Origin: Rhodothermales bacterium
Lineage (GTDB): Bacteria; Bacteroidota; Rhodothermia; Rhodothermales; UBA10348
Assembly: GCA_040221055.1 (NCBI GenBank)
Contig: JAVJVN010000018.1
Span: 124,001-188,000, forward strand
DNA: 64,000 nucleotides
Reading direction: 5' to 3'
Of this stretch, positions 1 to 64,000 are shown piece by piece. The notes beneath the pieces are model-generated. The model saw only the letters and a program-made list of their open reading frames with translations, was not told the DNA's origin and ran no database searches. Numbering within the stretch: the stretch's first letter is position 1; each line of letters begins with the position of its first letter. Made by a program: the position numbers and the translations under genes.

Positions 1-37
1 ACTCCAGCCGCACCACGAAGCTCGTGGATTGGCTCAT
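1..37 (-). CDS. Start of an unidentified gene, cut by the left edge
   Basis: An ATG at 35-37 on the minus strand opens a frame that reads MSQSTSFVVRLE and then leaves the window. It lies 23 bp downstream of the stop of the SDR dehydrogenase gene on the same strand, so it could be the next gene of that operon. No clear ribosome binding site is visible and twelve residues cannot identify a family. Confidence 0.3.
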   Translation of the reverse strand, partial: MSQSTSFVVRLE

Positions 38-60
38 GAGGCTGAGTTGAGTCCGCGGGC

Positions 61-828
61 TTATTTCGGGCCCATGCGGATGGCGCCATCGAGCCGGATG
101 GTTTCGCCGTTCAGCTTCACGTTCTCAATGATGTGCTGCGCCAGGAACGCGTAGTCGGCGGGCTTGCCGAGCCGGGACGGGAACGGAATCTGCGCGGCCA
201 GGGAGGCCTGTACATCGGGTGGCATGCCGGCGACCATGGGGGTTTCGAAGATGCCGGGGGCAATGGTCATGACGCGGATGCCGGTCCGTGACAGGTCGCG
301 GGCGATGGGCAGGGTCATGCCAACGACGCCGCCTTTCGATGCGGAATAGGCGGCCTGGCCGATCTGTCCTTCAAAGGCAGCAACGGAGGCCGTATTGATG
401 ACAATACCGCGCTCGCCCTCTTCCGTCGGAGCGTTTTCCGCCATGGCTTCAGCAGCCAACCGGATGACGTTGAACGTGCCCACCAGGTTCACCATGATCA
501 CGCGCTGGAAGCTCTCCAGGTCGTGGACGCCTTTCGAGCCCCAGGTCTTCTTCGCCACCAGGATGCCGGCGCAATTCACGACGCCCTGCAGCCCGCCGAA
601 ACGGTCAACGGCGGTCTTGACGGCCGCCCGTACGCTTTCCTCACTCGTGACGTCCGTCCGGACGAACACGGCCCGGTCACCCAGAGCGGCCGCTTTCGCC
701 TGTCCGGCCTCGTCGTTGACGTCAGCGAGTACCACGTTTGCGCCGAGCTCAATGAGCCGGTCCGCTGTACCGCCGCCGAGACCGCTGCTGGCGCCGGTTA
801 CCAAAAAAGTGTTTCCCTGGATCTGCAT
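61..828 (-). CDS. SDR family dehydrogenase, 3-hydroxyacyl-CoA dehydrogenase type
   Basis: A 255-residue short-chain dehydrogenase, the usual full length for the type-2 3-hydroxyacyl-CoA dehydrogenase (HSD17B10-like) group, which oxidises 3-hydroxyacyl-CoA with NAD in the cytoplasm. The nucleotide-binding motif TGASSGLGG sits at residues 11-19, NCAG at 85-88, the structural Asn in MVNLVGTF near 114, the catalytic Ser at 148, and YSASK at 161-165 supplies the catalytic Tyr and Lys. The insert between NAG and the active-site Ser, containing an [17 protein letters not shown]-type segment, is typical of this group. The start was chosen at MQIQGNTF because the frame upstream has no SDR similarity. 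Substrate preference is inferred from overall resemblance only. Confidence 0.88.
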
Positions 829-906
829 GGCATCCTTTGGTGTTGGTTGATCGAATGCATCAAAGTACGCGCACCGCTTGTCGCGGTGCTTGAATCCCGG
901 GCGAAA

Positions 907-1611
907 ATGCCGGTCTACACCGTCAAGGAAATCTACAAGACCGTTCAGGGCGAGGGGCACCACACCGGTCGCCCCGCGGTATTCCTGCGTTTTGCCGGAT
1001 GCAACCTGTGGACGGGCCGGGAAGAAGACCGCGAACAGGCCATCTGTCAGTTCTGTGATACGGATTTCGTGGGCACGGACGGGCCGGGCGGCGGGAAATA
1101 CCGCTCGGCGGTCGCGCTGGCAGAACGCGTGCGGGAGGAATGGGATGCGGCCCTGCCGCCGGGCGCGGACGATTGCGCCGGGCTTGCTGCGTTCCACGCA
1201 CCGTTTGCGGACCGCTCAGCCACAGCCCCACCCTATGTGGTCTGCACCGGTGGCGAACCGCTCCTGCAGCTCGACGCATCGTTGGTCTCGGCCTTGCATG
1301 ATGCCGGTCTGGAGGTCGGCGTGGAGACCAATGGCACGCAGCCCGCGCCACCCGGGCTGGACTGGATCTGCGTATCGCCCAAAGCCGGTGCGCCGGTCAC
1401 GCTGACCCGCGGCAGCGAGCTGAAATTGGTGTACAGGCAACCCCGGGCGCTGCCCGGGTCTTTCTCCCACATGGACTTCGAGCATTTCTACCTGCAGCCC
1501 ATGGACGGCCCCGACCGCGAGCAATTCACCGAGGATGCCCGAGCGTACTGCGCCGAGCATCCGCAATGGAAGCTCAGCCTGCAGACCCACAAGCTCCTGG
1601 GCGTGCCATAA
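907..1611 (+). CDS. queE: 7-carboxy-7-deazaguanine synthase
   Basis: Radical SAM enzyme of 234 residues that converts 6-carboxy-tetrahydropterin to 7-carboxy-7-deazaguanine in queuosine and preQ0 biosynthesis. The iron-sulfur cysteines C32, C47 and C50 are arranged as CX14CX2C, in the motif [11 protein letters not shown]...CQFCDTDF. This is the expanded variant known from some QueE proteins, not the classical CX3CX2C. The N-terminal [14 protein letters not shown] and the downstream [10 protein letters not shown] and VGVETNGT are family hallmarks. The start at MPVYTVKE matches the usual N-terminus. It is divergent from the SDR gene, with 78 bp between starts. No other queuosine gene is in the window. 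Confidence 0.93.
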
Positions 1612-1619
1612 GCGGCTGT

Positions 1620-3302
1620 TCAGCGGGGCAAACGGACAAATACCTTCCGTGCCGGTGCATGTCCCGGCGACTCGACGACCACGACATAAACGCCCGCAGC
1701 GAGTCCGGCGACATCCCATGCCAGCCGCCATTCAACGCCTGCAACCACGCTGGCCTGCCGAACCACGCCCACCCGCCGCCCGTCCACGCCGTAGACCACA
1801 GCGGTGACCGGGCCCGTCCGTTCCGATGTGTAATTGACCGTGAGTCGGTCTGACACCGGGTTCGGATACACGTTCAGGAGCGCCGGTTCGAGGGGAATTG
1901 CCGCATCGACCGCCGTATCTGCCGCGAAACTCACCTGCCAGATACGGCCGGCTCCCGCGAATTCCAGGACGTACAACCGCCCGTCCACGAGCACGGCATC
2001 AATGGGATTCAGGAATCCGGCGGCTATCCGCTCGGTGCGGATGGCCGACGCATCCGAACCGGCAACGAACGAAAGATGCAGCAAGTCTTCCCCCTCGCCT
2101 TCGAAGGGCGCCAACAAAGGGCTTTCCGTGCCGGTCCATCCGAGCGCCAACGCGTTCCCGGTGAACGGATCGGGCAACGCGTCGCCTGTATCGAAGACGA
2201 GTCCAAGCGGCGACCGGTGGGACGTGAAGGTCGCCATGGTCACCCCCGAATCGGATGCGTCGAGGATAGCGCCCGTCTCCGGGTCACGATACAGATCGGC
2301 ATCCGGTCCCACGTTCACGATGGGGTCCGTGAACGTCACGCCAGCCGGCGGCGCCGGATAGTCCGGATCGTTGTAGAAGAATCCGGATTGCACAGCACCG
2401 GCTTCCGGGTTCAGCAGCACATCGGTGGACGGATTGTAGCCCGGAAACTGCATGGGTGTATCGGTGAGCGAAATCCGCCAGGGAAACCCGTAGTGCCCGC
2501 CCTCTACGATCTCATTCATTTCCTCGCTGTCGTCCCGATCGCCGGAGTTTTCCACGCCGAACAACCGGCCCTCGGCGTTGAAGGCCATGGAAAACGTATT
2601 CCGGAAACCGTCGGCGAACAGGTAACCGTTCTGGATGAGCGAGGCCTCATCGTCGGGCAACACCACATCCGTGGCGTCGATCGGAATCCGGAGGATGGCC
2701 GAGGTCAGCGGGACTTCCCTGATACCCGGAAACTGACCGTTATTCGATTGCTCCTCGCCGTGATCGGTCCGCGAACCGCTGTTCACGTACAGGAACTGGC
2801 CATTCGGCCCGACGGTCACGGCGTTCATGTTGTGGTCGTAGTTCGTGCCGCTGCGCGGATACGGCGTGGTCGTGGCCACCGTCTCCCACGTCCGGTTGCC
2901 ATCCAACCCGACACGGCCGCGACGGATAACGCCCACGTTGTACCCCGCGTGGGTGTTGGCGTCGTTCCCGACCAGGAAGATGGTGCCGTCCGATGTCACC
3001 GCCATGCCCATGACCGGTGTCGGTGTGCCGTGGTCAGCCGTCGTGTTAAGCAGCGTCACGTCCATTTGGTCCGTATCCGGATGCACCGCGTGGATGTCTC
3101 CGTTAAGCGATGCGGTGAGCAGGTGCCCGGACGATGCGTCGAACGCCAACCGGACGCCAATCAGCGTATTGGACGTCGCTTCGAGTTCAACACCCGGATG
3201 CAACGCCACCGGCTGCGCCGACACCGTGGGCACCCGCGCGCACAGGCAAAGAAAAAGGAACGCGGGAACCACGAACGTGGTCATCAACTGCAGGCGTGTC
3301 AT
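1620..3302 (-). CDS. Secreted PQQ-dependent sugar dehydrogenase-like beta-propeller with T9SS tail
   Basis: A 560-residue exported protein. The N-terminus is a signal peptide ending near VSAQ (about residue 29). The middle resembles the glucose/sorbosone dehydrogenase propeller, with segments such as VLPDDEASLIQ, FADGFRNTFSMAF and EEMNEIVEGGHYGFPW, in which the Asn-Glu-Ile and the aromatic stretch are typical of the PQQ-binding fold. The last 85 residues carry a type IX sorting domain: NVYPNPVSDRLTV followed by LAAGVYVVVV and a short basic end. It should therefore be exported by Sec, carried over the outer membrane by T9SS and anchored or released at the surface. The substrate cannot be told. 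It is divergent from the gene at 3338. Confidence 0.82.
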   Translation of the reverse strand: MTRLQLMTTFVVPAFLFLCLCARVPTVSAQPVALHPGVELEATSNTLIGVRLAFDASSGHLLTASLNGDIHAVHPDTDQMDVTLLNTTADHGTPTPVMGMAVTSDGTIFLVGNDANTHAGYNVGVIRRGRVGLDGNRTWETVATTTPYPRSGTNYDHNMNAVTVGPNGQFLYVNSGSRTDHGEEQSNNGQFPGIREVPLTSAILRIPIDATDVVLPDDEASLIQNGYLFADGFRNTFSMAFNAEGRLFGVENSGDRDDSEEMNEIVEGGHYGFPWRISLTDTPMQFPGYNPSTDVLLNPEAGAVQSGFFYNDPDYPAPPAGVTFTDPIVNVGPDADLYRDPETGAILDASDSGVTMATFTSHRSPLGLVFDTGDALPDPFTGNALALGWTGTESPLLAPFEGEGEDLLHLSFVAGSDASAIRTERIAAGFLNPIDAVLVDGRLYVLEFAGAGRIWQVSFAADTAVDAAIPLEPALLNVYPNPVSDRLTVNYTSERTGPVTAVVYGVDGRRVGVVRQASVVAGVEWRLAWDVAGLAAGVYVVVVESPGHAPARKVFVRLPR

Positions 3303-3337
3303 GGCATTCGGGGGACGTGTTGTCGTATCATTCGGGC

Positions 3338-4402
3338 ATGATCAACCTACGCGCAAATGGCGGGTTTTGCTGGTCCCGTCCGGATTCAGCCGTAACGTGT
3401 GTCCGTGTGCAGGCGCCCGTCCTGTTTCTGGTGTTGATCGTGGTCGTTGCGGGCGCCCATGCGCAGGATCGGATGACGCCCGAAACCGTCTGGATCCCGG
3501 GCACGAAGGCCGCGCTGCAGCTGCAGCACATTCCCGCTGGATCGTTCACCATGGGCAGTGCCGACGACGACCCTTGGCATGAGCCTGACGAGGGGCCCGT
3601 CGTGGCCGTTACACTGTCGGCATTCTGGATGACGGCGCACGAAATCACGGTCAACCAGTTCGCGCCGTTCCGGGACGTCCGGAGGGACTCCGATTCCACG
3701 GCAGCCGACCAGCCCTTCCGTGCCGATGCCGTCGCACGGCCCAGCCCGCCCTACGAGGATCCCACCCACGGAATGGGCGTCGATGACCATCCGGCGACGG
3801 GCATGACGCAATGGGCGGCCCTCCACTATGCCAAATGGCTGTCCGACAAAACCGGGGACTTCTACCGGCTGCCGACGGAGGCCGAGTGGGAATATGCGTG
3901 CCGCGCGGGCACGGGCACCGCATTCGGCGTGGCGGCGACGCCCGATTCCCTGGACCCCTACGCCTGGCATTGGGACAACAGCGGCGAAACGACGCATCCG
4001 GTCGGCACGAAGCAGCCGAACGCGTGGGGCCTGTTCGACATGAACGGAAACGTTGCCGAATGGACGCTGGACCAGTATCAGACGGATTTTTACGGCACAT
4101 TGGCCGCGTCTACGGAATCGGCCGGCGCGGAGTCGGCGGAGGCGGTGAATCCGTTCCGCGCACCCGACGCCATGCATCCGCGGACCGTCCGGGGCGGGGC
4201 CTTCGATGACGATCCCGAAGACCTCCGCTGCGCGAACCGCTCCCGGTCGAATCTGGACTGGAAACGCCGCGACCCACAGATACCCAAAAGCTCCTGGTGG
4301 AACACCGACTCCCCTTTCCTGGGATTCCGTCTTGTCCGCCCGGTCGACCCACCCAGCGCTGAAGAGCAGGCCGCCTTCTGGCGTCTGAACTTCGGCGAAT
4401 AG
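3338..4402 (+). CDS. Exported FGE-sulfatase (SUMF1) fold protein, probably non-catalytic
   Basis: About 354 residues with the formylglycine-generating-enzyme fold. Visible landmarks are IPAGSFTMGS, PVVAVTLSAFWMTAHEITVNQF, YRLPTEAEWEYACRAGT, NAWGLFDMNGNVAEW, VRGGAFDDDPEDLRCANR and LGFRLVR. In true FGE a pair of cysteines follows RGGSF. Here the first is replaced within RGGAFDDD and only the Cys of LRCANR remains, so copper-dependent sulfatase activation is unlikely. A GTG at 3407 would place a clean signal peptide (VQAPVLFLVLIVVVAGAHAQ) at the very N-terminus and may be the real start; the ATG at 3338 lies only 36 bp from the divergent gene. It ends 39 bp before the oxidoreductase gene and probably begins that operon. 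Confidence 0.82.
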   Translation: MINLRANGGFCWSRPDSAVTCVRVQAPVLFLVLIVVVAGAHAQDRMTPETVWIPGTKAALQLQHIPAGSFTMGSADDDPWHEPDEGPVVAVTLSAFWMTAHEITVNQFAPFRDVRRDSDSTAADQPFRADAVARPSPPYEDPTHGMGVDDHPATGMTQWAALHYAKWLSDKTGDFYRLPTEAEWEYACRAGTGTAFGVAATPDSLDPYAWHWDNSGETTHPVGTKQPNAWGLFDMNGNVAEWTLDQYQTDFYGTLAASTESAGAESAEAVNPFRAPDAMHPRTVRGGAFDDDPEDLRCANRSRSNLDWKRRDPQIPKSSWWNTDSPFLGFRLVRPVDPPSAEEQAAFWRLNFGE

Positions 4403-4441
4403 CCATCACGGACCACTCCAGTCACTCAACCCCACTCGCCC

Positions 4442-5797
4442 ATGAAATCCGAATTGAATACCCCCGGCGCCCCGTTCAACCGCCGCGAATTCCTGAAGAC
4501 CGGTGCAGCTGTGGCCGGTGGCCTCGTGGTTTCCCGCGTACCGGGCGCCCAGGCCATGGCCAGTCGGAATGATGGTGACACAGCCATCCGGATTGGACTC
4601 GTGGGATGCGGTGGGCGCGGCACGGGCGCCGCCTTCCAGGCCCTGGCCACGTCCCAGGACGTGAAACTGGTTGCCATGGCCGATGCGTTCCGCGACCGCC
4701 TGGACGAGAGTTATGACAATCTGGTGCATCCCCAGGACGAAACCGACGAGAACAAACGGGTTGCCTCCCGGGTGGATGTACCCGAGGAGCACAAGTTCAC
4801 GGGATTCGACGGGTATCTGCAGGTCCTGCCGCTCGTGGATGTGGTCCTGCTGGTGACCCCGCCCGCCTTCCGCCCCATGCACTTCGAGGCAGCCATCGAG
4901 GCGGGAAAGCACGTCTTCATGGAAAAACCGGTGGCTACCGATGCGCCCGGCATCCGGAAGGTCCTGGAAGTCGCCCAGAAGGCCAAGGAGAAGCAGCTGA
5001 ATGTGGTTGTCGGCCTGCAACGGCACTATCAGAACGTGTATACCGAGTGGGTGGACCGCATCCATGACGGTGCCATCGGGGATGTGGTGCTGGGTAGGGT
5101 CTACTGGAACAGCGGTGGCGTCTGGGTGCGTCCCCGACAGCCGCAGTGGAATGAAATGGAGTATCAAATGCGCAACTGGTACTACTTCACGTGGCTGTGC
5201 GGGGACCACATCGTGGAGCAGCACATCCACAACATCGATGTCGGCAACTGGGTAAAGCACGGTCCGCCGGTCCGTGCGCAGGGACAGGGCGGCCGCCAGG
5301 TGCGCACCGGTCCCGATACCGGGCAGATCTTCGACCATCATTTCGTGGAGTTCGAGTATGCCGACGGCAGCCGCATGATGAGCCAGTGCCGGCACATGCC
5401 CGATTGCATGAACCGCGTTTCCGAGGCCTTCCACGGGACGGCCGGCTCGGCGCCGGAGCCAGGCACGCTGCTCGGACCGGACGGCGCGACCATCTGGAAG
5501 CACCGGGGCAAGGACGATCCCAATCCGTACCAGGTGGAGCATGATGAACTCTTCGCCGCGATTGCCGCCGGCCGGTATGCTTTCGCCGACGCGGAACGGG
5601 GTGCCGAAGCCACCATGACCTCCATCCTGGGCCGGATGGCCACCTATTCCGGCCGCGTGGTCGAGTGGGATGAGGCCCTGAACTCGCAGGTCAGCCTCAT
5701 GCCGGAGCGGTTCGCGTGGGATGCGGCACCGCCCGTCCTGCCGGATGCCCACGGTGCCTACCCCGTACCCGTTCCGGGCGTATCGGTGGTGGTGTGA
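4442..5797 (+). CDS. Tat-exported Gfo/Idh/MocA family oxidoreductase
   Basis: A 451-residue NAD(P)-dependent sugar oxidoreductase. NRREFLKTGAAVAGG at residues 14-28 is a twin-arginine-type export signal. It is followed by a Rossmann fold with GLVGCGGRGTG near residue 55 and the family motif MEKPVATDAPGIRKV with its conserved EKP lysine. The C-terminal half carries CGDHIVEQHIHNIDVGNW, typical of the exported glycosidase/oxidoreductase-like subfamily common in Bacteroidota and Planctomycetes. The stop codon overlaps the start of the apbE-like gene by 4 bp (GTGA). The substrate is unknown; the neighbours suggest carbohydrate oxidation in the periplasm. Confidence 0.9.
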   Translation: MKSELNTPGAPFNRREFLKTGAAVAGGLVVSRVPGAQAMASRNDGDTAIRIGLVGCGGRGTGAAFQALATSQDVKLVAMADAFRDRLDESYDNLVHPQDETDENKRVASRVDVPEEHKFTGFDGYLQVLPLVDVVLLVTPPAFRPMHFEAAIEAGKHVFMEKPVATDAPGIRKVLEVAQKAKEKQLNVVVGLQRHYQNVYTEWVDRIHDGAIGDVVLGRVYWNSGGVWVRPRQPQWNEMEYQMRNWYYFTWLCGDHIVEQHIHNIDVGNWVKHGPPVRAQGQGGRQVRTGPDTGQIFDHHFVEFEYADGSRMMSQCRHMPDCMNRVSEAFHGTAGSAPEPGTLLGPDGATIWKHRGKDDPNPYQVEHDELFAAIAAGRYAFADAERGAEATMTSILGRMATYSGRVVEWDEALNSQVSLMPERFAWDAAPPVLPDAHGAYPVPVPGVSVVV

Positions 5798-6771
5798 GAT
5801 CAGCGCGATGCGGCGGGTTGGCCCGTTCATTGACGGCCGTCCTTCTCGTCAGCGCAGGCCTGCTGCCGGGATGTGGACCAGCCAATGACCTGTCTATACC
5901 CAGGGCCGAACCGGACGTATGGCGGTTCGAATTTGAATCCCCCCACATGGGTACGCTTTTCCGGGTGGTCCTGTATGCGTCCGACTCCCTGTCCGCCGAG
6001 CGGGCCGCCCATGCGGCGTTTGCCCGGGTGGATGCCCTGAACGCCATCCTGAGCGACTATGCGCCGGAGAGTGAACTGAACCGGCTGTCGGACACGGCGG
6101 GCCAGGACACGTTCGTGCGCGTATCGGATGACCTGTGGACGGTCCTTCGTCGGGCGCAGGAGGTTTCGCAGGAGACGGACGGCGCTTTCGATGTGACCGT
6201 GGGGCAACTGACGCGGATCTGGCGCCGGGCCATCCGTCGGAACACGCTTCCGGACCCTGCGGACATCGCCCGCGCGCGCGCAACCGTGGGTTACGCATCC
6301 ATTGAATTCGATTCCACAGGCGTGGGCACCAGTGAATGGCGGGTCCGCCTTCAACTCCCGGGCACGCGGCTGGACCTTGGCGGCATCGCGAAAGGCTACG
6401 CTGCGGACCAGGCGCTCGCCGTAGTTCGTTCCCATGGATTCGATCGGGCGCTGGTGGATGCCGGCGGGGACATCGTGGCCGGAGCGCCCCCTCCCGGCCG
6501 CGAAGGCTGGCTGATTGACCTGCCCGGGGGCCGGACCATGCTGCTTGCCAATGGTGCCATGGCCGTGTCAGGAGATGCCTACCGCTTCCTGGAGGCGGAT
6601 GGCGTCCGGTATTCCCACGTGGTCGACCCACAGACCGGATACGGCACCACCCATGTCCCCACGGTTGAATACGCGGCACCCGATGCCATGACGGCCGATG
6701 CCCATGCGTCGGCGCTTTTGGTTCTCAGGGCACGTATTATTACCGCAAACACCCACAAAGACGATCCATGA
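5794..6771 (+). CDS. apbE: FAD:protein FMN transferase (ApbE), lipoprotein
   Basis: ApbE attaches FMN covalently to threonines of exported flavoproteins using FAD and magnesium. The GTG start at 5794 overlaps the preceding stop by 4 bp and gives a lipoprotein signal ending LLPGC. Family motifs are MGTLFRVVLYA, DYAPESELNRLSD, GAFDVTVGQL, LDLGGIAKGYAADQAL, ALVDAGGDI and SGDAYRF...YSHVVDPQTG, with DAMTADAHASALLVL holding the metal-binding Asp and Thr. After LLVL the protein ends within 14 residues, so it lacks the last 20-30 residues most relatives have. It overlaps the next gene by 4 bp (ATGA). Its partner flavoprotein is not evident nearby. Confidence 0.9.
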   Translation: MRSARCGGLARSLTAVLLVSAGLLPGCGPANDLSIPRAEPDVWRFEFESPHMGTLFRVVLYASDSLSAERAAHAAFARVDALNAILSDYAPESELNRLSDTAGQDTFVRVSDDLWTVLRRAQEVSQETDGAFDVTVGQLTRIWRRAIRRNTLPDPADIARARATVGYASIEFDSTGVGTSEWRVRLQLPGTRLDLGGIAKGYAADQALAVVRSHGFDRALVDAGGDIVAGAPPPGREGWLIDLPGGRTMLLANGAMAVSGDAYRFLEADGVRYSHVVDPQTGYGTTHVPTVEYAAPDAMTADAHASALLVLRARIITANTHKDDP

Positions 6772-7700
6772 ACAGACGATCCTTCATTGCCAAGGGCAGC
6801 GCGGCGGCCGCGGTAGCCAGCACCGGTCTATTTTCCCTGGACGCCGCCTTTTCGTCCCCCCGCCAACGGGAATTCAACGCCGCGCGGGATTTCAACCTCG
6901 CCTATGCCCCCCACTTCGGCATGTTTGCCGATTCGGCCGGAGACGACCTGGTGGATCAGCTGGAGTTCGCCGCGGGACAGGGCTTTACCGCGTGGGAGGA
7001 CAACGGCATGAAGGGCCGCAGCGTGGCCGAGCAGGAGCGCATTGCGGCAGCCATGGGCCGACTTGGTATCCGGATGGGCGTCTTCGTGGCCCACACCATT
7101 TTCTGGCGGGAGCCCAACCTGGCCAGTGGCCGCGACGACTGGCGCGAACAATTCCTCACGGAAATCCAGGAGTCGATTGAGGTTGCCAAGCGCGTGAATG
7201 CCACGTGGATGACGGTCGTCCCGGGACATGTCGACCTGCGCTCCGATATGGGCTACCAGACCGCCAACGTCGTGGAATCCCTACGCCGCGCATCCGAAAT
7301 ACTCGAGCCGCATGGCCTCGTCATGGTACTCGAGCCGCTGAATCCCCGGGATCATCCGGGACTCTTCCTGACGAAGATCCCGCAGGCCTACGAGATTTGC
7401 CGGGCCGTGGACAGCCCGTCCTGCAAAATCCTGAATGACCTCTACCATCAGCAGATCACCGAGGGTAACCTGATTCCGAACATCGACCGGGCGTGGGAGG
7501 AAATCGCTTACTTCCAGATTGGCGACAACCCGGGGCGGAAGGAGCCCGGAACCGGTGAAATCAACTACCGGAACGTCTTCAAGCACATCCACTCGAAGGG
7601 ATTCTCCGGGATCATGGGCATGGAGCACGGCGTCGCGGGCGAGGGCGCAGCCGGCGAACAGGGCCTGGTGGAGGCATACCGGACGGTCGACGCGTTCTAG
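6768..7700 (+). CDS. Tat-exported TIM-barrel protein, hydroxypyruvate isomerase-like
   Basis: A 310-residue xylose-isomerase-like TIM barrel. MNRRSFIAKGSAAAAVAS is a twin-arginine export signal. The barrel contains MVLEPLNPRDHPG, CKILNDLYHQQITEGNLI, IGDNPGRKEPGTGEINY and GIMGMEHG, which match the metal-binding Glu/Asp/His pattern of hydroxypyruvate isomerase-type proteins. The start codon overlaps the apbE stop (ATGA), so the two are probably translationally coupled. The stop codon TAG is shared with the left edge of the inserted element: T and A are the duplicated target and G is the first base of the element. The true substrate is uncertain, since exported homologs usually act on other sugars or keto-acids. 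Confidence 0.87.
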   Translation: MNRRSFIAKGSAAAAVASTGLFSLDAAFSSPRQREFNAARDFNLAYAPHFGMFADSAGDDLVDQLEFAAGQGFTAWEDNGMKGRSVAEQERIAAAMGRLGIRMGVFVAHTIFWREPNLASGRDDWREQFLTEIQESIEVAKRVNATWMTVVPGHVDLRSDMGYQTANVVESLRRASEILEPHGLVMVLEPLNPRDHPGLFLTKIPQAYEICRAVDSPSCKILNDLYHQQITEGNLIPNIDRAWEEIAYFQIGDNPGRKEPGTGEINYRNVFKHIHSKGFSGIMGMEHGVAGEGAAGEQGLVEAYRTVDAF

Positions 7701-7966
7701 GGCCTGTTAACACTACGCCTGAGCCCGCTGTAGCTATCAGAAATGGCGTTTATCAAGGCGTGAGGAGTGAAGTATGGCAGCGTCATTCGAGTGACGAGCA
7801 ACACAGAGAAACGCCATTTCCGACGCTACCCGAAGGGACGGGGCCAATTTGGCGCCCACCGGCGTTGTCCTCTCCTCGAGTAACGCTGCTACACTTCGGA
7901 TCGTCCGCCTTGGCGGACAACAAATTGGCCTCCGTCAGCGGGCTCTGGCGTAGTGTTAACAGGCCC
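7700..7966. mobile_element. MITE-like palindromic element, 267 bp, TA target duplication
   Basis: The ends are 31-bp inverted repeats, 7700-7730 and 7936-7966, that match at 30 of 31 positions and begin GGGCCTGTTAACACTA. They are flanked by TA at 7698-7699 and 7967-7968. No transposase frame is present. A second inverted pair, 7770-7791 with 7875-7896 (18 of 22), is symmetric about the same centre. Each half also has its own local hairpin: 7740-7751 with 7809-7820 (12 of 12) and 7842-7851 with 7921-7930 (10 of 10). A small 7-bp hairpin lies at 7903-7918. The TA duplication suggests mobilisation by an IS630/Tc1-mariner-type or TA-targeting IS5-type transposase acting in trans; the family cannot be fixed from this copy. 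Confidence 0.8.
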
Positions 7967-7972
7967 TAGTAC

Positions 7973-8179
7973 CTACGAACGGTCTTTCTCCCGCTCGATG
8001 GTCGTGTCCATTCCTTTCAGGAAGCCCCTCATTTTTGTCAGAGGCTTCGCGGGTACGAGTTGAATCTGATTGTCAAAGGCAATCAGATCGACCTCCTGAC
8101 CGGCGTGCACGTTCATGAACTGCCGTATTTCCTGAGGAATCAGGACGTGATTCGTGGAAGACACTTTGACTCGGACCAT
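7973..8179 (-). CDS. AbrB/MazE/SpoVT-type DNA-binding protein
   Basis: A 68-residue swapped-hairpin transcription factor, recognisable from MVRVKVSSTNHVLIPQEIRQFM followed by AGQEVDLIAFDNQIQLVPA. Such proteins are usually the antitoxin of a VapC or MazF toxin. The ATG at 8177-8179 is preferred because AGAGG lies 7 nt upstream; ATGs at 8185 and 8197 would overlap the end of the higA-like gene. No PIN-domain or MazF toxin follows: the gene ends 6 bp from the right edge of the MITE-like element. It is read in the same direction as higB-higA and probably belongs to their transcript. Confidence 0.8.
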   Translation of the reverse strand: MVRVKVSSTNHVLIPQEIRQFMNVHAGQEVDLIAFDNQIQLVPAKPLTKMRGFLKGMDTTIEREKDRS

Positions 8180-8189
8180 TATCATGCCT

Positions 8190-8492
8190 CTATCCATGTG
8201 GGATGTCTTTTAGCTTTGCACCCAGGAGAAAAAAGGATCTCAACATCAAATCGGTGCTGACAGACGAGTCTGCGGCCTCGATTTTTGCGATTCGGGATTG
8301 ACTGGATCGGAGCGCCTTCGCAACTTCCACTTGGGTCAACCCTTTTTCGCGGCGCAAGTCTTTCACTTTCCGTGCCAGGGCAGCTTTGAACTCAATGTAC
8401 TCTGTCTCCTCGGGAGTTAGTCCAAGAAATTCCGAGGCATTGCCAGACGTCCATCCAGCCGCCTTGAGTCGTTCAGCCTTTTCCTTGTCCAT
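8190..8492 (-). CDS. higA: HigA-like XRE family antitoxin
   Basis: A 100-residue protein with a helix-turn-helix: VKDLRREKGLTQVEVAKALRS then SQSRIAKIEAAD. The preceding FLGLTPEETEYIEFKAALA is typical of antitoxins paired with Gp49-like HigB toxins. It should neutralise the toxin encoded 5 bp upstream and repress the operon by binding the dyad at 8826-8845. The gene order toxin-antitoxin is the normal one for higBA. The region is poorer in GC than the flanking glycogen genes, which suggests acquisition. Confidence 0.87.
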   Translation of the reverse strand: MDKEKAERLKAAGWTSGNASEFLGLTPEETEYIEFKAALARKVKDLRREKGLTQVEVAKALRSSQSRIAKIEAADSSVSTDLMLRSFFLLGAKLKDIPHG

Positions 8493-8497
8493 GATTT

Positions 8498-8818
8498 CTA
8501 CAGGTTTCTGTACTGTCGTATCCTGGATTGGGCGTTGACAATCACATTTTGGGGAGTCGAAACACTCTTTTTAGCGAAAACGTCCAGGATGACAATCGCA
8601 TCTGGTTCGATCGCATAGACTATGCGCCAGGTTTGGTCTCTGTCTTGAATTCGAAGTTCATGACAACGTTTACTGATCTGGGGCATCGGCCTCGATTGCG
8701 GAAGACCAATACGATCTCCCCCTTGCAACAATCTAAGCAGATAACCTGCTTCCAATCTGGCGTCGGCTGAAAACGGGGGAGTTTTAATTTCCCCGGACAA
8801 CCAATATAGTGGTTTCAT
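8498..8818 (-). CDS. higB: HigB-like toxin, phage-derived Gp49-like family
   Basis: A 106-residue RelE/ParE-superfamily toxin of the Gp49-like type, whose members generally cleave mRNA at the ribosome. Landmarks are WLSGEIKTPPFSADARLEAG, LPQSRPMPQISKRCHELRI, TWRIVYAIEPDAIVILDVF and a final Lys-rich stretch FAKKSVSTPQ. The length is that of intact relatives, and nothing suggests inactivation. It is the first gene of the minus-strand operon higB-higA-abrB, 8 bp downstream of a perfect inverted repeat. Confidence 0.88.
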   Translation of the reverse strand: MKPLYWLSGEIKTPPFSADARLEAGYLLRLLQGGDRIGLPQSRPMPQISKRCHELRIQDRDQTWRIVYAIEPDAIVILDVFAKKSVSTPQNVIVNAQSRIRQYRNL

Positions 8819-8825
8819 GGATAAG

Positions 8826-8845
8826 ATATGTCATTACTGACATAT
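8826..8845 (-). promoter_or_regulatory. Probable HigA operator upstream of higB
   Basis: Perfect 8-bp inverted repeat, ATATGTCA, 4-nt spacer TTAC, then TGACATAT, placed 8 bp before the higB start codon. Reading on the minus strand, a TACAAT -10-like hexamer at 8844-8849 overlaps its outer edge. Position and symmetry fit autorepression by the HTH antitoxin; binding itself is inferred. Confidence 0.6.
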
Positions 8846-8890
8846 TGTATTCGGTATACCACATAGACCCATTTCTTCCTGTCGCGTACC

Positions 8891-10807
8891 CTACATCATC
8901 AACACCAACATGCCCAACGGCGGCAGGTCCAGCAGCACGGACGCCGGGCGCCCGTGGGAGGCGGGGGCGGCCGCGGCGATGGGGGCACCGGTAACGGGTC
9001 CCGCCCCCGATCCGGCGAACGCCGGGGCATCGGAGTTCAGGAGAACGGTCCACTCGCCCGCCTCCGGCAGGCCCAATCGGTATCCGGGCCGCGGCACGGG
9101 CGTGAAATTGAATACGAATACAAGGGTTTGGCCGGAGCGGGAGCCGGAGCCGCCTGAGCGGCTTGACCCACCAGCGCCCTTCCGCACGTAGGCGGCCACC
9201 GTGTTGGCGGTGTCGTTCGCCTCAATCCATTCGAAGGAGTCGGGCGCATCGTCGTGCAGGGCGCCCGAATCCCGGTAGAGCGCATTCAGCGCGCGTACCC
9301 ACGCCAGGATGCCCGAGTGCAAGCCCACGGCGGGCGCATCGTCCGCATCCAGCAGCCACCAGTCGAGCCCCCGATCGTGGCTCCACTCGCGCCCCTGCCC
9401 GAATTCCATGCCCATGAACAGCAATTTCTTCCCGGGATGGCCGAACTGGTGGGCCAGCATCAACCGGATATTGGCTGCCTTTTGCCAATCGTCGCCCGGC
9501 ATCTTCCCGAACAGGGATCCTTTTCCGTGTACCACTTCGTCGTGGGAGAGCGCAAGGACGTAGTTCTCGGACCACGCGTAGACCAGCGGAAACGTGAAAT
9601 CGTGGAAATGATGCTTGCGGTGCACCGGATCGCGGCGGAAGAACTGCAGGGTATCGTGCATCCATCCCATGTTCCATTTGTACAGGAAGCCGAGCCCGTT
9701 CCTGTATGTGGGATGCGAAACGCCGGGCCACGCCGTGGACTCCTCGGCGATCATCATGACGTCCGGGAAGCTGGAAAAGACGACTTCGTTCACCGTCTTC
9801 AGCAACTCCACCGCTTCCAGGTTCTCCCGTCCGCCGAACTGGTTGGGCGTCCACGTGGTCCTGGAATAATCCCGGTAGATCATGGAGGCGACGGCGTCGA
9901 ACCGGAGCCCGTCAATATGGTATTCGTCCAGCCAGAACAGGGCGTTCGAGAGCAGGAAATTCCGCACCTGGGGACGGGTGTAATCGAATACGTACGTCCC
10001 CCAATCGGGATGATGCCGCATGACCGGGTCGGTGTATTCATAGAGCGGCTCGCCGTCGAAGGCCACCAGGCACTGCGGATCCGTCGCGAAATGGGCGGGC
10101 ACCCAGTCCAGCAGGACCCCGATTCCGGCCTCGTGCAGCTGGTTGACGAGATATTTGAAGTCCGTGGGGGTGCCGTAGCGGCTGGTCGGGGCAAAGTAGC
10201 CGGTCACCTGATATCCCCAACTCCCGTAGAACGGATGCTCCAGGACCGGCATGAGTTCAACGTGGGTGAACCCCATGTCCCGGACATGCTCGACGAGCGG
10301 CGCGGCCAACTCCCGGTAGGTCAACGGACGACCGTCCTCATGGCGGCGCCAGGACCCGAGATGCACTTCGTAGATGGAGACGGGCGCGGAAAGGTCGCGA
10401 GGACCGTTGCGGGTGCGCATCCAGGCCTGGTCGGTCCAATCGAAACCGAGGTACGGCACGATGGCCGCCATGCCGCTGGTGGCGCTGCCACCGGGCGCTG
10501 GAGGTTCCATCTCGTAGGCAAACGGGTCGGCCTTGTCCACGAAATGCCCGAACCGGTGGACCCGGTACTTGTATTTGGCCCCCGGGCGCGCGCTCCGCAC
10601 GTACACCTCCCAGGAACGGGACATGCCCTCCCCAACGGCACGCATGGGATGCGCAGTCGGATCCCATCCGTTGAAGTCCCCGATGAGGCTCACGGCATCG
10701 GCCCGTGGTGCCCACACCCGGAACCAGGTTCCACTGGCATTCGGAAGCGCTCCGAACGTGCGGTGGGCGGCCATCAGGCGGCCGTTTCCCCACTGGTGGA
10801 GTTCCAT
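8891..10807 (-). CDS. glgB: 1,4-alpha-glucan branching enzyme
   Basis: GH13 enzyme of 638 residues that cuts alpha-1,4 chains and re-attaches them in alpha-1,6 linkage during glycogen synthesis. The N-terminal CBM48-like region holds [21 protein letters not shown]. The catalytic barrel has the nucleophile D304 in [10 protein letters not shown], the acid/base E355 in MIAEEST and the transition-state Asp D423 in [12 protein letters not shown]. Near the C-terminus is a low-complexity Gly/Ser/Arg insert ([14 protein letters not shown]), and the last 60 residues are Ala/Pro-rich. The start at MELHQW is chosen because upstream sequence in the frame has no similarity. It is divergent from glgX, with 36 bp between starts. 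Confidence 0.95.
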
Positions 10808-10843
10808 GACGGAGGCACGTGGCACGTTTGGCTCACAGGTTGG

Positions 10844-13009
10844 GTGAAGAAGGCATCCGAAACTACGGTATGGGCCGTATCTTCGCCTCCCATCCTGAAC
10901 CCGAATTCCGTTTTGACCCATTCCTCCGGGACATATCCTCCCGGCCGTCCCTTTCCGCTCGGTGCCACCTGGCACGGCAACGGCACGAACTTCTCCCTGT
11001 ACTCCCGTTCCGCGACGGCCGTCTCCCTCGTCCTGTTCGAGCCCGACCGGACCATTCCGGTCGTGGATCGGCATGGTCCGGTGTGGCACGTGTTTGTCCC
11101 CGACGTGGGCCCCGGACAACTCTACGGCTACCGGGTGGATGGACCGTACCGGCCGGAAGAAGGCCACCGGTTCAATGCGAACAAGGTCCTGTTGGACCCC
11201 TACACGCGGTTGGTGGGCCGGCGTCCATGGTGGGACGACGCCCTTTTCGGATACGACATGGCCACCGGGGATGACCGGACCTTCAGTACCGTGGACAGCG
11301 CCCACGTGGCTGCCCTGGGCCAGGTCACAGACGAAGCATTCGACTGGATGGGCGACGCCTGCCCGACCGTGCCTTGGAAGGACACCATCATCTACGAGAC
11401 GCATGTACGGGGCATGACCATGCAGCACCCGGACGTTCCGGAAGCGCTGCGGGGAACGTACCTGGGGTTGTGTTCAGAGCCCATCCTGGACCACCTGACG
11501 GCACTCGGCGTGACCACGGTGCAGTTGCAGCCGGTCAGCGCCAAGATTCCGGAGCGGCGCTTGCATGACATGGGGATGACCAACTACTGGGGGTACAATC
11601 CCCTGGCGTTTTTTGCGCCTGAACCCACGTATGCCTGCAATCCGGCGCGTGCCGACCACGAATTCAAGACCATGGTCCGGACGCTCCACAGCCGGGGATT
11701 CGAGGTCATCGTGGACGTCGTGTACAACCACACGGGCGAAGGCAGCCGGCTTGGTCCGCATCTCTCCTTCCGGGGGCTGGACAATGCGCACTACTACAAG
11801 GAGCAACCCGGAAATCCGCGCTATCTGGCCGATTTCACCGGAACGGGAAACACGCTCGATGCCGGCAATCCGTTTGTGCTGCAATTGATTACGGACAGTC
11901 TCCGGTATTGGGTGGATATCATGCATGTGGACGGCTTCCGGTTCGACCTGGCCTCCTCCCTTGCCAGGGACCTGTATGAAGTCGACATGCTGGGCAGTTT
12001 CTTCAAGGTCATCCAGCAGGATCCCGTCCTCGGCCAGGTGAAGCTGATTGCCGAACCCTGGGATGTAGGACCGGGCGGTTACCAGGTGGGGTCGTTTCCC
12101 TGGCAGTGGACCGAGTGGAACGGCAAATACCGCGACTCCGTGCGCCAGTTCTGGCGCGGCGATCCCTACCGGCTCGGCGAGTTCGCCACGCGCGTGGCCG
12201 GCAGCAGCGACCTGTACGCCAACTCCGGCCGTCGTCCCTTCGCGTCCATCAACTTCGTGACCGCCCATGACGGATTCACACTGGAGGATCTGGTGAGTTG
12301 GTCCAGGAAGCACAACCTTCCGAACATGGAAGACAACCGCGACGGGCACGAGCCGAACTTCAGTACGAATTGCGGCACGGAAGGTCCGACAAAGCGTACG
12401 GACATCCTGGACCGGCGGGACCGGCTGAAGATGAGCCTGCTGGCCACACTCTTCGTATCGCAGGGCGTACCCATGTTGCTGGGCGGCGACGAGTTGGGTC
12501 GCACGCAATTCGGCAACAACAACGCTTACTGCCAGGACAATCCCACTACGTGGTTCGACTGGGACCTGACGGAACGCGATCGCGCATTTCTCCGGTTCGT
12601 GCAGCGGATGATTGCGCTGCGGCGAGCCCATCCCTCCCTCCGGAGGCAATCGTTCCTGAACGGTTCGGACCAGGCCGCCTGGTGGCATCCGGATGGACGC
12701 ACCATGGAAACGCCCGACTGGCAGGAAGGCCGCCGGCACACCGTGGGACTCATCCTGTTCGGCGACCGGATGGAAGACCGGGCGAACGACGGTTCAACGG
12801 TTTCCGATGCCACCCTGCTGATCTTCTTCCACGAACCACCGGACGAGCAGGCGTACCGGTTGCCACCATTCGGTTCCACATGGACCGTCCTGAACGGAGG
12901 CGACTGCCTGCAAGAAGGTCAGGTGTTCGCGGAGGACACGGCAGTATCGCTTGCCGGACCGTGCGTGGTCATTCTCCGTGCTGCGGAGCACGCCCGAAAA
13001 GACGGGTGA
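10844..13009 (+). CDS. glgX: Glycogen debranching enzyme
   Basis: GH13 isoamylase-type enzyme that removes alpha-1,6 branches from glycogen limit dextrins. Visible blocks are [19 protein letters not shown] (CBM48), [10 protein letters not shown], the catalytic [39 protein letters not shown] and [19 protein letters not shown]. There is no ATG at the family N-terminus. The GTG at 10844 gives 721 residues; a TTG at 10913 would give 698 and fits the usual start ([16 protein letters not shown]) slightly better. The 3' end overlaps the convergent malQ by 41 bp. With glgB and malQ it forms a glycogen/maltodextrin cluster. Confidence 0.93.
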
Positions 13010-14510
13010 TCCCGCCCAGCCAGCGGGCGTGTTCGTCCGTGAGGGCATCGGGGCGCATCCGCCAGCCCCAGTTTCCGGAATCCAGTCCCGGCGTGTTCAT
13101 GCGGGCCTCTCCGCCGAGTCCCAGCACATCCTGCACGGGCGTCACCACGTAGCGTGCAACGGATGCCATGAGGGAGCGTACGGCCCGTTCGTGGAGCGCA
13201 TCTTCCGGATGACAATCCAGGTCCAGGTAGTCGCGCGCGTAGGATTTGGCCTGGGCGACGACGCCCGCATCCTGCGTGCTGCGGGTATGATGCCACCAGC
13301 CCATGAACGTGTCGTTGTCGTGCGTTCCCGTATAGGCGACCAAGGGTTCCCGGTAATTGTGCGGCAGGAATTCGTTCTCGGGGCCGGAATCAAAGGCGAA
13401 CTGCAGGATGGCCATCCCGGGAAACCCGAACTCGGTCATGAGGTCGGTCACGCCTTCGGTAATCACGCCCAGATTCTCCGCGATGAGGGGTAGCGGGCCC
13501 AACTGACGCTGCAACGCATGGAACAGGTCGGCACCCGGGCCCTGTTGCCACGTACCGTTGACCGCGGTCGGTTCGGATGCCGGCACTTCCCAGAAGGCCT
13601 CGAACCCGCGGAAATGATCGAGCCGGACCAGATCCACGAGGTCGAAGATCCGGGCCATCCGGGCCGCCCACCACGCGTAGTCGGATGCCTTCATCCGATC
13701 CCAGCGGTAGATGGGGTTTCCCCAACGCTGACCCGTCGTTGAAAAGTAATCCGGGGGCACACCCGAGACGACGGTGGCCCGCCCATCCGCGTCCAGGTGG
13801 AACAGGTCCTTGTTCGCCCACACGTCGGCCGAGTCCTGGGCCACGTAAATGGGGAGGTCTCCGAAAATGCGGATCTGACGCTCGTTGCAATACGCCTTCA
13901 ACCGACGCCACTGGGCGTCGAACAGGTATTGCCAGAAGCGGTACATGTCCATCCGGTCTGCATGGCGTTCCCGGGCGGCGGCGAGCGCCTCGGCATCCCG
14001 CATGGCGAGGGGTTTGGGCCAGGACGTCCATTCCCGGAGGTCGTGCTCCTGCTTCAAGGCCTCGAAAAGGGCGTAATCGTCGAGCCAGAACGCATTCCGG
14101 GAGCAGAAGGAATGAAAGGCAGCGTGCTCACCAGGACTTCCCTGCCCGTCCCTGAACCGGATCCAGGCCTGCTCCAGGAGGCTGGCCTTGAACGATTCGA
14201 CCCGCGGAAAATCCACGTGGTCCCGGAGGAATTCCGGGACCTCGTGCGGATCCAACAACCCCTCTTCAACGAGCAGTTCCGGGGATATGAACAGCGGGTT
14301 GCCCGCAAACGTCGACGGAGCGGCATAGGGCGAATAGCCGTATCCGGTCGGAACAATGGGCAGGACCTGCCAGAGCGTCTGGCCGGCCTGCTGGAGGAAG
14401 TCCGCAAACCGATAGGCTTCCGGACCCATATCGCCGGTGCCGTACGCACCAGGCAGTGACGTGATGTGCAGCAGAAGCCCGCTGGCTCGGCGTTCGGACA
14501 TCCTTTTCAT
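12969..14510 (-). CDS. malQ: 4-alpha-glucanotransferase (amylomaltase)
   Basis: GH77 enzyme of 513 residues that transfers maltosyl segments between glucans. Family signatures are [21 protein letters not shown] at the start, [17 protein letters not shown], the nucleophile in [16 protein letters not shown], the acid/base in [10 protein letters not shown], and [11 protein letters not shown]. It ends with [15 protein letters not shown], normal for the family. MKRMSERR (14510) and MSERR (14501) are both possible starts; AAAGG immediately before the second slightly favours the first. Its last 41 bp run antisense to the end of glgX. Confidence 0.95.
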
Positions 14511-14574
14511 CAGTTTCAATTGCAGCGGCAAGTTACGTCGTAACAATCTCCCGAACGCTGGCGTAACCGGATCC

Positions 14575-15348
14575 ATGCGCGAACTTCTGTCCATTCTTCA
14601 TCCCGCAGACTACCGGTTCATGGCCGGTATCCTGGAGAGCCCCTTCAATTTGACGGACGATACGCGTCTGGAGCAGTTGACAGCAGCGCTCGAGGCAGCC
14701 GATACGCCGGAAAACCGGTCCGCCCTCGAAGCCCACTTTGAAAAGGAGTTCCGATACCTGGGCAGTTCCGATCTCATGTATGCCTTCCGAAGCCTGACCG
14801 GAAGCGAAGGCGGCGTCCCCTTCCCGGAAATCATCCGGGATGCGGCCTCCACACTGAAGGTGGAGGCACCCGCACTCGGTACCGACCGGGAGATGGTCGA
14901 GCAATTGGCCACGGATCACGCAACCGCCGCGTTCGCCAACCTGCCCCCGGAGGCCCAGCAGCAAATGCTGGAGGATCTCGGTGTGGATCGGGAAAAGGCG
15001 CAGGCTTTCCTGGCGCGTTCGGCCGGGGTTTTTGCGCTTCCCGTGCTCATTGAGGCCTTCAACGTGATCGTGGTCCAGGGACTCATCCAGACGGTGATTT
15101 TCGGAACGATCGCCCGGATCATCGGCCATCAATTGGCCGGCCGGTTGTTCTCGTTCCTTGTGGCACGCATGCCGTGGTGGGTAAGCTGGATCGGTCCTGC
15201 CGCCTGGACGCTGTCCATCGGTTGGACGGCCATCGACCTGCAGGGTCCGGCACGCCGCAAGACCGTCCCTGTGGTGTTGTACCTCGGGTTGTGTTCGCTC
15301 AGGGAGCGTACAGATCCGCCATCAGACGTTCACCCACCGGACGCGTGA
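14575..15348 (+). CDS. YaaW-like (UPF0174) membrane-associated protein
   Basis: A 257-residue protein of unknown function. The order of blocks matches the YaaW/UPF0174 family: an acidic helical N-terminal half (LRQL-type helices, YLGSSDLMYAFRSLTGSEGG, PFPEIIRDAASTLKVEAPAL), a middle helix block (LPPEAQQQMLEDLGVDREKA), then two hydrophobic segments and a terminal DLQGPARRKTVPVVLYLGL that parallels the conserved family ending around GPA and the VPV-type stretch. The ATG at 14575 gives the expected N-terminus. The last 50 bp are antisense to the end of the PH-domain gene. Confidence 0.68.
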   Translation: MRELLSILHPADYRFMAGILESPFNLTDDTRLEQLTAALEAADTPENRSALEAHFEKEFRYLGSSDLMYAFRSLTGSEGGVPFPEIIRDAASTLKVEAPALGTDREMVEQLATDHATAAFANLPPEAQQQMLEDLGVDREKAQAFLARSAGVFALPVLIEAFNVIVVQGLIQTVIFGTIARIIGHQLAGRLFSFLVARMPWWVSWIGPAAWTLSIGWTAIDLQGPARRKTVPVVLYLGLCSLRERTDPPSDVHPPDA

Positions 15349-16768
15349 CATCCACCAGGATGGCCGGTGAGACCTCGCTCGCTCCGGCCGTATCCACGTA
15401 GAGGGTCTCCAGGCCCAGGCGCCGCTGGAACCACGTGGCATTCAGGGAAATCGTCTGCAACTTGTGCACGGGAATGAGCCAGGTGTGCTTGCCGAGGATG
15501 CCCCGTCGAACGGCGAATACGTCATCCGTGCGCGCCCAACCCATGTTGCGGAAGCGGGCGGCCGCGAGCGGAAACAGAAGCGGTAACACGGCCAGCGCCC
15601 ACAGGGCCGGCGTCCAGAACCAGCCCACGCTGCCGCTCGCCACGACAATGAACAGCCCCCACCGGACGAGGAATCGACGCGTCGTCAGCGGTGAGACCGG
15701 CTGCCATTCGAGTTGCTCCCACGTCGAGCCCAGCGGATCTGCCACGTCGTTCAGCACATGGACCACATCACTGGCCCGCCCGAAGGGCACGGCCACATGG
15801 AATCCCGCCTCCCGCGTGTCCATCCCGATGGTCTGGAGCTCCAGACGGAACCATCCGAATTTGCGCATGAGCGGGTTCGTCCGGACAATGTAGGTCTGCA
15901 CGCGACGGAGCGGAATGGTCCCCTCGGTCCGTGTCAGGAGTCCATGGCGACGATGCAATTTGCGACCGTCGCGTTCCAGCCGGAAGCCGTGGTATTTGTT
16001 GATGGTCAACAGCACCCCGGACAACCAGCCGAGCAGGACCGCCGTCAGGAAGGCAGCCAGACCGGCAAACCACGGAGACGCCTCGATTTCGGCCCGCAGC
16101 GGCTTCAGCGGGCCTCTGAGGGCATTCTCCAGGAGGATGGTCGGATCAGGATTGATGTACTGCAGGACCGAGTAGATCGCGGCCAGGTAGAGCAGCGAGA
16201 ACCGGAATGCCCCGGCCAGTGCAACCTGACGTGGAGACATGTCGAACAGGGCTGGCCGAACCGGCGTTCCATGGCCATCGCCGTCGACGGGGGCATCGAA
16301 CATCCCGGACGTGGCCGAATCCTCTTCCACCAGGTCTTTCTGCTTCTCCCGGATGACGGCCCGGATATCCTGGGCCTCGCCCAACAGGACAAACTCCAGT
16401 ACGCCTTCGGCCTGGGACCCCCCCGCGGTGTAGATGGCCACCTTGGCCGTGCCCAGCATCCGGCTGAGCAGCCCCTGCTCGATATCGATGTTCTGGATGC
16501 GCTCAATCGGAATGTTGCGCCGACGTCGCGTGAGCACGCCCGAATGGATGATGACCTCCCGGTCCGTTATCCAATACCGGAATCGAAGATAGAAGACCGC
16601 TATCCACGGCAGGACAACAATGCCGTACAGGACCGCAATGGACAGGTTGAACCAGGTCACCGCGTCGGCACCACCCATGATGACCGGCAACAGGATGAAC
16701 ACCAATGCCGGCAGTGAGGTGACAAACCGGAGTACCAGGGTCAGGGGATGAAGTCGCCTGCCGTCCAC
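15299..16768 (-). CDS. PH domain-containing membrane protein, YdbT-like
   Basis: A 489-residue integral membrane protein with repeated bacterial PH (bPH2) modules separated by paired transmembrane helices. The first module has FRYWITDREVIIHSGVLTRR and IPIERIQNIDIEQGLLSRML; the second is GFRLERDGRKLHRRHGLLTR with IPLRRVQTYIVRTNPLMR; the third is FAVRRGILGKHTWLIPVHKL and QTISLNATWFQRRLGLETLY. This matches the YdbT partner in ydbS-ydbT pairs. The GTG start directly follows the YdbS-like stop with no gap, so the two are co-translated. The molecular role is unknown; B. subtilis ydbST is linked to resistance to a competing strain's antimicrobial. Confidence 0.85.
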   Translation of the reverse strand: MDGRRLHPLTLVLRFVTSLPALVFILLPVIMGGADAVTWFNLSIAVLYGIVVLPWIAVFYLRFRYWITDREVIIHSGVLTRRRRNIPIERIQNIDIEQGLLSRMLGTAKVAIYTAGGSQAEGVLEFVLLGEAQDIRAVIREKQKDLVEEDSATSGMFDAPVDGDGHGTPVRPALFDMSPRQVALAGAFRFSLLYLAAIYSVLQYINPDPTILLENALRGPLKPLRAEIEASPWFAGLAAFLTAVLLGWLSGVLLTINKYHGFRLERDGRKLHRRHGLLTRTEGTIPLRRVQTYIVRTNPLMRKFGWFRLELQTIGMDTREAGFHVAVPFGRASDVVHVLNDVADPLGSTWEQLEWQPVSPLTTRRFLVRWGLFIVVASGSVGWFWTPALWALAVLPLLFPLAAARFRNMGWARTDDVFAVRRGILGKHTWLIPVHKLQTISLNATWFQRRLGLETLYVDTAGASEVSPAILVDVTRPVGERLMADLYAP

Positions 16769-17239
16769 CTACAGGGCCTCGTCCACAATGAATGCCTTCA
16801 TGGTGTCCCTGAGATGCTCGGCAGTTTCAATGTGCAATCCCGGCACAACGACCTCACTGCTTTTCGTTCCTGCCGTGTGCACGATCAGTTTACCCAAGTC
16901 AAACTCCCGCTCAAATACGTCTTGCGAGACGTCGATATGTTGGATGCGTTTCAGTGGAACGATGGTCCGGATGCGATTGAATACGCCCCGCTCCAACAAC
17001 AATTCCTCGTCCTGGAGTACGTACTTCCAGTAGCGGTAGCGCCACCGCGTGCCCCATATGACCAATCCCCCGCCGACCAGTATGGCCACGGCGGGCCAGA
17101 CCCCGAACGGAACGACGCGATCGGCATCGAAAAAGTTCAGGATGTCCCAGACAATGACTCCCACGGCCACGACGCCCGCCCAGATCCCGGACTTGATCCG
17201 CCAGACCTTGACGATGGCCGGCTCCAGGGGATGCATCAT
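16769..17239 (-). CDS. PH domain-containing membrane protein, YdbS-like
   Basis: A 156-residue protein with two transmembrane helices (about residues 15-35 and 45-65) followed by one bPH2 module: YRYWKYVLQDEELLLERGVF, IVPLKRIQHIDVSQDVFERE and LGKLIVHTAGTKSSEVVVPG. It is the small partner of the YdbT-like protein that follows. The ATG at 17239 overlaps the stop of the VKOR-DsbA gene (ATGA), tying all three into one transcript. Function is not established. Confidence 0.87.
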   Translation of the reverse strand: MMHPLEPAIVKVWRIKSGIWAGVVAVGVIVWDILNFFDADRVVPFGVWPAVAILVGGGLVIWGTRWRYRYWKYVLQDEELLLERGVFNRIRTIVPLKRIQHIDVSQDVFEREFDLGKLIVHTAGTKSSEVVVPGLHIETAEHLRDTMKAFIVDEAL

Positions 17240-18453
17240 CCCAATTCCCGTTTCAGGATTTCGTGGATGAACGCCGTGTTGCTCCAATAGGCCACGCGGC
17301 GGCCGTTGATGTACAGCGTCGGCGTCGCGTTCACCCGGATCTGCTCACCCGTCGCGCGATCGGCACGGACCTGCTCCCCGACTTCATCGCTCACCATGCA
17401 CTCGGCGAACTCCCGCGCGTCCCAGCCCATGTCCTCGGCTATCTGGGGGAAGAGCCGGCCATTCAACTGGACCTGGTCCCGGAATACGCGATCGTGGTAG
17501 TCCCAGAAATCCCCGAAGCGTTCCGCACAGACGCCGGCACGGGCTGCATTGTCGGCGTGCACGTGCATGTCCAGCGGGTAATTCATGAAGCGGAATTGTA
17601 CCTGATCGCGGAATTCAAACAGCGCCGGACGCAGGTGGAAGGCCGATACCCGACAGGCCGGGCACTGGAAGTCAGCGAATTCAACCAGGGTCACCGGTGC
17701 ATCCGGCGTGCCCCAAAGCGGAGCGCGGTCCGGCACCGGAATGTCCACCGGCGTCTGCCGGAAGTGGGCATCGAGGGCGGCCGACATGTCGAATCCGGTG
17801 GTACCGGTTATGTCCCGCTCGTGGTTGATGGCGCCCGCGTAGCCGATGCCGAACACGACGATAGCGGCCACACCGACTTTCACGATGGCCGGATCGAACC
17901 GGAGACCGTCCGTCTGTCCCTGCAGGCCTTTTATCCAATCGCCGACGAACGCCCCCCACTTCTGTGGTGGATAGCCCATGCCGACACCGAGTGCAATGGC
18001 GGTCCCGAAGTTGGCCACATACATCCCGATGCAGACCAGGCAAACGACCCCCAATTCATAGAGGTGGTAGGCCTTGACGAACGTGAACAGGATGGCACCG
18101 AAGGAAAGCAGCAATGCGCCAGCAAGGAAGGGGCCCGCGCCCGATCGGCTCTTGGCCGTCGCGCCGAAAATGGCCGAAAGTCCGGCGAATGCGTAAAACA
18201 GAAATCCCCACCAGGCCACCGGCACACCCAGCATGCGCGCATAGCTCGAGGCGCTGGCCACATCGCAGTTCACCAGATCGTTCAGGGAACATCCGCTGGC
18301 CTCCACAAGACCCTGGGACGAAATCTTGAACGTCATGTTGGTGGCGTAGAGCGCCAATGCGGCCCCGATGATGGCAAAAATGGCCGCCACCCAGAGGGCT
18401 TTCTGGTTGAATTCAGGCTGGATTTCCCTGGATTTTCTGGATCGTGCAGTCAT
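17236..18453 (-). CDS. VKOR-DsbA fusion, thiol-disulfide oxidoreductase
   Basis: A 405-residue fusion for oxidative protein folding. The N-terminal vitamin K epoxide reductase domain (about 20-155) has five hydrophobic helices, the loop cysteines C55 and C63 and the quinone-side pair C138-C141 (CLVC). A linker helix (about 188-210) leads to a periplasmic thioredoxin-like DsbA domain with VEFADFQCPACRVS (C264, C267), NYPLDMHVHADNAARA and the cis-Pro motif VNATPTLYING. The VKOR part should reoxidise the DsbA part using quinone. The ATG lies 8 bp downstream of the propeller gene, and the stop overlaps ydbS by 4 bp. Confidence 0.93.
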   Translation of the reverse strand: MTARSRKSREIQPEFNQKALWVAAIFAIIGAALALYATNMTFKISSQGLVEASGCSLNDLVNCDVASASSYARMLGVPVAWWGFLFYAFAGLSAIFGATAKSRSGAGPFLAGALLLSFGAILFTFVKAYHLYELGVVCLVCIGMYVANFGTAIALGVGMGYPPQKWGAFVGDWIKGLQGQTDGLRFDPAIVKVGVAAIVVFGIGYAGAINHERDITGTTGFDMSAALDAHFRQTPVDIPVPDRAPLWGTPDAPVTLVEFADFQCPACRVSAFHLRPALFEFRDQVQFRFMNYPLDMHVHADNAARAGVCAERFGDFWDYHDRVFRDQVQLNGRLFPQIAEDMGWDAREFAECMVSDEVGEQVRADRATGEQIRVNATPTLYINGRRVAYWSNTAFIHEILKRELG

Positions 18454-18461
18454 GATTCGGG

Positions 18462-19634
18462 TCAAGGGTTCAAGGTAAGGGGAACGGTCAGCGCAGAGAG
18501 TCCCTCCTGCGTCCAAACAACAAGCAATCGGTCCGGTCCGTACGGTGCCACTCTCGGATAGCCGGTAGCACGCGCATCCGATGCCTCGGCCAACTGCCAA
18601 GACACGGCAAGCGTTCCATCTGCACGCAGGCTGCGCATCTTCAGGCCACTTTCCAGCCAGACCACAACCATTTCGGTATCCGATGTCATGTACGAGGCCA
18701 CGCGCCCTGCCGGTTTCCCGGAATCGATCCGGACAACCGGACCCGTGCCTACACGGGCCAGCACGGCAGGCTCTCCGCCGGCCGCTGTGAACCACGCCAC
18801 ACCGGTCGAATTGCCGTGCACCGCAAGCGAGGGGCCATTCACCGGACAGGCATTGATCATCCATCCGTCGTCGTGGACCGGCTCCGGTTCGGACCAGGCT
18901 CCATCGGCCAAGCGGGCCGCGCGGACAATATCCCGGACTTCCCCTTCCGAGCGGTCACGCCAGGCGGCCACCACGGCGCCTTCCCGGGTACGGACCATGC
19001 TCGTCGGGCAACAATCGCACGCGCGGGAATCCAGTACGGTTTCAGGGCCCAACGCACCGTCCCGGGCAATGGAGCGGGTGTGGACTTCCATTTCGCCCCG
19101 GCCGGCACCGTAGCCGGCACCGTCGAGCCAGGTGGCCACGAACGCATGGCCATCCCAGACCGCACTCAGGAATCCGTGTTCGGTCTCGGACCGGTCCTCG
19201 TGGAGCCACGCCGGCGCGGTCCAGGTACCATCGGGTCGTCGGACCGCGTATTGTATGCCGTAGGCGTACCGCCCGTCGCCCAGGCGCTGCAGCCAGTGCG
19301 CAAGCACCGTGCCGTCATCGGCGACGGTCACGGACGGGACATCGGCCCAGTTCACGAACCAGTCGGTGCCCTCGGAAATCGTTTCAGGCGGCGTCCAACC
19401 GGAGGATTCACCCGCTTTCCGCGTGGACATTCGCATCCGGGTCATGCCCTCCTCACGCTCCAGCCACGACAGATACACGGTTCCGTCGGCCGACGTCGCC
19501 AGGAACGGCGCCATGGCGGTCTCTCCGGCGGGCAGGGCTACCGTCTGCAGGTCTGCGGCTTTCCGCATCCCCTGCGCGGCTGTGGCTTGCACGGAGGCGC
19601 AGGCGACCAACCCGATCAGCAGAAGCAGCCTCAC
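18462..19634 (-). CDS. Secreted BNR/sialidase-like beta-propeller protein
   Basis: A 390-residue exported protein. The GTG start (MRLLLLIGLVACASVQATAAQ when translated) gives a signal peptide with a possible lipobox (LVAC). The body has repeating blades of the pattern DGTVYLSWLEREEG, DDGTVLAHWLQRL, WDGHAFVATWLDG and REGAVVAAWRDRSEGEVRD, as in BNR-repeat proteins often annotated as sialidases. A Cys cluster SRACDCCPTSMV sits in the middle. The Arg triad and Asp-box spacing needed for real sialidase activity cannot be confirmed. The start overlaps the MazG-like gene's stop (GTGA), and the VKOR-DsbA gene follows 8 bp downstream, a possible source of disulfides for the Cys cluster. Confidence 0.75.
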   Translation of the reverse strand: MRLLLLIGLVACASVQATAAQGMRKAADLQTVALPAGETAMAPFLATSADGTVYLSWLEREEGMTRMRMSTRKAGESSGWTPPETISEGTDWFVNWADVPSVTVADDGTVLAHWLQRLGDGRYAYGIQYAVRRPDGTWTAPAWLHEDRSETEHGFLSAVWDGHAFVATWLDGAGYGAGRGEMEVHTRSIARDGALGPETVLDSRACDCCPTSMVRTREGAVVAAWRDRSEGEVRDIVRAARLADGAWSEPEPVHDDGWMINACPVNGPSLAVHGNSTGVAWFTAAGGEPAVLARVGTGPVVRIDSGKPAGRVASYMTSDTEMVVVWLESGLKMRSLRADGTLAVSWQLAEASDARATGYPRVAPYGPDRLLVVWTQEGLSALTVPLTLNP

Positions 19635-20080
19635 CGTCCGTACCCCAGATCGACCGCGCCCATGATGTCCGGGGCGGTCCAGTCCGGTGGCTTCATCCAT
19701 TTGCCGTCGTCCCGGCGATAGCCGCCGGCTCCGAACTTGCGCAGGTTGGCGGAATCCACTTCCTGCAGGACCGGCTCGTCGTCCACACCAATGGCAATCA
19801 ACGTACCTATGGTGACCACCGAGATATCGGCGCATCCGTCGACCACCATTTCGAGGTCGAATTCGCCCTCTGCATCGTACGACAAGTCATCTTCCAGGAT
19901 TTCATGTCCGTTGGCGTGCACGCGCACGCCGAGCGCTTCCACGGTTTCCAGCGCTTCTTCCAGGATGAGTTTCGCGCGCAGGATGCGGGTTTCGGCGTCC
20001 GGCTCAACGGCTCCTTCCGGCGTCGCCTGGCCGGCTTTCTGCATGAATTCCTTGACGCGCTGGTAGTGGGGTGTGGGCAT
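19631..20080 (-). CDS. MazG-like / phosphoribosyl-ATP pyrophosphohydrolase-like protein
   Basis: About 149 residues with an all-alpha NTP pyrophosphohydrolase core: RVKEFMQKAGQ, then RAKLILEEALETVEALGV (the EExxE metal-binding helix) and DLEMVVDGCADISVVTIGTL (the ExxD helix). The C-terminal SANLRKFGAGGYRRDDGKW followed by MKPPDW is typical of phage- and bacterial-type relatives that hydrolyse non-canonical nucleotides. The ATG at 20080 was taken; an in-frame TTG at 20104 is possible. It begins the minus-strand run leading through the propeller, VKOR-DsbA and YdbST genes, all linked by overlaps or tiny gaps. Confidence 0.8.
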   Translation of the reverse strand: MPTPHYQRVKEFMQKAGQATPEGAVEPDAETRILRAKLILEEALETVEALGVRVHANGHEILEDDLSYDAEGEFDLEMVVDGCADISVVTIGTLIAIGVDDEPVLQEVDSANLRKFGAGGYRRDDGKWMKPPDWTAPDIMGAVDLGYGR

Positions 20081-20140
20081 TCGGACAGGAGGCTGCGTTG
20101 GCAAGAATAGCGAGGGACGCCCGGCATATTCCGGGCGCGT

Positions 20141-21454
20141 TCAATCGGCTGGAAGATAGGCAACACTCCCCAACGGCGCATTCCGCGAACCCGGCCATAT
20201 CCGCCCCATGCCGAAGATGACCCGCACCAGGATCCACAGTCCCGTTACCCACCAGATGGTGGTCAGCGACAGCGCGGGCACGGCATACAGGACAACCACC
20301 CCCACCAGCGTGGCCACCGCCGTGGCGTTGCGCAGCCACACGAAGTCTGCCGTGCCCCAGTGGATGCCGTCCGTGCCGAACGCCAATGCGTTCAACGGCT
20401 GGAACAGCAGCGCAGGCAGCCAGGCGGCCGAAAACAGGACCAACGCATTCTCGGGGACGAGCATCCGGGCCACCAGCCCCTCGCCCATCCACATGCCAAG
20501 GGCCAGGACGAGCCCGAACCCGAACGACCAGATGAGCACCACGACGGCCACCTTCCGGGCCTGCTCCCGGTCGTCCACGAAATAACCGATCAGGCTTTGC
20601 CCCGCAATCGCGAACGCATCCAGGAACAGGGCCGTGAAAATCCAGAATTGCCGGATGGCTTGATGCGCCGCCCCGGCATCGGCACCAATCCGGGTGGCCT
20701 CGCGCGTGGTGACGACCAGGAAGGCGGTAAGCAGCGCCGTCCTCAACACAATATCCCGCCCCACACGGAACAGGCGGCGGATGCGGTGCGCCGCCAGCGC
20801 CGGCCGTGCCCCCAGATCCCTGAGCGTGGCGACCAGGACCGCCACCGCCCCCGCCCATTGCGCGGCGACCGTGGCCCACGCTGCCCCCGCAATGCCGTGC
20901 TCGGGAATGAGCCACGCATCCAGCCCGATGTTCACGGCATTCAGTCCGAGGGCAATCCAGAGCGGGACACGCATGTTCTGACGGCCCCGGAGCACCCCGA
21001 ATCCCGCCACCGTGAGCACGATGGCCGGGGCCCCCATCCACCGGATGGTCGTGTAGTGGATGGCGGCGTCCGCAATTTCGCCGTGGGCGCCCAGCAGGCG
21101 CACAATGGCAGGGGTCAGAGGCCACAGAAGGAGCGCGGCCACTGTGCCCAATACGAATCCGACCGCGAGCGCTTGCACGGTCACCGCGGCCCGCTCGCCC
21201 TCGTCCCCGCGACCATCCGCCTGCGCCACATCGGTTTGCGTCCCTATGCCCAGAAAGTTGAACCCCCAGAAAATGGCCGACAGGGCCATCGTTCCCACAC
21301 CCAGCGCAGCCAGCTGGACGGATCCCAGGCGCGACACGAACGCCGTATCCACCAGGCCGGTCAGCGGCTCGGCGACCAGCGAGAGCAGGACCGGCAGGGA
21401 GAGCCCGACCAGCGTCCGGTGCGGGCGCTCACGGAAGGGATGATCGCGGGACAT
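20141..21454 (-). CDS. MATE family efflux transporter, DinF type
   Basis: A 437-residue multidrug and toxic-compound extrusion transporter with twelve hydrophobic segments. Landmarks are LPVLLSLVAEPLTGLVDTAFVSRLG, GIGTQTDVAQADGRGD and RTALLTAFLVVTTREATRIG, which place it near the DinF subgroup. It exports organic cations or other small molecules using a sodium or proton gradient. The ATG at 21454 is preferred over an upstream in-frame ATG at 21496 because the N-terminal RPHRTLVGLSLP is typical. It is divergent from the TonB receptor with 57 bp between starts. Confidence 0.9.
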   Translation of the reverse strand: MSRDHPFRERPHRTLVGLSLPVLLSLVAEPLTGLVDTAFVSRLGSVQLAALGVGTMALSAIFWGFNFLGIGTQTDVAQADGRGDEGERAAVTVQALAVGFVLGTVAALLLWPLTPAIVRLLGAHGEIADAAIHYTTIRWMGAPAIVLTVAGFGVLRGRQNMRVPLWIALGLNAVNIGLDAWLIPEHGIAGAAWATVAAQWAGAVAVLVATLRDLGARPALAAHRIRRLFRVGRDIVLRTALLTAFLVVTTREATRIGADAGAAHQAIRQFWIFTALFLDAFAIAGQSLIGYFVDDREQARKVAVVVLIWSFGFGLVLALGMWMGEGLVARMLVPENALVLFSAAWLPALLFQPLNALAFGTDGIHWGTADFVWLRNATAVATLVGVVVLYAVPALSLTTIWWVTGLWILVRVIFGMGRIWPGSRNAPLGSVAYLPAD

Positions 21455-21511
21455 GGATTTTCTGCGGATGATTCCCGAACATGCATCAACGCCCACTCAG
21501 CCCACGCCGAC

Positions 21512-24277
21512 ATGAACGCCGCACAGAAGGTACGATGGTTCTGGATCTGGATGATGCTCCTCGTACCGGGCGTGGCCGTCGGACAGGGCCAGACGACAGC
21601 ATCCGTGTCGGGCCAGGTGGTGGATGCGGCATCGGGCCTCCCGCTTGCGGGAGCGAATGTCCGTGTGGAGACGCTCGGCGGTGACTCCATAGCCGGTGCT
21701 GCCACAAACCTCGACGGGGCGTTCCGCGTGCCGCTGCCGGCCGGTCGCTACCGCGTGACGGCCACCTACATCGGGTACGAAACGTGGTCCGATTCCGTAT
21801 CCACGGGCGGCCCGCCTCTTGTCATCCGCCTCGCGCCGGGAAGCGTCCGCGTGAATCCCATCACGGTATCGGCATCCCGCCGTCCGGAGCGCGTGCTGGA
21901 CGCGCCTGCCGCCGTCACCATCCTGGAACCCCGGGAGCTGCAATCCCGCACGGCGCTCACGGCATCGACCCATCTGTCCTCCGTTCCGGGCGTGGACATC
22001 ATCAATACCGGACTGAATCAGTCGCGCGTGGTCATCCGGGGCTTCAACGACAATCTGGCCAGCTCCCTGCTGACCCTCGTGGACCACCGGATTGCCCGCG
22101 CGCCGTCGGTCCGCCTGACCGCCATGCAGCTCATCCCGCTGATTGATGGCGACATGGAGCAGATCGAGGTGGTCTCGGGGCCCGCATCGGCGCTCTACGG
22201 CCCGAATGCCGCCAACGGCGTGGTGCACATGATGACGCGTTCTCCGTTCGATGCGCCGGGCGCTGCGGTGAGTGTCGCGGGTGGACAGCAGGACGTCATG
22301 CTGGCGTCCGTCCGATACGCCGCGCGGCTGGGCTCACGTTGGGCCTGGAAGGCATCGGCCCAGTACTATTCCGGCCGGGATTTCGAGTTCACCGATCCGC
22401 TGGAAGTCGTCCCCCGGGATTTCGGCGTCAAGAACCTGGCCCTCAGCGGCCGCGTGGATTTCCGGCCGCGGCCTGGAATGTCCCTCATCCTGAACGGGGG
22501 GCTGACACGGGGCACGAACGTTGAAATCACGCCCACTGGAGCGGCCCAGGTGAACGGGGCTCGTCTGGCCTACGGACAGCTGCGGTTCACGCAAGGGCGG
22601 TTCTTTGCTCAAGCGTATTCCAACCGGATGAACAGCGGCGACTCGTACTTCCTGCGAACCGGCGAGGCGTTCCTGGACAAGTCCCGACTGAATGTGCTGC
22701 AAGTGCAACACCATCTGCCCGTCGGAGAGCGCCACCACCTCACCTGGGGCGCCGATCTCTTCCTGACCATGCCCGAGGGCGAAGGCACGGTCAACGGCCG
22801 CAACGAGGACCGCGACAACACGCGGGAAATCGGGCTCTATGCGCAGACCGAAACCCAAGTGACGCGCCGTTTGCAGGTCGTGGGCGCCGCCCGGCTGGAC
22901 CATCACAATCACCTTGAGCGGATCACGTTCTCGCCCCGGGCCGCGCTGGTCTTCAAACCAGCTGGCGCCCACACGCTGCGCGCCACGTGGAACCTGGCCT
23001 TCGCCACACCGAAGCCGAACGACCTGTTTTCGGACGTGCTCGGCCTCCGGGACGTCTTCACGCTCGGGCGCATGGAGCCACTGCTGGGATTCCGCCCGGA
23101 AACCAACCTTCGGGTGCAGGGCATGGTGGACGGATTCTCCGTGGTCCGTTCGGCCAATGGACAACCCCGATTCCGATCGCCCTTCGCCCGACTGGATCCC
23201 CGCGGACTCCGCGAAGCGGACTGGATTGACCTGAACGACCCTGTGTTCACGAACGTCATGTGGGAGGTTGCGCGCGCATCGAGCGTCGCGGGGCTTGCGG
23301 ACAACCTCGAGCAGCTCGGCCAGATACCTGCGGGCAGCGCGGCCGGCGTGAGCGCGGCGTTGGAGCGCATCCTCCCGACCACCGTCCAGAACGTGCGGAA
23401 TTCCCTGCAACTCCTGGACTTGAATGCGCAGGCCTTCCAGCCCGTATCGGATGCCCGGGACTTTTCGACGCTCGACGTGACCCGCACGCGCACCGTCGAA
23501 CTCGGATACAAGGGCCTGCTCGGCCGCGGACTCATTGCCCAGATCGACCTTTACTACTCGAACGTCCGGAATTTCCTGGGGCCGTTCGTGGTCGGCACAC
23601 CCAACGTATTCCTGGAGTCCGCTTCGCTCAAACGGGAGCTGGATGCGGCGCTCGGACTGGCCCTGCAGGATCCCTCGAACGCCGAGGCTCGCGCCGCCCT
23701 CCTCCCCCTCGACACCCTGCCGCTGGTCGGCAACGGGGATGGCAATCCGGCCCAGGAAGCGGCGTTCCTGATTTCGACGGGCGTGGCGTCGGCCATTCCG
23801 TTCGGGACGGTCAGCGCCGCCGAGGCCTACGATCCGACCGCCGTGCTGCTGGTCCGCCAGAACTTCGGCGACCTGGACCTGTGGGGCGCGGACATGAATC
23901 TGCTTCTGTTCTTGAGCCGCTCGTTGCGCCTGGGCCTCATGTACTCCCACGTATCGGAAAACTGGTTTCCGGGCGAGTACGACCTGTCCCTGAACGCGCC
24001 CCGGCACAAGATGGGCGGCCAGGTGTCGTGGGACTGGCGATCGTTCTCGACCAACGCCCGCCTGCGCTACGTGGACGGTTTCCGTGTGAAGTCAGACGTT
24101 TACGAGGGCATGGTCGACGCCTTCTTCGTGATGGATACGGCCATAACGTACACGTTCCGGGGGCGCACGCGGGCCAACCTGACGGTCCAGAACGTGCTGG
24201 ACAACCGGCACCGGGAGTTCGTGTTCGTGCCGGAGCTGGGGCGGGTCGGGGTGCTGCGGTTGACACACGAGTTCTGA
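21512..24277 (+). CDS. TonB-dependent receptor with carboxypeptidase-like N-terminal domain
   Basis: A 921-residue outer-membrane receptor. A signal peptide (cleavage near VAVGQG) is followed by a carboxypeptidase-D regulatory-like domain (VSGQVVDAASGLPLAGANV ... VTATYIGYE, about 30-110). The plug domain (about 120-250) contains ASTHLSSVPGVDI, VVIRGFNDN and MEQIEVVSGPASALYGPNA. The beta-barrel ends in an aromatic residue (LRLTHEF), as outer-membrane barrels do. It imports a ligand using TonB energy; no SusD partner is adjacent, so the substrate may be a siderophore, cofactor or small oligomer. A 106-nt hairpin starts 12 bp after the stop. Confidence 0.93.
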   Translation: MNAAQKVRWFWIWMMLLVPGVAVGQGQTTASVSGQVVDAASGLPLAGANVRVETLGGDSIAGAATNLDGAFRVPLPAGRYRVTATYIGYETWSDSVSTGGPPLVIRLAPGSVRVNPITVSASRRPERVLDAPAAVTILEPRELQSRTALTASTHLSSVPGVDIINTGLNQSRVVIRGFNDNLASSLLTLVDHRIARAPSVRLTAMQLIPLIDGDMEQIEVVSGPASALYGPNAANGVVHMMTRSPFDAPGAAVSVAGGQQDVMLASVRYAARLGSRWAWKASAQYYSGRDFEFTDPLEVVPRDFGVKNLALSGRVDFRPRPGMSLILNGGLTRGTNVEITPTGAAQVNGARLAYGQLRFTQGRFFAQAYSNRMNSGDSYFLRTGEAFLDKSRLNVLQVQHHLPVGERHHLTWGADLFLTMPEGEGTVNGRNEDRDNTREIGLYAQTETQVTRRLQVVGAARLDHHNHLERITFSPRAALVFKPAGAHTLRATWNLAFATPKPNDLFSDVLGLRDVFTLGRMEPLLGFRPETNLRVQGMVDGFSVVRSANGQPRFRSPFARLDPRGLREADWIDLNDPVFTNVMWEVARASSVAGLADNLEQLGQIPAGSAAGVSAALERILPTTVQNVRNSLQLLDLNAQAFQPVSDARDFSTLDVTRTRTVELGYKGLLGRGLIAQIDLYYSNVRNFLGPFVVGTPNVFLESASLKRELDAALGLALQDPSNAEARAALLPLDTLPLVGNGDGNPAQEAAFLISTGVASAIPFGTVSAAEAYDPTAVLLVRQNFGDLDLWGADMNLLLFLSRSLRLGLMYSHVSENWFPGEYDLSLNAPRHKMGGQVSWDWRSFSTNARLRYVDGFRVKSDVYEGMVDAFFVMDTAITYTFRGRTRANLTVQNVLDNRHREFVFVPELGRVGVLRLTHEF

Positions 24278-24288
24278 GGTTGTGTTGT

Positions 24289-24394
24289 GGGTCCGGCGGT
24301 GCGCATTTTCGGCCTCAGACGCGCACTCTTATCCCGACGGTTTATACAATTCAATACCGTGCACGTAGGTCCGAAAATACGCACCGCCAGACCC
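24289..24394. repeat. Large imperfect palindrome between TonB receptor and protease genes
   Basis: The arms 24289-24312 and 24371-24394 match at 22 of 24 positions around the core GGCGGTGCG and ATTTTCGG. Shorter complementary pieces continue inward, including ACGGT near 24338 pairing with ACCGT near 24358. The transcript would form a long hairpin. There is no T-run directly after it, so a simple intrinsic terminator is not clear. The remaining intergenic sequence up to 24516 shows nothing else identifiable. Confidence 0.65.
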
Positions 24395-24516
24395 CATCAC
24401 GGAGGGTGCCGCCAGGGCGCCAATCCACGCCTGCATTCTCAACGGGGCAACCCTCATGCGTTTTCCCCGTCCTTACGGTATACTGCTCGTTCCATCTATC
24501 CAACACCGCCGAGCTC

Positions 24517-27183
24517 ATGCTGAGGACACTTCCCTTTTTCGTCGGTGCCATGCTCCTGCTGGCATCCTGCACCACTGTCAATGTGGGCGATCCTGCCCTG
24601 ACCGCATCGAAAACCTCCGGCTCGTCCGGGGCGGGTAGCGGATCCGCGGCCGCGGCGTCTGCTTCCGCCGCAGCAGCCGCAGCCGCTGCGAAGAAAGACA
24701 ACCCGTTCAAGCCCTGGGCAGAGGTCACGAAAGACTCGCGCGCCATCCACGGGATGTTCAACCTGCATCTGAAACGGGACCGCACCCTGTACATCGAAGT
24801 CCAGCCGGCACAACTCGGTATGGATTTCGGATTCGTCAGCCACTTCTCGCGTGGAACAGGCGTTTTTGACATCCACGACGGCCTGTATCTGACCGATACG
24901 CGCATGTTCCGCTTCGAGCGCGTCGGAGACACCGTCTATCTGCGCCACATGAACACGCTGTTTACGGCCGACGACGGGTCCCCCCTTCGCGCATCATTGG
25001 ACGAGAACGTCGGACACTCCATTGTCGCGGCATTCCCCATCCAGAGTGAGCACGACACGACGAAGGCCCTCCTGCTGGACTTCTCTTCGTTCGTGGTCTC
25101 GGATTACATGGATCTGACCGAGCGCATCAAACCGTATTTCGCCGGACGACCGGTGATGTTCGACAAGTCCCGCTCCTATGTGGACCACGCCATGGCCTTC
25201 CCGAAGAACGTGGAAATCGATGCCATGCTGACGTTCAAGCCGAACGGGGCATCCATCACGACGTCAGCTGGCGTCTCGGACCGCTCATCCATCCCGGTGG
25301 GCGTTCGATACTCCTTCTTTGCCTTGCCGGAAGATCCCATGCCACGGCGCATGGCCGATGACCGGGTTGGATACTTCACGGATGCGCAGCGGAATTTTTC
25401 GCGCGACCGCCAGGTGGATCAGATGGATCAGTACGTGAACCGGTGGCGTCTGGTCAAGAAGGACCCGTCGGCCGCCGTCTCCGATCCCGTACAGCCCATT
25501 GTCTACTTCATCGACCGGACGGTCCCCCACGAATACCGGAAATGGGTCAAGGAAGGCATTGAAGGCTGGCAGAAGGCCTACGAGGCTGCCGGATTCTCCA
25601 ACGCCATCATCGCCAAGGAAGCCCCGGACGATTCCACGTGGAGCGCCGAGGATGTGCGCTACTCGACCGTCCGGTGGAGTGCGGCGCATCAGATGGGCTA
25701 TGCCATCGGCCCCTCGCAGACCGACCCCCGCACCGGCGAAATCCTGAATGCCGACATCCTGCTGTCGGCAACCTTCATGGCCGGTTGGGGCGATGAGTGG
25801 CAGGATCTGGTCGGCCCGAACGGCATGTTGAACAGGATCCAGGAACTGGAAAACCAGATGCACCTGCTGTCCTCGACCGAACGGGACCGCTTCTGCATGG
25901 CCGCGTGGGGCAAGCAATTCGAGATGGGCCTGCTTGGCACCACGCTCATGGCGGACGGCGTGCTGGACCCGGTGGGTGAAGTGCCCGAGGAGTACTACGG
26001 TCCGGCCCTGCGGGACCTGGTCTATCACGAGGTCGGTCACACGCTCGGCCTTCGTCACAACTTCCGGGGATCCGGATCCATTCCGTACGACCGCATCCAG
26101 GATCCGGAATTCACCACCGAGAACGGCCTGACGCTTTCGGTCATGGATTATGCCGGAACGAACATCAACCCGGACCGGGATGCCCAGGGTGATTATGTGA
26201 ACATGGAGGTGGGCTCGTATGACGTCTGGGCCATTTCCTACGGGTACACGCCCGACGCGACGCGTGCGGCGGAAATCGCCCGCCAGGCGGCCAACCCCAT
26301 GCACGCCTACAACACGGACGGTGACGGCTTCGGCCAGGATCCGCTCACCAGTGTCTGGGACCTGTCCTCCGACCCCATGGCCTATTCGGAGGATCAGCGG
26401 CAGCTGGTCCAGCAAATCTGGCCGGTCATCGAGGACCGGTTGCTGGATGACAACGATGCCTACCACCGGTTGCGCGGATCCGTGAACGGACTCCTGTTCA
26501 CGCAATTCCGTCAGTACTCGAATGTGGCCAAACTGGTGGGCGGCACGCACTTCGCGCGGGATCACAAGGGTGATCCGAACGGCCGGATGCCGCTGACGCC
26601 GGTGCCGGGCGCCGAACAACGCGCCGCCGTGCAGTACATCCTGTCGAATGCCCTCGACACGTCCACCCTGCCGGTATCCCAGGACCTGCTGAACAAAGTA
26701 CCGCCCAGCCGGACCGACGACTGGAATTCCGGATTCGGAGTGTCCCGCTACGACCTTCCGATCTACGAGTCGGTCCAGAACCTGCAGATGTCGGCCCTGG
26801 CTGTACTCACCGATCGCAACCGCATGAGCCGGATGATCAATGCCGACCTGCGCCAGGACGATCCGTACACCGTGAACGAGTTGTTCTCAGACGTCAACCG
26901 GGCGGTCTTCGGCCAGTTCACGGGACTGGACCGCTTCCAGCGGAACCTGCAGCTGGCCTACGTGGACCACCTGTCGGGCATCATGAACAACCTCCGTCCG
27001 TCGCCCTTCGTGCCCAATGCCCCGGATGAGGCGCGCGCGCTGGCCCGCCTGGACCTGACAGAACTCGGTGAGCGGCTGGCCTCGACGACGGCTTCCGACC
27101 GGATGGACCGTGCCCACGTGCTGGAACTGGCTTCACGCGTGGAAGCTGCGTTCAACATCGACCGGGTCAGGGACGCGGAGTAA
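24517..27183 (+). CDS. Zinc-dependent metalloprotease lipoprotein (DUF5117/DUF5118/DUF4953 type)
   Basis: An 888-residue lipoprotein. The signal ends in LLASC, followed by a low-complexity Ala/Ser/Gly linker (about 33-63). The N-terminal part (AIHGMFNLHLKRDRTLYIEV, DFGFVSHFSRGTG) matches DUF5118/DUF5117. The central metalloprotease has the extended zinc motif VYHEVGHTLGLRHNF with HExxHxxGxxH, and VMDYAGTNINPD supplies the Met-turn. The C-terminal part is helical. Such proteins are common surface or periplasmic proteases of Bacteroidota; the physiological substrate is unknown. The ATG at 24517 is supported by the signal sequence. Confidence 0.9.
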   Translation: MLRTLPFFVGAMLLLASCTTVNVGDPALTASKTSGSSGAGSGSAAAASASAAAAAAAAKKDNPFKPWAEVTKDSRAIHGMFNLHLKRDRTLYIEVQPAQLGMDFGFVSHFSRGTGVFDIHDGLYLTDTRMFRFERVGDTVYLRHMNTLFTADDGSPLRASLDENVGHSIVAAFPIQSEHDTTKALLLDFSSFVVSDYMDLTERIKPYFAGRPVMFDKSRSYVDHAMAFPKNVEIDAMLTFKPNGASITTSAGVSDRSSIPVGVRYSFFALPEDPMPRRMADDRVGYFTDAQRNFSRDRQVDQMDQYVNRWRLVKKDPSAAVSDPVQPIVYFIDRTVPHEYRKWVKEGIEGWQKAYEAAGFSNAIIAKEAPDDSTWSAEDVRYSTVRWSAAHQMGYAIGPSQTDPRTGEILNADILLSATFMAGWGDEWQDLVGPNGMLNRIQELENQMHLLSSTERDRFCMAAWGKQFEMGLLGTTLMADGVLDPVGEVPEEYYGPALRDLVYHEVGHTLGLRHNFRGSGSIPYDRIQDPEFTTENGLTLSVMDYAGTNINPDRDAQGDYVNMEVGSYDVWAISYGYTPDATRAAEIARQAANPMHAYNTDGDGFGQDPLTSVWDLSSDPMAYSEDQRQLVQQIWPVIEDRLLDDNDAYHRLRGSVNGLLFTQFRQYSNVAKLVGGTHFARDHKGDPNGRMPLTPVPGAEQRAAVQYILSNALDTSTLPVSQDLLNKVPPSRTDDWNSGFGVSRYDLPIYESVQNLQMSALAVLTDRNRMSRMINADLRQDDPYTVNELFSDVNRAVFGQFTGLDRFQRNLQLAYVDHLSGIMNNLRPSPFVPNAPDEARALARLDLTELGERLASTTASDRMDRAHVLELASRVEAAFNIDRVRDAE

Positions 27184-27211
27184 GCCGCGCGGACATCATA
27201 GTGAGAAAAGG

Positions 27212-28108
27212 TCAGGCCCAAGGACCTGGAGCAATCCAGTTCTTGGGCTTGGCACTTTCAAGGAGGATAGCAAGCGGGTGAGTCAAGAACGATTCAATGG
27301 TTTGAACGACGTCCTCAAAAGCCAGAGGTAAGTCGTTTTGTTGTAGCCGATTACGAAATGCATTCCACTGGACCTGCTTTTCAGTAACGAATTTTGCCTC
27401 GAACGCGCTTATCCTCAGTGAAAGCTCCGTTTCGCGATTCTTGAACGTCAAACGAATAGCCTCGGCAAGAGAGTCTCCTGCAAAATCAAACTGTCGGGAA
27501 AGCAGTCGGATGTCATAAAAATCTTTCATCCGACTGTTCACCTTCCCTAGCTTGACCATTGCCTCCAACTTTTCTGCGATTGCACTTTCCCGGCTATAGC
27601 ATAGCAGTAGTGGAGGAGTGTGGTCCAAAATCGTCGGCAATTCCGATTTCTCTGCTGCGGGGTGAACGATATCGCCAAAACCGATATCAAGCTGCATGTT
27701 GACCCTGGCCGTATCCAACGTGCCATAAAAGCGAATTCTCAAACCACTGTAGTCCGCATCTTCCGTGATCTCTTCGCTCCGGATGGAATCCGGATCGAAA
27801 CTAAGTCCGTCGGGCTCAACGTCAAACTGCACTACCTCCTTGACTTGAGCGACAAGGTCCGCTTTCAAATTGCTTGTCTTCCCCAACAGGTCGATATCCA
27901 TGGTCGGCCTGAACTCGGAAGAACCCCATGCCCTCAGCATCAAGGCACCCTTGAGTACGAATTGATCGGCATGGGCTGACCGGGAAAGCCGGTACAGGAA
28001 TCGCTCCATGGCGAAATATTGCAACAATTCCTGAAAGGGACGTCCATCATTCCTGGATCGGTCAAGGAGTCGCTGTCGGACGGATGCCGGGATATTCCGT
28101 GCCATCAT
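27212..28108 (-). CDS. abiEii: AbiEii-type nucleotidyltransferase toxin
   Basis: A 298-residue nucleotidyltransferase toxin of the AbiEii/AbiGii family, the toxic half of type IV toxin-antitoxin and phage-abortive systems. The catalytic block FVLKGALMLRAWGSSEFRPT followed by D71-I-D73 is the classic nucleotidyltransferase GS...DxD arrangement. The later RESAIAEKLEAMVKLGKVNSR and RMKDFYDIRLLS are family motifs for the second half. Its start overlaps the antitoxin stop by one base (TAATG), and a second ATG follows at once. The module is clearly AT-richer than neighbouring genes, which suggests horizontal acquisition. Confidence 0.92.
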   Translation of the reverse strand: MMARNIPASVRQRLLDRSRNDGRPFQELLQYFAMERFLYRLSRSAHADQFVLKGALMLRAWGSSEFRPTMDIDLLGKTSNLKADLVAQVKEVVQFDVEPDGLSFDPDSIRSEEITEDADYSGLRIRFYGTLDTARVNMQLDIGFGDIVHPAAEKSELPTILDHTPPLLLCYSRESAIAEKLEAMVKLGKVNSRMKDFYDIRLLSRQFDFAGDSLAEAIRLTFKNRETELSLRISAFEAKFVTEKQVQWNAFRNRLQQNDLPLAFEDVVQTIESFLTHPLAILLESAKPKNWIAPGPWA

Positions 28109-28716
28109 TAAACGCTCGCTTCCAGGTAGGGCCGAACCACCTTATCCACACGACAGATTTCGGCATATTCAAGGAGAACACCGGGCCTGAATGGCTTTCT
28201 CGTTCTGTATAGCTTCAAGGCTTCCAGCACCGTATCCATTCCGATTTGATTGCGAAACTTGAAGCAGTCGACGACGGTCTTCTCCACATCATAAATCTTG
28301 ATGGTGACGCCGTCAATTTCATGCTCCTCAATCCCGGCACGGTAGGCGCTCGCTGCGAATTTGTGAACCGTAATAGGGGGATAATCAAGAGAGGGAATGC
28401 GCGATTTCCGCGGAACCGCTATGGCGACACTTCGCGGAATCCGGGTTGTGATCTCGTGGAATGCGAGCGCCGAAACCAGACAAACGACTGCGGATGGAAA
28501 ACGTAGTCCAACCGTTACCAGGTCGGGATTGCTGATGGGTGGAAGCTCCTTGAGTCGGTAAATCCCCCGGCTCACCTGTTCTATCACGCCCTTGTCTCTG
28601 AGTGAATAGAGCATATATCGACTTATTCCACGCTTCAGAGCGTCGCTCATCCGCAGCTGGCCACCACACGCGCGGAATATCTCGATTGGGTCAGTCTTCT
28701 TGTCACCCCAAGACAT
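28108..28716 (-). CDS. abiEi: AbiEi-type antitoxin/autorepressor
   Basis: A 202-residue antitoxin with an N-terminal winged helix (FRACGGQLRMSDALKRGIS, DKGVIEQVSRGIYRL) and the AbiEi-like C-terminal domain (LRFPSAVVCLVSALAFHEI, IAVPRKSRIP, GVTIKIYDVEKTVVDCFKF). In studied systems AbiEi counters the toxin without needing stable contact and represses its own promoter through inverted repeats. Here a 46-bp near-perfect palindrome covers the start codon, so tight autoregulation is expected. It is coupled to abiEii. Confidence 0.91.
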   Translation of the reverse strand: MSWGDKKTDPIEIFRACGGQLRMSDALKRGISRYMLYSLRDKGVIEQVSRGIYRLKELPPISNPDLVTVGLRFPSAVVCLVSALAFHEITTRIPRSVAIAVPRKSRIPSLDYPPITVHKFAASAYRAGIEEHEIDGVTIKIYDVEKTVVDCFKFRNQIGMDTVLEALKLYRTRKPFRPGVLLEYAEICRVDKVVRPYLEASV

Positions 28717-28755
28717 AATGTACCTACTTGTTCACAAGTGGATACAATATGTCTT
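28710..28755 (-). promoter_or_regulatory. 46-bp palindrome over the abiEi start, likely AbiEi operator
   Basis: The two 22-bp arms (28710-28731 and 28734-28755) match at 19 of 22 positions around a TC centre. The inner ACTTGT/ACAAGT and the outer AAGACATA/TATGTCTT are exact. The start codon of abiEi (28714-28716) lies within the left arm, so binding would block translation-proximal DNA as well as the promoter. Confidence 0.72.
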
Positions 28756-28788
28756 GCCACCTGGACAAAAGCAAGCCCATACCTGAAC

Positions 28789-29775
28789 TTACTGATCTGA
28801 CCCGTCCGAGATCGTTCGGATGAATTCGATCATGCGGGCGGCAACCTGCTCCGATGTATTCGGGGACAGGATGTCGCCCGCAATGACATGCTGGTTCCGG
28901 TCCAGGGCGTGCATGACCATCATGGTATCCACGCGGGTGCTGTCCATGTCCGCCACGAGTTCGGCGGTAACGTCCGGATTCACCACACGGTCGTCCGGTG
29001 ACCAGGCCACGAACACGGGCACGAGACTGGATTCCAGACCGACCTCCCGGGCCAGCTTCACAACAGCCATCATGGGCAGGAGCGCATCGGTCGGGTAGGA
29101 CCGTGTCCAGTATCGTTCGTGGTCCGCGTTCGCAGGCTCCCAGCGGAAGGTATCGCCCTGCACCACATGCAGGATCTGCTTGCCCCACGGCCACAGCAGC
29201 ATGTCGGCACGCGCATCATTCGGACCGAAATTCGGTGATACGAGCACGATTCCCGCCAGATTCGCTGCCAGGTCCGGCTGAGCGGCGGCCCACGCGGCAA
29301 GCGTCGCACCGGTCGACGTTCCCATGAGGACGACACGTTCCCCGATGGCCTCACCTACGGCCACGGCCTCCGTCACGTCCCGGATCCAGTCGTGGACGGT
29401 CACCTGGCCGAGTTCGTCGCCGGGCACACCATGCCCGGAAAGCCGCGTGTAGAAGAGATTGGCCCCCAGCTCCCGTGCGACGATGTCGGGCACCGGCCGG
29501 ATTTCCTGCTTCGTTGCCGAAAACCCGTGGATGTAGACAATGGCGAGCGGGGTCTTGCGCCGGATGGGGGTTCCCCGTGTCGTACGCCGCGCCCATATGA
29601 TTTCCTTGGCCGTGCCCGGACGCAGGCCCTCGACGGCGGCTTCGGCCTCCTCCAGATACGCCGAAACCGTGGCCGTTTCAATGACGACCGGCTCAACCGA
29701 CGTGTCCACCTGGACACGAGGCCCGGCAAGGAACGCAAAAGTCAGGAAAAGGACGACGATGACGGACTTTTTCAC
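28789..29775 (-). CDS. Exported alpha/beta hydrolase
   Basis: A 328-residue protein with an N-terminal hydrophobic signal (KKSVIVVLFLTFAFLAGP) and an alpha/beta-hydrolase fold. Landmarks are IVYIHGFSATKQEI (oxyanion region), FYTRLSGHGVPG, the nucleophile elbow MGTSTGATLAAW, VAWSPDDRVVNPD for the acid and DRNQHVIAGD for the catalytic His. It resembles serine aminopeptidase/monoacylglycerol-lipase type hydrolases; the substrate is unknown. The start codon is a GTG at 29775. It is divergent from the sulfatase with about 130 bp between starts. Confidence 0.85.
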   Translation of the reverse strand: MKKSVIVVLFLTFAFLAGPRVQVDTSVEPVVIETATVSAYLEEAEAAVEGLRPGTAKEIIWARRTTRGTPIRRKTPLAIVYIHGFSATKQEIRPVPDIVARELGANLFYTRLSGHGVPGDELGQVTVHDWIRDVTEAVAVGEAIGERVVLMGTSTGATLAAWAAAQPDLAANLAGIVLVSPNFGPNDARADMLLWPWGKQILHVVQGDTFRWEPANADHERYWTRSYPTDALLPMMAVVKLAREVGLESSLVPVFVAWSPDDRVVNPDVTAELVADMDSTRVDTMMVMHALDRNQHVIAGDILSPNTSEQVAARMIEFIRTISDGSDQ

Positions 29776-29904
29776 AACGACAGAAACACGAATTGAGGCA
29801 CCATCGCGGGTGCAGGATCGGGGCGTGGCGTGAATACACCCTCCCCCGTACGAACCGTTCCGTTCCGCATCGTAATTTCGCAGCCCAACCACACCCCCAG
29901 CACC

Positions 29905-31491
29905 ATGCCGTATCGCATTGCCTTTCTGACGATGGTCACCCTGTTTCTCGCCGGATGCGCGGGAACCGAACCGGACGCTCCCCGACCCAATATCCTGTTC
30001 ATCTTCAGCGACGACCACGCGTCCGCCGCTATCAGCGCATACGGCGCGGGCATGAACAACACCCCGCATATCGATCGGCTTGCCGACGAAGGCATGCTGT
30101 TCGACAACTGCCTGGTGACGAATTCCATCTGCGCACCCTCTCGGGCGACGGTGCTGACGGGCAAATATTCCCATTTGAACGGGCAGTACACGAACGCCGA
30201 GACCTTCGACGGCAGTCAAGCCACGATATCGAAGCTCCTCAAGGAGGCCGGGTACCAGACGGCCCTCATCGGCAAGTGGCACCTGAAATCCGCGCCGACC
30301 GGGTTCGATCATTACCAGGTACTCATCGGCCAGGGGCCGTATTACAATCCGCCCATCCGCACGGCCAGCGACACGACCATCATAGAAGGCTACACCACCG
30401 ATATCCTGACCGATCTGACGCTGGACTGGCTCCGCGACACGCGCGACCCGGAGAAACCCTTCCTGCTCATGTACCAGCACAAGGCGCCGCACCGGAACTG
30501 GCAACCCGGGCCGGACCATCTCGAAACGTTCAGTGACACGGAGTTTCCCCTGCCGCCCACGTTCTACGATGACTACCGGAACCGATCGGACGCCCCGGGA
30601 CAGGCGAACATGCGGGTCGACTCCAACCTCACGGCCTTCGATCTGAAAATCACGCCGCCCGCCCGCCTGAACGAAGAGCAGCTCGCCGCCTGGAACGCCG
30701 CCTACGAACCCCGCAACGAGGAACTCCGCCGCCGCTTCGAGGCCGGCGACGTCACCGACGAGGAGTTCGCGTTCTGGAAGTTCCAGCGGTACGTGAAGGA
30801 CTACCTCCGCACCGTCCAGTCGGTGGATGACGGCGTGGGCCGCGTGCTCGACTACCTCGACGAGAACGGACTCGCCGAAAACACGATCGTGGTGTACACG
30901 TCCGACCAGGGTTGGTACCTGGGCGAGCACGGTTGGTATGACAAGCGGTGGATGTACGAACCCTCCCTCAAGACGCCGCTACTGGTGCGTTGGCCCGCCG
31001 CCGTCGCGCCCGGTTCGCGCAGTCCGCACATGGTCTCGAATCTCGATTTCGCGCCCACGTTCCTGGATGTGGCCGGCGCCCCCATACCGGAGGACATGCA
31101 GGGCCGCAGCTTCCGCACCATCCTGGAGAACGGCGACGATCCGGAATGGCGCTCGGCGTTCTACTACCATTACTATGAGTATCCGGCCTCCCATTGCGTC
31201 CGCCGCCACTATGGCGTCCGCACCGAGCGGTACAAACTCATCCACTTCTACGAGCTCGGACAGTGGGAATTGTTCGATCTGGAGTCGGATCCGCTTGAAA
31301 TGACCTCGGTGTACGGACAAGCCGAGTTCGCCGATATCCAGGCGGACCTGGAGGCGCGGTTGGCCGAATTGCGCACCGCGTACGCGGTCCCGGAAGATAC
31401 CCGGCCCAGTGGCGAGTGCACGATGGATGTCACCGGCTGGCAAGGCTTCGCTCCGGACGGCAGGGACCTGGGCGATGCCCCCATGCCATGA
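29905..31491 (+). CDS. S1 family sulfatase lipoprotein
   Basis: A 528-residue type I sulfatase. A lipobox (LAGC18) precedes the catalytic domain. D36-D37 (FIFSDDHAS) bind calcium, and C76 in SICAPSRATVLTG is the Cys that must be converted to formylglycine. ALIGKWHLKS and the terminal HYGVRTERYKLIHFY region are conserved. The run of motifs resembles sulfatases acting on N-acetylglucosamine-6-sulfate or related sulfated glycans, though the substrate is inferred. The nearby SUMF1-fold protein lacks the usual cysteine pair, so the maturing enzyme must come from elsewhere. Confidence 0.92.
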   Translation: MPYRIAFLTMVTLFLAGCAGTEPDAPRPNILFIFSDDHASAAISAYGAGMNNTPHIDRLADEGMLFDNCLVTNSICAPSRATVLTGKYSHLNGQYTNAETFDGSQATISKLLKEAGYQTALIGKWHLKSAPTGFDHYQVLIGQGPYYNPPIRTASDTTIIEGYTTDILTDLTLDWLRDTRDPEKPFLLMYQHKAPHRNWQPGPDHLETFSDTEFPLPPTFYDDYRNRSDAPGQANMRVDSNLTAFDLKITPPARLNEEQLAAWNAAYEPRNEELRRRFEAGDVTDEEFAFWKFQRYVKDYLRTVQSVDDGVGRVLDYLDENGLAENTIVVYTSDQGWYLGEHGWYDKRWMYEPSLKTPLLVRWPAAVAPGSRSPHMVSNLDFAPTFLDVAGAPIPEDMQGRSFRTILENGDDPEWRSAFYYHYYEYPASHCVRRHYGVRTERYKLIHFYELGQWELFDLESDPLEMTSVYGQAEFADIQADLEARLAELRTAYAVPEDTRPSGECTMDVTGWQGFAPDGRDLGDAPMP

Positions 31492-31543
31492 CATGAATAC
31501 ACCAATCCTTCAGCGAACCGCTGCGGGCCGCACCGTATTTTTG

Positions 31544-31575
31544 CATCCCGGATCCATCCCGGATCCATCCCGATC
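31544..31575. repeat. Short tandem repeat, 11-bp unit, about three copies
   Basis: The unit CATCCCGGATC occurs at 31544-31554 and 31555-31565, with a third copy one base shorter at 31566-31575. It lies between the sulfatase stop and the aldolase start. A related CCTTCAGC direct repeat flanks it (near 31507 and 31576). It looks like slippage-derived repeat DNA. Confidence 0.6.
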
Positions 31576-31624
31576 CTTCAGCAATCATTCCTGATCTCTA
31601 CGTGATCATCCCCTCCCTCTCCGC

Positions 31625-32515
31625 ATGACTGAATTGCTTGGCGTCTGGGCTGCTAGTGTCACGCCGCTCTCCCCGGACGGTGCTCCGAACGTCCCCCTGC
31701 TCGCCGAACATACGCGTTGGTTGTTTGACCACGGGTGCCACGGCGTCGTACTGTTCGGCACCACCGGCGAAGGTCCATCCTTCTCGGTCCCGGAGCGACG
31801 CGCGACGTTGGACGGGCTGGCTGCGGCCGGAATCCCGATGGACCGGCTGCTGGTGGGGACCGGTGCCGCGGCGCTGCCCGACGCCATCGAATTGACCAGG
31901 CACGCCTCCAACATGGGTGTCGCGGGCGCCCTTCTCCTGCCGCCGTTCTACTTCAAGACGGTGAGCGAAGACGGCCTGTTCGCCTCCGTGAAAGGCGTGG
32001 TGGAAGGGCTCGGCGGTGACTCCATCCGGATGGTCCTGTATCACTTTCCGCGCATGGCCGGCGTGGGGTTCTCCCCCGGACTGGTTGAGCGGCTGAAGAC
32101 CGCATGGCCGGACCATATTGCCGGGATCAAGGACTCCTCCGGCGATGCCGACAACCTGACCTCCCTGTGCAAGCAGGTGGATGACCTCGCCGTATTCGCG
32201 GGCTCCGAGGCCCTCCTTCCTTATGCCCTGAACGAAGGCGGCGTCGGATGCATTTCGGCCACCGCCAACGTGACCAGCCGGCTCATCCGGGCGTTCTACG
32301 ACGGCGATAACAGCCTGGGCGACCAGATGATCAGGACGCGCAAGGGCCTGGACGCCCTGCCGTTCGTGTCTACCATGAAGCTGCTTCTGGGACGCCACCA
32401 CAAGAACACGGAATGGAACCGCGTGCGGGCGCCCCTCATGGAGCTCACGGCCCGTCAGCAACATCAACTGGAGCAGAGTTTGGAATCGATAGGTGCGTTG
32501 CCGAATTTCGTGTGA
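31625..32515 (+). CDS. Dihydrodipicolinate synthase family aldolase
   Basis: A 296-residue class I aldolase of the DapA/NanA superfamily. GTTGEG at 45-50 binds the pyruvate-like substrate, Y139 in VLYHFPRM is the proton relay, and K169 in AGIKDSSGD forms the Schiff base. LPPFYFK and VFAGSEALLPYAL are also conserved. Length and residues indicate an active enzyme. Because genes around it act on sulfated glycans and peptides, it may cleave a keto-sugar acid and not make dihydrodipicolinate; this cannot be settled from sequence. Confidence 0.88.
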   Translation: MTELLGVWAASVTPLSPDGAPNVPLLAEHTRWLFDHGCHGVVLFGTTGEGPSFSVPERRATLDGLAAAGIPMDRLLVGTGAAALPDAIELTRHASNMGVAGALLLPPFYFKTVSEDGLFASVKGVVEGLGGDSIRMVLYHFPRMAGVGFSPGLVERLKTAWPDHIAGIKDSSGDADNLTSLCKQVDDLAVFAGSEALLPYALNEGGVGCISATANVTSRLIRAFYDGDNSLGDQMIRTRKGLDALPFVSTMKLLLGRHHKNTEWNRVRAPLMELTARQQHQLEQSLESIGALPNFV

Positions 32516-32542
32516 TCCCACTCCACGTTACCCGGCTTCCGC

Positions 32543-34789
32543 ATGTCCCGTCTTCTCCTCCTTTGCTCCACCCTTTTCCTGGCCTTCGGCGCCGTGACAC
32601 CCGTTTCGGCCCAACATGAGGAGGCGCACGCCGACCATACCGCGCCACTCGGCTTCACCACGCACGAAGCCACGCACAACCAGCACGAAGCAGAGCGCAT
32701 GCTGGACGCCTCGATAGACGTGGACAATCTCCGCAACTGGATGCGCCACATGACCTCCGAGGCGCAGTACACGGGATCTCCGAAGAGCAAGGCCAACGCC
32801 GAGTTCGTAGCGGACCTGTTCAGGGACTGGGGATACGACGTGGAGATCGAGGTCTTCCATGTGCTCTTTCCCACCCCCCGCGAACGTGTGGTAGAGCTCG
32901 TGGTCCCGGAACGCCGCCAGCTGGTCCTGGAAGAACCTGAAATTCCAGGGGATGCGTCGACCGCCAATCACACCAACAAGCTGCCTCCGTTCAATGCCTA
33001 CTCGGCAGACGGGGACGTAGAGGCTGAGCTGGTCTATGTGAACCAGGGTTTGCCGGCGGACTACGAAGAACTGGCCCGACGCGGCATATCGGTCGAAGGC
33101 AAGATCGTGATTGCCCGGTACGGCGGCTCGTGGCGCGGCATAAAGCCCAAGGTCGCGTTTGAAAACGGGGCCATAGGATGCATCATGTATTCCGATCCGC
33201 GCGATGACGGCTACTGGCAGGGTGATGTCTATCCCGAGGGTCCATACCGCATGGGGCTGGGTACACAGAGCGGCAGTGTGGCCGACATGCCTGTTTTCCC
33301 CGGCGATCCGCTGACCCCGTTTGTCGGAGCCAAGGAGGATACGCCTCGGTTGTCGCTCGAGGAAGCCCCGACCCTCATGCAGATCCCGGTGTTGCCCATT
33401 TCCTACGACGATGCGCTGCCGCTGCTGGCGGCGCTCGAAGGACCCGTGGCTCCGCCCTCTTTCCGCGGCGCGCTGCCCATTACGTACCACCTGGGGCCGG
33501 GACCGGCCCGGGTCCGGATGAAGCTGTCGTTCAACTGGGACATCGTGCCCGCCTACAACGTGATTGCGCGATTGCCGGGATCTGAATTCCCGGACCAGTG
33601 GGTCATGCGCGGAAATCACCGCGATGCCTGGGTTTTCGGCGCATCGGATCCGATTTCAGGAACGGTCGCCATGCTGGAGGAGGCCCGCGCCATCGGGGAA
33701 TTGGCCCGCGCCGGGCATCGACCGAAACGAACCGTCGTATTTGCATCCTGGGATGCCGAAGAGCCGGGACTGCTGGGATCGACCGAGTGGGCCGAATACC
33801 ATGCCGACGAACTGCGGGAAAAGCTTGTGGCGTACATCAACACCGACGGCACCGGGCGCGGCTTCCTGGGCATGGGCGGATCGCACACGCTCGAGCCGTT
33901 CATCAACCAGATTGCAGCCGATGTGCCCGATCCGCGGGCGGACGGCGTTTCCCTCCAGGATCGCGTGCGTGCACGGGCGCGTTTGACGGACCCCGCAACA
34001 CCCCGGACCGGCGACCTCCCGATTTCGCCGCTCGGATCGGGCTCCGACTACACCCCGTTCCTGCAGCATCTGGGCATCGCCTCCCTGAACCTGGGTTTCG
34101 GAGGCGAGTCGGGTGGCGGATCGTACCATTCGACCTACGACACGTTCGAGCACTACACCCGCTTCATCGATCCGGACTTCGTGTATACGGCAACGTTGCC
34201 GAAGGTCGCCGGCCGGGCCACGTTGCGCCTGGCCAACGCCGACGTGCTGCCCTTCCGGTTCGGGCCGTTCTCCGAACGGGTGGCTGAATACGCCACAGAA
34301 GTGCAATCGCTGGCCGAAACCATGCGCGTCGAGACGCAGCGGCACAATGCCATGGTGGACGAAGGTACGTTCGGGGTGGCCGCCGACCCCCTTGAGGGCT
34401 TCATGCTGCCGGAGGCGAAGCCCGAAGTGCCGCACATTGCGTTCGCGCCCCTGCTCAACGCCATTGACGCGCTCAAGGATGCGGCCGGTGCCGCGGACAC
34501 CGCCGTAGCCGCCGCGGCCGGGAATCCCGAACGCCTCGAGGAATTGAATCGTGGCCTGTACCGGACGGAGCGTGCCATGACCAGCGAAACCGGTCTGCCG
34601 CGCCGCCCCTGGTTCCGCCACCAGATCTATGCGCCGGGACTCTACACGGGGTATGGCGTGAAGACACTGCCGGGTGTCCGCGAAGCCATCGAGGAGCGGT
34701 ACTGGGAAGAAGCCGACCGGGAAATCAACCGGCTTGCAGGGACACTTCGGGCACTGGCTGCTGAACTGAGAGCGGTAGCCGGACCGTAA
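32543..34789 (+). CDS. M28 family metallopeptidase, glutamate carboxypeptidase II-like
   Basis: A 748-residue exported peptidase. A signal peptide ends at VSAQ, and a His-rich stretch follows. The layout is that of the M28B group: a protease-associated insert (VNQGLPADYEELARRGISVE, IGCIMYSD), the catalytic zinc domain with GNHRDAW, DPISGT, WDAEEPGLLGS, INTDGTGRGF and GGGSYHSTYDTFEHY, and a C-terminal dimerisation domain similar to transferrin receptor (about 600-748). It probably trims acidic dipeptides or C-terminal residues in the periplasm. The 3' end overlaps the convergent kinase gene by 65 bp. Confidence 0.92.
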   Translation: MSRLLLLCSTLFLAFGAVTPVSAQHEEAHADHTAPLGFTTHEATHNQHEAERMLDASIDVDNLRNWMRHMTSEAQYTGSPKSKANAEFVADLFRDWGYDVEIEVFHVLFPTPRERVVELVVPERRQLVLEEPEIPGDASTANHTNKLPPFNAYSADGDVEAELVYVNQGLPADYEELARRGISVEGKIVIARYGGSWRGIKPKVAFENGAIGCIMYSDPRDDGYWQGDVYPEGPYRMGLGTQSGSVADMPVFPGDPLTPFVGAKEDTPRLSLEEAPTLMQIPVLPISYDDALPLLAALEGPVAPPSFRGALPITYHLGPGPARVRMKLSFNWDIVPAYNVIARLPGSEFPDQWVMRGNHRDAWVFGASDPISGTVAMLEEARAIGELARAGHRPKRTVVFASWDAEEPGLLGSTEWAEYHADELREKLVAYINTDGTGRGFLGMGGSHTLEPFINQIAADVPDPRADGVSLQDRVRARARLTDPATPRTGDLPISPLGSGSDYTPFLQHLGIASLNLGFGGESGGGSYHSTYDTFEHYTRFIDPDFVYTATLPKVAGRATLRLANADVLPFRFGPFSERVAEYATEVQSLAETMRVETQRHNAMVDEGTFGVAADPLEGFMLPEAKPEVPHIAFAPLLNAIDALKDAAGAADTAVAAAAGNPERLEELNRGLYRTERAMTSETGLPRRPWFRHQIYAPGLYTGYGVKTLPGVREAIEERYWEEADREINRLAGTLRALAAELRAVAGP

Positions 34790-36503
34790 ACGTGCTGCCT
34801 TCCCCTTTCGTGCTCCGGACATCCATGCTGCCATCCATCTTTCCGACGAGGCGCTGACAGATGGCGAGGCCCAGACCCACGCCTTCGTGCGTGCGGGAAA
34901 GGCCACGCGATTCCTGCTGATACTCATCGAAAATCCGGGGCAGGAATCCGGCGTCAATGCCCACGCCGGTATCCTCGACCTCGATCTGGAAACAGGCCTC
35001 ATCGCTTCCCACACGAACCGCTATGTGCCCTTCGTCGGTGAACTTGATGGCATTGTGCAACAAATTCGTCAGGATCCGCGATACGGCACCCTCGTCCACA
35101 TGGGCCCATATCTCGGGAGCTCCCGCGACGACGTCGACGCGGAGCCCTTTTTCGGCAATCCGGCGACTGAACAACTGAACCAGATCCCGGGCCAGCTGGA
35201 CCACATCCACGGATTGCCCCTCCAGCTGCAACGCTCCGGATTCCAATTGCGCCAAGGCCAATACGGAGTCGAGTGTCAACTGAAGGCGATCGCCTCCTTG
35301 CCGGATGACCGATGCCAATTCCCGGAGTTCACCCTCGGTCTCCTCCATCAGTACGTCGGCGAACCCGATGATGCTGGACAGCGGCGTGCGCAATTCGTGG
35401 CTCATGTTCGCCAGGATGGCTGATTTCAGCCGGGCCACTTCTTCTGCCGCCTCCTTCGCCTTGTGAAGACCGGTTACGTCCACCAGGATGCCCGTCAAGA
35501 GGGTTTCGTCACCCGAATGACCCACAATGCGCACAAGGTCACGGATCCAGATCATGCCGCCATCCCGCGTCCGCATGCGGTATTCCAGAGCATGGTCCTG
35601 GCCAAGGCTGGTCGAGAGCTGACAACTCTGAACGACCCGATCCCGATCGTCCTCGTGGATTGCGCGGACCCAGTGTCCGGCATCGTCCACCCACTCCTCC
35701 GGCTCGTATCCCAAAAGGCTGCGAACCCGGTCCGATACGAAGGTGAACGCCGTTCGGCCGGTACGCACGTCCATACGGGCCTCCCAGACGATCGCGTCAA
35801 GTTGATTCACGAGCCCCTGGAACCGATCCTCGGCCTGTTTACGCTCGGAAATGTCGGTCAACATGCCGATGGCACCCGCAAAATTGCCGGTGTCATCATG
35901 GAAAGGGCTGGCCGTGACCAGCGTCCACAGCACGTCGCCGGACTTGGTCAGGAAACGAAGGTCATAGGTTTCCTTGACGCCCCGTTTCCGCTCGGAGAAT
36001 TTGGATTCATTGCGGGACCGATCCTCGGAATGGATGAATTCACTGACTCGGCGACCCATGAGTTCACTGGCCGAATAGCCGAGCATTTCGGAAATCCGGG
36101 CATTTACGAAACTGGTCTTCGCGTTGGCATCCACCAGCCAGATGCCCTCGTTCGTTGTGTCGACGATGGCGCGATACTTCGAGTCCCCATCCACCATCAC
36201 GGCCGTTCCCGCGAACACTCCGTCGTCCCGCCACAGGGGTCGGAACGTCAGCAGCACATTCCGCTCAGTCCCGTCCGCGGCCAGGATGGACCGTAGGCGG
36301 GTCTGGGTTTCTCCCCGCTCCATAAGGCCGGAAAATTCATCCCCGGGAATGTCCGGAAGCACCAGTGACAGCGGTTGACCGACTATCGCTCGGGCCGACC
36401 AGCCAAGCACGGCTTCAGCCGCACGGTTCCATACGGAAATGACCTGCCGCGTATCCACAACGAAAACGGCCTGGCCGATCGCATTCAGCAGGAGATGTTC
36501 CAT
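34725..36503 (-). CDS. Soluble PAS-domain sensor histidine kinase
   Basis: A 592-residue kinase without transmembrane segments. Three PAS-type domains lie at about 1-105, 106-222 and 228-345. A HisKA dimerisation domain follows with phospho-acceptor H369 in NMSHELRTPLSS, then a HATPase domain with NLLHNAIKF, EDTGVGID and GVGLGLAIC. It should sense a cytoplasmic signal, redox state or small molecule and phosphorylate a response regulator; no receiver gene is adjacent. The molybdoenzyme gene ends 5 bp from its start on the same strand side, so a shared transcript is possible. Confidence 0.92.
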   Translation of the reverse strand: MEHLLLNAIGQAVFVVDTRQVISVWNRAAEAVLGWSARAIVGQPLSLVLPDIPGDEFSGLMERGETQTRLRSILAADGTERNVLLTFRPLWRDDGVFAGTAVMVDGDSKYRAIVDTTNEGIWLVDANAKTSFVNARISEMLGYSASELMGRRVSEFIHSEDRSRNESKFSERKRGVKETYDLRFLTKSGDVLWTLVTASPFHDDTGNFAGAIGMLTDISERKQAEDRFQGLVNQLDAIVWEARMDVRTGRTAFTFVSDRVRSLLGYEPEEWVDDAGHWVRAIHEDDRDRVVQSCQLSTSLGQDHALEYRMRTRDGGMIWIRDLVRIVGHSGDETLLTGILVDVTGLHKAKEAAEEVARLKSAILANMSHELRTPLSSIIGFADVLMEETEGELRELASVIRQGGDRLQLTLDSVLALAQLESGALQLEGQSVDVVQLARDLVQLFSRRIAEKGLRVDVVAGAPEIWAHVDEGAVSRILTNLLHNAIKFTDEGHIAVRVGSDEACFQIEVEDTGVGIDAGFLPRIFDEYQQESRGLSRTHEGVGLGLAICQRLVGKMDGSMDVRSTKGEGSTFTVRLPLSVQQPVPEVSLQAG

Positions 36504-36508
36504 TCCGA

Positions 36509-38725
36509 TCAGGATTCGAGTACAACGGGGACGGATTTGAACGCCGGGGTTCGACTTCGTGTATCGACAATCCTGTCCAAAAGTATATTCGATTCCGGAA
36601 AATACATGGCCGCGGCACCCGGACGGATGCGGTCGAACACGGAAACCCGGATGTTGGGCATGGTGCCTGCGGGGCCGTTCACGCGCACACGCTGACCGTC
36701 CCGGAGTCCTTGCGCGGCGGCGGTATCAGGATGAACCAGGATCACGTCGCGGGCGGTCTGTCCCCGATACAGGTCCTCCTCCTCATACACCACGGTGTTG
36801 AATTGCCCCTCGCTCCGGATGGTCATGAGCGTGAGCGTGCCATCATCGGCCGACGGTGGTTCAGGAAGTGGATGTACCAGCAAGCGGGCCTTTCCGTCCG
36901 GCGTAGGGAAACCCGGCGTATGGAAGGTTCGGCCGGCAATCTGGAATTCCTCCTTCGTGGTGTCGATGTCCGCAATGGCTCCGTAACCCGGCACGATCGT
37001 TCCTATGAGACGGCGGATGCCCTCCGTGCTGCCGAGCGTCGTCCAATCCAATCGTTCGGCTCCGGGGACCCACGGATGGGCCGAGCCCATGGATGCACCG
37101 AGTGTGGCAATGACATCTGTTTCAGGGCGTGCACCTGCAATACGGGCCGGGCCGCCATCCGACATGCGAACGTAGTTGAACATGGACTCCTGGGTGGTCG
37201 GCTCGGGCTCCTCGTCCCAGGCCAGGACCGGCAGGATCCAGGTGTCTTTTCCGGTGCCGTGCGCGTGTCCGGTATTCAGGGTCGTGCTCAGATATACCAC
37301 GGTCTCCACCTGTTGCAGGGCCTGCGCGGCAAATGCGGAATCCGGATTCGAACCGTACAGGTTGCCGCCCAGGCACAGCGCAAACCGCATGTGTCCCTCG
37401 GCCGCGGCCTCCATACAGGCCAGGGTGTCACGGCCGGGCCGCGTGGGCAGTTGGATTCCCAGGTGCTCCTCCATGCCGTCGAAGATCTGTTTTTTCAGCT
37501 CGGGCGTCACGCCCATGGATCCCATGCCCTGCACGTTGGAATGTCCCCGGATGGGCATGAGTCCCGCGCCGGGCTTGCCTACCATGCCCCGGATGAGGGC
37601 CAGGTTGGCCATGGCCTGCACGCTGGCCGTTCCATGGGTATGATGCGTGATCCCCATCGCCCAGCTGAACACCACCCGCTCGGCGGTTGCATAGTCGGAG
37701 GCCGTCGCCAGGATCTCTTCCCGGCTCACGCCACTCGATGCCTCGATATCGGTCCAGGACAGGCGTTCCACATGCGCACGGAAAGCCTTGGGGGATGCAC
37801 ACCATCCATCCAGGAATGCCTGGTCTTCGGCGCCCATCTCGAACACGGCCTTCGCCAGGCCCGTGAAAAAGGCCAGATCGCCGCCGGGACGCGGTTGTAC
37901 GAACCGTGAGGCCACGCGCGTGCCGAACAGCATGCTCCGGATATCGCTGGGCACCTTGAACCGCTCGAGTCCCGGTTCACGTACGGGGTTCACCACAATA
38001 ACCTTCCCCCCGCGCCGTCGAAGGTGCATGAGGGAGGTCATGAGCCGCGGATGGTTGCTGGCCGGATTCGCCCCGACGACGAACACCAGATCCGCCTTGT
38101 CCAGATCCTCCAGCACGACCGTCGCCGTTCCGGTCCCCAGACTGCCCGACAAACCTACACCACTCGCTTGGTGGCAATAGAAGCTGCAATTGTTGACGTT
38201 GTTGGTGCCGTAAGCCCGGGCCAGCAATTGCAACAGGAAACCGGCCTCGTTGCTGGAGCGACCCGAAAAGTAGAAGAAACTTTCGTCGGGCGGCGTCGCG
38301 GCCAGTTTCTCGGCGATGGCCTCCAGCGCCTCGTCCCAGGAGACGGGTGCATAACGCGACTGGCCCGCCCGGCGTACCACCGGGCGGGCCAGTCGGCCTG
38401 CATGTTCCAATTGCCGCGGCGACAGGCTCCGCAGCCGGTCCACCGGATGCGTTGCCCAGAAGGCGTCCGGAATGGCCGATTGCATGTCCGACACCATGGC
38501 CTGGAGGCTCTTCTTGCACACTTCAGGGAAATGTCCAGCCTCATTCACCATGCCACCGGACTGCCCGCCCATGCCCAGTGCACAGGTCTTGCACGCGTTG
38601 CGCGTGCGCATGGCTTTCCAGAGGGATCGGAGGCCTCCGGCCTCACCGGCCTTGCGGAAGGTATAGGCCAGCGCCTGCCACCCGCCGCCTGAAGTCGGAC
38701 TATTTCCCGGTGTACTTGGCCACAT
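36509..38725 (-). CDS. FdhF/YdeP family molybdopterin oxidoreductase
   Basis: A 738-residue bis-MGD enzyme related to formate dehydrogenase alpha subunits. An N-terminal iron-sulfur-type CKTCALGMGG is followed by a Cys in PEVCKKS. NNVNNCSFYCHQASGVGLSG aligns with the selenocysteine region of FdhF, and Cys occupies the metal-ligand position. SWAMGITHHTHGTASVQAMA, MPIRGHSNVQGMGSMG and STTLNTGHAHGTGKDTW are family blocks, and the C-terminal MopB domain is complete. No beta or gamma subunit or hydrogenase gene is near, as usual for YdeP-type proteins. The ATG at 38725 overlaps the H-NS-like gene by 26 bp. Confidence 0.88.
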   Translation of the reverse strand: MWPSTPGNSPTSGGGWQALAYTFRKAGEAGGLRSLWKAMRTRNACKTCALGMGGQSGGMVNEAGHFPEVCKKSLQAMVSDMQSAIPDAFWATHPVDRLRSLSPRQLEHAGRLARPVVRRAGQSRYAPVSWDEALEAIAEKLAATPPDESFFYFSGRSSNEAGFLLQLLARAYGTNNVNNCSFYCHQASGVGLSGSLGTGTATVVLEDLDKADLVFVVGANPASNHPRLMTSLMHLRRRGGKVIVVNPVREPGLERFKVPSDIRSMLFGTRVASRFVQPRPGGDLAFFTGLAKAVFEMGAEDQAFLDGWCASPKAFRAHVERLSWTDIEASSGVSREEILATASDYATAERVVFSWAMGITHHTHGTASVQAMANLALIRGMVGKPGAGLMPIRGHSNVQGMGSMGVTPELKKQIFDGMEEHLGIQLPTRPGRDTLACMEAAAEGHMRFALCLGGNLYGSNPDSAFAAQALQQVETVVYLSTTLNTGHAHGTGKDTWILPVLAWDEEPEPTTQESMFNYVRMSDGGPARIAGARPETDVIATLGASMGSAHPWVPGAERLDWTTLGSTEGIRRLIGTIVPGYGAIADIDTTKEEFQIAGRTFHTPGFPTPDGKARLLVHPLPEPPSADDGTLTLMTIRSEGQFNTVVYEEEDLYRGQTARDVILVHPDTAAAQGLRDGQRVRVNGPAGTMPNIRVSVFDRIRPGAAAMYFPESNILLDRIVDTRSRTPAFKSVPVVLES

Positions 38726-39155
38726 CCACCTTGTAGTCACGGACGAATTTGGCAACAATCGGGGACTTTGAATTCAGCCATTCCGGATTGATCATCTTGG
38801 CAGAGAGTGCCTTGGCGTCATCAATCTTTCCATCCACCCGGATTTTGTCGAATGCCTTGATGGTGCGCGCCTTGCGTCCATCCACGCCCTTGCCATTCAG
38901 GATATACTTGTCGGGCGTGTTGCTCTTGCGAACCGACTTCTTTTTCGCTCCACCGGACTTCCTGGCCGTGGACTTGGGTTTGGCTCCGAACAATTCCTCG
39001 ACACTGGTTCCAGCATCGGCACACATCTTCTCAATTTTCTTCCGCAGTTGTTTGTGCGTACGTTCCCGCAATTTCTTGAGCTGCTGCTCAATCTTTGCGC
39101 GTTCTTTTTCCACGCTGGTCTTCTGCTCTATCAGCTCCTGGAGGTTTTCCATCAT
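38700..39155 (-). CDS. H-NS-like small basic DNA-binding protein
   Basis: A 151-residue protein with an N-terminal coiled coil (EQKTSVEKERAKIEQQLKKL, about 8-45), a Lys/Arg/Ser-rich linker (PKSTARKSGGAKKKSVRKS) and a C-terminal part beginning TPDKYILNGKGVDGRKAR. The coiled coil, GTSVEELFG and basic linker resemble H-NS/MvaT-type nucleoid proteins, but the C-terminal motif differs from the standard AT-hook-like DNA-binding loop. The ATG at 39155 starts at the natural coiled coil. Upstream DNA is AT-rich and holds GAACAT-TC-ATGTTC at 39184-39197, a possible binding site. Confidence 0.6.
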   Translation of the reverse strand: MMENLQELIEQKTSVEKERAKIEQQLKKLRERTHKQLRKKIEKMCADAGTSVEELFGAKPKSTARKSGGAKKKSVRKSNTPDKYILNGKGVDGRKARTIKAFDKIRVDGKIDDAKALSAKMINPEWLNSKSPIVAKFVRDYKVDVAKYTGK

Positions 39156-39235
39156 GACGGTCGGGTTTTGGGAATTAAAATGTGAACATTCATGTTCATC
39201 CCGCCAAGATAATTGCATGCACCTGGATTAACAGG

Positions 39236-39258
39236 AGTGTGAACCTTTAATTCACACT
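39236..39258 (-). terminator. Stem-loop at the end of the PHP-domain gene
   Basis: Perfect 8-bp stem AGTGTGAA / TTCACACT with a 7-nt loop that includes the TAA stop of the PHP gene. No clear T-run follows on the minus strand, so it could be a weak terminator or an mRNA-end protecting hairpin. Confidence 0.4.
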
Positions 39259-40539
39259 ATCTGCCAAAACGGGCTGTGTCCATGCCATTTCAACTTCCCG
39301 ATCATGATTAGGGTTGATTTTCGGGGTATCTGAAACAATTCTGGCCCGCACAAACATTTCGGATCCATCAAATGAATATGTGGCCGAAATGCCAACGGTT
39401 GAATGCAATACGATTCCGATATCGTCGCTGAATGTTGTGGTCAGCAGATTGCCTTCGGCATCGTATACGGATTCAGCGCCGGGATCATGGTCCACCCGCG
39501 TACCCAGGAACTCTATGCGGTAGGAAACACCATCTTCCGGCTCTATTTCGACACTGTACAGGCCACCACCGGCACGGACATCTTTCAATTCGACACCGGT
39601 GGACGCGTAGAATGCACCATTCTCCATGGCGGAAAGCAGGGCTTCAGGAGCACGTTCCGACGCCCGCACCATCACCCAACCGCGGCCAACGTTTGCTCGA
39701 TTCATGGCTGTTTCGTGGTAATTGTGCGCATCATCCACCGCCAGACCGAACATCAACGGACGTCCATCACGGACGCGGATGGTGTTGACCACATCCCACA
39801 TCCGCTCGGTGCCCATGCGCAGGGAATCGCCATTGTTGTTCACCAGGGGGTGACCATTGTAGACTTCAAAGAAGCGTTCGCCGTCAATGACCGCCAATTC
39901 TTCCGCAAGCACAGCCCAACCGAAATTGGGATGATTGATGTGTGGAAACATGGTCACACCCAACCGATCCCGTTGCTCAAGAACCCGGTTCACATTGGCC
40001 TGCATGACCTCCACGACACTCCTGAGGGTGTCTCCTGCCGATTCCGCCTCCCTGCCGGCCGGATGAATGTATTCCTGCAGGTTGGTGGCGTTCACATGGA
40101 TGGGTTTGCGCCCGAACCGGTCTGATATTTCCTCGGCCTGAATGAGCAACATCCGTTCGGAAAACCGGGATCGGTACTCCGAAAACGTCTTGAGACGTAC
40201 CTGGAGCGTCGTATCGACCTGGCGGGTTTCCACCCATTCCTCACCGAACGCGGCCAGATACCGATCGAAAATCGGGCGGCGCAGTGCATTGATGTCCATC
40301 CAGCGCGCCGTATCGGCCGCCATGGTATTGTGATCGGAAATGGCCAGGAAGTCATAGCCATTGTCTGCATACCATTGTGCAATAGACTCCGGAAAATCAT
40401 CCCCGTCGCTCCAGAACGAGTGCGTGTGCAGATTGCCCTTGAACCATGTGGCGGGCGGTTCCGGATTGGTGCATCCAGACACAAAAACGGGTATGCAAAG
40501 CAAAAAAAGGAATAGGGCAGGAAATCCGGCGGTACGCAT
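39247..40539 (-). CDS. PHP-domain lipoprotein
   Basis: A 430-residue exported protein with a lipobox (FVSGC at about 20-23). The PHP metallo-phosphoesterase fold is indicated by NLHTHSFWSDGDDF and FLAISDHNTM, with HINHPNFGWA and LAVDDAHNYHE supplying later metal ligands. The last 130 residues look like beta-sandwich (VGISATYSFDGSEMFVRARI). Such secreted PHP proteins are common in Bacteroidota, but their phosphoester or polysaccharide substrates are not known. Confidence 0.82.
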   Translation of the reverse strand: MRTAGFPALFLFLLCIPVFVSGCTNPEPPATWFKGNLHTHSFWSDGDDFPESIAQWYADNGYDFLAISDHNTMAADTARWMDINALRRPIFDRYLAAFGEEWVETRQVDTTLQVRLKTFSEYRSRFSERMLLIQAEEISDRFGRKPIHVNATNLQEYIHPAGREAESAGDTLRSVVEVMQANVNRVLEQRDRLGVTMFPHINHPNFGWAVLAEELAVIDGERFFEVYNGHPLVNNNGDSLRMGTERMWDVVNTIRVRDGRPLMFGLAVDDAHNYHETAMNRANVGRGWVMVRASERAPEALLSAMENGAFYASTGVELKDVRAGGGLYSVEIEPEDGVSYRIEFLGTRVDHDPGAESVYDAEGNLLTTTFSDDIGIVLHSTVGISATYSFDGSEMFVRARIVSDTPKINPNHDREVEMAWTQPVLADSVN

Positions 40540-40631
40540 GGTGGGGTTTCAGGGATGATTGATCTTTGGGATGATACCGATTGTCGTATCTTCCGACACA
40601 TCTTTTTTGTCCCTCAGTCCACCCTGTTTTT

Positions 40632-41747
40632 GTGCCCCACATCCTTTCCGTCGTCGGTGCCCGACCCAATTTCATGAAAGTCGCGGCGCTGGATGCCGCG
40701 TTCCGCACCCAATCCGCCATTCGGCACAGCATTGTCCACACCGGACAGCACTACGACGAAAAGATGAGTGACATCTTTTTCCGGGAGATGGCGCTTCCCG
40801 AACCGGATGTGTTCATGGGCGTCGGAGGGGGCAGTCATGCCAGGCAGACGGCCGCCATCATGCAGGCGTTCGAGGACGTGGTCCTGGAAATGGCCCCGGA
40901 CGCCGTGCTCGTGGTGGGCGATGTCAATTCCACCATGGCCTGTTCCCTGGTCGCCTCGAAACTGCATGTCCCCATTGTCCATGTGGAAGCCGGTCTGCGG
41001 TCCGGTGACCGCGGCATGCCGGAGGAAATCAACCGTATTGTGACGGACGCCATTGCCGATGTCCTGTATGTCAGCGATCCGTCCGGCATGGACTTCCTTG
41101 AAGCGGAAGGCGTGCCGGCCAGCAAGGTGCACTTCGTGGGCAACGTGATGATCGATTCGCTCCATCGCTACCGGCCCCTGGCCGACGCCCGCCCCGTCCT
41201 GGACGACTGGGCACTGTCTCCCGGCGGATACATCCTGCTGACCCTGCATCGTCCCGCCACGGTGGACAGCGCAGACGGCCTGGCCCGGATGGCCGGCGTA
41301 TTCGAGGCGCTCGCGGGTGAATGGCCCGATCAGCCCCTCGTGTTCCCCATCCATCCCCGGACCCGGGCCAACATGGAACGGTTCGGCCTGGCCGATCGGT
41401 TCGCCGCCATCCGTACGCTGCAGCTGCACGAACCGGTGGGCTACCTGGATTTCCTGAAGCTGCAATCGGCCGCGCGCTTCATCGTGACGGACTCCGGTGG
41501 CATCCAGGAGGAGAGCACCATCCTGGAGGTACCGTGCCTGACGCTTCGCCCCAATACGGAGCGCCCCGTCACCATCACCCATGGAACGAACGTGTTGCTG
41601 CCGCCCGACACCCCCGACCTGGCCGGGCGCGTCCTGGCCTACGTCCGCGAGGCGAACGAGGGACGCTGGAAAACGGCGCAGCCCATTGACGGGTGGGATG
41701 GTCACGCCGCCGAGCGGATTGCCGCGGACCTGCTGACCCGGTTCTGA
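40632..41747 (+). CDS. wecB: UDP-N-acetylglucosamine 2-epimerase (non-hydrolysing)
   Basis: A 371-residue epimerase that converts UDP-GlcNAc to UDP-ManNAc for surface polysaccharides. Signatures are ILSVVGARPNFMKVAAL, HTGQHYDEKMSDIFF, VVGDVNSTMA, HVEAGLRSGD, EINRIVTDAIAD, HRPATVDS and DSGGIQEESTIL. The GTG at 40632 is chosen because the family begins two or three residues before ILSVVGARP; an ATG at 40581 would add 17 unrelated residues. With gmd, ugd, wlbA-like and wzi it belongs to a capsule/O-antigen region. Confidence 0.92.
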   Translation: MPHILSVVGARPNFMKVAALDAAFRTQSAIRHSIVHTGQHYDEKMSDIFFREMALPEPDVFMGVGGGSHARQTAAIMQAFEDVVLEMAPDAVLVVGDVNSTMACSLVASKLHVPIVHVEAGLRSGDRGMPEEINRIVTDAIADVLYVSDPSGMDFLEAEGVPASKVHFVGNVMIDSLHRYRPLADARPVLDDWALSPGGYILLTLHRPATVDSADGLARMAGVFEALAGEWPDQPLVFPIHPRTRANMERFGLADRFAAIRTLQLHEPVGYLDFLKLQSAARFIVTDSGGIQEESTILEVPCLTLRPNTERPVTITHGTNVLLPPDTPDLAGRVLAYVREANEGRWKTAQPIDGWDGHAAERIAADLLTRF

Positions 41748-41795
41748 CGCGCCGGTTCTGACGCCCCGACTACTCACCCATCCGCCTACCCGGCC

Positions 41796-42434
41796 CTACC
41801 AGCCCTCCGGACGGAAGAACTCCCCCTGCCCATCCTCCATCCGGTCCGGAAACTGACACCGGGACAGGTTTTTCCGGGTAATGGATCGAATGAAGTCGGC
41901 GTTCCGCTCAATGTCCTTCACCGGATGGGTATGCGGATTCAGTACCCCGATCTTCAGGCCGATCTCGCGACGGATGATCTTGAGGGGTTCGGCCAGGTCG
42001 GAATCATTGGACATGAGCACGCCCACGTCAAATGCATCCATATGGGCATCGTGCACCATGTGGGAAGCCAGGTTCACATCCGTCCGCTTTTCCTCCGTCT
42101 TGAGTACCTCGGCCGTCGTGACATCGTCCGACTCCGGGTGTGCCAGGGGCAGCCGGGTAACGTGCGTGCGGAACTGGCCGAACTGAAGTTCAACCGAGGG
42201 CAGTGTCCGGAGCGCCCGGAGGTATGTCCGTTGCCGGGCAGGGCGCAACCCGTCATCCCCGCGGTCCTCCAGCAAAGCCGTGTAGTACTTTATGCGCACC
42301 ACATCGTACTCGTGGAGCATGTCCGCGCAAAGCGCCTCCAGGTCCAGCCATTTGAAGGAGGTTCGGCTGAGGGCACCGTAAAACAGGTTCCAGGCATCTA
42401 TGTAGACTACAGCTCGCATTCGGGTGGTGCTCAT
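41796..42434 (-). CDS. NYN domain-containing protein (PIN-like ribonuclease fold)
   Basis: A 212-residue protein with the NYN fold: VVYIDAWNLFYGAL near the N-terminus, DVNLASHMVHDA in the middle and VLMSNDSDLAEPLKIIR later. The three Asp residues are those expected to bind the catalytic metal. NYN proteins cut or process RNA. It stands alone between wecB (convergent, 48 bp) and wzi (divergent, 46 bp). The ATG at 42434 starts MSTTRMRAVV; an ATG at 42419 (MRAVV) is an alternative. Confidence 0.85.
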   Translation of the reverse strand: MSTTRMRAVVYIDAWNLFYGALSRTSFKWLDLEALCADMLHEYDVVRIKYYTALLEDRGDDGLRPARQRTYLRALRTLPSVELQFGQFRTHVTRLPLAHPESDDVTTAEVLKTEEKRTDVNLASHMVHDAHMDAFDVGVLMSNDSDLAEPLKIIRREIGLKIGVLNPHTHPVKDIERNADFIRSITRKNLSRCQFPDRMEDGQGEFFRPEGW

Positions 42435-42480
42435 GCGGGTAATATATGCCATCTTGTCGCCGCCTGACGTAGTTTGCGCC

Positions 42481-44160
42481 ATGCATTTCATCCGCACCCT
42501 TTTACTCAGCCCCCGCTTCCTCTCGGCGTTTTTCCTCGCGGTGGTGTTCGCGGCTCCGACCCAGGCCCAGAAGGACGGCCTCCTCCAGCCCGGCGATGAC
42601 ATCCACCGCTTCCTGGAGCGGATGCAGACCGCAGGCTTGCTGAATGGGGCCCATCTCTCCCATCGGCCCCTCTCGGCCTATGAGGCCCGCGGGTATCTGG
42701 ACCAGGTTTCGGACGCCGATTCGGGGAATGCGCTCAGCTCCGTGGACCGGACCTTGCTGGCCCGCTACCGGGACCTCGACCCCACATGGCGCAACGACCT
42801 CTTCGGCGCGGAGAGCTCGGACACGCTCGGCGGTCGCACCGACTGGGCCGTCCAGATCAACCCCCTGCTGAATATGTCGGCCGGGCGCGCATTCCTGGTG
42901 AGCGAAGAGGATCCCGCATTGCCCATTACCGGCAATTCCTTCCGGAATGTCTGGCAGAACTCCCGGGGCGCCCGCCTGTCGGGACACATCGGCCCATATC
43001 TGTTCTTCGAGGGTCGGCTGACCGAAAACCAACGCCAACCGCTCATCAACCGCCTTCGGGACAGCTCGGCGCCGGGACTGCCCAGCGTACAATTCAAGAA
43101 CGGCGACACGTACGACTGGATGGATTCCCAGGGCATGATCGGCCTCCGGACCAATCATTTCGAAGTCCGGTTCGGCCGCGACCGGAACCTGTGGGGCACG
43201 GGCACATCCTCCACCATGCTGTCCGACTTCCCGACCGCATACGACCAGGTCCAGATCCGGACGAGCGTATGGCGTCTGCAGTATACCAACCTGTTTGCGG
43301 CCCTGGCAGTGACGGGCGCCGGTACACCCACTGGATTCCGCCCGCGCAAATACTCGGCCATGCATCGCCTGGCCATCCGGATTACGGACCGGATTGAAGT
43401 CGGTCTGTTCGAGACCGTCGTCTTCGCCACCGACTCCCTGGGCACGCGCGACCGGTTCGACTTGGCCTACGCCAATCCCATCATCCTGTACCGGGCCGCC
43501 GAGCGCGACCGGGGGTCACCGGACAATGTGCTCATTGGCCTGTCGGGCTCCTGGCGGCCGGTGGACAACGTGCGCCTGTACGGGGAGTTCATGCTGGATG
43601 AATTCGCCAGCTCGTTCTTCGGAGAGGAATGGTGGGCCAACAAGTGGGCCTGGATGACCGGCGTCCACGTGACGAACCTGCCGTTGGAACGACTGGACCT
43701 GCGGGCCGAAGTGGCACGCATCCGCCCCTTCATGTATGCCCATAAGGGGGACTACAACGCGTTCACCCATTTCGGGGATGGCCTCGGGCATCCCGCGGGC
43801 GCCAACGCCATCGAATTCGACCTGCGTGCGCACTACACGGCTACGGCGCGGCTCGCCCTGTCGGGCTCAGCGCGCCTGCACCGCCAGGGCATGGACCTGC
43901 CCGGCGAGAACATGGGCGCCGACCCCACCCGCAGCTACCAGACCCGCTTGCGCGACTTCGGCCACACCTTTCTGCAAGGCGACCTTGCGGAAACGATGGA
44001 CCTCCAGGGCTCGGCGCACTGGAATGTCTGGTCGGATCTGGTCCTGGATGCAGGCGTTCGGGTCTACCGTACATCGCGTGAAAGCACCGGCAGTGCCACC
44101 TGGCTGCTGCCTGAAGTCGCCGTGCGCTGGGGCATCCCGCTGAATCATCGCATCCATTGA
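42481..44160 (+). CDS. Capsule assembly Wzi family outer-membrane protein
   Basis: A 559-residue exported beta-barrel protein. The signal peptide ends near TQAQ. The body has alternating hydrophobic/polar strands and blocks typical of the Wzi group: FEVRFGRDRNLWGTG, YANPIILYRAAE, GEFMLDEFASSF and YNAFTHFGDGLGHP. Wzi-type proteins hold capsular polysaccharide at the outer surface. The gmd gene begins 9 bp after its stop, so it leads a wzi-gmd-ugd operon. Confidence 0.86.
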   Translation: MHFIRTLLLSPRFLSAFFLAVVFAAPTQAQKDGLLQPGDDIHRFLERMQTAGLLNGAHLSHRPLSAYEARGYLDQVSDADSGNALSSVDRTLLARYRDLDPTWRNDLFGAESSDTLGGRTDWAVQINPLLNMSAGRAFLVSEEDPALPITGNSFRNVWQNSRGARLSGHIGPYLFFEGRLTENQRQPLINRLRDSSAPGLPSVQFKNGDTYDWMDSQGMIGLRTNHFEVRFGRDRNLWGTGTSSTMLSDFPTAYDQVQIRTSVWRLQYTNLFAALAVTGAGTPTGFRPRKYSAMHRLAIRITDRIEVGLFETVVFATDSLGTRDRFDLAYANPIILYRAAERDRGSPDNVLIGLSGSWRPVDNVRLYGEFMLDEFASSFFGEEWWANKWAWMTGVHVTNLPLERLDLRAEVARIRPFMYAHKGDYNAFTHFGDGLGHPAGANAIEFDLRAHYTATARLALSGSARLHRQGMDLPGENMGADPTRSYQTRLRDFGHTFLQGDLAETMDLQGSAHWNVWSDLVLDAGVRVYRTSRESTGSATWLLPEVAVRWGIPLNHRIH

Positions 44161-44169
44161 ATTATTGAA

Positions 44170-45207
44170 ATGAAAAAAGCTCTCATTACAGGCGTCACCG
44201 GACAGGACGGCGCGTATCTTGCCGAACTGCTCCTCGAAAAGGGCTACGAGGTCCATGGCGTCAAGCGGCGATCCAGCTCATTCAACACGGGGCGCATCGA
44301 TCATCTCTACCAGGATCCCCACAACCCGGATCAGCGGTTCATCCTGCATTACGGCGACCTGACCGACTCGACGAACATCATCCGGATTGTCCAGGAAGTC
44401 CAACCCGACGAAATCTACAACCTGGGGGCCCAGAGCCACGTCCAGGTCAGCTTCGAGACCCCCGAGTACACGGCCAACTCCGACGCGGTCGGCGTGCTTC
44501 GCATATTGGAAGCCATCCGGATCCTCGGCCTCCAGGAAAAGACCCGGTTCTACCAGGCCTCCACGTCCGAGCTGTTCGGACTCGTCCAGGAAGTGCCGCA
44601 GAAGGAAACCACGCCGTTCTACCCCCGCAGTCCGTACGGTGTCGCCAAACTCTACGGCTACTGGATTACGGTCAACTACCGGGAAGCCTACGGCATGTAC
44701 GCCTGCAACGGCATCCTCTTCAACCACGAGAGCCCCATCCGCGGCGAGACCTTCGTTACGCGCAAGATCACCCGGGCTGCGGTCAACATTTCGCTCGGCC
44801 GTCAGGACTGCCTGTACCTCGGCAACCTGGACGCCAAGCGCGACTGGGGTCACGCCAAGGACTACGTGCGTGGCATGTGGCTGATGGTCCAGCAGGACAC
44901 TCCACAGGATTATGTCCTGGCCACGGGCGAGACGCATACGGTCCGCTCCTTCTGCGACAGTGCGTTTGCGGCGGCCGGCATGAAGATCACGTGGGAGGGC
45001 TCCGGTGTCGACGAAGTCGGTGTGGATTCCGCCACCGGAAAGCGTGTCGTTGCCGTTGATCCCCGATATTTCCGCCCGACAGAAGTCGACCTGCTCATTG
45101 GCGATGCCTCCAAGGCCCGGCAGGAGCTCGGCTGGGTGCCGGAATACACCCTGCAGGAAATGATCCAGGAAATGGTCGAAAGCGACCTAAAAAACGCGTC
45201 CAAATGA
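44170..45207 (+). CDS. gmd: GDP-mannose 4,6-dehydratase
   Basis: A 345-residue extended SDR that makes GDP-4-keto-6-deoxymannose, the precursor of GDP-fucose, rhamnose or perosamine units. NADP-binding [17 protein letters not shown] and [13 protein letters not shown], substrate blocks [19 protein letters not shown] and [16 protein letters not shown], and the catalytic YGVAK motif are present, with STSELFG. All are typical. It overlaps ugd by 4 bp (ATGA). Confidence 0.96.
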
Positions 45208-46529
45208 ACATCGGCATTGTAGGAACCGGATACGTCGGCCTTGTCACGGGCACGTGTTTCGCGGAAATGGGATACGACGTGACCTGCGTCGACATCGATC
45301 CGGCGAAAGTGGAAAAATTGTCGGCCGGAACGCCGACCATCTTCGAAACCGGCCTCGAACTGCTGCTGAAGCGCAACATCAAGGAAGGCCGGTTGTCCTT
45401 CACGACGCAGCTGGCCGATGCGGCAATGTCCTGCAAGGTGCTGTTTTTTGCCCTCCCTACCCCGCCCGGCGGTGACGGCGAGGCCGATCTGTCGTACGTG
45501 GAGGGAGCCGCCCGGGATCTGGGACGCATCTGGAACGAGTCCGGATTCGACGGCTACTGCGTGGTGGTCAACAAGTCGACCGTACCGGTCGGCACGGCCG
45601 ACCGGGTGCGCGGCATCCTTGAGGAAGCCGGCCACGTGGCCGGGGCCCGATTCGACGTCGTATCGAACCCCGAATTCCTGCGCGAAGGCGTCGCTATCGC
45701 TGACTTCATGAAGCCCGAGCGGATTGTCGTGGGTACGTCGTCACAGGCCGCCGAGGACATCATGCGCAGCATCTACGAGCCCTTCGTGCGCCAGGGCAAT
45801 CCCATCCTGATCATGGACGAACGGTCCTCGGAAATGACCAAGTACGCCGCCAACTCCTTCCTGGCCACCAAGATATCGTTCATCAACGAGGTCGCGAACC
45901 TGTGCGAGCGCGTGGGCGCGAACGTGGACCACGTGCGCCAGGGCATCGGCACCGATTCGCGCATTGGCAACCTCTTCCTGTATCCCGGCGTCGGCTTCGG
46001 CGGCAGTTGCTTCCCGAAGGATGTCCAGGCATTGCATCGTACATCCCGCCAGAACGGATACGATTTCCGCATCCTGGATGCCGTGCTCGAAGTCAACGAC
46101 CGTCAGCGCCACCGTCTCTCGAAGGCCATCATCGACCGCTTCGGCGGATCCCTGGCCGGTCGTACCATCGCGGTCTGGGGCCTGGCCTTCAAAGCCCGGA
46201 CCGACGATGTCCGCGAGTCCCCGGCCCATTACATCATCCGGGACCTGTTGGATGCGGGCGCGCGGGTAAAAGCGTTCGATCCGGAAGCCATGGACACCAC
46301 GCGCGCCGTATTCGGGGATGCGATTGCCTACGGCGACGAGCCCTACGCGGTCCTCGAGGGGGCCGATGCGCTCGCCATCTGCACCGAGTGGCATGAATTC
46401 CGCCGTCCGGACTTCGACGAAGTCAAGGCACTGCTGAAAGCACCCATGGTGTTCGACGGCCGAAACCTCTACAAGCCCGAGCGCATGCGCGCCATGGGCT
46501 TCGAGTACACCTCCATCGGGCGGCCCTAG
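45204..46529 (+). CDS. ugd: UDP-glucose 6-dehydrogenase
   Basis: A 441-residue enzyme oxidising UDP-glucose to UDP-glucuronate with NAD, in two steps. The nucleotide fold begins [16 protein letters not shown], and [26 protein letters not shown] and [15 protein letters not shown] follow. The catalytic Cys C269 lies in [12 protein letters not shown]. The end [18 protein letters not shown] is the usual C-terminus. Its close relation to UDP-HexNAc dehydrogenases leaves the exact sugar open, but the length and GSCFPKD context favour Ugd/TuaD. It is translationally coupled to gmd. Confidence 0.93.
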
Positions 46530-47224
46530 GTCAGCCTCATTAAGGCTGAACCTGTCTCTCGCACCTCCCTTCGGTACCGATGGTCGATAAATGGCGCGAA
46601 AGCGCGGCGTAGTGCAGGAAAACGCGTCAGAAAGTCGATTTTTGGACGATCAAGCCTGTTTTTGCGCGCAATACCGACTGAACCGGCCCTCCTGGGTGGC
46701 GTGAAAGGCCCGTAAACTGGCGTATGTACCGCAGTTCCTGGCGCGAAACCCAACCTATCTGGCACGTTTCTCGTCATACTTGGCACGTATGCAGGATACG
46801 CGGGGAAGCGCCAAACAGGGCACGCCCCCTGACTGTAGCGGCCGAAGACGTCTTTCCTTTGGTCGCCGAAGGCATCTTTCCTTTGGTCGCCGAAGTCGTC
46901 GGTCCTTTGATCGCCGAATGCACCCTTACTTCTGTTGCCCTCGCCACGCACGGATCTTGTTAAACGCGCCACATTTACAGATTTTCGCGCCACATTTCGA
47001 ACGACTTGCGCCAACTTCAATGTATTGTGTGCCAAATAAGATGACGTTCGCGCCAACTTTTTCGGGCGGATCCACGGCCAATGAACGACATCGTAACATC
47101 GGTGGTCAATTGGGACTCGCTGGTCCCAAAGCTCCCGACGGGCAATGTTCGTTTCCAGGGCATACAGGCTGTTTTTCAGGACCCTGGTCGTGCCGTATCG
47201 GGATTCATCGAGTAGAAAACCCAT
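46526..47224 (-). CDS. Hypothetical repeat-rich open frame, doubtful gene
   Basis: A 232-residue open frame of unknown family. The first 50 residues (RYGTTRVLKNSLYALE, HRCYDVVHWPW) look protein-like. They are followed by about five 7-residue units of the type xxLARxx (KLARTSS, YLAHNTL, KLAQVVR, NVARKSV, NVARLTR) and three 8-residue units FGDQRxDx. The remainder is Arg/Pro-rich without known motifs. The frame may be real, or open only because the DNA repeats have periods divisible by three. Base composition is lower in GC than ugd. It ends 4 bp into the ugd stop region on the opposite strand. Confidence 0.35.
   Translation of the reverse strand: MGFLLDESRYGTTRVLKNSLYALETNIARRELWDQRVPIDHRCYDVVHWPWIRPKKLARTSSYLAHNTLKLAQVVRNVARKSVNVARLTRSVRGEGNRSKGAFGDQRTDDFGDQRKDAFGDQRKDVFGRYSQGACPVWRFPAYPAYVPSMTRNVPDRLGFAPGTAVHTPVYGPFTPPRRAGSVGIARKNRLDRPKIDFLTRFPALRRAFAPFIDHRYRREVRETGSALMRLT
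46841..46912. repeat. Tandem repeat, 24-bp unit, three copies plus a decayed fourth
   Basis: Units at 46841-46864, 46865-46888 and 46889-46912 share GCCGAAG followed by TCCTTTG and TC. A degraded fourth copy starts at 46913 with GCCGAATGCA. On the minus strand each unit encodes the eight residues FGDQRxDx. Confidence 0.8.
46965..47060. repeat. Degenerate tandem repeat, 21-bp period, five copies
   Basis: The motif (C/T)G(C/T)GCCA followed by an A/T-rich stretch recurs at 46965, 46986, 47007, 47028 and 47049, exactly 21 bp apart. The rest of each unit has diverged. On the minus strand each unit encodes seven residues around Leu/Val-Ala-Arg/Gln. About 290 bp from here to the next gene (47061-47346) hold only the N-terminal part of the doubtful frame and a short region without features. 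Confidence 0.75.
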
Positions 47225-47346
47225 GAGCGCGTCCTGGGTATGCCCGAGAGGTATCGTTTCGAGCCAATTAGAGGGCTACGCAATGGAAGGGGCTCGCGGA
47301 GAAAGGATCAACCTGCGAACTGAGTGAACCTGAAAGCCACGCGAAT

Positions 47347-47895
47347 TCACCGCCGTACATAGCGTCGTCTGGGCTGGCCGTCTGGATCCCAAGGCGGCAG
47401 GTATCTGATAAGCCTACGCCGGGAGACTGTGGATGGGGTGCAGGGAGCGAATGAGGTGGATAGCGCGGACGTTCCGGATGAACCCACGGCACGGGAACGC
47501 CGCGCAATGCGCAGTTCGCCCTGAAGCATGCGCAAGATGACGCGTTCATAGCACGGGTGCAATGGAGAACGCTCCGACCACTTCAAATTCCATCGCGCCC
47601 ATTTCGCTCGGTCGTCGATTGAATTCTCCCAGGCCTCATCCAGGAGTTTTCGAGCGGCATCGCTTAGTTCATAGACCGTCGCTCTCGTTTTGCCGGAGCG
47701 CTTCAGGATTCCCATCTCGACCAGAATACCCAGCCATCGCGAAAGCGTCCTGACCGGAACCAGCTTGACGTAGATAAATACGGCGCGCACGCTTTTCACA
47801 CCCATGGGCTCTACATGGGCCATGAAACTCCGGATGAGCCAGTAAAAGGGGTGTGCGTCCATGTCCAACAAGACACGGCGCGGAACACTTCGCAA
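47347..47895 (-). CDS. Winged-helix-like hypothetical protein
   Basis: A 182-residue protein without a firm family. The middle (FIYVKLVPVRTLSRWLGILV, EMGILKRSGKTRATVYELSD) has the pattern of a winged helix: a recognition helix, a short wing with basic residues and the phrase typical of regulators ending in YELSDAARKLL. The last 60 residues are Arg/Ser/Pro-rich and look disordered. It lies 24 bp downstream of the wlbA-like gene on the same strand. It may regulate the polysaccharide genes, or be a decayed regulator. Confidence 0.55.
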   Translation of the reverse strand: MRSVPRRVLLDMDAHPFYWLIRSFMAHVEPMGVKSVRAVFIYVKLVPVRTLSRWLGILVEMGILKRSGKTRATVYELSDAARKLLDEAWENSIDDRAKWARWNLKWSERSPLHPCYERVILRMLQGELRIARRSRAVGSSGTSALSTSFAPCTPSTVSRRRLIRYLPPWDPDGQPRRRYVRR

Positions 47896-47919
47896 CCTTC
47901 AGAGCCGACGGAACGCGCC

Positions 47920-48822
47920 TCAGCGCATGCTGTGAACCAATTCGATGGAGGGGCGGGCCGCTTCCAGGCCGAATCCTCCACCGGATAAAATATCCTCGTA
48001 GACCCGGGTGTGAAGGTCCTTGAAGCCTCCCGAGAACTCGAACGCATCGCCGTCCAATTCCAGGCGACGCCACGTTGGCATGCCGGCGTGCACGGCTTCG
48101 TCCGGCAAGTCCGATGCATCCACCGACAGGAACCACTCCACGTCGGCGTTCTCCAGTTCGAGGGTGCCGCCCATCTTGCCGGACTCCCGGACCGTGACAT
48201 CCGATCGGCGCGCCGGACCGAATATCCAGAGGAGCATGTCGAAGAAGTGGATGCCGATGTTGGTCGCTACGCCACCCGACTTCGCCATGTCTCCCTTCCA
48301 TGAGTGGGTGTACCAGGTGCCCCGGGAGGTGATGTACGTCAGACGGATGCTGTGTCGACGGCCAGCAACCCGTCCCGACCGGACCCGCTCACGCAGCGCT
48401 ATGATGGCCGGATGCAGACGCAACTGCAATACATTGTAGATGCGTTGGCCGGATTCCCGCTCCATCTGCTCAAGCGCATCGACATTCCACGGGTTCAGGA
48501 CGAGGGGCTTCTCGCAGATGGCGTCGGCGCCCACGCGCAGGGCGAAGCGGATGTGCGCATCGTGCAGGTAATTGGGCGATACGATGCTGACGTAATCGAG
48601 CCCCTGGCCCGCTCGGCGCAGCTTTTCCACATGACGGTCAAACCGCTCGAACTCCGTGAAGAAGGCAATGTCGTATCCATAGGAATCCAGGATACCCACG
48701 GAATCATGCGGATCCAGCGCGGCCACGAGTGTCCCTCCGGTATCGTGGATGGCCTGCATGTGACGCGGGGCGACGAATCCGGCGGCGCCGATGAGCGCGT
48801 ATCGCTTGGAGGGTGTATGCAT
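47920..48822 (-). CDS. wlbA: Gfo/Idh/MocA dehydrogenase, WlbA/WbpB-like
   Basis: A 300-residue NAD-dependent oxidoreductase. KRYALIGAAGFVAPRHMQAI, DAICEKPLVLNPWNVDALE, YNVLQLRLHP and ATNIGIHFFDMLLWIFG are characteristic of WlbA/WbpB, which oxidises UDP-GlcNAc-uronate at C3 in the pathway to UDP-2,3-diacetamido sugars. Lys in EKP and the NIGIHFFD His are the catalytic pair. It ends in RPSIELVHSMR, slightly shorter than most relatives. The start at MHTPSKRYAL was chosen over an in-frame ATG further up. The partner aminotransferase and acetyltransferase are not in the window. Confidence 0.88.
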   Translation of the reverse strand: MHTPSKRYALIGAAGFVAPRHMQAIHDTGGTLVAALDPHDSVGILDSYGYDIAFFTEFERFDRHVEKLRRAGQGLDYVSIVSPNYLHDAHIRFALRVGADAICEKPLVLNPWNVDALEQMERESGQRIYNVLQLRLHPAIIALRERVRSGRVAGRRHSIRLTYITSRGTWYTHSWKGDMAKSGGVATNIGIHFFDMLLWIFGPARRSDVTVRESGKMGGTLELENADVEWFLSVDASDLPDEAVHAGMPTWRRLELDGDAFEFSGGFKDLHTRVYEDILSGGGFGLEAARPSIELVHSMR

Positions 48823-48911
48823 GTCCGAAATATAGTGACACATTTGTGACAACTTCCGGCGCGGGTCGGGCGAATATGGAGGTGTACTCGAACACAACCC
48901 AAAGGCACACC

Positions 48912-49895
48912 ATGAAAACCTCCTTTTTCACAACCTTGTTGGCAGCCGTTGCGCTCGCATTTGGCGTTGCGGCCTGCGACTCAGCGAGCGGCCTGGACAC
49001 GGCCTCCAATTCAGAGGCTCTGCAAGCACTCGCTGCCGATCTGGGCTTGAGTGTGGCAGACGTTGCGGATATCTCTGCATCGTTCAGCTCCGTCGATCCG
49101 GAAACGGGCGAAGTCCGCGATCCGGGCGAGCTGTGGCGACTGGCCGCGCAGCTCCACTCCACCATGAGCGACGAACAGATTGAGCGACTCATGCAACGCG
49201 CCGCCGAGGGCCGGCCGCAGGGTCCGGGCATGCGACCCGGTCAGCAGGGCCAGCGACCCGGCATGCGACCAGGCATGCGTCCGGGACAGCAGGGCCAGCG
49301 GCCTCGGCCGGATCTGGACCTGACCGATGAACAGGAAGCCGCCATCGAGGCCATCCATGAAGCGGCCCGCGCCGAGGTTCAGGCGCTCCGCGCACAGAAC
49401 CTGGATGCGGCTGCCCTTCGCGAAGCAATGCAGGCCATCCGTGAGCAGGCTCGTGCCGATGTCGAAGCCCTCCTGACGGACGAACAACGTCAGGAATTGG
49501 CCGATCACCAGGCGGAAGCAGAAGCCCGGCGTGCGGAGGCTGAGGCTCGCCGTGCAGAAAACCGGGCAGAAGCCGAAGCGGTCCGCAACGAAGTGCTGGG
49601 CCTCACCGCCGAGCAGTTGGCCGGCCTCGCCGAACTGGAAGCCGCCCGCGACGCCTTCCGTGAAAGCCAGCAGGCCGCACGGGACGGCGGAGCCGCACCG
49701 GAAGAGCTGCGCGCGGCCGCCGAGGCCTTCCACGCCCAGCAGAAAGAAGCCATGACGGCATTGCTGACGGAAACGCAGCATGAAATCACGGCTGTCCACC
49801 GCTTCTTGAGCCAGCGGGCTGGCCAGGGCGGACAGGGTGGTCCAGGCGGACCTGGCGGCCACGGCCCGAACGGTCGGCCCGGACAGAATGGCTGA
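48912..49895 (+). CDS. Lipoprotein with Spy/CpxP-like (LTxxQ) helical repeats
   Basis: A 327-residue lipoprotein. The signal ends FGVAAC, and the mature protein begins with an acidic helical part. A Gly/Pro/Arg/Gln-rich hinge at about 96-133 repeats PGMRPGQQGQR. Two helical segments follow, each starting with an LT-type motif (LTDEQEAAIEAIHE and LTAEQLAGLAELE), plus LLTDEQRQEL. This is the LTxxQ pattern of Spy/CpxP periplasmic chaperones and of metal-sensing relatives. The helices are Ala/Glu/Arg-rich. The tail is Gly/Gln-rich. A periplasmic chaperone or stress role is suggested by family resemblance only. Confidence 0.7.
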   Translation: MKTSFFTTLLAAVALAFGVAACDSASGLDTASNSEALQALAADLGLSVADVADISASFSSVDPETGEVRDPGELWRLAAQLHSTMSDEQIERLMQRAAEGRPQGPGMRPGQQGQRPGMRPGMRPGQQGQRPRPDLDLTDEQEAAIEAIHEAARAEVQALRAQNLDAAALREAMQAIREQARADVEALLTDEQRQELADHQAEAEARRAEAEARRAENRAEAEAVRNEVLGLTAEQLAGLAELEAARDAFRESQQAARDGGAAPEELRAAAEAFHAQQKEAMTALLTETQHEITAVHRFLSQRAGQGGQGGPGGPGGHGPNGRPGQNG

Positions 49896-49920
49896 TCGGG
49901 CTCGGACTTGATTCCTTTGT

Positions 49921-49960
49921 CGCCGTCCACTTGGAGTATTCCGGGTGGACGGCGGCGTTT
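49921..49960. terminator. Bidirectional terminator between lipoprotein and phoU
   Basis: A 10-bp GC-rich stem CGCCGTCCAC / GTGGACGGCG (49921-49930 with 49945-49954) with a 14-nt loop is followed by GCGTTTTC. It lies between the two convergent stop codons and can serve both transcripts. Confidence 0.7.
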
Positions 49961-50659
49961 TCAGTCCGCCTGCTGCTGCACGCCGGGATGCCGGACGTCC
50001 ACCGCCTTGACCAGGAAAATCACGTTCTCGGCCACGTTCTTGGCATGATCGGATATCCGCTCTATGGCCTTCGATACCGAAATGGCGTGCGCCATCGATT
50101 CGATGTGCTCGGGGTTTTCCCGTCCGAAGGCAATGAGCGACTTGAAGTTCTCCTTGTGGATGCGATCCACGGCCGAGTCCTGCCGGACCACGCGTTCCGC
50201 CAGGCGGCGGTCGCGGTTCACGAAGGCTTCCTGGACGTCACGGAGCATTTTACGGGATGCGTCGCCCATGTCATCGAACCGGGTGACGGCCAGCGCCCCC
50301 GAGTGCTCCTTGATGTCCAGGGTCTTCTTGGCAATGTTCTTGCAATGATCGCCAATGCGTTCCAGGTCCGTATTGATCTTGACGGCCACAATCAGGAACC
50401 GGAGCTCGCTGGCCACCGGCTGATGCAGTGCCAGGATCCGCTCGGCCAGGTGATCCACCTGGAGCTCCAGCGCGTCCACGCGGTCGTCACCGACCCGGAC
50501 CCGCTCTGCCAGCTCGTCATTCTGTGACAGGAGCGCATCGAGTGCCGCGGCCACTTGCTCGTCGACCGTATCGAACATTTCAATGAGCAAGCCGCGAAGC
50601 TGCTGCATCTCATCATCCAAATAACGATGTATCTGCTTCTTGCCCATGTCTTTGCTCAT
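49961..50659 (-). CDS. phoU: Phosphate signalling regulator PhoU
   Basis: A 232-residue two-domain helical-bundle protein that restrains phosphate uptake and signals sufficiency to the PhoR-type kinase. Each half has the metal-binding helix pattern: [18 protein letters not shown] and [20 protein letters not shown]. It is the last gene of pstSCAB-phoU, with its ATG overlapping the pstB stop (ATGA). Confidence 0.95.
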
Positions 50660-51399
50660 CCGAAACGTCCGGTAATGTAATCTTCCGTTCGCTTGTTCTC
50701 AGGACGCGTGAAAATAACGTCCGTCGTGTTGAATTCTATGAGCTCGCCGAGGTAGTAGAACGCCGTCTCATCGCTTATCCGGGATGCCTGCTGCATGTTG
50801 TGGGTCACGATGACGATGGTGTAGGCCTCTTTGAGTTCAATAATGGTTTCTTCCAGTTTTCCGGTAGCCAGCGGGTCGAGGGCGCTCGCGGGCTCGTCCA
50901 TCAGCAACACATCGGGTTCAGCCGCGAGCGCCCGCGCAATGCACAGTCGCTGTTGCTGACCACCGGACAGACCGTAGGCGTTGTCGTCCAGGCGATCCTT
51001 CACTTCCTTCCAGAGGGCCGCCTGGCGCAGGCATCGCTCCACGAGCTCGTCCATGTCACCTTTGTAGCCATTTACCCGCGCCCCCCATGCAATGTTCTGA
51101 TAGATGGACTTCGGGAACGGATTGGGCTTCTGGAACACCATGCCCACGCGGCGGCGGACCATGATGGGATCGGCGTGGACCAGGTCCTCGCCCTCCAGCA
51201 GGATCTGTCCCGTGTAGTGCGTGCCCGGAATGAGTTCATTCATCCGGTTGAAGCACCGCAGAAGCGTGCTTTTCCCGCATCCTGAGGGGCCAATGAAGGC
51301 CGTCACAAGGTTTTCCTTGATCTGCAGGCTGATGTTCGTCAGGGCCTGCGTCTGGCCGTACCAGAAGTTCAGGTCGCGGGCCTCCAGTTTGGTCTCCAT
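50656..51399 (-). CDS. pstB: Phosphate ABC transporter ATP-binding protein
   Basis: A 247-residue ATPase. Walker [22 protein letters not shown], the PstB-specific [14 protein letters not shown], signature [17 protein letters not shown], Walker [13 protein letters not shown] and the H-loop [13 protein letters not shown] are all intact. The ATG at 51399 follows the pstA stop by one base; an upstream in-frame ATG would overlap pstA by 47 bp and is rejected. Confidence 0.96.
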
Positions 51400-51400
51400 G

Positions 51401-52282
51401 TCAATAAGGCCGATTGCGTTCGAAGTAGTTGCGGAGGGAGATGGCACTGAGGTTCATGAGGAACAGGAAGACCATGAGGACCACAATGGCGGCTGCCGCA
51501 ATCTCCTGGAACTCCGCTTGGGGCCGGGAGGTCCAGTTGAAAATCTGGATGGGCAGCACCGTGAACGGATCCATGACACTTTCCGGCAGGAAGGCGATGA
51601 AGGTGAGCGCACCGATCATGATGAGGGGCGCGGTTTCCCCAACGGCGCGGCTCAGGGACAGGATGATGCCCGTCATGATGCCCGGCGTGGCAATGGGCAG
51701 CAGGTGGCTCCAGATGACCTGGCTGCGCGTGGCCCCCAGCGCATAGGCGCTCTCGCGGATGCCGGACGGCACGGCCTTGAGGGCCTCCTGGGCTGAAATG
51801 ATGAGTACGGGCATTATGAGCAGCGTCATGGTCAAGGCGCCGGCCAGGATGCTGCGCTCGAGCGCCATGAACCGGACGAACAGGCCGAGCCCCAGGATGC
51901 CGTACAGCACGGACGGGACGCCGGCCAGGTTGGCAATGTTCAACTGCACAATCCGGTAGAAACGGTTCTTCGATGCGTACTCCGTCAAATACAGCGCAGC
52001 GCCCACGCTGACCGGAACGGCCATGAGCGCGGTCAGCCCCATCATCCAGAGCGACCCCCAGATGGCGGATTTGATGCCGGCTTCCTCAGGGTTGCGCGAC
52101 GGAAAATTGGTCAGGAAGTCCGCGTCCAGCCAACCGATGCCTTTCACCACCACATCCACCATGAGCACCAGCAGGACCAGCAGTCCGAACACGGTGGCCA
52201 GGAAGAACAGGACGCTGACCACGGCGGCCATGCGCCGACGCGCGACCAGTCGCGGCTCGAAGAGGTGTTGCTTGTTCTGCAT
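51401..52282 (-). CDS. pstA: Phosphate ABC transporter permease PstA
   Basis: A 293-residue inner-membrane permease with six predicted helices. The EAA loop for PstB contact is [20 protein letters not shown], and [20 protein letters not shown] is the PstA signature. It is separated from pstC by 3 bp and from pstB by one. Confidence 0.95.
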
Positions 52283-52285
52283 GCC

Positions 52286-53191
52286 CTAATACACCTCCTT
52301 GTACTTCCGGATGACCGCATTGGCCACCATGTTCAGGCCGAGCGTAATCAGGAACAGCATGAGACCCACGGCAAACAGGCTCTGGTAGCCAATGGAGCCC
52401 TGCGGCGTATCCCCCAGACTGACCTGCACGATATAGGCGGTCATGGTCTGGATGGACTCCAGCGGATTGGCCGTGAGGCGGGGCGTCGCGCCGGCCGCGA
52501 GCGTCACGATCATGGTCTCGCCGATGGCCCGGCTGAGGCCCAGGATGAAACTGGCAATGATTCCGCTCAGCGCCGACGGCACCATGATCCGCGTGACCAC
52601 CTCGAGCTTGGTGGCGCCGAGGGCGTATCCGCCGTCGGCCAGCGAGCGGGGCACGGCGCGGAGCGCATCTTCACTCAGAGAAGCGATCATGGGGATGATC
52701 ATGATGCCCACCACAATCCCGGCGCTCAATGCGTTGAATATCTGCAGTTCCGGGATGAAGCCCTGCAGGAACGGCGTCACGACGGTCAACGCAAAATAGC
52801 CGTAGACGACCGTCGGCACGCCCGCCAACAGTTCCAACCCCGGCTTGAGCCACTGACGCACGCGGAAGGGTGCATATTCGGCAATGAACACCGCGCTGGC
52901 GAGTCCGATGGGAATGGACACGATGGCCGCAATCACGGTCACGACCATGGTGCCCGCCAGCAGCGGCCAGATGCCGTAGTGCTTGTCCACGAACTGCGGC
53001 GTCCACTGGGTATCGCCGAAGAACTGGAACAGGTTGACGTTCCGGAAGAAATTCAGCGACTCCCCGAACAGCACCGCGCCGATTCCGACCAGCGTGAAAA
53101 TGGTCAGGAGCGCACACGCGCCGAGCACATATTTGACTATGCGCTCACGCGGGCTGTTGTGGAGATTCTGGTTGAGCGGCTTTGGGGTCAC
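52286..53191 (-). CDS. pstC: Phosphate ABC transporter permease PstC
   Basis: A 301-residue permease with six helices, EAA loop [20 protein letters not shown] and the family block [22 protein letters not shown]. The GTG start overlaps the stop of pstS (GTGA). It forms the channel with PstA. Confidence 0.95.
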
Positions 53192-54198
53192 TGATCGAAT
53201 TGGAGGAGGTCTTCAATCCGGACACCGATCTGCGATCCCTCGCCCCCGAACACGCTGCCGGTCACGCGGGCATCCACGCGGCCCAGCGTCAAGGCCGTAG
53301 CCTCGTCCGACAGTCCCACGTAGCCGACTTCCTTGGCCAGTTCGGCGGCGTTCTGGAGGTAGTAATCCACGAATGCACGGACTTCCGGGCGATCCAGGCT
53401 CTCGGCGTTCACGTAAATGAACTCGGGGCGGGCCAACGGCTGGTACGTGGCATTCCGGACGGTTTCGTCGCTCGGCTGGACGCATCCGTCGCCGTTGTCC
53501 GGGTTTCCGTCATCAATGCCCACGAGTTTAAGTTTGTCCATGTTCTCGGCGTAGTAGGCATAGGGCAGGAAGCCCATGGCGCCTACATCCCCGGCTACGC
53601 CCTGAACCAGCACGTTGTCATCTTCGCTGGCGGTGAAGTCGCTCCGGCTGGCGCCTTCCTCGCCCATGATGGCGGCCGTGAAGTAGTCGTAGGTGCCGCT
53701 GTCGGTGCCGGCGCCGTAGAGCCGCAGCTCACGGTCCGGGAAGCCGTCGCGGATCTGGTTCCAGTTGTTGACCTGGCTGCCCGGCTCCCATGCCTTTATG
53801 AGCTCGTTGACAGCGAAGCACTCGGTCCAGTCGTTCGCGGGGTTCACCACCACGGCAAGCCCGTCAAAGGCCACCGGCAGCTCGATGTAGCTGATGTTGT
53901 TGGCAATGGCGAGTTCGGATTCCGACGGTTTGATGGGGCGCGATGCGTCGTTGATGTCGGTCTCGCCGCGGAGGAATTTGTTGAAGCCGCCGCCGGTACC
54001 GCTCACGCCAACGGTAACGCGCACACGGGGATTGACCTTCATGAACTCCTCGGCCACCGCTTCGGTCAGCGGGTAGACCGTGGATGAGCCGTCTACCTGG
54101 ACCATGCCCTCGAGGCCTGAGCCGGTGGATGCGGTGTCGGAGTCGCCGCCGCATGCGGCAACGAAGAGGAGCAGGAAGGGAACGAAGTATCTGGACAT
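53188..54198 (-). CDS. pstS: Phosphate-binding lipoprotein PstS
   Basis: A 336-residue phosphate-binding protein anchored by a lipobox (LLFVAACGG). Phosphate contacts are in [37 protein letters not shown] and [13 protein letters not shown]. The end is normal. It opens the pst operon; a TGTTA-type direct repeat lies about 50 bp upstream. Confidence 0.95.
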
Positions 54199-54247
54199 GG
54201 CTGCGTTGGAAGGGTGGGGATTTCGATGCCGCAAGTTTACAGCAGCA

Positions 54248-54264
54248 TGTTAAGCAAATGTTAC
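54248..54264 (-). promoter_or_regulatory. Possible Pho box upstream of pstS
   Basis: Reading on the minus strand, GTAACA, 5 nt, TTAACA repeat with an 11-bp period, close to the TTAACA-N5-TTAACA form bound by PhoP-type regulators; a looser TGTAAA follows further on. It lies about 50 bp ahead of pstS. The consensus for this lineage is not known, so the match is suggestive. Confidence 0.4.
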
Positions 54265-54303
54265 CAATGGTACAGAATCATCCAAACTTCGCCTACGCGG
54301 GTT

Positions 54304-54407
54304 GGCCGCGGATTGCAGGGATTGCCGGTCGGCCATCTCCAGTGTTCATTGTGGTCGGCGCCCTTCTTGGGGAGATGGAGGCCCGTCAATCCCCGCAATC
54401 CGCAGCC
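54304..54407. repeat. Large imperfect palindrome between pstS and the dockerin gene
   Basis: The arms 54304-54340 and 54371-54407 match at 31 of 37 positions without gaps; the cores GCGGATTGC, GGGATTG (allowing one change) and CCATCTCC are the best conserved. The loop is 30 nt. The rest of the 366-bp intergenic space (54199-54564) contains the Pho-box-like site and no convincing gene. Confidence 0.7.
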
Positions 54408-54564
54408 TTCCGGGCCGTTTCATTGTCTCTCGTACCGCCGGCCCCCACTCAGTCCTGTCCCACTTTACCGATCCTCTACCAACTGCCACGTGTGCCCGGG
54501 TGTTATGCCAGAGGCCTCCATGGGTCTTTGCGTGAAAACGGAGGCCCAACTCGGGAAATGGATC

Positions 54565-56775
54565 ATGTGGAGATGGATGATGCTCGTCGGCGCCATGCTG
54601 GCGTTTCCTTTAAATGTAACCTCGCAGGTTACATTTTACGATGAACCCTTCAACGACCTCGGCGGGGCATTTCCGGCCACCGTCGCGTCAGCCGATGCGT
54701 CCTGGCAGCCCGGCACCTCTACCGCATCGCCCGGCAGCGGTGGCGGAAACGCCGAGCACAAGGGATCGTCGGCCGGCACGCTGGTGCTGGGACCGGTCGA
54801 CCTGACGCTGGCCCTCTCGGCCGAACTCACCTGGTCGACCCGGCGAACGGGGACGTGGCCCGCCGACAGCCTGGACGTACTGGTTGGCGCCGCTCCCGGT
54901 GGGCCATTTTATGTACTGGTGACTCCGGACTCTGTTTTGGCAGCCATCAGTGACCCTTCCCCGCTCGGTTCAACCGTACCGGACGCTGATGGCTCATGGG
55001 GCACGTTTTCGGCCACCCTCCCGGATTCCCTTCTCGGGGACACCCTGTATATAGCCTTCCGGGGGCGCGGCGGTGAATCCGGCTCGGCTGCGCTCCGTCT
55101 GGACGACGTGCAGGTCTCCGGCGTGGCCGATCTCAGCGGAATCACGGCTTCGGTCGGATTCGACGCCGATCGACAGGAATTGCCATCCGGCTCAGGCTCC
55201 GGTCCCGACTCCGTCGATGTCCTCATCGCTTTTGATCTTGCCCTCGATGGCCCCGACTCCCTCTCCGCCCTGCAGTTCGACCTGGCCTGGGACCGGGCTT
55301 GGTTGGCTTCTCCCACCCTGTCGACAACCCTTCCGGGTGGCGACTGGACGCTCACTGTTCACGGGACCGGATCGTCTGCCCGAGTGGTTTTGGCCGGGAC
55401 AAGCGGCGCTGCGCTGTCGCCCGGGCTGCATCCTGGTTTCCTGACAGCGACCTTTGCCGCCGTTCTGCCTGCGGCGTCGGATTCCGTACGCATTGACATG
55501 TCCGGGATCATCGCCTCCGCCGCCTCTCCCGACGGCCACGATATCCTGCTTCCCGGCGGTATTCGATCCCACACCGTGGTCCACGAGGCATCCCTGTCCT
55601 CGTTCGATGCGGCCGTTGCCGATCTGACCATCACGCTCAGCAACCCCACGGGCTTGACCGATCTGGTCGTGGACAGTGTGAAGGTCGACAATCCCTTGTT
55701 CGCCGCTGTGACCACCCTCCCGGCCCTGATCTCACCCGGCGCCACCACGGACGTCCTCCTTGGTTTCACGCCTACCCATACCGCATTCGGCTATCAGGAA
55801 ACAGACGTGGTGTTATTCCACAACAGTCCCACCTCCCCCGACACCGTTCGCGTGTCGGCTGTCGGCACCGGCGGGCGGGGCGATGCCGATAACGACGGAG
55901 CCGTGGACGTCGCGGACGTGGTCCGCGCCATTGACATGGTGGTCGGGGCTGTTCCTGCCAACACCGACCTCATTGATGTACACCCGTTCCCGGCCGGAAA
56001 TGGCGCGGTCGACGTCCGCGACGTAACCGTCACCATCCAGGCCGTGCTGAACGATGCGTGGCCAGACGCCGTGCCGCTGCCGGTACCTGTGCCAGTGTCC
56101 GCTCCTGCATCAATCCATTCTGAGTCTACCGACGGTGTATGGGCGGGGGAAGTATCTCCCCCCACACCCATTCTCCCGTCTCCGTCTTCATTCCCTTCCA
56201 TATCCGTATCGCCAACCGGCGGAGAAATAGTCACCGCCGAGCCCCTCCGGGGCCTGCAGGTTGAATGGGCTGACGCAGATGGTCGCATAATGCGACGGCT
56301 GGATGCGCGCTGGCCAGGCGACGAAATAGAAGCCGGCACGGTGCCACTGCCTCTACCGCCTTCGTCCGACGAGTCCGGCTCTACCACTGAATCCGGTTCG
56401 TCAAGGAACGCCACGTTCACGCTCCTTCGTGTGATTATTGTGGGCCGAGACGGCCGCAAACACGTGCACGCCCCCGCCACCGCAACGGGAGTCACCGCCG
56501 AGCCCACCCCACCGCATCTACCTTCTGCTCCCGACGACTCCATCTATCCGAATCCCTTCCTGTCAGGCATCCATACTCATTTGAATGTGCCTCTCGGTCC
56601 AGGATCTCTGCACGATGCGCTCGGCCGCCGGGTCCTCGCGTGGCACGGACCGCCTTCCACATCCACCACGTCTCCGAACACGTCTGCCACGCGTCGGTTG
56701 CACCTGCCCTCGCTTCCCGCCGGACTGTATCTGGTCAGGACTGCCGGCGGCACTCAAACACTGATTGTGCGGTGA
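54565..56775 (+). CDS. Secreted multidomain protein with dockerin-like repeat and T9SS tail
   Basis: A 736-residue exported protein. A signal peptide (MWRWMMLVGAMLAF...) is followed by a jelly-roll-like segment (LTWSTRRTGTWPADSLDVLV), a cohesin-like or Ig-like middle, and a dockerin type I-like pair: GDADNDGAVDVADVVRAIDM and NGAVDVRDVTVTIQAVLND, each with the calcium-loop Asp/Asn pattern. A Ser/Pro-rich linker precedes a type IX sorting tail (SIYPNPFLSG...LHLPSLPAGLYLVRT). The start at 54565 fits the signal peptide. A 10-bp perfect palindrome (54612-54636) lies in the signal-peptide region. Function is unknown; surface display is likely. Confidence 0.75.
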   Translation: MWRWMMLVGAMLAFPLNVTSQVTFYDEPFNDLGGAFPATVASADASWQPGTSTASPGSGGGNAEHKGSSAGTLVLGPVDLTLALSAELTWSTRRTGTWPADSLDVLVGAAPGGPFYVLVTPDSVLAAISDPSPLGSTVPDADGSWGTFSATLPDSLLGDTLYIAFRGRGGESGSAALRLDDVQVSGVADLSGITASVGFDADRQELPSGSGSGPDSVDVLIAFDLALDGPDSLSALQFDLAWDRAWLASPTLSTTLPGGDWTLTVHGTGSSARVVLAGTSGAALSPGLHPGFLTATFAAVLPAASDSVRIDMSGIIASAASPDGHDILLPGGIRSHTVVHEASLSSFDAAVADLTITLSNPTGLTDLVVDSVKVDNPLFAAVTTLPALISPGATTDVLLGFTPTHTAFGYQETDVVLFHNSPTSPDTVRVSAVGTGGRGDADNDGAVDVADVVRAIDMVVGAVPANTDLIDVHPFPAGNGAVDVRDVTVTIQAVLNDAWPDAVPLPVPVPVSAPASIHSESTDGVWAGEVSPPTPILPSPSSFPSISVSPTGGEIVTAEPLRGLQVEWADADGRIMRRLDARWPGDEIEAGTVPLPLPPSSDESGSTTESGSSRNATFTLLRVIIVGRDGRKHVHAPATATGVTAEPTPPHLPSAPDDSIYPNPFLSGIHTHLNVPLGPGSLHDALGRRVLAWHGPPSTSTTSPNTSATRRLHLPSLPAGLYLVRTAGGTQTLIVR

Positions 56776-56828
56776 GAGCGAGTCGAATCGTGCGAAAGGA
56801 AACAGACTTGTTGCACTTGGCGTTTAGT

Positions 56829-56838
56829 CGTTATAACG
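56829..56838 (+). promoter_or_regulatory. Short palindrome before the RelB-like gene
   Basis: CGTTATAACG is a perfect 10-bp palindrome 17 bp upstream of the antitoxin start. AACGTCA repeats twice just after it. The ribbon-helix-helix antitoxin is a plausible ligand. Confidence 0.45.
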
Positions 56839-56855
56839 TCACAACGTCAACGATC

Positions 56856-57089
56856 ATGTCTGCAAAAACCAAACGGTCGACCATTTACCTGGAAGATCAC
56901 CTTCACAAGGCGCTTCGACTGAAGGCGGCAGAAACTGACTCCTCCATGTCCGACGTTGTAACTGATGCACTCAGGACGGCATTCGGCGACGACGCCGATG
57001 ACCTCGCGACCATCAGAGAGCGAAAGAACGAGCCCGTGATCTCGTTCGAATCCTTCGTCTCCGACTTGAAATCGAGTGGCCGACTATAG
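56856..57089 (+). CDS. Ribbon-helix-helix antitoxin, RelB-like
   Basis: A 77-residue protein with an N-terminal ribbon-helix-helix (KRSTIYLEDHLHKALRLKAA, SMSDVVTDAL) and an acidic C-terminal tail (EPVISFESFVSDLKSSGRL) of the type that wraps around RelE toxins. It overlaps the toxin gene by 14 bp and is probably translationally coupled to it. It should repress its own promoter through the palindrome upstream. Confidence 0.88.
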   Translation: MSAKTKRSTIYLEDHLHKALRLKAAETDSSMSDVVTDALRTAFGDDADDLATIRERKNEPVISFESFVSDLKSSGRL

Positions 57090-57321
57090 CATCCTGATCA
57101 ACAGATCGGCACAAAAAGAAATCGAGGCCATCGACTCCAAGGCGGTCCGACGAAGGATTGTGGCTCGGATCCAGGATTTGGCTGAAAATCCGAGGCCGCC
57201 GGGCTGTCAGAAACTGTCCGGAAGTGACTATTACCGGATCCGACAGGGATCGTACCGCATCATCTACGAGATCAAGGATGATGTCCTGATCGTTACGACA
57301 GTCGCTCAGGGAAACAGGTAG
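57076..57321 (+). CDS. RelE/ParE family toxin
   Basis: An 81-residue toxin. LINRSAQKEIEAIDSKAVRR, ARIQDLAENPRPPGCQKL, DYYRIRQGSYRIIYEI and VLIVTTVAQGNR follow the RelE layout, with the Arg residues of RIRQGSYR likely in the active site. The start is GTG. It ends a few residues earlier than most relatives, which finish with a GHRREVYR-type tail; here it stops after QGNR. The stop region overlaps the end of a minus-strand gene. Confidence 0.88.
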   Translation: MADYSILINRSAQKEIEAIDSKAVRRRIVARIQDLAENPRPPGCQKLSGSDYYRIRQGSYRIIYEIKDDVLIVTTVAQGNR

Positions 57322-57809
57322 CGATCCATGTAGAGGAAGAGGAGCGTCGAGGCGGTCGTGATCCAGACGAGGAATACGAACACGAGGGCGACGAGCTTCC
57401 AGGTATCGGACTGGGGTGCCGAGAATTGGACGGCGGAGGATTTGGCGGACGATGCGGAGGCCGCATCCGCGCCGGATGCCTTGCGCTGCTTGCGGGACGA
57501 CTTGCGTCCGTTTTTCTCCGGTTCCGGAGCAGCAGGTGGCGGATTCACTGTCAGCACGACGTCCGATGTGGTCGCCGCGTCTACCTGATTGCCGGTCTGT
57601 CCATCTCCACTGGCACGCATAGTGCCCGTTGCCCGTTGGCCGTACATCGGAAAAAGAGGGTTTGCCCAGGATCCCCGGCCGTCTCCCGACCAGAGGGGCA
57701 TCTCATCGTGCTTCGATCCGTGCCCATCTCCAAGGTACGGCGCGACAACATCCCGGGAAACGCCGTTGGACAACGGCATGGTATGAAATCGGTGGAGATG
57801 GTTGGACAT
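57306..57809 (-). CDS. Small tail-anchored membrane protein of unknown function
   Basis: A 167-residue protein not matching a known family. The first 100 residues are polar and likely disordered (Gly/Asp/His-rich, then Pro/Ala/Glu and a Lys/Arg/Ser-rich stretch KNGRKSSRKQRKASG). A single C-terminal transmembrane helix follows (LVALVFVFLVWITTASTLLF), ending YMDRYLFP. The arrangement resembles tail-anchored proteins with positive residues inside. It overlaps the RelE gene's last bases. Confidence 0.5.
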   Translation of the reverse strand: MSNHLHRFHTMPLSNGVSRDVVAPYLGDGHGSKHDEMPLWSGDGRGSWANPLFPMYGQRATGTMRASGDGQTGNQVDAATTSDVVLTVNPPPAAPEPEKNGRKSSRKQRKASGADAASASSAKSSAVQFSAPQSDTWKLVALVFVFLVWITTASTLLFLYMDRYLFP

Positions 57810-57947
57810 CGGGGCTTCGTTTCCGGGGGATAACAGCTCTGTCGTGACTGTTAATGGAGAACGGAAGAATCCCCGGAATTTGCGCTGCCCTCTGAAAATT
57901 TCTGAGCGATCTACGCATCGAATGGACGAGGGCGACGCGAATGCCGA

Positions 57948-58925
57948 TCAATCGGATTCGAACTCCCTGGAAAACGCTGCCAGCGACGGCGTCAACACAG
58001 CCGCCTTGAGGAGCACTTTGCACGTGTCCACGTCCGTGAGTTGGCCAATCCGGGTCCGTATTTCTGGCGTGACCGCACCAAAACGAACCTCCAGGGCGTC
58101 CACAATGCTCTCTTTGGCATTCTCCAAGCGGCCCTTCTCCATGCCCGTCTCCATGCCCTTTCGCATGCCGTAGCGCTCGAAGCTCGTAATGTACGTCATT
58201 TGTTTTCCCTCTTCCGTTTTAGCGAGCTCAACGTGGAGCTGATCGTCGACGTCCTCAGGGAGTCGCACTATCCAGTCCAAAAACCGAAACAATTGGCGAA
58301 TCCGGGTGGGCGACCATCCCCGTTCATATAAACTTCGAAACGTTTGAAGTTTCCATCGACTGCGCTCCAAGACGATGCCGGGAGAATCACCGGCCAAATC
58401 CTGCGCCTTGAAAATGGCAAGCAGCAGCAGCGCGAACGGGCTGTCGCTTGTGGCAAGTTCATCTTGACATTCGCGGAAATCCATCAATTTGGCTACCGGA
58501 AAATCAAAGCGGACCGAGCATCCCCACATGCCCGTTTCGAAAACACGCGGCCTCCAACCCATTTGCTCGTCCGCCAGCAGCGCCAAGCTGACCACATGTT
58601 GCCCGTACCGGTCCACCAGCCGACGGTAGTACGTCCACATTCTCTCAGAGAACGAATTGTCCCGTTGGCTCTGCACCTCAATGTGCACGATGACCAGCAC
58701 ATCACCCCCGCCGCGCAGCCGGACCTCGACCAGTTTATCAACGAATCGCGTACCTGTTTCACTTTCCGGTCGGAGCTTGGAAAGCTCCTTGTCCCGCGAG
58801 CGAATGCTGGCCTCCCAGTCTATCTCCGGGTACACGTCTGGAAAGAACAGCCGGATGAATTCCTCGAAGAACGCGTCCAACACCTCCTTCCAGAATCCGT
58901 CTTCTTCATGGATAGTCGCTACCAC
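57948..58925 (-). CDS. Rpn family recombination-promoting nuclease / transposase-like protein
   Basis: A 325-residue PD-(D/E)XK nuclease-like protein. FIRLFFPDVYPEIDW is followed by the catalytic stretch RFVDKLVEV and LVIVHIEVQSQRDN (the E-x-Q element), WTYYRRLVDRYG, and a C-terminal repeat of Gly-rich helix GMRKGMETGMEKGRLENA, as in Rpn/DUF4351-type proteins. Rpn proteins stimulate recombination and act as DNA endonucleases. It looks intact and stands alone between the membrane protein and aroC. Confidence 0.8.
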   Translation of the reverse strand: MVATIHEEDGFWKEVLDAFFEEFIRLFFPDVYPEIDWEASIRSRDKELSKLRPESETGTRFVDKLVEVRLRGGGDVLVIVHIEVQSQRDNSFSERMWTYYRRLVDRYGQHVVSLALLADEQMGWRPRVFETGMWGCSVRFDFPVAKLMDFRECQDELATSDSPFALLLLAIFKAQDLAGDSPGIVLERSRWKLQTFRSLYERGWSPTRIRQLFRFLDWIVRLPEDVDDQLHVELAKTEEGKQMTYITSFERYGMRKGMETGMEKGRLENAKESIVDALEVRFGAVTPEIRTRIGQLTDVDTCKVLLKAAVLTPSLAAFSREFESD

Positions 58926-59064
58926 GATTGCCTGTGCCCCCCGCTCCCACCAGATGCTGTGAGGGGAATAGACCCCGCCCGACGGTCACCATAACCTGAT
59001 GCACGCCGTCCGCCAAAATGTGGATGGATCCAGGCTCAGCCTGCACCCGCCATTTGCCGAACTA

Positions 59065-60255
59065 CTACAACCGACCCAACAACTCGGCCATGGAGTCGCC
59101 GCCGAACTTCTCCAGGAGGGCGTTGGCAATGACCAAGGCGACGGTGGCTTCGGCGACGGTGGAGGCGGCGGGTACGCTGGTCACGTCGCTGCGCTCGTAG
59201 CGTGTAGGCTGGGCAACGCCGGTCCGGAGGTCGGCCGTCGGGAGGGGTTTGATGAGCGTCGGGATGGGCTTCATGTAGCCCCGCACAACGATGGGCATGC
59301 CGTTCGACATGCCGCCTTCAATGCCTCCGGCGCGGTTCTGTGTACGGGGAAAAGCGGTGGGAGCCGCGCCTGGAGAGGATGTCTCGGCCTCAATCGGGTC
59401 ATGCACGGCGGATCCGCGGGCTGAAGCGGCCGCGACGCCGTCCCCGATTTCAACGGCCTTCTGGGCCTGGATGGACATGATGGCCTGCGCCAGTTGCCCG
59501 TCCAATCGGCGGTCCCACTGGACGTAGGAACCGAGTCCCGGCGGGACGCCGGTCACCACGACTTCGTAAATACCGCCGAGCGAATCGCCTTCTTTCTTGA
59601 CTTCGGTGATGTGCTCGACGCAGCGGCGGGCCAAGGCATCGTCCAGCATGCGGACTTCGCTCGCATCGGCCACCTCGTTCAGCCGTTCCGCGTTCCCCCC
59701 TTCCATGATTTCGGCGACCCGGTCCGTCCAGGCGCCGTCGTCGTATCCCACCTCACCAATCCGGATGACGTGGCTGCCAATAAAAATCCCGCACTCGGCC
59801 AGGAAGCGCCGGGCCACCGTACAGCAGGCCACGCGCATGGCGGTTTCGCGCGCACTGGAGCGGTCAATGACCGGGCGGATGTCGTCGAAGCCGTACTTCT
59901 GGGCGCCAGTCAGGTCGGCATGACCCGGGCGGGGGAGCGTTATGGGCTCAATGCCCTCGCCGTCGCCCGAAACCGACATCACCTCCGGCCACCCGGAGCG
60001 GTCTTTTTCCCACGCGGCGTTGTCCAGGCGCAGGGCGATGGGGCTGCCCATGGTCTTGGAGAAGCGAACGCCGCTGTAAATGTGGACCTGGTCCACCTCG
60101 AACTTCGCGCGGCCTCCCCGGCCGAAGCCCAACCACCGCCGAGCCAGGTGCTTGTTCACGTACTCGGCCGTGAGCTCGAGGCCCGCAGGGACGCCCTCAA
60201 CGATGCCAATGAGGGCCTGGCCGTGCGACTCGCCCGCGGTCAAATACCGGATCAC
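59065..60255 (-). CDS. aroC: Chorismate synthase
   Basis: A 396-residue FMN-dependent enzyme that makes chorismate at the end of the shikimate pathway. Signatures are LTAGESHGQALIGIVEGVPAGL, GRGGRAKFE, LPRPGHADLTGAQKYGF, DRSSARETAMRVA, and GGIEGGMSNGMPIVVRGYMK. The GTG start overlaps the protease stop (GTGA). It ends the amidohydrolase-plsC-degP-aroC run. Confidence 0.96.
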   Translation of the reverse strand: MIRYLTAGESHGQALIGIVEGVPAGLELTAEYVNKHLARRWLGFGRGGRAKFEVDQVHIYSGVRFSKTMGSPIALRLDNAAWEKDRSGWPEVMSVSGDGEGIEPITLPRPGHADLTGAQKYGFDDIRPVIDRSSARETAMRVACCTVARRFLAECGIFIGSHVIRIGEVGYDDGAWTDRVAEIMEGGNAERLNEVADASEVRMLDDALARRCVEHITEVKKEGDSLGGIYEVVVTGVPPGLGSYVQWDRRLDGQLAQAIMSIQAQKAVEIGDGVAAASARGSAVHDPIEAETSSPGAAPTAFPRTQNRAGGIEGGMSNGMPIVVRGYMKPIPTLIKPLPTADLRTGVAQPTRYERSDVTSVPAASTVAEATVALVIANALLEKFGGDSMAELLGRL

Positions 60256-61823
60256 AGTTCTACCTCGAAAAACAGGACAGCGCCATCCTCCCGCCGGACC
60301 TGGACGAGCGCCGGTTCAGCATCGGGATCATCGTCGCGGCGCTGGGCGGCCGCATCGAGTGCGGCAGCAGCCGTCTCGACATTGAAAATCTGGGTGTCGT
60401 CGATATGGGTGATGATCATGCCGCGAGACAGTCCGGCCGCCTCGAAGGCCCCGCCGTTCGTGACGAACGCGATGAATACGCCATGGGCCACGCCGAATTG
60501 TTCACGCGTGCGCACGTCCAGCGATGCCAGACCGACGCCCCACGCGTTGAATTCCTGGATTTCGGAGTTGGGCGGCGGAATGCTGCGGCGCTGCTGTTGC
60601 TGCTGACGGCGTTGGTCCATGCCCGTCAGCCAGGAATCGTAGGCCGGATCGTCCCGGCCCTTCAGCACCACGTCAAACGTTTCTTCCTGGCCGGCGCGCC
60701 AGACCACGACCTCTATCCGGTCACCCGGCGAATAGAGCGCGATCATGCTCTGCAGTTCGTTGGGTTCGTAGACTTCCTTGCCTTCAATGCGCAGAAGGAT
60801 GTCGTTGTCGCGCAGGCCCGCCTCGGCGCCCGCCAGGCCCCGCTGCACGTTCTGCAGCCACACGCCTTGCACGGTCGGCAATCCGAATTGTCGTGCTTCG
60901 GCGGCGGTCACCGGCAGGATGGTCACGCCCAGATAACCACGGCGCACTTCGCCATACAGGATGAGGTCGCGCACCACACGCTCCATGAGGTCCACCGGCA
61001 CGGCGAATCCGTAGCCCTCGTAGGACCCCGTCTCGGTGGCAATGGCGGTGGCAATACCCACCAGTTCCCCGCGCAGGTTTACCACCGCGCCGCCTGAATT
61101 ACCGGGATTGATGGCCGCATCCGTCTGAATAAAGGATTCAATGCCCAACTGGTCGTTGATGACATTCACCTGGCGTCCGAGGGCCGATACGATGCCCGCC
61201 GTAACCGTGGAGGTCAGCCGGAACGGATTGCCGACGGCCAGCACCCATTCGCCGACCGATACGGCGTTTGCATCCCCAAGCGCAATCACGGGCAGGTTCT
61301 CACCGGAAATCTCGAGAACGGCCAGGTCGGTAGTGGGATCGGTGCCCACTACGCGCGCTGGAAACTGCCGCTTGTCCTGCAGCGTGACCCAGATTTCAGA
61401 GGCATCCTCCACGACGTGGAAATTCGTGACCACGTATCCTTCGTCGGAAATGATGACGCCGCTGCCCGCACTCTGCGTGGGCCCACGGCGTCCTTCCCCG
61501 CCACCGCCGAGCCGCTGCAGGATCCCCTGCGGGCCATCGGACAGCACTTGAACGAAGACGACGGTGGGCGTGACGCGGGCCGATACATCCTTGAACACCT
61601 CGTTCAGGGACAGCGCGTCCAGGTATTCGGTGGGGACTTCGCTTTCCGGGACGGTAATGTAGCCCGAGGGCGGTGCAGCCCCGAGTTGGACCCGCTCCAC
61701 AGACTGCGGGCGCTCGAACGCCGAGCCCTCCGGCCCGAGCCACAAGGTGAACAGGATGCCAGCCATGAGACCGACAGCCAGGAGCCCTATCCAGGTCAGC
61801 GTACGTATGCGTTGATCAGTCAT
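60252..61823 (-). CDS. Periplasmic DegP/HtrA-type serine protease with PDZ domains
   Basis: A 523-residue S1C protease anchored or exported by an N-terminal hydrophobic helix (10-30). The triad is H136 in VVTNFHVVED, D166 in TDPTTDLAVL and S243 in NPGNSGGAVVN. PDZ1 (about 285-385) has GYLGVTILPV and GVWLQNVQRGLAGAEAGL. A Gln/Arg-rich linker leads to PDZ2 (about 415-523; GVGLASLDVRTREQFGVAHG). It degrades or refolds envelope proteins under stress. Confidence 0.93.
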   Translation of the reverse strand: MTDQRIRTLTWIGLLAVGLMAGILFTLWLGPEGSAFERPQSVERVQLGAAPPSGYITVPESEVPTEYLDALSLNEVFKDVSARVTPTVVFVQVLSDGPQGILQRLGGGGEGRRGPTQSAGSGVIISDEGYVVTNFHVVEDASEIWVTLQDKRQFPARVVGTDPTTDLAVLEISGENLPVIALGDANAVSVGEWVLAVGNPFRLTSTVTAGIVSALGRQVNVINDQLGIESFIQTDAAINPGNSGGAVVNLRGELVGIATAIATETGSYEGYGFAVPVDLMERVVRDLILYGEVRRGYLGVTILPVTAAEARQFGLPTVQGVWLQNVQRGLAGAEAGLRDNDILLRIEGKEVYEPNELQSMIALYSPGDRIEVVVWRAGQEETFDVVLKGRDDPAYDSWLTGMDQRRQQQQQRRSIPPPNSEIQEFNAWGVGLASLDVRTREQFGVAHGVFIAFVTNGGAFEAAGLSRGMIITHIDDTQIFNVETAAAALDAAAQRRDDDPDAEPALVQVRREDGAVLFFEVEL

Positions 61824-61841
61824 GCCCCGGTGTACCGTGTT

Positions 61842-62690
61842 TCACACTATTCGTTTCGCCGGATGGGGTGCCAATTCCACCCGCTCGGCTTCAAACAATG
61901 CCTGCATGGCGGCCTGCGAGGCATCGGCGAGCGATTTGCGGGTGTGGCCGGCGGCGGGGACCGGCGCGCCAATGCGCATCCGGAACGATACGCGGTGCGG
62001 AAGCATCCTGTGCAGATTGGCCCACATGCCCTCGGGCGACGACCAGGTGGCCCATTCGCGCGATTCTACGGTCGCGGGGCGTCCGTCCACCTCAATGGCG
62101 TGGAAATAGGCCGGCACGACCAGTCCCGCAGGGGCGGACTCTGCCACCCCGTCGGTCAGCGCCGCAAAACCGCCCGTCTTGAAGGGCAACAGCGCGTGCC
62201 CGTTCGAGGTCGTCCCCTCCGGAAACACGGCTACGGGCACCCCATCGTCCATCCGCTCCCGTATGCCGTCCACGAGCTCCCCGGTCCGCATGCGCTGCTC
62301 CCGGTGCGCGAACAGGATGCCCACGCACCGCGCCACCCAGCCGAACACCGGCCACGTGGCGATTTCGGATTTCGCCACCCAGGCCACGGGAAACACACTG
62401 GCCACGATGAACGGATCGAGCACGCCAATGTGATTCGCAATGACCAGCACACGCGCATCCTCGGGCACCACCACATCACCCACTACTTCAATGCGGTATC
62501 CGGCGGCGCGGCACAACCGCCGACTGCCTTCCCGCTGCAACCGCGCCAGGCGGCGCACCCGCGCGGGCCGCTCCAAACCGCGGCCGGCCCAGGACATCCA
62601 CGCGGCATAGGCCACGAGCAGGACCCCGAACCGTCCGCCCCGCCACAGGCGCAACCCCCACGTCCGAACCACCCCCTTTGCCTCAATCAT
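61842..62690 (-). CDS. plsC: 1-acyl-sn-glycerol-3-phosphate acyltransferase family protein
   Basis: A 282-residue lysophospholipid acyltransferase with an N-terminal hydrophobic helix. The catalytic HX4D motif is NHIGVLD, and the later block FPEGTTSNGHALLPFKTGGF binds the glycerophosphate. It should acylate lysophosphatidate in phospholipid synthesis, though some members act on other lipids. The ATG at 62690 is 16 bp downstream of the amidohydrolase gene; the protease gene starts 18 bp after its stop. Confidence 0.9.
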   Translation of the reverse strand: MIEAKGVVRTWGLRLWRGGRFGVLLVAYAAWMSWAGRGLERPARVRRLARLQREGSRRLCRAAGYRIEVVGDVVVPEDARVLVIANHIGVLDPFIVASVFPVAWVAKSEIATWPVFGWVARCVGILFAHREQRMRTGELVDGIRERMDDGVPVAVFPEGTTSNGHALLPFKTGGFAALTDGVAESAPAGLVVPAYFHAIEVDGRPATVESREWATWSSPEGMWANLHRMLPHRVSFRMRIGAPVPAAGHTRKSLADASQAAMQALFEAERVELAPHPAKRIV

Positions 62691-62706
62691 GGGCCGACTC
62701 GTGCGT

Positions 62707-64000
62707 TCATTCCCGGATGAATACCTCTTCGCCGTCAATGACGGTACGCATGACCCGGACATCGGGGATGGTTTCGGGGTCGATTTCCAGAAGATTCCGG
62801 GACAGGACCACGAAATCCGCACGCAAGCCGGGCTCGATGGCGCCGGAGAACGCATCCGAAAAGCCCGCCCACGCGTTCCGGACGGTGTACGATTCGAGCG
62901 CTTCCTGGACCGTGATTTTCTGCGCGGGCACCCAGCCCCCGGGATTCGCATCGTCAATCGTGCGCCGCGTAACGGCGGCGTACACGCCCAGGAGTGGATT
63001 CAGCGGCGCCACCGTCCAGTCCGAGCCGAACGTCAACATGGCATCCGCATCCAGCAGCGAGCGGAACGGATAGGTCGTCTCTATCCGGTCCCCAATGCGC
63101 TTCTCAGCCCACCGTCCGTCGTCAATGGCATGATACGGTTGCATGGAGGGCACCACACCGAGGGCGGCAAACCGCTCAATGGCCTCCGGCGTCAAATGCT
63201 GTGCATGCTCAATGCGCCAGCGCCGATCCTCGCGCTCGGTGCGCGCGGCCGCCTGGGCGTAGACGTCCAGCAGCCAGTCGTTGGCCTTGTCACCGATGGC
63301 GTGGATGGCCAGGTGGAGTCCCGCGGCATCGGCCGCCAGGATGTGCTGGCGGAGCAAGGTGGTATCGTTCACCAGGAGGCCGCTCGTGGACGGATCGTCC
63401 AGGTAGGGCTCGTAGAAAAGCGCCGTCGTGGAGCCCAGCGAGCCATCCACGAATCCTTTCAGGCCGCCCCACCAGACGTACTCATCGCCGCCCGGCTCCA
63501 GCCGCTCCCATGTGGAGACCGGCACCAGGGAATATACGCGCAGTTTCAGGAGGTCCCGCTTGTGGGCCTCCCGGAAGGCTTCCCGGTCGGCCCAGCCGCC
63601 ATACGACCCCACGTCGTGGATCTGGGTGACGCCCAGGCTGAGCGCGTAGTCCTGCGCCCGCTCCAGCATTTCAAGGCGCTGCTCGAGGGTGGGCGCCGGC
63701 ACTTCCCGGAAAACCAGGTCCATGGCATCGTCCTTCAGCACACCCGTCAATCGGCCGTCCGCGCCCACCACGATTTCGCCGCCGTCAGGCACCGGGGTCT
63801 CTTCGCTCACGCCCGCCAGTTCCAGCGCGCGCGAGTTGGCGAGCGCCATGTGCCCGTCGAGCCGGCTGACCAGGACCGGATTGTCTGCCGTGACGGAATC
63901 TATCCAGGCCCGCTCGGGCAGCTGGCCGCCCCACGCCTCGTGATCCCAGTCCCCGCCCAGAATCCACTCTCCGGGCTCCAATGTGGCCGCGAATGCGCCC
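62707..64000 (-). CDS. Amidohydrolase, YtcJ-like, N-terminus outside the window
   Basis: At least 430 residues of a metal-dependent amidohydrolase of the YtcJ/AmdA type. Visible are WILGGDWDHEAWGG, VTADNPVLVSRLDGHMALANSRAL, LKDDAMDL, HDVGSYGG, HLAIHAIGDKAN, WRIEHAQHLTP, TFGSDWTVAPLNPLLGVYAA and DFVVLSRNLLEIDPETI, covering the C-terminal two-thirds with its metal ligands. The frame is still open at 64000, so the start lies beyond the edge. It shares an operon with plsC. Confidence 0.87.
   Translation of the reverse strand, partial: GAFAATLEPGEWILGGDWDHEAWGGQLPERAWIDSVTADNPVLVSRLDGHMALANSRALELAGVSEETPVPDGGEIVVGADGRLTGVLKDDAMDLVFREVPAPTLEQRLEMLERAQDYALSLGVTQIHDVGSYGGWADREAFREAHKRDLLKLRVYSLVPVSTWERLEPGGDEYVWWGGLKGFVDGSLGSTTALFYEPYLDDPSTSGLLVNDTTLLRQHILAADAAGLHLAIHAIGDKANDWLLDVYAQAAARTEREDRRWRIEHAQHLTPEAIERFAALGVVPSMQPYHAIDDGRWAEKRIGDRIETTYPFRSLLDADAMLTFGSDWTVAPLNPLLGVYAAVTRRTIDDANPGGWVPAQKITVQEALESYTVRNAWAGFSDAFSGAIEPGLRADFVVLSRNLLEIDPETIPDVRVMRTVIDGEEVFIRE

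Follow-up and report, generated by a model that had tools for sequence, protein, structure and literature searches.

The 269-bp palindromic element at positions 7699–7967 of the window (i.e., the whole 64,000-nt stretch of DNA analysed here) is a mobile MITE with IS5-type ends, whose two arms are each conserved as a fold of one strand and which often inserts at stop codons in a way that completes them. The reading that we favor, at slightly better than even confidence, is that this IS5-type MITE carries arms selected as one-strand folds, rebuilds the stop codon in which it lands, and supplies the adjoining gene with an arm that would act as an RNA hairpin in the 3′ UTR. MITEs are mostly regarded as empty palindromes, whereas in this one selection for a single-stranded fold is clear in the interior, and two arms that are correct from either side make the purpose of MITE hairpins directly testable.

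Alignment of 50 copies, together with empty sites in sister genomes, fixed the extent of the element:

7699–7967, no strand assigned: whole element, AGGGCC...GGCCCT, 269 bp

The sequence-only reading had proposed a MITE-like element at 7700–7966; its mobile nature is borne out by copies in the host and its relatives and by empty sites, and its ends move outward by one base on each side, to an A at 7699 and a T at 7967. The sequence is far from unique: the host genome (3.32 Mb searched, 99.5% complete) holds four full copies (100, 94, 93, and 90% identity) plus several solo ends, and more occur in relatives. Among 60 relatives, many copies were found in three sister species, and three further genera of the same family carry copies that are ~67–71% identical over most or all of the length. 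A covariance model (R1) built from the left half and searched against 245 genomes of the class recovered the same genera together with two species of another family (G242 and G244; E down to 1e-29) and, weakly, a member of a third family (G212). Pattern counts gave 109 and 102 ends in G242 and G244, respectively (~50 copies each; 2 in each reversed control), and 45 element ends in G212. Relatives of the element span three taxonomic families of one Bacteroidota order, with up to ~50 copies per genome in a patchy distribution marked by lineage-specific bursts; no copy was found in the plasmids, phages, and viral contigs searched. The element is short and multicopy and has no transposase gene, the largest ORF in a mechanical listing being 69 aa.

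Its class assignment rests on direct comparison of its ends with those of complete ISs:

7699–7715, + strand: left terminal repeat AGGGCCTGTTAACACTA, common to IS ends
7951–7967, − strand: right terminal repeat, inverted copy of the left

The left end agrees at 16/16 positions with each end of an IS5-family IS of G039 (L270, 854 bp) and at 15/16 with two more (L260 in G049, 853 bp, and L267 in G004, 814 bp; one change each), all three with TA at both flanks and with two overlapping ORFs that match the NF033580 IS5 family transposase, PF13340, and PF01609. Two host copies (L102 and L103) carry a variant end, GGGCGTGTTCACACTA, and an IS on a viral contig (L291) has this variant at either end. 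Because its 16-bp ends equal those of an IS5-family (IS427-type) IS, the element is best read as an IS5-type MITE, and an enzyme of that type would have mobilised it. For the IS427 group in Paracoccus, lengths of 832–865 bp, a pair of overlapping ORFs, and direct repeats mostly of 2 bp are reported (PMC3281130); the related ISs found here (814–854 bp, two overlapping ORFs) fit this IS5-family group in size, layout, and IR length. The element shares with IS5/IS427 ISs and MITEs the same 16-bp ends and TA at the flanks, but its interior is unrelated to the IS and its host has no partner IS. Specifically, no IS with matching ends was found in the host (99.5% complete) or in the many-copy genomes G001, G242, and G244, so that their copies seem to be orphans unless the IS dropped out during assembly, as multicopy ISs often do in MAG binning. 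Likewise, no IS4/IS5 transposase and no PF01609 or PF05598 match was found in the host. Such a MITE usually shares its genome with a partner IS but need not do so, since the partner may have disappeared.

Other transposition systems fit less well. An IS630-type MITE (Correia/RUP-like) is not indicated, as no IS630 transposase (PF13358, DDE_3) was found in the host (G000), G001, G003, G242, or G244. An IS1182/DUF772 partner was rejected as absent from the host, the terminal repeat was not found at the ends of the IS1182-like 480-aa transposases of G002/G003/G008, and C53 (G242, 2.0 kb), considered as an autonomous element with two terminal repeats, contains ordinary genes and no transposase. 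Stem-loop-replacing transposition of the IS1272 type (IS1182 family) proceeds with no target duplication reported (PMC5678879), but the partner here is IS427-type rather than IS1182-type, and the empty sites indicate plain insertion with no stem-loop replaced. We also considered a REP/REPIN-like identity, with a RAYT (Y1) transposase as the mobilizing enzyme; the two inverted hairpins and the many intergenic copies would suit it. This is hardly credible, and so far as draft assemblies allow it is refuted for the genomes listed: PF01797 (Y1 transposase) has no match in the host, in any of its three sister species, or in G242 and G244, and the element, much longer than a REPIN, has true, long terminal inverted repeats identical to those of an IS5-type IS.

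Insertion occurs at T^A-like sites, as seen in the joined flanks of empty sites in sister genomes: ACC|ATTCA in G003 at the L104 locus, which fits no duplication; GTT|ACAG and GTT|AGAG in G049 and G058 at the L154 locus; TTCT|AAGA in G242 at the L167 locus; and further empty sites at the L102 locus (G003) and the L165 locus (G242 and G058). Across 50 copies, A precedes GGG in 43 and T follows CCC in 43, and the next bases outward are T in 31 (left) and A in 34 (right). TA/TA flanks occur in 16/50, and the left and right dinucleotides are equal in 18/50, against 17.0 by chance. These flank counts and uncorrelated dinucleotides leave two readings: the element itself includes the A and T, with nothing duplicated, or a TA duplication has decayed. 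We lean toward the former, and the lack of correlation leaves a 2-bp target duplication unproven.

The inverted repeats from which the element was first recognised are present where they had been placed, all around a center at 7833: outer arms 7694–7730/7936–7972 (37 nt, 95%), a left hairpin repeat 7737–7754/7806–7823 (18 nt, 89%), a right hairpin repeat 7842–7860/7912–7930 (19 nt, 79%), and an inner pair 7754–7791/7875–7912 (38 nt, 71%). The whole element folds at −152.8 (+ strand) and −158.8 (− strand) kcal/mol (z = −13.0 and −11.6), far beyond chance, with a minimum-energy fold that on the + strand is largely a single long rod and on the − strand an outer stem with two side arms. In the outer stem, two-sided changes number 97 against 36 in shuffled alignments, and G·U (4.9%) and A·C (4.6%) are balanced, i.e., without strand bias:

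7697–7730, + strand: outer stem, left side, pairing with 7936–7969 (33 pairs)

The sequence-only reading had taken the hairpins in the two halves to be unrelated, which was wrong: in aligned copies the halves are inverted homologues of 137 nt each, and in the window copy the arms are 57% identical (alignment score 6 vs. −23 ± 4.8 for shuffled sequence), their stems differing by paired compensatory changes. The palindromic origin that it proposed gains support in the form of an inverted duplication of one arm unit; the interior is a hairpin unit of ~100 nt duplicated in inverted orientation and does not derive from an IS. Its further suggestion that the inner arms pair with each other, as kissing loops or one long stem, is unsupported, with covariation barely above shuffles: in 25 two-armed elements, inner left–right pairs are 74.8% paired (73.5% shuffled) with 29 two-sided changes (14 shuffled), against 100 (43 shuffled) within the left arm and 122 (48 shuffled) within the right.

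Each arm is a hairpin of ~100 nt with strong compensatory change, its covariation 2–2.4 times that of shuffled alignments (RNAalifold; 25 left-arm and 26 right-arm copies):

7730–7829, + strand: left arm hairpin
7774–7786, + strand: left arm apical hairpin, 5 pairs, 98.4% paired
7837–7936, − strand: right arm hairpin, inverted homologue of the left arm
7880–7892, − strand: right arm apical hairpin, from the same right-arm analysis

In the left arms, 95.2% of cells are paired (82.3% shuffled; 35–42% when slid) and covariation is 0.353, a value that no shuffle reached (0.150 shuffled); in the right arms, 93.9% are paired and covariation is 0.397 (0.184 shuffled). Whole base pairs have been exchanged in the left apical hairpin (A-U/U-A 13:12 at columns 79/91; U-A/C-G 14:11) and in the left stem (columns 50/120, C-G 11 and G-C 10; columns 56/114, A-U 14 and U-A 10), though these counts are inflated by kinship, as most two-sided changes split few clades and independent events are fewer than cells. 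Neither outcome that the sequence-only reading had named as refuting it came about: the element is not confined to one copy, and its hairpin arms change in compensated pairs. It is the folded shape rather than the sequence that is conserved across several bacterial families.

The arms also retain a strand. In its sense strand the left arm has 5.0% G·U vs. 0.8% A·C, and the right arm in its own sense strand (−) has 11.4% G·U vs. 2.6% A·C, a relation that reverses when it is read on the + strand. Between the basal and apical stems of each arm lie tandem G·A mismatches:

7753–7771, + strand: left arm tandem G·A internal region, 5′ side (3′ side 7789–7807)
7895–7909, − strand: right arm tandem G·A region, 5′ side (3′ side 7864–7878)

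GA/GA occurs at three places in the left arm (18/25, 25/25, and 21/25 copies) and at two in the right (16/26 and 14/26), the second of which has Watson–Crick pairs (GA/TC) in 7/26; an invariant GC/AA step stands ahead of the G·A region in both arms (25/25 left, 26/26 right). The G·U excess and the tandem G·A show that only one strand of each arm is maintained as a fold, the one read from outside inward. Together with the covariation, these features support the selection on a folded form that the sequence-only reading had suspected. They bear directly on the distinctly improbable alternative that mutation alone keeps the arms paired, with template switching and gene conversion between quasi-palindromic arms turning mismatches into matches. 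Conversion would suit the terminal repeats, which within each element agree with one another more than with other copies, and the unbiased outer stem; on the contrary, template switching erases mismatches, yet tandem G·A and the invariant GC/AA persist (in up to 25/25 copies), and G·U exceeds A·C in the sense strand of each arm.

The arm features mark a single-stranded fold and by themselves do not separate RNA from single-stranded DNA. The main rival to an RNA role, which we judge unlikely, has the arms acting as single-stranded DNA or as a cruciform in transposition or replication, with RNA playing no part. Hairpins are used in this way by IS200/IS605 elements, G·T and tandem G·A pairs are stable in DNA too, the arms fold as DNA with z of about −4, and in copy L164 the right-arm loop runs the opposite way to that of the others (L152), as if by hairpin-mediated recombination. 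Yet the partner, an IS of the DDE type, has no arms at its own ends, no Y1 transposase was found in the host, its three sister species, G242, or G244, one-armed copies exist (L056 in G001, 173 bp; G212 copies, 162–247 bp), and the two arms fold on opposite strands.

The position of the element relative to genes bears on the same question:

6768–7700, + strand: upstream gene, xylose-isomerase-like TIM barrel (PF01261), stop TAG at 7698–7700
7973–8197, − strand: convergent neighbor, MazE-like antitoxin (PF04014), stop 5 bp from the element

The upstream stop TAG is composed of T 7698 and the first two bases of the element (AG, 7699–7700). Of the copies flanked by 700 bp or more on either side, 13/34 complete the stop (TAG, TAA, or TGA) of an adjoining gene (ORFs of at least 120 codons), and one (L003) does so at both ends. 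Outside gene interiors, 4.7% of TA sites belong to stop codons, giving a rough binomial tail of 2e-9, a statistic based on naive gene calls and on copies that are not fully independent among related genomes; the excess may simply reflect tolerated sites. The antitoxin gene belongs to a minus-strand group at 7973–8818, convergent with the TIM-barrel gene, that also encodes an XRE-type HTH protein and a Gp49/HigB-like toxin (PF05973).

Since each arm is correct only in the inward reading and insertions are concentrated at stop codons, we favor RNA hairpins in the 3′ UTR as what the arms probably are. Selection keeps each arm as a single-stranded fold that reads from its own end toward the center, such that a transcript entering from either side would meet a correctly folded arm first. 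On insertion at a T^A-like site within a stop codon, the element end restores TAG and leaves the gene intact, and the gene gains a structured 3′ UTR in the form of the first arm, where the hairpin could serve in 3′-end protection, termination, or processing and render the insertion harmless or mildly useful. The element in this way shows a neat route by which a transposon can insert at gene ends without damage. A bolder proposal, which we advance as a tentative possibility, is that the arm is a new structured-RNA class (basal stem, tandem G·A region, and apical stem-loop) in two mirror copies that form a stop-codon-rebuilding, bidirectional 3′-end cassette. If true, any gene behind which the element landed would receive a correctly folded 3′ UTR, and a selfish element would be made harmless.

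That the host instead maintains the element as a bidirectional transcription terminator, its mobility being secondary, is very unlikely. The window copy does lie between convergent genes and the element often starts at stop codons, but no U-tract follows the stem in the arms, the distribution is patchy with lineage-specific bursts, and scars show that the element is freely lost. The solo-end scars of the host are TAGGGCTCTGGCGTAGCG... at C4:191386 and four identical 23-bp AGGGCGTGTTCACACTACGCCCT sites (C9:176351, C9:440312, C14:245550, and C18:28461), the latter possibly deletion scars of elements with GGCGTGTTCACAC ends. Loss by deletion across the short repeats GGGC and ACGCC would fit these scars.

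Among known structured repeats, bcr1 and others of the Bacillus cereus group are MITE-like, hairpin-forming, and intergenic; the present element differs from them in host and sequence and in having two inverted homologous arms with tandem G·A. The covariance models of Rfam 15 gave no match on the element or its arms. Outside but beside one copy in G009, a sub-threshold RsmY-like match was noted (L082:57–184; 30.2 bits, gathering 57). Several copies depart from the common architecture. The one-armed elements of G212 (L176–L185) have an arm with inserted extra nested palindromes such as CCCCGCAGTACTGCGGGG, and in four copies (L053, L066, L078, and L080) small hairpins have been added to the left arm, either in its basal stem or in its apical loop. 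The right-arm loop of L164 (G244), inverted relative to G242 copies such as L152, shows a flip that resembles that of hairpin telomere repeats.
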